DNA of 20,164 bases, from positions 1-20,164 of the IMG/VR virus record IMGVR_UViG_3300012920_000374. One strand, 5' to 3'. The translations under genes were made by a program, and so were the position numbers. This DNA is from a virus. A model generated the notes under the pieces. The model saw only the letters and a program-made list of their open reading frames with translations, did no database searches and had not been told where the DNA came from. Below are positions 1-20,164 of the stretch, piece after piece (the stretch's first letter is position 1; the number at the start of each line of letters is the position of its first letter).

Positions 1-21
1 CAGTTTTATCGTTTGTGCCAT
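1..21 (-). CDS. Start of a second tail fibre gene (partial, runs off window)
   Basis: Only seven codons are visible, reading MAQTIKL, before the left edge cuts the gene. The start is an ATG at 21-19 with a good ribosome binding site, GGGGAG at 31-26, four bases upstream. The first six residues are identical to those of the neighbouring fibre (62-1996, MAQTIKIKR). I infer a tandem paralogue with the same virion-attachment N-terminus but possibly a different distal part. The gap from the previous stop codon is 40 bases and holds a 12-base palindrome. The reading frame and binding site are seen directly; the fibre assignment rests on the N-terminal identity alone. Confidence 0.6.
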
Positions 22-38
22 GTGGCTCCCCTAAAATT

Positions 39-50
39 GCGTATATACGC
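39..50. repeat. 12-base perfect palindrome between two fibre genes
   Basis: GCGTATATACGC reads the same on both strands and sits between the stop of the 644-residue fibre and the ribosome binding site of the next fibre gene. The stem is short and no T-run follows on the minus strand, so it is not a convincing terminator. It could be a protein binding site or a chance palindrome. Confidence 0.4.
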
Positions 51-61
51 GGAGGAAAAAA

Positions 62-1996
62 TTAGAAAGTTCCGCCATCCAGTGTGTTAGACCATTGTGC
101 AGCGCCACTTGTGTTCATAGAAAGAACATAATCATGTGCAGTTGCATTACCAGAAGGCTTTACTAATCTTGTATAACCTGCATTTCCTGCTTGACCAATA
201 AGCAAATCACCAACTGCTGTTGCAGAAATACCTTTTATTCTTAATGCATCGCTATTAACTTCGAGAGTTACATTATCATCATTTACATCTAGCTGGTTGC
301 CTGTCTTTGTTAACGCATCACCAGCAGTAATTTGACCAGCGCCTGAGAACTGAGCAAATGCAAGAGAAGTTGAGCCTACTGTAATAGATCCATCTGTTGT
401 AAGTACGAAACCATTATCAGCATTTACAGTACCCTCTTCAACAAATACAAACATTCCTGGAGTGACTTCATCAGAAGAATCTGCATCCGTTGCTCTTGTC
501 ATTGCGGAGGCAGCACCATTAAACACGTAAATACCGTTTTCAGAAGCAGTTGACTGATTCTTTAAAAGTACTCGATCATTACTAGATAGTGTTACACCAT
601 CAATAGCAGAACCAGGACCAGAAACAGTTACGTTTGCAGTAGAAGCTGCTCTTACAGAGTCTTTAAAATCAAGTCCAACTTTTACTGCATCTACATATTC
701 TTTTGATACAAGAGAGTTTGCTCCGAAACCTGCACGATTCTTATAGCCAGAAGGAACGGTAACACTACCTGTTCCATTTGGTGAAAGTACTAAGTCTCCG
801 TTTGAGTTTGTAGTTGAAATTGTATTTGTATCTACAGATACATTATCAACTGCTAATGAAGTACCAACTATTGCCGTAAATGTACCCGCTGCTGCACTAC
901 TTCCACCAATTACTGTACCATCAACAGTACCTCCATCAATATCTGGAGTATTTATATCTGGGGAAGTAAATGTCTTATTTGTAAGAGTTTGAGTTGTATC
1001 TGTACCAACAAGAGTTGTAGTTGCTGCAGGAAGTGTAATAGTAACATTTCCAGAAAATGAAGCATGAGCAGGTGCTTGTAGTCTTGCATAGTGAGCATTT
1101 GAACTTTCACAGTAGAAGTCAATTCTTGATTGAGTTCCGCCATTCTTAATCGAAATAGCGCCTTGTGTAATACTTACACCATTGCTTGCTGCTCCAGCAA
1201 AAGTAACTGTTCCTGAGAAGTTAGCTGCCGCTGCTGTTGTTGTACCTGTAAGAGTTGGTGCAGTCAATGACTTGTTTGTCATTGTCTGCGTACCAGTATT
1301 CGATATTAATTCAGTACCTGCTGCGGGTAAAAGAAGCGTATTTGAAGCAGAAGAACTATGAGGAGCAGCTTGTAGAGTTTGAAAGTGTGCATTTGATGAA
1401 CTACAGTAAAATCTTATACGAGAATCATTTCCACCACCGTTCTTTAGATCGATTGTACCATTTTCAATACTTACACCACCGTTTCCAGTTGTGCCATCTC
1501 CATCAACTATAAGAGTTTTTCCAGTTGTAATTTTTTCACCAGAGTTAGTGGTGATAAAGCTCATGTAAGTATTCGATGCTTCTGCAATTGTAAGTGCAGT
1601 TGCAGAGTTATCTAATAAAGAAATTTGTGTTGCTTGTGTAGATACGTCAACAGTTCCCGCATTTATATCTAATGATCCGCTTGCAGGGTTTAAAATTAAA
1701 GCACCACTTGATGTATCAATTTGATTTGCCGTATTGTTAATACGAATATTACCAGTAAGAAGTTTATCAACTTTACTGTTTCCGTCTACTACTATAGCAC
1801 TTGACGCCGTCAGAGTTCCTGCTGCATGATCAAGCATATCCATAAATAGCTTACCACCAATAACAGTGACTGCATTATCAGACGGCTGTCCAATAAACAG
1901 TTTATCACTGGCATCAGAATAGGCTAATTCACCGGCTACTAGCGAGGTGGGAGAAGCAGTACTGGTACTTCTTTTAATTTTGATTGTCTGAGCCAT
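62..1996 (-). CDS. Tail fibre protein with duplicated internal module
   Basis: This 644-residue protein is probably a distal or side tail fibre for host recognition. The N-terminus (residues 1-48) contains GELAYSDASDKLFIG, a motif I associate with marine phage fibres. Residues 172-247 and 272-346 are two diverged copies of one module: each has RIxFYC, SSNAH, a LPAA segment and TQTxTNKxxTxP. Residues 440-555 form a widespread phage fibre module recognisable by DRVLLKNQSTASENGIYVFNG and MTRATDADSS. The C-terminus ends NTLDGGTF, close to the ending of the upstream 139-residue protein. Composition is rich in Thr, Ser, Ala, Gly and Asn, as in beta-structured fibres. The ATG at 1996 has GGAG at 2006-2003, six bases upstream. 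The role is inferred from modules and position; no receptor-binding or enzymatic site is visible. Confidence 0.85.
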   Translation of the reverse strand: MAQTIKIKRSTSTASPTSLVAGELAYSDASDKLFIGQPSDNAVTVIGGKLFMDMLDHAAGTLTASSAIVVDGNSKVDKLLTGNIRINNTANQIDTSSGALILNPASGSLDINAGTVDVSTQATQISLLDNSATALTIAEASNTYMSFITTNSGEKITTGKTLIVDGDGTTGNGGVSIENGTIDLKNGGGNDSRIRFYCSSSNAHFQTLQAAPHSSSASNTLLLPAAGTELISNTGTQTMTNKSLTAPTLTGTTTAAAANFSGTVTFAGAASNGVSITQGAISIKNGGTQSRIDFYCESSNAHYARLQAPAHASFSGNVTITLPAATTTLVGTDTTQTLTNKTFTSPDINTPDIDGGTVDGTVIGGSSAAAGTFTAIVGTSLAVDNVSVDTNTISTTNSNGDLVLSPNGTGSVTVPSGYKNRAGFGANSLVSKEYVDAVKVGLDFKDSVRAASTANVTVSGPGSAIDGVTLSSNDRVLLKNQSTASENGIYVFNGAASAMTRATDADSSDEVTPGMFVFVEEGTVNADNGFVLTTDGSITVGSTSLAFAQFSGAGQITAGDALTKTGNQLDVNDDNVTLEVNSDALRIKGISATAVGDLLIGQAGNAGYTRLVKPSGNATAHDYVLSMNTSGAAQWSNTLDGGTF

Positions 1997-2016
1997 TTAA
2001 AACTCCGGGATTAGCC

Positions 2017-2436
2017 TTAAAAGGCTCCTGCGTCTAGTGTATCTGAATCACCTGAGGCGTCACCTACTATTATAGGCACAAACTCAAAAGTTCCTGTACT
2101 AGTTTCGCGGTATACTTTGATTTGATTATCATCAGTATCATAAAAAAGGTCTCCTTCCTCTAAATTTGCACTTCCATCTGCGGGAGGAGTAGTTCCTCGA
2201 AAACTTTGATCTGCAAGCTGCTTTAGAGCATCACTTACATTATTTGCTGTAATTGTATTATGTCCAGCGAAAACCACATTTGCTGCATCAACAAAACTTA
2301 TGGGAATCGCAAAGTTATTTATGCTTACAGAGACATCTTCTGTTGTTAAATCAAGAGATACAGCATTTGTATTTGTAACAGTTATATCTGTTACTTCCTC
2401 TGTAATCGTAACTTGAGTAGCAGGAGGAGTCGACAT
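2017..2436 (-). CDS. Small fibre-associated structural protein, TLDAGAF C-terminus
   Basis: This 139-residue protein lies between the Ig-like protein and the fibre. The N-terminal half is acidic and beta-prone, with a Thr/Val-rich stretch (VTITEEVTDITVTNT). Residues 85-120 contain GDLFYDTDDNQIKVYRE, a GDLxYDT-type motif common in phage fibre and baseplate proteins. The end, DTLDAGAF, closely resembles the NTLDGGTF end of the 644-residue fibre. The ATG at 2436 lies two bases beyond the preceding stop codon, and only a weak purine run precedes it, so translation is probably coupled. I infer an accessory fibre or fibre-connector subunit. I do not recognise a named family, and a role in fibre trimerisation is only a guess. 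Confidence 0.6.
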   Translation of the reverse strand: MSTPPATQVTITEEVTDITVTNTNAVSLDLTTEDVSVSINNFAIPISFVDAANVVFAGHNTITANNVSDALKQLADQSFRGTTPPADGSANLEEGDLFYDTDDNQIKVYRETSTGTFEFVPIIVGDASGDSDTLDAGAF

Positions 2437-2438
2437 AG

Positions 2439-2777
2439 TTATCTCGTGATTTCTTGATTTATAGTAACTTTTCCTTCTATAAGTCTTTTTACAGTTGCAT
2501 CATTCGCTGTGTGAATCTCTAAATCATAAAAATAAACACCGGCTGCCATCGCAGTTGATGTAGTTGCTGGCAATTCCATTTTAACTACACCGCTTGTAGG
2601 ATTTGCAATGGTGCAAGTAAAAGAAGCAGCTACAGCTGATGCTGTTTTGGATGAACGCATTTGAGACCTAGCAGAAAAGCCAGTCAAGTTTTTTATGGAT
2701 CCAGACTCTTTAATTGTTAAATCAATCACAAAAGTCGATCCTTGGTCAATCACTAGGTCATGGTTTGCTGCACTCAT
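2439..2777 (-). CDS. Putative baseplate or tail protein with Ig-like fold (BppU N-terminal type)
   Basis: This 112-residue protein has the pattern of a single beta-sandwich domain: a start with DLVIDQGSTFVIDLTIK, then NLTGFSARSQMRSS, NPTSGVVKMELPA, AAGVYFYDLEIHT, and an end with LIEGKVTINQEITR. This strand order and the YDLEI/GKVT signature recall the N-terminal domain of upper baseplate proteins (BppU) and similar small proteins next to fibre genes in marine phages. The domain name is from memory, not a search. It is the first gene after a near-consensus promoter, with ATG at 2777 and GGAG at 2789-2786, eight bases upstream. It probably attaches fibres to the tail tip or lies between J and the fibres. 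Confidence 0.65.
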   Translation of the reverse strand: MSAANHDLVIDQGSTFVIDLTIKESGSIKNLTGFSARSQMRSSKTASAVAASFTCTIANPTSGVVKMELPATTSTAMAAGVYFYDLEIHTANDATVKRLIEGKVTINQEITR

Positions 2778-2798
2778 TTAAATTTCTCCATGATGAAA

Positions 2799-2827
2799 AT
2801 TATAACAAAGTCAAGGTCGCTAGTCAA
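2799..2827 (-). promoter_or_regulatory. Sigma-70-type promoter for the fibre genes
   Basis: On the minus strand TTGACT (2827-2822) is followed after exactly 17 bases by a perfect TATAAT (2804-2799). It occupies the 68-base gap between the J stop codon and the first fibre-region gene. Predicted initiation near 2792 gives a leader of only about 15 bases, with the ribosome binding site GGAG close to its 5' end. It would let the fibre genes be transcribed independently of the long tail operon. Confidence 0.75.
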
Positions 2828-2845
2828 GAATTATTTTTATGTAGG

Positions 2846-5800
2846 TTATAATGCTCCGATTTTTACTCGAATTCTTGTACCATCGTGTATCTCTATCGCA
2901 GTGCTAGAAATATGAACTCCTGCACTTCCCGATGAGGCATTTGAAATTTGTAGTTGTTCTGCTGTAACAGCATTTGCTGCTATTTTATCCGCCGTAATAC
3001 TATCTGCTCCGATTCTATTTGCATTTATTGTTCCTGAAGTAATACTGCCTGCACCTATTGAAGTTACATTTGCATTTACTTGTGCTCCGGTGATTTTACT
3101 GTTTGCTGTGGTCTGAGCGTTATTAGCAGCTGTTTGAGCGGTGGCAGCATTTGTAACCCCCGTATTAGCTGTAGTCTGAGCTGCCGCAGCGTTTGTAACA
3201 GCAGTATTCGCAGTGCTTTGTGCATTATTTGCTGCTGTATCATCTGTAAAGCCGCTATCGTTATTAAAAGCGCTTAGATTTAAACTACTTGCATTTGCAA
3301 TAGTAATTGTTCCATTAACAGTTAAAGCACTGCCATTCCATGTAATTCCTTGCCCACTACTATTTCCTATACTAAACTTATAAGCTGAACCACTATAGCC
3401 TAGGAAATAACCCGTGCCATTGTTAAATGCAGATTGTCCTCCACGAATATGTCCTCCAGTTCCAGTATTTATACCTTGAAAAATATCTCCTGAAGTATCA
3501 AAGTTCTGAGCACGACTATTGGCTGTGTTGGCTGTTCCTTGTGCTGCAGCAGCATTTGTAACCCCCGTATTAGCTGTAGTCTGAGCTGCCGCAGCATTTG
3601 CAACACCTGTATTAGCTGTGCTCTGAGCTGCATTTGCAGCAGTATCATCTGTAAACCCGCTGTCATTTGTAAGATCACTTATGTTTGGCGAGTTTGCAAA
3701 AGAAATATTTCCGTTTATTCCTAAAGTACTTCCATCCCAAGTAAGACCTTGACCGCTAGAGTTACCAATACTAAATTTATACGCATTACTACTATAGCCT
3801 AAAAAGAAACCTGTCCCATTATTAAAAGCAGCTTGTCCTCCTCTAACATGACCGCCTGTGCCCACACTAATGCCTTGAAAAATATCTCCTGAAGTATCAA
3901 AGTTCTGTGCACGACTATTTGCTGTGGTAGCAGTGCTTTGTGCTGCATTTGCGGCAGTGTCATCTGTTGGAGTAATGGAAGATCCTGGGTTACTTAAATT
4001 AGTAAGAGCACCTTTAAAAGTACTAGCTCCACTTAAATTACCAATTGTAATGCTGCCTACATTAATCGCTCCAGCATCTATTGAAGTAGCGAGTATCTCT
4101 GCGCCATCTACATGAGCAGCTTTTACACTAAATGAAGAACCGTCATGAGTAAAAGAAATGTTTCCATCAGTGTAATGAACAGTTACAAAATCTCCCGCGA
4201 TCGGCTCTCTTCCCATCTCTGAAGTTGTTGGAACAGGAGGACTTCCTGGTTTTGTGCCACTTCTAAATACGTGTACAGTTTTTACTGTATCCGAGCCGCC
4301 CGCTCCCTTTCCTTGTACAAAAAATTCTGCACTAAATGTACCGCTTGAATTTGTAATTTCTGCAAGAATTGCATCATCTTGAAAACGTACATCTACTTGC
4401 TGTTTCATTGGAGACTGTCCAGAAAAAGCTCGAGTAAACGGATTTCTTACAAAAAGTTTTGTATTACTTTCAATCTCAACAACTTCTCTATATTCAGAGT
4501 TTGCAACTTCTGTTCCTACTGAACTATTTGAGCTTATTTTTATGAATCCGCCCACATAATAATCTGTAGTAAATGCTGTGCTACTCCCTGTTACTTCTGT
4601 ACTTCCAGAAGCAACAGTTACAGTACCGCTTGCTGCTGATAATCCATTTGTAGCTGCACCTATTCCTTTTAAATAGTTAAAATTAGATACATTTCCTGTT
4701 GAATCAGTAGCTGTTGTATCTGTATGAAGTTGTAATCTTTTCCATGGATCTGCAGTATTACTTGCATCAAAAAACCAAAAAGCAGTTTGTCCACTTGGAA
4801 GAGTGCTAAATGATTGCTCTAATTGAGCGGTACTTGCAGGATTAAAAATATATTCTTCACCGCTTGGGTGTATATAGCGATATGCAGTTGCGTCAATACT
4901 TACAAGTCCCGTCGTAGCATTTATCTCAGGACTAAAAGTTAAAAAACCGCCCCTTTGTACTCGTGCAATACGGCTTGTTCCAGGAGCGATAGAAAAGATC
5001 TCTCGGGTAATTTCTTGCCACTCTGAATAGTTTCCTAAAACATTTACTGCACGTATCTTAACAGTATAAGTTCCTGCATCAACATTATTTATAGAAAAAG
5101 TAGTTGCATTTCCCGGGATATTTGTAATCTTTGTAAATCTAGAATTAGCATTCCCATCCAAATCCATATTGTGATGAATTTCAAAATGTGATAAGAATCT
5201 ATATGTTATAGGCTGACTCGAAGAGTTAGTATCAGGTAAATCTTCAGTTGGAGTAGACCAAGCAATTTTTACTTTTACTTGTGTACCCTCTCCATCTTTT
5301 GTTACTGAACTTCCTCTAACTTGTTCTATGCTTAGATTTCTTGGGGCAGGAACTGGATCGTTTCTTTTCGGAAGAGGAATATAGTCATATGTTTGTATAG
5401 GTTGATCTACATCTATTTCATCATACTTATCTTTTATATATTTACTAGCAGTTATTTCATATTTATTTTCTTCAGTTTGTGCAATTCCAAGTATTCGGAA
5501 CTCTTTTAGATCATTAGTATTTACATCATCTTCTCTACTAATCGCCCAGATAGTATCTTGCTGAGGAGCAGATGAAAAAGCTCCGGTTACTTCAATCGTA
5601 CTAGCACTTGTACCCGTAGTTACACTACCATTTATAGACTTTACTTCTACTCTTGAGTTTTCGGAAAAGTGAGTAGATACAGCATTTCCAGAATCATCAA
5701 CAAGATTTGCTGCTTGTGCTTGAGTTGCTATTGCTCCTCCGGAAGCATTTTCAAGCAATAACTGTCCACGAGTATAAGCAACACTATTAATAGTTGCACT

Positions 5801-8356
5801 ATCTTGTGTTAGATAAACTCCTGGCTCAGTATAAATTAAATATAAATTACAGTCGCCTAAATTTGCACCACCCGGAGCAGTCACAGTTCTATCTAATACT
5901 ATAGTATTCGTATCTGATCCTGCACCTACTCTACCACTTGACTCTATATTATATTGTCTTTTATCTTGAACATTAACTATATCTCCTGGTCTTAAAAAAG
6001 CAGCATTTAATCCAGTAGTAAAACTAACTACTTCCGTTTCTTTTGTGGATGTTGCTAAATGCCAATCAGCTAATCTTCTTGCTTGTCCTTCTGAAGTGCA
6101 ACCAAAAGCTACAACACTTGCTGGAATAATTCTACCAACTTTTTCAATATTCGCAGTATCTTCTATAGTTAATATTGTTTGTTTGTAAAATTCATCGGGA
6201 TTATTCCAAGTTACATTTATTTGATTTGCTCTTGTTTTGTCTCCTGTGTATGTATAATTAAAAATACCATTTTCAACATTTCCAGTTGTGAATGTATACA
6301 CAGGCTCTTTTGGAGCATCTTGAATAGTGGCAACTTGACCATCTATCCAATACATCATCGCTCTGAATGTGCTAGCTAAGTCTTTGACTACCTTGAAAGC
6401 TTCTTGTTGATTTGCTATATGTACATTACATGTAAATCTAGGCTCTGTTCCGCCTTTTCCATTTGGTACTAATTCATCACAATATCTTGCAATTGAAAAA
6501 AGCGCAAACTTATCTATATCAGATTCTTGTACGAACTCTCCTAAACCAAATTCTTTATCAGTAAGTATATCGTAAAAAATCCAGGCAGGATTATTAGTAT
6601 AAACTTTTCTAAAATTAGCATGAGTTACAGCAAGGCTTTCATCTCCTCTAAAACTTCCATTCCATGCTTGATATGTTCCTGTGTCCGCTCCTGTAGTTTG
6701 ATTTCTTGTATAGAGAGCTTGCTGATTTGCTCTCTCTTCTCTTGTAATATAGTTTGCAGGAACTTTTATTTTTCTACCCTGAATATGATAACTTCGTGTT
6801 GGTGGGGATGAAAAATCTTCTGCAGAAAAAGAAACCGCAGCATATGCAGAGGTTGGATAAGAAAATTTATCTAATATAGCAGCTTCAACAGTTTTTACTC
6901 TTGCGATACCTACAAAAGTTGCTTTTACATTATCTATTACTGTAGGGTTGTAATGAGTTGAATTATCTGGGGTAATTCTTCTTATTTCAATATTCCAATC
7001 ATGAAGCGGTTGATACTTTGAAAGATCAATTACATAATCAACAATAAAAGAGCTACTAGCATCTTTCTTTACTATTGTTCCATTATTTACTCTTGAAATG
7101 CCCCCTGCACCTGCGGCAAAAAAGCCATCAATTTGATCTTGGTGATCAAAATTGGAGTTTGTAACCCAGCTATATGTATTAGATCTTGAATTTGTATTTG
7201 AAGGCTGTCCTAATGTATTAATAAAATTAGAACCTCCATAGTCTTTACCATATATTAAATCTTTTGTAAAAGAGCTCTGACTGGAGCTCTTTTTATAATT
7301 TAATATTATTTGAAACTCTACCCCTGCAGGCCCATCATTTCCTTTCGGAGAAACATACTTTAATCCTGCAGGAAACTCAATTCCAATTGTAAGTCTATCA
7401 ATTTCTGTTTTTACATTTTGACCAAAGTTAAATGCAGATGCTTGTATAGTTGTCGCATTCGCAGAAGCTAAACTAGAGATAGTAGTGGTTCCATCTCCTG
7501 CGTACCACTTGAGGTCCGTTCCTGGTGCTATTATATAAGAGGCTGAAGGAGCACCGTAGGATCTCATTGCAGTTATAGGCTGTTGATATCTAGTGCCTCT
7601 TCTAAATGCCGCATATGTATTATCATATGCAAGACCCTGATCTTTTTGATTATAATACTTTAATGATGCAGAAAGTCTAACTAGTCCTGCACTCACTGAA
7701 TTAGTAACTGCAGTAGCTAAAACTGCTGTATTATTATTTGTAATTGATGAAATTTTATGTACAGTATCTACTACTATTGTTCCCGAGGACACCGCTGTAG
7801 ATATAGGAGGAGAAATTGTAGCAACAGTTCCAGATACAAATCCACTTATCGCTCCTACATATTCTTTTCCATCTACTCCGGCACCTGGTATTCTTATTTT
7901 AGTGCCTACATGATCATCTGCCTGATTAAGTCCTACTCCTGCAAAATTAAGTGCCATTGCAGAAGTAAAAATACTAGTATTAACAGTTATTTGACTAGAT
8001 CCCGCAGCCATAGAAGAAGCTAGACTTGCCGTTGGTCCGCCGCCCCTAACTAATAAGTATCTATCTCCTTTTGCTAAATCTACTCCTGTAAATAACCCTG
8101 CCGCAGAGCTTACAGCAGTTCCAGAAACATTTGCAGTTCCAATTTTTGAACGAACAGCATCATATTCTGCTCTATCAACTAAAGCAGTGCCATTTAAATA
8201 TATTCCAGATAATCCACCAACTAGTCCTTGTATTTCTCCTGCAGAAACTAAATCAAATATAACTCCGTACTGTTTTTCAGAGGTAGTTGTTTGATTAGTA
8301 TAGTCACTATACCCTTGATAATCAACTTCATTTATAAAATTGTAGCTTCTACTCAT
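2846..8356 (-). CDS. J: Tail tip / host specificity protein J (central tail fibre)
   Basis: This 1836-residue protein is much longer than lambda gpJ (about 1130). It forms the tail-tip hub and the central fibre that contacts the host. The N-terminus has the family pattern VSAGEIQGLVGGLSGIYLNGTAL (residues 38-59 region). A non-canonical Ser/Thr/Val-rich segment follows (about 66-245), before AAFRRGTRYQQPI. The core J region includes YDILTDKEFGLGEF near residue 596, then RRLADWHLATSTKETEV and LRPGDIVNVQDKR. A fibronectin type III-like domain spans about 1005-1125. The C-terminus carries Ala/Thr/Asn-rich linkers, a module repeated at residues 1480 and 1613, and a SITADKIAANAVTAEQL segment. The ATG at 8356 lies two bases past the stop of I, so translation is probably coupled. 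Identity is strong from architecture and the order M-L-K-I-J; the receptor is unknown. Confidence 0.93.
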   Translation of the reverse strand: MSRSYNFINEVDYQGYSDYTNQTTTSEKQYGVIFDLVSAGEIQGLVGGLSGIYLNGTALVDRAEYDAVRSKIGTANVSGTAVSSAAGLFTGVDLAKGDRYLLVRGGGPTASLASSMAAGSSQITVNTSIFTSAMALNFAGVGLNQADDHVGTKIRIPGAGVDGKEYVGAISGFVSGTVATISPPISTAVSSGTIVVDTVHKISSITNNNTAVLATAVTNSVSAGLVRLSASLKYYNQKDQGLAYDNTYAAFRRGTRYQQPITAMRSYGAPSASYIIAPGTDLKWYAGDGTTTISSLASANATTIQASAFNFGQNVKTEIDRLTIGIEFPAGLKYVSPKGNDGPAGVEFQIILNYKKSSSQSSFTKDLIYGKDYGGSNFINTLGQPSNTNSRSNTYSWVTNSNFDHQDQIDGFFAAGAGGISRVNNGTIVKKDASSSFIVDYVIDLSKYQPLHDWNIEIRRITPDNSTHYNPTVIDNVKATFVGIARVKTVEAAILDKFSYPTSAYAAVSFSAEDFSSPPTRSYHIQGRKIKVPANYITREERANQQALYTRNQTTGADTGTYQAWNGSFRGDESLAVTHANFRKVYTNNPAWIFYDILTDKEFGLGEFVQESDIDKFALFSIARYCDELVPNGKGGTEPRFTCNVHIANQQEAFKVVKDLASTFRAMMYWIDGQVATIQDAPKEPVYTFTTGNVENGIFNYTYTGDKTRANQINVTWNNPDEFYKQTILTIEDTANIEKVGRIIPASVVAFGCTSEGQARRLADWHLATSTKETEVVSFTTGLNAAFLRPGDIVNVQDKRQYNIESSGRVGAGSDTNTIVLDRTVTAPGGANLGDCNLYLIYTEPGVYLTQDSATINSVAYTRGQLLLENASGGAIATQAQAANLVDDSGNAVSTHFSENSRVEVKSINGSVTTGTSASTIEVTGAFSSAPQQDTIWAISREDDVNTNDLKEFRILGIAQTEENKYEITASKYIKDKYDEIDVDQPIQTYDYIPLPKRNDPVPAPRNLSIEQVRGSSVTKDGEGTQVKVKIAWSTPTEDLPDTNSSSQPITYRFLSHFEIHHNMDLDGNANSRFTKITNIPGNATTFSINNVDAGTYTVKIRAVNVLGNYSEWQEITREIFSIAPGTSRIARVQRGGFLTFSPEINATTGLVSIDATAYRYIHPSGEEYIFNPASTAQLEQSFSTLPSGQTAFWFFDASNTADPWKRLQLHTDTTATDSTGNVSNFNYLKGIGAATNGLSAASGTVTVASGSTEVTGSSTAFTTDYYVGGFIKISSNSSVGTEVANSEYREVVEIESNTKLFVRNPFTRAFSGQSPMKQQVDVRFQDDAILAEITNSSGTFSAEFFVQGKGAGGSDTVKTVHVFRSGTKPGSPPVPTTSEMGREPIAGDFVTVHYTDGNISFTHDGSSFSVKAAHVDGAEILATSIDAGAINVGSITIGNLSGASTFKGALTNLSNPGSSITPTDDTAANAAQSTATTANSRAQNFDTSGDIFQGISVGTGGHVRGGQAAFNNGTGFFLGYSSNAYKFSIGNSSGQGLTWDGSTLGINGNISFANSPNISDLTNDSGFTDDTAANAAQSTANTGVANAAAAQTTANTGVTNAAAAQGTANTANSRAQNFDTSGDIFQGINTGTGGHIRGGQSAFNNGTGYFLGYSGSAYKFSIGNSSGQGITWNGSALTVNGTITIANASSLNLSAFNNDSGFTDDTAANNAQSTANTAVTNAAAAQTTANTGVTNAATAQTAANNAQTTANSKITGAQVNANVTSIGAGSITSGTINANRIGADSITADKIAANAVTAEQLQISNASSGSAGVHISSTAIEIHDGTRIRVKIGAL
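3144..3190 (-). repeat. J linker repeat, copy 2 (47 bp, exact)
   Basis: These 47 bases are identical to 3549-3595, exactly 405 bases (135 codons) away. On the minus strand they encode the linker AAAAQTTANTGVTNAA or its equivalent. The spacing keeps the frame, which fits tandem duplication of a fibre module at the end of J. Confidence 0.85.
3474..3527 (-). repeat. J distal module repeat, copy 2
   Basis: This 54-base stretch matches 3873-3926 with two differences, offset by 399 bases (133 codons). It encodes the NSRAQNFDTSGDIFQGI motif that opens the second copy of the C-terminal J module (from residue 1613). Confidence 0.85.
3549..3595 (-). repeat. J linker repeat, copy 1 (47 bp, exact)
   Basis: Exact partner of 3144-3190. 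It lies in the Ala/Thr/Asn-rich linker that joins the two copies of the distal J module. Confidence 0.85.
3873..3926 (-). repeat. J distal module repeat, copy 1
   Basis: Partner of 3474-3527, with two differences in 54 bases. It encodes NSRAQNFDTSGDIFQGI from residue 1480. Similarity continues at protein level for about 90 residues: GGHxRGGQxAFNNGTGxFLGYS and YKFSIGNSSGQG occur in both copies. Confidence 0.85.
7268..7293. repeat. Perfect 10-bp inverted repeat inside J
   Basis: AAAAGAGCTC (7268-7277) and GAGCTCTTTT (7284-7293) are exact reverse complements around a six-base loop, followed by one more T on the plus strand. It lies wholly within coding sequence for the KKSSSQSSFTKD stretch of J. 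It resembles a weak terminator hairpin in either orientation, but may only reflect Ser (AGC/TCT) codon choice. Confidence 0.5.
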
Positions 8357-8358
8357 AA

Positions 8359-9183
8359 TTATCTCTGCATGTACTCTACCCGAGCGTCATAAAACTCTAT
8401 TAAAGTGCCTGGCATTGCTTCGGAAGGTAAAGGATTACTTTCAGTATCTGAAGACGTTCCGGTTGTTGAAGTGTCTGTGGGATTTACTATAGAATCTCCT
8501 CCTGAAAAATCAATTACACTTGCCCCCGTTCCTCCTTCATTATTAAATGACCCTAAGTTTATAGGTTTATTTTGATAAGACACACTAATTGGTGCTCCTC
8601 CAACAATCATTTGTCCGTATGCTAATGGAACAGGCATACCTTGTGCAATATTATTTGTTGGGCCACCAAATAAATATCCATCATTCTCGGTTGCTCCATC
8701 AACTTCTGGACCAGGAATCAACATTTGATTTATTCCTGTCATTGCTAAGTTTGTTGCTATAAAAGCTCCTGTTGTTGCAAGGAATCCTGCTTGACCTGTA
8801 AATGCAGCTTTAATAGCACCAAAAAAACTGGTGCCCTGAGCCATTGGTGGAACTGGAGGAGCCATACCTGTAGCACCTATAATAACTACAATTGCTATTG
8901 CTGCTAAAATTTTTGCAGGACCAGATTTGGATCCTGAAGGAACTTCTGTTATAATTATGTCTTCATCATTTAGAGATAAGAACATTTCTTCTGGAGTTTC
9001 TAAAAAATCAGAGCCGCGTTGAATTTCGTATCCTACATCAGCTTCCGCAGCTTTTATTAAATGTGCACGAAACCCCGGAGTTTGACACTCAATTAGTTTA
9101 AAAATTTCACGAATATCCCTGCAGCTAGTTTCCCACTTGCTACCAAACTTTTCTATACTGCCATTTAAATAAACTGTTTGCAT
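8359..9183 (-). CDS. I: Tail assembly protein I (lambda gpI-like)
   Basis: This 274-residue protein is required in lambda-type phages for tail tip assembly with K and J. The family signature is clear near residues 170-202: YLFGGPTNNIAQGMPVPLAYG then QMIVGGAPISV. The first 80 residues form a ubiquitin-like type domain (YLNGSIEKFG and EDIIITEVPSGS). A hydrophobic segment at about 90-106 (ILAAIAIVVIIGATG) may interact with membrane, or pack in the tip, as in other gpI proteins. The C-terminus is Thr/Ser/Asp-rich (TSTTGTSSDTES). The ATG at 9183 overlaps the end of K by 19 bases and has AGGA at 9195-9192 as ribosome binding site. The order K-I-J supports the call. Confidence 0.9.
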   Translation of the reverse strand: MQTVYLNGSIEKFGSKWETSCRDIREIFKLIECQTPGFRAHLIKAAEADVGYEIQRGSDFLETPEEMFLSLNDEDIIITEVPSGSKSGPAKILAAIAIVVIIGATGMAPPVPPMAQGTSFFGAIKAAFTGQAGFLATTGAFIATNLAMTGINQMLIPGPEVDGATENDGYLFGGPTNNIAQGMPVPLAYGQMIVGGAPISVSYQNKPINLGSFNNEGGTGASVIDFSGGDSIVNPTDTSTTGTSSDTESNPLPSEAMPGTLIEFYDARVEYMQR

Positions 9184-9869
9184 CTAAAATATCCTGTTAT
9201 ATACTTACCCCATACTGAATAAATTGATTCTCTACAAGATAATCTATTTACTGCATGGTGTAAAAATAAGTCCTCTCCAATATACACGCCACAATGATTT
9301 GGAACTTGCGCCATTACTCTAAAAAATATTAAATCATTTTTCTCCAAGGTATCTACTTTTTCAAATCCAAATGATTCAAATAAATCATCAAAGTAGTTTA
9401 GACCTTTTTCCCACCAATCATCTTCAAAAGGAATTGTTGGTAATTTTATATTTAATTCTTGTCGGTAATAATCTCTAACTAGAGAGTAACAATCATTTAT
9501 ACCGAACTCATATTCTTTTCCTATATAATCATTCCTTAAAACTTCAGGAGTATATGTATATTTATCCAGCTCTGGTAGTGCATATATTATATATGGTATA
9601 CCTAAAAAATTGCTTGTTTTTATATCATGTTCACTTGGCTTTGCTTCGCCATCAGGATGACTGTGTACAATTGCTAATAAATCTCCCTCTAAGTTTGCTT
9701 TTATATAATCTTTCGATGATATAGTAAAAGTTTCTTTTTTATTTTCTGCTGTATTTTCACACGGTATCCAAACTCTCTTTCCTTTCTTGTTTAAAATTAA
9801 TCCACAACCTTCCTCTGGGTATTGCTCTAGTAAATAATTTATAATTTCCTTATCTTCGTCGCTGAACAC
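9165..9869 (-). CDS. K: Tail tip assembly protein K: JAMM and NlpC/P60 peptidase
   Basis: This is a 234-residue two-domain peptidase of the lambda gpK type. The N-terminal JAMM/MPN metalloprotease domain has Glu20 and the full zinc motif HxHPx6SxxD (His69, His71, Ser79, Asp82). The C-terminal NlpC/P60 domain has Cys127 in INDCYSLV, His192 in NHCGVYIG, and His204/His205 in LFLHHAV as the third catalytic position. It probably cuts peptidoglycan during DNA entry or processes tail-tip proteins. I chose the GTG at 9869 because GGAGG (9882-9878) lies eight bases upstream. The reading frame also allows a TTG at 9884, but that has no suitable site. The gene overlaps the 3' end of L by 20 bases and that of I by 19. 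Both active sites look intact. Confidence 0.9.
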   Translation of the reverse strand: MFSDEDKEIINYLLEQYPEEGCGLILNKKGKRVWIPCENTAENKKETFTISSKDYIKANLEGDLLAIVHSHPDGEAKPSEHDIKTSNFLGIPYIIYALPELDKYTYTPEVLRNDYIGKEYEFGINDCYSLVRDYYRQELNIKLPTIPFEDDWWEKGLNYFDDLFESFGFEKVDTLEKNDLIFFRVMAQVPNHCGVYIGEDLFLHHAVNRLSCRESIYSVWGKYITGYFRCKQFI

Positions 9870-10992
9870 TTGGGAAGCCTCCAAATGGTAATGATTTATT
9901 TGAATCTGTTTGCAAACTTATTCCGCCGGAAACACCTGTTTGTTCTAATGCTTGAAACCTTAATCTACAAGAGGCTACTCTCTTTCCGCAAACATCACCT
10001 GCAGTCCAGTTCTCTCCTTCTACTCTTGCAGAGTGTGTTGGAGCTTCTGTTTTATTTTTTACTTGCCATAAAACTCCGCTTTCTAAAATAAAATGATTAA
10101 ACTTTTTATCTGTAAATCCATAATATGTAGCTGAAGAGCTGTACGCATAGTAAATTCTTACTCTTCTCCATTGAGTTGCCGTATCAGAAGGTGCAGTGCT
10201 TGTACTGCTTATACACTGCCAATAATTAAAATCACTATTGTAAGTTGAGGTTGTCCCATCAGCATTTATAGATGTAAGACTTGCTGGAGATTTATAATAA
10301 CTACCTGCAGTCATATTTCCACCTACATTATTGAATGTAAGAGTAGATGGAACAATATACTCATCAAATTTATTCATAAAGAGAGGATTTGTTGTTCCAA
10401 TAAACTTTGCGTCCCAAGAGCATCCTCCTCGTCTATTCTCACGAGACACACTTGGAGACGCATTTTTATATCGAAAAGGGCACGATCCTGCAATAATACT
10501 TCTTCTGGGTAAAGCTACTCCTGTTAAGTCAAAAGGAGATACAAGTTCAAAAGTTACTGATAAAATATTTTTTTGTTTAATTCTATCTATAATATATGTT
10601 ACTTTTGGAAACTCCACAGGAGGAGTAGCATCGCCACTTTCTCCAACTAAGTACTTTTCTAATGTTGTTCTTCGTGTAACTCTCTTCCCAGTTAAATCTT
10701 CTACATCTATTCCACCAATCGCATTTGTTAAAATATTACCAATATTTCCAACTGATAGTTCTGGTCGCGAATAACTTCCATCTGAAGAAATATCAAAACC
10801 TTCAGCAGTTAAAGGAATTGCTGTATATGTTTTTACTGTTCCATCTGTTTGACGAAACTGGATAGCAGTACTATTCTCATCTAATCCGGCATAAAAATAC
10901 GCAACATTTCCTGTTGAGTATTCGAGCTCATATAGAATAACAAGTCCTGAATCAGAAGACTGTCTCTGTAAAGTTTTTGCTATGTCTGTCAT
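9850..10992 (-). CDS. L: Minor tail protein L (tail tip, probable Fe-S ligand cysteines)
   Basis: This 380-residue tail-tip protein belongs to the lambda gpL family, which in lambda carries an iron-sulfur cluster in its C-terminal domain. Candidate ligand cysteines are Cys171 (GSCPFRY), Cys191 (RGGCSWD), Cys335 and Cys342 (VCGKRVASCRLRF). The family ending LPFGGFPSV follows at residues 368-376. The N-terminal half is the beta-rich domain (VILYELEYS, YFYAGLDENS, SRPELSVGNIGNIL). Residues about 200-330, between the Cys pairs, form a long Tyr/Ser/Thr-rich insertion and include an extra Cys260. The ATG overlaps the TGA of M as ATGA. The cysteine pattern is visible; cluster binding is inferred from lambda. 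Confidence 0.88.
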   Translation of the reverse strand: MTDIAKTLQRQSSDSGLVILYELEYSTGNVAYFYAGLDENSTAIQFRQTDGTVKTYTAIPLTAEGFDISSDGSYSRPELSVGNIGNILTNAIGGIDVEDLTGKRVTRRTTLEKYLVGESGDATPPVEFPKVTYIIDRIKQKNILSVTFELVSPFDLTGVALPRRSIIAGSCPFRYKNASPSVSRENRRGGCSWDAKFIGTTNPLFMNKFDEYIVPSTLTFNNVGGNMTAGSYYKSPASLTSINADGTTSTYNSDFNYWQCISSTSTAPSDTATQWRRVRIYYAYSSSATYYGFTDKKFNHFILESGVLWQVKNKTEAPTHSARVEGENWTAGDVCGKRVASCRLRFQALEQTGVSGGISLQTDSNKSLPFGGFPSVQRRR

Positions 10993-11363
10993 GCTTCATA
11001 AACTCGTCTAAAGGTTGCTGTACATGAATAAAAATCATTATTACTATAGTTTTGATTATATGTCTCACAAACTACTTTTATAGTTCTTTCTCCTCCTCCG
11101 GCGTTTGAATCAGGATATGTATAATTAAATGCAGTTACACCTGCTTTGTTATCAAAAAATGCTACAATATCATCTATCTCTGCTTTTGGTCTATTTGAAA
11201 AAGTTAAAGAAAAAGTTTGATTTATATTGTTTATTCCTTCTACAACTCTTTGCTCATATCCATCTCCAAACTGTATTTTAAGTGTTCGTGGTGCAATAGT
11301 TTGGGTAAGCCCTCTATCAGGAACTCTATTTGTGCCAGTTAAATCTGCAAATCCAATAGCCAT
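10989..11363 (-). CDS. M: Minor tail protein M
   Basis: This 124-residue protein fits the lambda gpM family, a tail-tip component that joins L and the end of the tube. Visible signatures are the early LKIQFGDGYEQRVVEGIN (residues 28-46), an aromatic strand with FNYTYPD and ERTIKVVCETYNQNY near the C-terminus. Length matches the family (about 110-130 residues). The ATG at 11363 overlaps the TAA of the tape measure gene as TAATG; a GGAG lies about ten bases upstream. The position between tape measure and L is the lambda order. Confidence 0.9.
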   Translation of the reverse strand: MAIGFADLTGTNRVPDRGLTQTIAPRTLKIQFGDGYEQRVVEGINNINQTFSLTFSNRPKAEIDDIVAFFDNKAGVTAFNYTYPDSNAGGGERTIKVVCETYNQNYSNNDFYSCTATFRRVYEA

Positions 11364-14300
11364 TATCCTGTTGCTCCAAATGGGCTAAGTATTCCACCCG
11401 GTCGCTTTTGTCTGTGCAATTCATCTTGTACTGCTGATGAAATTGCTCTTCCAAGAGCACTTGCTTGATCTCCACTGTCTGGAGTTTGTTGTGTTCCATC
11501 AGAGGAGATATTTATAACAACATTATTTGTATTTCCTGCTCCTTCTCGTCCAGTAAACTCTACAGGAATAGACTTTTTGTTTGGCATCGGTATGACTGCT
11601 TCTGTTCCATGTAGCATTGCTGGGAATCCTGCTTGAGGTCCACGAGCGATTCCTCCTGTAGAATATCCTCTAGGAGTCATTCCATATCTGCCGGCCTCTA
11701 TATCGATAGTTCCTAAGTTATTCACAGGAGCATTAGCACCAGGGCCTCTTCTTCCAAAAAGTCCTGAAGTCATTATTTGAAATACCATTAATTCTGCTAA
11801 CATTCTACTAATTGCTTGAAGAATAGAGTTTGCCATACTTCTAAACGCTTCTCTTGTTTTGTCTATTCCTCCACCAATTGATACAAAAGCATCTGCAAAA
11901 CTAGTTTTAAATGTAGTGGCAACATTCTGTAGCCCTCCTACAGTAATTTTTAACTTTTCATTTAGTTCTATATTATTTCTTAAATTTGCTAATGTCTCTT
12001 TATCTAATTTAGATATATCTATTTTATTTTTTAGTATAAAATCTTGAAAAGCTTGATCGATTGGATTTAAACTAAATCCTCTTTGCCGCGCTAATAGCTC
12101 TTCATTCTGAAGTCTAACACCATCAATTAATAAAGCATTTCTATTTTTTATTGCATCTATTTCCAATCCTATTGCATGTGCTCTATCTAATATCATTTGA
12201 ATTCTATGACTTTCTCTTTCTATAGCTTCATTATCTGCTGTTTTAGAAAATTCAGCAAAGTTTTCCTCTGCAAGTCGTGCCTCTCTTCGTTTTTGTTCTC
12301 TTTCTGATTCTAGCTTTGCTATTTGTCCAAATCTTTTTATTTCTTCTATTTCTACAGCACTTCTTCCAATAGCACCTGTTCCAACTGTAGCATCTTTTAC
12401 GCGAGCAGCAACTCGCTGTTGTTGCTCTAAAATTTGATTTATTTCTTTTTGAATTTCTAACTGTCTCTCATCAATATCTATTTGAACTTCTTTTACAGCA
12501 TTTTGTGCTTTTACAGTGTCTAAATTATTTTCTTCAATCTTTACTTTTGCTTGTGCATTAAATAAAGCTATGTTTGCATTTTGAAACTCCTGTGCAGTTT
12601 GGTCTATTCCTTTTTCTCTTAACAAGTCTATTTGTAGTTCTGCTGCTACGACTTTATCTTTTGCTGCAAGAATTTTATTTTCTTGATTTAATTCTGCTAT
12701 TTCTAATCGCTTTCTTTTTGATACAAAATCTTGTCTAACTTTATCTATTTCAGAAGCCTTTAAAGAGTTAAGCAAACTTTTTTCTTGATTTAATAATATA
12801 TCGCTTTGTGCTTCTCTACTTAGTTTTAACTGTCGCACTTGCTGTTCCTGAAGATCTAATATTGCCTTTCTTTCTCTTCTATTAAGTCCCAGTTGTTCAA
12901 ATAATCGTTCTAATTCAGCTTCTTCTTCGGCTGTCAGTTTTTCTTTAATATTAGCAACTCTTAAACCTCGGAAGCTTGATATTGGCCCTACTTCCTTTCC
13001 GACCGTATCCAATATTTTGATCATTTTGTCTCGAATTTCATCTTGTGATCTATCAAAACTTTCTTGATCAACTTCTGCTATTAAAAGAGCTCTTGCTTCT
13101 GTCTCTTTTTCTAGCGCAGTAACTAAAGATTCAAAAGGAGATCTTACTATTGCACTTGTTAGTTTATTTATTTCATTTGTTGTATTTTTAGTCAATTGAC
13201 CAAGTTGCTGTGCAGCATTTCCTGCTTTAATTATTTCATTTGATCTTAATAATATTTGTTTAGATGTTTCTTTATTTATTTGCCCTTCATTTTGTATTGT
13301 TTCATTCAATCCTTTAAATATAGGATTTAGTTTCTCCAAAGTAGTTGCAGTCTCAAGTAGTTCTTCTTTTAGTTCTTCAAAGTTTTCTGCAGCTCTTTGA
13401 GTTCGTAGATCATTTACTTTATCTATAAATTGTGCTATATTTACTTCTTTTAAAGCATTTCCAAGATTAACTACACTATCCGCTATTCCTAAAAGGGTGC
13501 CTTCTGCGCGTAGTTCAACTACTTTTTCTAAGTGTTTATTCAATTCTACTTGACTTGAAATTAAACCATCAACTTCTTCAGTTAATTTTTTTGTAGCTTT
13601 AGTAGTTGGAAATAGCATATTCACTAACATTTTTCCTATATCGAAAAGCATTACAGCTATACCAACAAAGGCAATTCCTTTTAGTGCAAAATTTACTCCT
13701 TTTACAAGTTTCTGTGCCCCTTTTAACATACCTTCAATCCCACCGAGAAAAGAAGCAGTTAGTCCAAATGCCATTTGTTTTCCAGCTAATTTAATTCCTC
13801 TAAAACTTTTTAGTGTTTCTTTGTTAAATTTCTTAACAAGACCTGCACGTATAGTATAAGATTTTCTCATATCTCGAACCTGTTGTTCATCAAAATCTTT
13901 TAAAATACCTGTTCTTGTAGCTGCTGAAGTTCTTATCTGATCTTCTGCATGTGTTAAAATTTTATCGGCATTTTTTACCGCTGCAGGACTTTGTGTTTTC
14001 CCAGTGAGAAAATCTAGTCCTTTACGACTAGTTCCTTCAGTATCTAAAGGTTGTGTTGTGAGGCCGCCCGACTGTGCAAGCGCATCTGCAGCTGCTGTGG
14101 CAGATGCAGTGCCCTGCTGCATTAATCCTGTTTGTGCAGCAAGCTGTGAAAATGCAAGAGAAGTGGTATCCGCAAATTTTTGTACTCTTCTGCCAACTCG
14201 TCCAGCAACATCTCCAAAGTCTTCAAAAGCCGGAACAACAGATTTAAGTAAGGGCAGAGCTAGAAGGCCAAAAAGAGCTATTAAAGAACTAACATTTTGG

Positions 14301-15145
14301 GATAAAAATTTAAGTACGGGAGTAAGTGCACCGGCTATATTAACTTTGAGTGTATTTAGAACATCATCAAATGCTTTTCCAAACTGTTGAACAGCAAAAG
14401 CATCTTCATCAATTATTTTTGCAATCGCTTGAAACTTTTTATCTGCTTCATCTAAAACAAAATTTGCTACAGCTTGACTTCGTTCAAAGGCATCTAGTTC
14501 TCCCGCAGCTTTACCTATTGCAGCAGCATAAACTTCTGTTGCTGGTTTGAGTCGAAGAATAATACCAAGTTCATCCAATAGCTCTGGTTCTGCTTTTGTT
14601 ACACCACGAATTAATCGTTGAAAAGAATCAGTTAAATCTCTTCCAAGTGCAAAAGAAACATTTTTAGCCGCAGTTGCTAAACCTTCTAATTGATCTCTAT
14701 TTAAGCCTGCCGCTGTACCAATTGCGGTGGCTTGTGCAGCTTCTGCATATCGGAGCTGTCCATTTGTAGCATCTTGAAGTGCCTTTGTGATTCCGGCATA
14801 ATTTGTGCCCATAAATGCACCAAAAGCTTGTTGACCTTGGATAAGATTTTTTGTATCTGCGGCTTCTTGTAAAAATCGAAAGGCTGCTGTAACAGCAAAA
14901 ACTCTGGCTGCAAGTTCCGCATATGCGGGAACAATACCGCCACTAATACCCTGCTGCATCTTACTAAAGTTTTTAGTAACATTTGAAGACATATCGGCAG
15001 CACCGCGAAGTTGCCTACGAGTATTACCTACTCCTTTTTCTACGCCTCCTAATGCTTTTTTAAGTTTTTTTGAATCAACTTCTAAACGACGAGTTGTGCC
15101 TTTATCGTCAACAATAACATCAATAAAAACTGTATTCTTCGCCAT
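11363..15145 (-). CDS. H: Tail tape measure protein
   Basis: This 1260-residue protein sets tail length and is likely injected with DNA. An N-terminal head region is followed by hydrophobic segments at about 284-306 (SSLIALFGLLALPLL) and 488-512 (GIAFVGIAVMLFDIG). A long Glu/Lys/Gln-rich coiled-coil region covers about 520-1070, with runs such as LNQENKILAAKDKVVAAELQ. The C-terminus has the common tape measure pattern GGIARGPQAGFPAMLHGTEAV followed by IPMPNKKSIPVE near residues 1170-1200. At the usual 1.5 angstrom per residue, a tube of roughly 190 nm is expected, longer than lambda's. The ATG shares its A with the TAA of the chaperone gene (TAATG), so translation is coupled to GT. Confidence 0.95.
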   Translation of the reverse strand: MAKNTVFIDVIVDDKGTTRRLEVDSKKLKKALGGVEKGVGNTRRQLRGAADMSSNVTKNFSKMQQGISGGIVPAYAELAARVFAVTAAFRFLQEAADTKNLIQGQQAFGAFMGTNYAGITKALQDATNGQLRYAEAAQATAIGTAAGLNRDQLEGLATAAKNVSFALGRDLTDSFQRLIRGVTKAEPELLDELGIILRLKPATEVYAAAIGKAAGELDAFERSQAVANFVLDEADKKFQAIAKIIDEDAFAVQQFGKAFDDVLNTLKVNIAGALTPVLKFLSQNVSSLIALFGLLALPLLKSVVPAFEDFGDVAGRVGRRVQKFADTTSLAFSQLAAQTGLMQQGTASATAAADALAQSGGLTTQPLDTEGTSRKGLDFLTGKTQSPAAVKNADKILTHAEDQIRTSAATRTGILKDFDEQQVRDMRKSYTIRAGLVKKFNKETLKSFRGIKLAGKQMAFGLTASFLGGIEGMLKGAQKLVKGVNFALKGIAFVGIAVMLFDIGKMLVNMLFPTTKATKKLTEEVDGLISSQVELNKHLEKVVELRAEGTLLGIADSVVNLGNALKEVNIAQFIDKVNDLRTQRAAENFEELKEELLETATTLEKLNPIFKGLNETIQNEGQINKETSKQILLRSNEIIKAGNAAQQLGQLTKNTTNEINKLTSAIVRSPFESLVTALEKETEARALLIAEVDQESFDRSQDEIRDKMIKILDTVGKEVGPISSFRGLRVANIKEKLTAEEEAELERLFEQLGLNRRERKAILDLQEQQVRQLKLSREAQSDILLNQEKSLLNSLKASEIDKVRQDFVSKRKRLEIAELNQENKILAAKDKVVAAELQIDLLREKGIDQTAQEFQNANIALFNAQAKVKIEENNLDTVKAQNAVKEVQIDIDERQLEIQKEINQILEQQQRVAARVKDATVGTGAIGRSAVEIEEIKRFGQIAKLESEREQKRREARLAEENFAEFSKTADNEAIERESHRIQMILDRAHAIGLEIDAIKNRNALLIDGVRLQNEELLARQRGFSLNPIDQAFQDFILKNKIDISKLDKETLANLRNNIELNEKLKITVGGLQNVATTFKTSFADAFVSIGGGIDKTREAFRSMANSILQAISRMLAELMVFQIMTSGLFGRRGPGANAPVNNLGTIDIEAGRYGMTPRGYSTGGIARGPQAGFPAMLHGTEAVIPMPNKKSIPVEFTGREGAGNTNNVVINISSDGTQQTPDSGDQASALGRAISSAVQDELHRQKRPGGILSPFGATG

Positions 15146-15992
15146 TATCTTGATACACTAAAGGTATTGCTACCGCTTTTTGCTTTTGCCGTTCTTTCTG
15201 CTTGCTTTCTTTTTGCTTCTGCTTCTTCTGCTCTATGCTTCATAAGAATTGCTTCATAAAGCTTTCCAATATATACTACTTCTCTTTTATCATCTTTATC
15301 TATTTTAAAAGTTTCAAAAATAAAATCACAAGCAGTCCAGTCTTTTCCTAAGTATGTTCCTGACGTCCCATCCCATCTATCCGATAAAAGGTCGAACACA
15401 AAAAATGCCACTTGCACTTCATATGGAAACATAGAAGCATCTAGTGGCATCTTATTAGGATCTGGTTCTTGTCCAAGCTGTTCACAGAGCATTAGATATT
15501 TGGTGACATCTAATTTACTATCGGACTCTTTTACCCAACGCGTGAGTAGACGTTGTATTTCGTCTACTTGCGTCCAGTAAAATTTTCTAGGTCACCTACT
15601 GTCTCTGTTACCCATGTATCAAATGAGTTTGCATTCTTCATTAAAGTTTGCGCATTTTCCTCATTATATAAAAGCTCGTCATCTGGATCCAAGTCTTGTA
15701 TATCTACCAAAAGAAGCTCTTCTAGGTAACGATATTTTAAACCTTTCCAACCCTTTATAACAGCTTTTGTATATTCAACAAGGAACTTTTCATCATCTAA
15801 CTCTTCTTCTGGCTGATGTGTCTTTTTATTCCACTTTGTAGTTGTTACCTTCTTTCTTAGTTTTATTAACTCTTCACGAGCTAGGTAACATAGGTCTACA
15901 GAAAATCCTGTATAACCAGGAAAGTCTACAGCTACAGTTTTCGAAGAGGTCATTAGACTTGCTAATGAAACCGGTTCCTTTTGTTCGGGCAT
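15145..15992 (-). CDS. GT: Tail assembly chaperone GT, -1 frameshift product
   Basis: This is the extended chaperone made when ribosomes slip back one base near the end of G. The product is 282 residues: 138 from the G frame to ENF, then 144 from the -1 frame beginning YWTQVDEIQRLLTRW. The -1 frame is open without a stop from the slip site to the TAA at 15147-15145. The T part has a PNKMPLDASMFPYEVQVAF segment and a charged Lys/Glu/Ala tail. In lambda, G and GT hold the tape measure while the tube forms, with the T domain recruiting tube subunits. The first ATG in the T frame (15492) lies inside the T domain and has no good ribosome binding site, so separate expression of T is unlikely. The coordinates cover both frames. 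Confidence 0.85.
15545..15585 (-). other. Programmed -1 ribosomal frameshift element
   Basis: The slippery heptamer A AAT TTT (15585-15579) is in the G reading frame, matching the X XXY YYZ rule, thirteen bases before the G stop codon. Ten bases downstream starts a perfect 8-bp stem, AGTAGACG (15568-15561) with CGTCTACT (15552-15545), around an eight-base loop. The G stop codon TAG lies within the 5' arm of this stem. After the slip the -1 frame runs straight into the T domain. Confidence 0.85.
15564..15992 (-). CDS. G: Tail assembly chaperone G
   Basis: This 142-residue protein is the unshifted chaperone product, expected to be much more abundant than GT. It is acidic with helical stretches (SVDLCYLAREELIKLRKKV, LEELLLVDIQDLDPDDELLY) and ends LENFTGRK. 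It occupies the lambda G position between major tail protein and tape measure. The ATG at 15992 has GAGGA at 16004-16000, seven bases upstream, and lies about 29 bases after the predicted start of transcription. Sequence similarity to lambda G is not obvious by eye; the call rests on position, size and the frameshift into a T-like domain. Confidence 0.85.
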   Translation of the reverse strand: MPEQKEPVSLASLMTSSKTVAVDFPGYTGFSVDLCYLAREELIKLRKKVTTTKWNKKTHQPEEELDDEKFLVEYTKAVIKGWKGLKYRYLEELLLVDIQDLDPDDELLYNEENAQTLMKNANSFDTWVTETVGDLENFTGRK

Positions 15993-16027
15993 ATACGTAT
16001 CCTCAAGTAAAATTTCGATATTGCTAT

Positions 16028-16056
16028 AGTATAGTGGATGGGAGACAAAAAGTCAA
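16028..16056 (-). promoter_or_regulatory. Sigma-70-type promoter upstream of the chaperone genes
   Basis: TTGACT (16056-16051) and TATACT (16033-16028) are separated by 17 bases. The promoter sits 27 bases downstream of the terminator that closes the major tail gene and upstream of the G ribosome binding site. It would restart transcription for G/GT, tape measure and the tip genes. Confidence 0.7.
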
Positions 16057-16080
16057 GAAATATTTTTGAAAGGTGAGAAG

Positions 16081-16106
16081 AAAAAAAGGGGCCGAAGCCC
16101 CTTTTT
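16081..16106 (-). terminator. Rho-independent terminator after the major tail gene
   Basis: On the minus strand a ten-pair stem (16106-16097 with 16092-16083) consists of AAAAAGGGGC, a TTCG tetraloop and GCCCCTTTTT, followed by two more T. It lies 12 bases past the major tail protein stop codon. The A-run on the opposite side makes it potentially bidirectional. Confidence 0.92.
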
Positions 16107-16118
16107 CTTTTTGCAGAA

Positions 16119-17279
16119 TTACGCTGCGCCTACATATTTAAGTGTTAATTCATTTGTTCCAGATATTGTACTGGGAAGAGCGTGGAAGTTTGTTTCCAGC
16201 GAAATAACATCTTCAATACTGTGAGAAGGTATCTCAAAGTGTGCTGTAGGCATATTGAGTTCTAGTCTTGGAGTACCAGAAGCTCCGCCTATCTTAAATA
16301 TAGTTTCAAATTTATTTACAATTTTAGCTCTAGCAGCTGTACTTGTTAAGTCTTGGAAGAAGTCTGTAGAAGTACCATTATTGCTCGCATTATCAAAGTT
16401 TAGATAACATGAGAAGCTTCCAGAAATACTTCTTGCTCCAGTTACGTGACCAAGCGGTACGTTCACAATTCCAAGTTCTTCTGGAGTAATAAATGTAATA
16501 TTATTTGAAATCGTTATATTTCCAGCAGTAAGTGTTAACTCATACTCACCAGCATCATTCCCACCTTTACCAGGGAATGTTGTAGTATCATTGGCATCTA
16601 TAGCTAGAGTCGTAAGTCTGTTTCGTATAAAGTTATCTGTTGCTGTAATATCTTCAAATACAGTTCTTGTTGGTTTTGAATCCTGCGTAACTGTAGCAGC
16701 AAATCCTGACCATTGAATAGTTGCAATTCCATCAATATCAAAATCAAGAGTTGCCTCATTTACAACAGCTCCAGTTAGTTTATAAACTGTTGGGCTTGCT
16801 CCACCATCATCCAGGGAGAAGTACATATTTGATGTTCCTAAAGTTGACTTATTTGATGATGCAAAATCAATATCCAAATCCGTTGTATCTGCTGTAAAAC
16901 CAGTAAAGTCAGATGCTTGCGATGCACCCGGAGAAGTATAACTAGCATCTCCTACCATAAGTGCCCATAAAACTTCTTCCACTGCATGATGTACAGTTGA
17001 TCCATTCTTTTCTGCATTTCCAGCTACGTTTGTTCCCGCAGATTTAAAAGGTCTTACATATGTACTAAAAGACCACTCTACAGGTGCCAAAGAGTCATTA
17101 AAGAGTCTTCTTCCACGTCTACTTGCTCCAGTGCTGTCTTCCATTTCTGCAAGAACCACTTCAGTAGAGTTTGTTGTTTGCGAAAAACTAAATCCATCTA
17201 GAATTGGTACTTCCCATACTGCTGAGCCTATTTCTACATAAAATTTAGTATCGCGGCTAAAATATAATACACTCGCCAT
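16119..17279 (-). CDS. V: Major tail tube protein
   Basis: This 386-residue protein is the likely main subunit of the tail tube. It is rich in Thr, Ser, Asn, Asp and Gly with alternating beta-strand patterns. The N-terminus (YFSRDTKFYVEIGSAVWEVP, then LDGFSFSQTTNSTEV) and VEWSFSTYVRPFKS recall gpV-type tube proteins. It is larger than lambda gpV (246 residues), so it may carry an inserted or additional surface domain around residues 95-190. The ATG at 17279 has a strong AGGAG (17290-17286) six bases upstream, and the gene has its own terminator, both fitting high expression. It sits between tail terminator and chaperones, the lambda V position. Identity is from position, composition and expression signals; the symbol follows the lambda equivalent. 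Confidence 0.82.
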   Translation of the reverse strand: MASVLYFSRDTKFYVEIGSAVWEVPILDGFSFSQTTNSTEVVLAEMEDSTGASRRGRRLFNDSLAPVEWSFSTYVRPFKSAGTNVAGNAEKNGSTVHHAVEEVLWALMVGDASYTSPGASQASDFTGFTADTTDLDIDFASSNKSTLGTSNMYFSLDDGGASPTVYKLTGAVVNEATLDFDIDGIATIQWSGFAATVTQDSKPTRTVFEDITATDNFIRNRLTTLAIDANDTTTFPGKGGNDAGEYELTLTAGNITISNNITFITPEELGIVNVPLGHVTGARSISGSFSCYLNFDNASNNGTSTDFFQDLTSTAARAKIVNKFETIFKIGGASGTPRLELNMPTAHFEIPSHSIEDVISLETNFHALPSTISGTNELTLKYVGAA

Positions 17280-17337
17280 ATTTTTCTCCTACGAGCTTGA
17301 AAAACTTGATCGTGAACTTTTGTTCGTGTCAGTTTTT

Positions 17338-17793
17338 CTAGTATTGAACCTCTATAGTTATTTCACCAACTCCTAAAGGCTCTAGTACACCCTCATCAGT
17401 AGTTATACTAATGATTGTGATCTGTTGCGTATTGAAAGTATTATTTTGAGGATCTGAATATTGCAATCTTGCATTCTCCTCGATAACTGTTTCAATATCC
17501 TCCATTAATAAATTCAATGCTTCAGTAGCATCCATTTCATCCTGAACATAACAACGAATTGTTACTATTAAGAATCTATTTTTAAACCCGCCTCCTTGAT
17601 ACTCTCGGGTTTCTGTTCCTGCATTTAAATGCACTGCAGGAAATTGCATAACCTCATCCCAAAACTTTAGTCGAGGTTCTACATTATTTTGAAGATCTGT
17701 TAGAAAGGCTCCAGAGCCATCTATATCCTTTAACTTCTCTGTAAGAGCTGCTAGTATATTTGCTCTTCGAGATGTATATGTTCTACTACTCAT
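17338..17793 (-). CDS. U: Tail terminator protein (gpU-like)
   Basis: This 151-residue protein probably caps the tube at its head-proximal end and stops polymerisation. Its start, SRRANILAALTEKLKDIDGSG, followed by FPAVHLNAGTETREYQGGG and a strand pair FLIVTIRCYVQDE, fits the alpha/beta pattern of tail terminators. The end ITTDEGVLEPLGVGEITIEVQY is typical of these proteins. The ATG at 17793 overlaps the upstream TAA as TAATG and has GGAG at 17803-17800, six bases upstream. The position immediately before the major tail gene is the lambda U position. A 58-base gap without a clear promoter separates it from the major tail gene. Confidence 0.82.
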   Translation of the reverse strand: MSSRTYTSRRANILAALTEKLKDIDGSGAFLTDLQNNVEPRLKFWDEVMQFPAVHLNAGTETREYQGGGFKNRFLIVTIRCYVQDEMDATEALNLLMEDIETVIEENARLQYSDPQNNTFNTQQITIISITTDEGVLEPLGVGEITIEVQY

Positions 17794-19214
17794 TAGACTC
17801 TCCGAGTCGTTAGCATATTCTTTCCAACTAGCTCTCTTGCTATCTCTCTTATTGACGCATCAATAAGATTTCTAGGATCTCTCTCAGGAGAAGCCAACGG
17901 GCTTCCGCTTGTAGTTTCAAAAACTTGATAAGGATTTAATAGATAAGTATAATCTACTCCTATTCCTCCTCTTGTATTTCTAGAAATATTTGTTGCTCTT
18001 ATACTATTTACAAATCTTCCTGTTCTATTATTTAATCTAGGGCTTCCCATATTTGCTAAAACTGTTTGATGTAGTCTTGCATTTAAAAGCCCTAGTAAAT
18101 TAATTGAATTATTTTGAAGTCTTTCGCTTCTCGGAAACTTTAGTTTGGCAGAAACTTTTTCGCTATCCATAAAGTCACCAATTTGTGTTTTTATTTTTGT
18201 TGTATGCTGTGCTCTTGTTTGCCCAGGTTTTGGTACTTTTTTGCCTGCTCTGGCTGGGCCTTTTGCTTGTCTAGTTCTGCCTTTTTCATCTTTTACAAGA
18301 GTTTCAAAAAGTACCGCGTTAAGTTTTAGCTCTTCAATTTCTAAAGGAGACTCTGATCCTTTTTGATTTAAATATTTTTGTGAGTCTTTTGCAACTATTT
18401 TATTTAACCTTTTATTTAAGTTTCCAAAATGTTTTTGTAAATATTTACTGCCGTTTCGTCTATTAAATCCTGCAGGTTCAAATTCAATATGTATAACGTG
18501 TCTTTGTGTACTCCCTGAAGTGTACTTTTTTTGTGCTCTTTTAATAATTTTTCTTTTAGCACTAGATACAATACTTTGTAATGCTTTGCTAGGCCTTTGC
18601 TGAAACTTAGTAAGAATACTATCCATAGCGTCTCTTCTTTGTACAGAAACAGCATCAGAACCAACATGCCCAACATCTATAAACCTATTTTGGTCTAGTT
18701 TTAATTTTTGAAACTTTTCACTTTCTAGTTCATTATTAAGAGCTGCTAAAGCATCATTTAGTTTACCTACTAAAATTGCTTCCTCTTTCTTTTTTATATC
18801 TCTTAGTAAAGAAAAAATACTTATAGAGCTTTTACTTGCTTCTTGCTCAACAATAACAGTAAATTCACTTGCACTTCCTTCAAACTCACAAGTTAAAAAA
18901 TCTTGTTTTGCTAAGCGTTGAGTAGCTGCTTGATATTCTGCAAATAAGATATTATAGTACTCTTCTCCGAGTCTATTTATTTCATTATTTAATTTTTGAG
19001 GAGTATTTCCTAATTTTGCAGTAGATCTTTGACTATCTAATTTTTCTTGTGCTACAAAGCGTACTTGCTTTCTTATAGCATCCTTTAGTCCTTTTTTTGT
19101 TACATAAAGAGAATGAGCTTTTTTATCAGATACTAGTTTTCTGTATGCACTAGCATTTTGTTCTAACTCAAGTTCTACTTCTAGTAGTAATTGTTGTAAA
19201 TCTCTAACAGCCAT
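17793..19214 (-). CDS. Large neck / tail-completion candidate protein
   Basis: This 473-residue protein lies between the connector and the tail terminator, where small head-closure (FII, gp7) and tail-completion (Z, gp10) proteins are usual. The last 100 residues look like the gp10/Z type: helix NLLGLLNARLHQTVLANMG, then SPRLNNRTGRFVNSI (residues 390-404), a short strand VDYTYLLNPYQVFE and a final helix DASIREIARELV. The first 370 residues are highly charged and mostly helical (LQQLLLEVELELEQNASAYR, LRDIKKKEEAILVGKLND), with a basic Lys/Arg stretch near 215-235 and a KGPARAGKKVPKPGQTRAQH segment. I do not recognise this N-terminal part. The ATG forms TAATG with the connector stop, and no ribosome binding site is visible, so translation is probably coupled. 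Confidence 0.6.
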   Translation of the reverse strand: MAVRDLQQLLLEVELELEQNASAYRKLVSDKKAHSLYVTKKGLKDAIRKQVRFVAQEKLDSQRSTAKLGNTPQKLNNEINRLGEEYYNILFAEYQAATQRLAKQDFLTCEFEGSASEFTVIVEQEASKSSISIFSLLRDIKKKEEAILVGKLNDALAALNNELESEKFQKLKLDQNRFIDVGHVGSDAVSVQRRDAMDSILTKFQQRPSKALQSIVSSAKRKIIKRAQKKYTSGSTQRHVIHIEFEPAGFNRRNGSKYLQKHFGNLNKRLNKIVAKDSQKYLNQKGSESPLEIEELKLNAVLFETLVKDEKGRTRQAKGPARAGKKVPKPGQTRAQHTTKIKTQIGDFMDSEKVSAKLKFPRSERLQNNSINLLGLLNARLHQTVLANMGSPRLNNRTGRFVNSIRATNISRNTRGGIGVDYTYLLNPYQVFETTSGSPLASPERDPRNLIDASIREIARELVGKNMLTTRRV

Positions 19215-19804
19215 TAAAAGTTCTTATACAAGTCTAAGACTCGCTTAATATGATCTGGAAAGGTCACATTATTTCTTTGACTTGTAGAAGACTGATTCTG
19301 TATACTAGCCCCTCCAAGAGTTCTTCTTTCTTTATGTTCATCTCGCAAGTAATATGTAATTAAGTCTGTTACTGCAAGTTTTAAATCTGCGGGCATTGAA
19401 GCATAGCCAGCTCGGTATGTAACTTTTACTGCCCCAACACCATGCTTCCAATTAAGACGCTTACCAGACTCATTAGTTCTAACAACACTATCGGTACGCG
19501 TATCAAGATAATATTCATATGCTCCTGTAGTAAGTGTGGTATAAGATTGGTCATATCCGTCTCTTTCTTGTACTGTTACGATACTTACCACGGGACTTTC
19601 AGTAAGTTGAACTGCTGGAGTATCCCAATAAATATCAAAATCTTCTTCTTTATTATTTGAGAAAAAATCTATTATAGAATTTCCGCAATAGGTTTTTACT
19701 AATTCACTCACAGAAGGTATAAGAGTTTGTATACGAAGATCCTCTTTTGGATTCTGTATACCCTCCATATCTTTATAGTCTTGTAATGTAATTAAATCTG
19801 CCAT
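19214..19804 (-). CDS. Head-tail connector (gp6-like adaptor)
   Basis: This 196-residue protein fits the gp6/gp15-type adaptor that binds below the portal. Typical features are the N-terminal MADLITLQDYKDMEGI, then LIPSVSELVKTYCGNSIIDFF, a central strand region (DTPAVQLTESPVVSIVTVQE) and the family motif VKVTYRAGYASMPADLKLAV at residues 130-149, followed by a terminal helix DLITYYLRDEHKERR. I chose the ATG at 19804. The open frame extends to a TTG at 19846, but that codon lies at the base of a stable hairpin and adds an atypical N-terminus. No clear ribosome binding site precedes 19804. The position directly after the capsid gene fits HK97-like order. Confidence 0.83.
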   Translation of the reverse strand: MADLITLQDYKDMEGIQNPKEDLRIQTLIPSVSELVKTYCGNSIIDFFSNNKEEDFDIYWDTPAVQLTESPVVSIVTVQERDGYDQSYTTLTTGAYEYYLDTRTDSVVRTNESGKRLNWKHGVGAVKVTYRAGYASMPADLKLAVTDLITYYLRDEHKERRTLGGASIQNQSSTSQRNNVTFPDHIKRVLDLYKNF

Positions 19805-19824
19805 AAGTAAATTAGTAAGAACCC

Positions 19825-19844
19825 GGGAGGGCCGAAGCCCTCCC
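19825..19844 (-). terminator. UUCG hairpin after the capsid gene, terminator-like but without a T-run
   Basis: GGGAGGGC, TTCG and GCCCTCCC form a perfect 8-bp stem capped by the very stable UUCG loop, 17 bases after the capsid stop. The bases that follow on the minus strand (GGGTTCTTAC) lack a proper T-run. It may be a partial terminator or a 3' end stabiliser that leaves more capsid than connector mRNA. Confidence 0.65.
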
Positions 19845-19861
19845 AAGTTGCTGGGTAGTTA

Positions 19862-20164
19862 TTACGCTACGAACTTGATCGCAACTGAAGGCTGGTCTGA
19901 TCCAGCGCCTGCTACGATTTCTTCGAATCCAAGTGATTGAGTAGCAACAATTACTCGTCGCTGGTTCATCACTTCGTAATCCTGCTCAACTGTAACGCCA
20001 CGGAGTCGTGGTACTACATAGTTTCTGGTATAAACAGCATATGCTGCTTCGCTACCAGCAGTGTTATCTGCAGGGAATTCTTCTGATACTACAACCGGAG
20101 AACCAAATACGGCTCCGATCGTACCAGTTACTCGTATCGCCAAATCTGATCCTACTTCATCCAG
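19862..20164 (-). CDS. Major capsid protein, C-terminal part (partial, runs off window)
   Basis: The frame is open from the right edge (first visible codons LDEVGSDLAIRV) to a tandem TAA TAA, giving 100 residues. Recognisable HK97-fold end features are GTIGAVFGSPVVVSEEFPAD, followed by YAVYTRNYVVPRLRGVTVEQD and a final strand RRVIVATQSLGFEEIV, with the end PSVAIKFVA. In this family these segments belong to the A and P domains. The gene is 5'-truncated by the window; a TTG at 20143 is in frame but is simply an internal Leu. The position immediately upstream of the connector, and the hairpin after it, support the call. Confidence 0.8.
   Translation of the reverse strand: MDEVGSDLAIRVTGTIGAVFGSPVVVSEEFPADNTAGSEAAYAVYTRNYVVPRLRGVTVEQDYEVMNQRRVIVATQSLGFEEIVAGAGSDQPSVAIKFVA

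Follow-up and report, generated by a model that had tools for sequence, protein, structure and literature searches.

How is the T domain of a phage tail module translated when its frame overlaps that of the upstream gene G? We examined this question in the 20,164-base IMG/VR virus record IMGVR_UViG_3300012920_000374, which derives from a marine phage and is referred to over its whole length as the window. Its minus strand, on which all features described below lie, encodes a tail module whose order resembles that of lambda: major tail protein, G, T and tape measure protein, followed by minor tail proteins, M and L among them. An earlier note, made from the letters of this DNA, had read the G/T overlap as a −1 frameshift site of the G/GT type with the G stop codon inside the stimulatory stem.

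G and T form a chaperone gene pair in a lambda-like tail module

G (15564–15992) encodes the 0-frame product of 142 aa and matches the tail assembly chaperone family phrog_313 (E=4.5e-12), and the T domain (15145–15579) matches the tail assembly chaperone family phrog_3914 (E=7e-19). The pair is placed as in lambda-type G/GT modules, with the major tail protein gene directly 5′ of G (16119–17279; phrog_3575, E=4.5e-45) and the tape measure protein gene directly 3′ of T (11363–15145; phrog_3779, E=4.9e-36). A Pfam search with the G and T proteins gave zero matches, as did an Rfam search of 14900–16300 with E values up to 1. T is open in the −1 frame for 144 codons, from the codon TAC at 15579 to a stop at 15147–15145, and contains no ATG, GTG or TTG before 15492; the ATG at that position is codon 30. 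This overlap in the −1 frame, with no usable start for T, is characteristic of G/GT pairs and agrees with what the earlier note had described.

The major tail protein gene is followed by an intrinsic terminator (GGGGCTTCGGCCCC and a T run; 16106–16083), and G is preceded by a sigma-70-like promoter (TTGACT-17-TATACT; 16056–16028). As comparable terminator/promoter pairs can be recognized in most of a dozen relatives, G, T and the tape measure gene look like a transcription unit of their own.

The overlap contains a slippery heptamer followed by a stable hairpin

G ends with GAC CTA GAA AAT TTT ACT GGA CGC AAG TAG. The slippery heptamer A AAU UUU (15585–15579) is in the G frame, and the stop codon TAG (15566–15564) is the fifth codon after it. 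Downstream lies a perfect 8-bp stem with an 8-base loop, in which the 5′ arm AGTAGACG (15568–15561) holds the stop codon and pairs with the 3′ arm CGTCTACT (15552–15545). Every base and coordinate that had been assigned to the site was correct, but the proposed spacer of ten bases applies to this upper stem only. In the full predicted fold (−21.8 kcal/mol) a lower helix, GACGC/GCGUU followed by ACU/GGU, starts directly after the heptamer. Its GACGC (15574–15570) and GCGTT (15541–15537) sides form a window-specific extension, the counterpart of which in the close relatives L010 and L011 is GCGC/GCGC. In most relatives the paired region begins 4–8 nt after the heptamer, with a mode of 8.

When the −1-frame synonymous codons were randomised 200 times, none of the resulting sequences folded as stably as the window hairpin (z = −4.2). 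Among the 115 XXXYYYZ heptamers on the minus strand, the A AAU UUU of this site is the only one with a perfect stem (8 bp or longer) within the next 15 nt. From these two results we conclude that the combination of heptamer and hairpin is not due to chance. The fold also permits GUAAAA (15534–15529) to pair with the slippery-site UUUUAC, closing the whole hairpin (−25.9 kcal/mol). This pairing was dropped as evidence because it would already be open once a ribosome occupies the heptamer, and because the synonymous constraint on the moderately conserved GUAAAA codons (z 8.3) is not exceptional compared with other columns.

The heptamer and the −1 opening are conserved in relatives

Searches of IMG/VR with the G or T protein of the window alone yielded 112 loci with a readable G, and all 112 contain AAATTTT in the G frame, i.e. 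the in-frame X XXY YYZ heptamer near the end of G that is typical of G/GT pairs. Addition of loci identified with a DNA pattern brought the total to 227 loci with 162 distinct sites; since the search pattern included the heptamer, the loci found in this way were excluded as evidence of its conservation. The stop codon follows the heptamer by five codons in 222 of the 227 loci. All marine and freshwater relatives encode T in the −1 frame, and in every relative this frame stays open through the heptamer.

Searches with T5-like G proteins added more distant clades, freshwater and other, in which a −1-frame T is likewise combined with either A AAU UUU or G GGA AAC. The latter replaces A AAU UUU at about the same place in the freshwater loci L273, L276, L277, L284, L288 and L291, and some relatives with G GGA AAC have small hairpins at the stop codon (e.g. 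AGCAGT-TAAT-ACTGCT in L291). A search with one Vibrio T5-like G returned two loci only.

Comparative evidence for selection on the hairpin

Raw synonymous conservation was rejected as proof of the stem since it is unspecific, other columns of G and T scoring as high or higher. We therefore relied on covariation, register shifts and folding against a synonymous null. Across a folding set of 116 divergent relatives (<85% identical), the mean synonymous-null z score was −2.5, compared with about 0 in four control windows of T.

The hairpins fall into two classes, both of which cover the stop codon wholly or partly. Class I has the form CAAGUAR-N14-YUACUUG, and class II the form GCAAGUA-N7-UACUUGC, with the 3′ arm three codons earlier than in class I. 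The covariation score of class I (84 sequences) was 0.266 versus 0.121 after shuffling (0 of 500 as high), and 0.04–0.09 after sliding. For class II (22 sequences) the corresponding values were 0.178 and 0.084 (0 of 500), with a GC/CG exchange at the helix base (pair 15–35). The third base of the stop codon and its partner in class I are GC in 63 sequences, AU in 12, GU in 8 and unpaired in 1, such that TAA occurs with TTA or TTG (TTR), and TAG with CTA or CTG (CTN) or, by wobble, TTA. Independent contrasts were taken on a quick FastTree tree built without the site columns. Of 16 independent pairs differing in the third base of the stop, the partner had changed to match in about 12, had changed in the opposite sense in none and was unchanged in 4 (sign test, p about 5e-4); the hairpin register had changed 6 times on the tree.

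Codon choice was compared with expected frequencies derived from the family itself. Across relatives, the Leu codons used in the 3′ arm are preferentially CTA/CTG and CTT; at +39, CTT was found in 110 of 137 cases versus 34 expected. This bias ends at the 3′ arm, as the Glu, Arg and Tyr codons at +42 to +48 are unbiased. The strongly biased columns at +6, +15 and +18 were disregarded because they are dual-coding with the G frame. Synonymous constraint is down to background at +42 to +48 and so gives no hint of a second (pseudoknot) helix. The 3′ arm is formed by different codons in different clades and classes, and its changes are between synonymous codons, a pattern that protein conservation cannot easily yield. 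From these comparisons of sequence we conclude that the hairpin is selected in the relatives, and it corresponds in this respect to the downstream stem-loop of dnaX-type cassettes. The joint behavior of heptamer and stem in relatives had been named beforehand as a test of −1 G/GT frameshifting; both elements were kept and the stem pairs covary, which favors that interpretation.

The G stop codon is usually, but not necessarily, part of the stem

The position of the G stop within the 5′ arm holds for the window and is conserved, with at least two stop bases in the predicted arm in 108 of 116 representatives, the stop-in-stem arrangement of the coronavirus type. The covariation indicates that the stop bases pair; it does not follow from the covariation that a stop is needed at that place. 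Five relatives have lost the stop five codons after the heptamer yet keep a hairpin. Two of these, L177 and L209, have a compensated helix, which in L209 (CAAGUCG/CGACUUG) is compensated at the former stop. These exceptions argue that the hairpin is primary and that the stop inside it is usual but dispensable. The overlap between stop and 5′ arm is partly explained by their shared position near +19 and by the fact that CAAGUA codes in two frames. The earlier note had called the arrangement less usual; it is real, but it has already been described in coronaviruses and is not strictly required here.

A narrower question within the frameshift interpretation is whether selection acted on the hairpin, with the stop falling inside it merely through the coincidence of stimulator spacing and stop position and having no function of its own. 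We give this view slightly less than an even chance. It accords with the relatives that keep a hairpin without the stop and with distant clades whose stop falls in the loop (L271 and L291), but it does not readily account for a distance of exactly five codons in nearly all loci (222/227) or for a stop that stays paired in most representatives (108/116). In addition, moving the equivalent 0-frame stop at the SARS-CoV-2 frameshift site lowers frameshifting (PMC8168617).

A Shine–Dalgarno-like element upstream of the heptamer

Beyond the lower helix, a second feature absent from the earlier note is a conserved Shine–Dalgarno (SD)-like AGGUGA (15597–15592), six nt 5′ of the heptamer and complementary to the 3′ end of 16S rRNA. 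Its Gly codon is GGT in 80 of approximately 104 Gly codons in relatives, versus about 25% expected. Predicted duplexes with the 16S tail averaged −11 kcal/mol in relatives and reached −11.9 kcal/mol in the window, compared with −1.4 to −2.3 kcal/mol for controls. Relative to synonymous alternatives the complementarity had a z score of −1.14; most of it comes from the conserved amino acids and a smaller part from codon choice. We consider AGGUGA a probable 5′ stimulator of frameshifting.

Probable programmed −1 frameshifting between G and T

We conclude, with a probability of roughly 0.93, that the overlap constitutes a programmed −1 ribosomal frameshift site between the tail assembly chaperone genes G and T. 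The majority of ribosomes would translate G and stop at UAG. A minority would pause at the hairpin with AAU and UUU in the P and A sites, probably aided by pairing of AGGUGA with 16S rRNA, and both tRNAs would then slip to AAA and UUU. Continued reading of UAC UGG ACG CAA into T would give a 282-aa GT fusion with the junction ENF-YWTQ. By analogy with lambda, G would coat the tape measure protein and GT would recruit the major tail protein. Ribosomes that do not shift would terminate within the hairpin and leave, allowing it to refold before the next ribosome arrives; this role of the stop, which follows coronavirus-type reasoning, is the best available reading. The sequences establish the anatomy, conservation and covariation of the site; the slippage and its efficiency, the action of the SD-like element and the refolding role of the stop are inferences.

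T could instead be a separate gene expressed by coupling or reinitiation after the G stop, the hairpin modulating that process rather than frameshifting. Such a role would suit a hairpin that sits on the stop codon, and in T5-like records T is annotated as a separate CDS that has a start of its own. We regard this explanation as improbable: with initiation possible only from 15492 onward, about 30 codons that are conserved as protein in relatives would be lost, and neither the invariant in-frame A AAU UUU nor the unbroken −1 opening in all relatives would be explained. Joining of the frames by transcriptional slippage on AAAATTTT runs is more improbable still. Although slippage of this type yields two products in some bacterial genes, the known cases involve runs of about nine (PMC5009743), and the longest run here is four As followed by four Ts; furthermore, slippage by RNA polymerase would need neither a covarying hairpin nor a heptamer phased to the codons. 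Programmed −1 frameshifting is the reading retained below.

G/GT frameshifting is established, and is −1, −2 or +1 in different phages (PMC5009743). The site shares with lambda and other long-tailed phages its place between tail tube and tape measure, two overlapping chaperone frames and a −1 shift near the end of G (PMC5009743). It differs from lambda in its heptamer A AAU UUU, the strong covarying hairpin holding the stop, the SD-like element and the families phrog_313/3914. The combination of a 5′ SD-like element, a slippery heptamer and a simple 3′ stem-loop is that of the Escherichia coli dnaX cassette (PMC5009743), although the dnaX heptamer is A AAA AAG and its −1 product is the shorter one, whereas the −1 product in the window is the longer chaperone. 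With coronavirus ORF1a/1b the site shares a 0-frame stop that lies five codons past the heptamer and within the stimulatory stem (PMC8168617); there, a pseudoknot acts in an RNA virus on eukaryotic ribosomes, in contrast to a hairpin in a DNA phage. The site thus belongs to the known −1 G/GT frameshifts of the lambda kind, among which it is unusually well supported. It extends the textbook case by its covarying stop codon and by the contrast with T5-like phages.

A candidate +1 site in T5-like phages

In T5-like phages (Demerecviridae; T5.143/T5.142), homologs of the G and T proteins are encoded at the corresponding place, and T likewise has no conserved start. In contrast to the window, their T is in the +1 frame, A AAU UUU is absent and UUU-CGN is present in the overlap. 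In eleven Demerecviridae records, including T5 (AY543070), sequence homologous to T is located in the +1 frame of G and is conserved upstream of the annotated T starts. These starts are themselves not conserved, e.g. IME260 has ATT at the ATG of T5. An in-frame UUU-CGN was present in the G/T overlap of every T5-like record examined, at a near-constant distance from T and 6 to 39 nt from the G stop (loci L311:1085–1089 for T5, L115–L117, L237–L240, L242 and L312–L315). The two frames would be joined at this candidate site if tRNA-Phe slipped by +1 from UUU to UUC; a −2 shift is a possible alternative. T5 and Sugarland are said in a genome announcement to lack a predicted frameshift signal (PMC6256483), and our search of the open literature, with most subscription journals outside it, found no report of a +1 site in T5-like phages. 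The earlier note had held that relatives with T but without heptamer and stem would weigh against its reading. Such relatives do exist among the T5-like phages, but with their T in the +1 frame they are no argument against the −1 site.

At the homologous Phe codon, the window would slip by −1 (AAU UUU to AAA UUU) and T5-like phages by +1 (UUU C to UUC). Combined with the stop codon data, this suggests a wider reading, which we offer tentatively as somewhat more apt to fail than to hold. The stop would be a selected, base-paired part of the stimulator at which termination resets the hairpin, an arrangement at which tailed phages and coronaviruses would have arrived independently, and one chaperone family would have switched between −1 and +1 shifting at a homologous Phe codon while keeping the fusion.

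Through the comparative data, a single predicted site has become a family of frameshift signals with good support. Since nature supplies compensatory variants of the stop codon within this family, what a stop contributes when it lies inside a stimulatory stem becomes testable in a bacterial system. The T5 comparison points to a +1 frameshift that has apparently been overlooked in the model phage T5 and its relatives, in which T is now annotated as a separate gene, and hence to probable annotation errors in many phage records.

Other constrained segments of G and T

Three further segments show constraint at the nucleotide level. Within G, TACCTAGAAGAGCTTCTTTTGGTAGAT (15728–15702) is nearly invariant in nucleotide sequence among marine relatives, being identical in 33 of 116 and having at most four mismatches in 99 of 116; the region keeps the uncommon codons GAG and TTG, and both other frames are closed nearby. 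Synonymous constraint over the first codons of G (approximately 15971–15942; offsets −386 to −359) perhaps reflects an effect on translation initiation. Strong synonymous constraint was also found in T at approximately 15420–15406, +165 to +177 from the heptamer, where the uncommon Val codon GTG occurs at +171 in 80 sequences.
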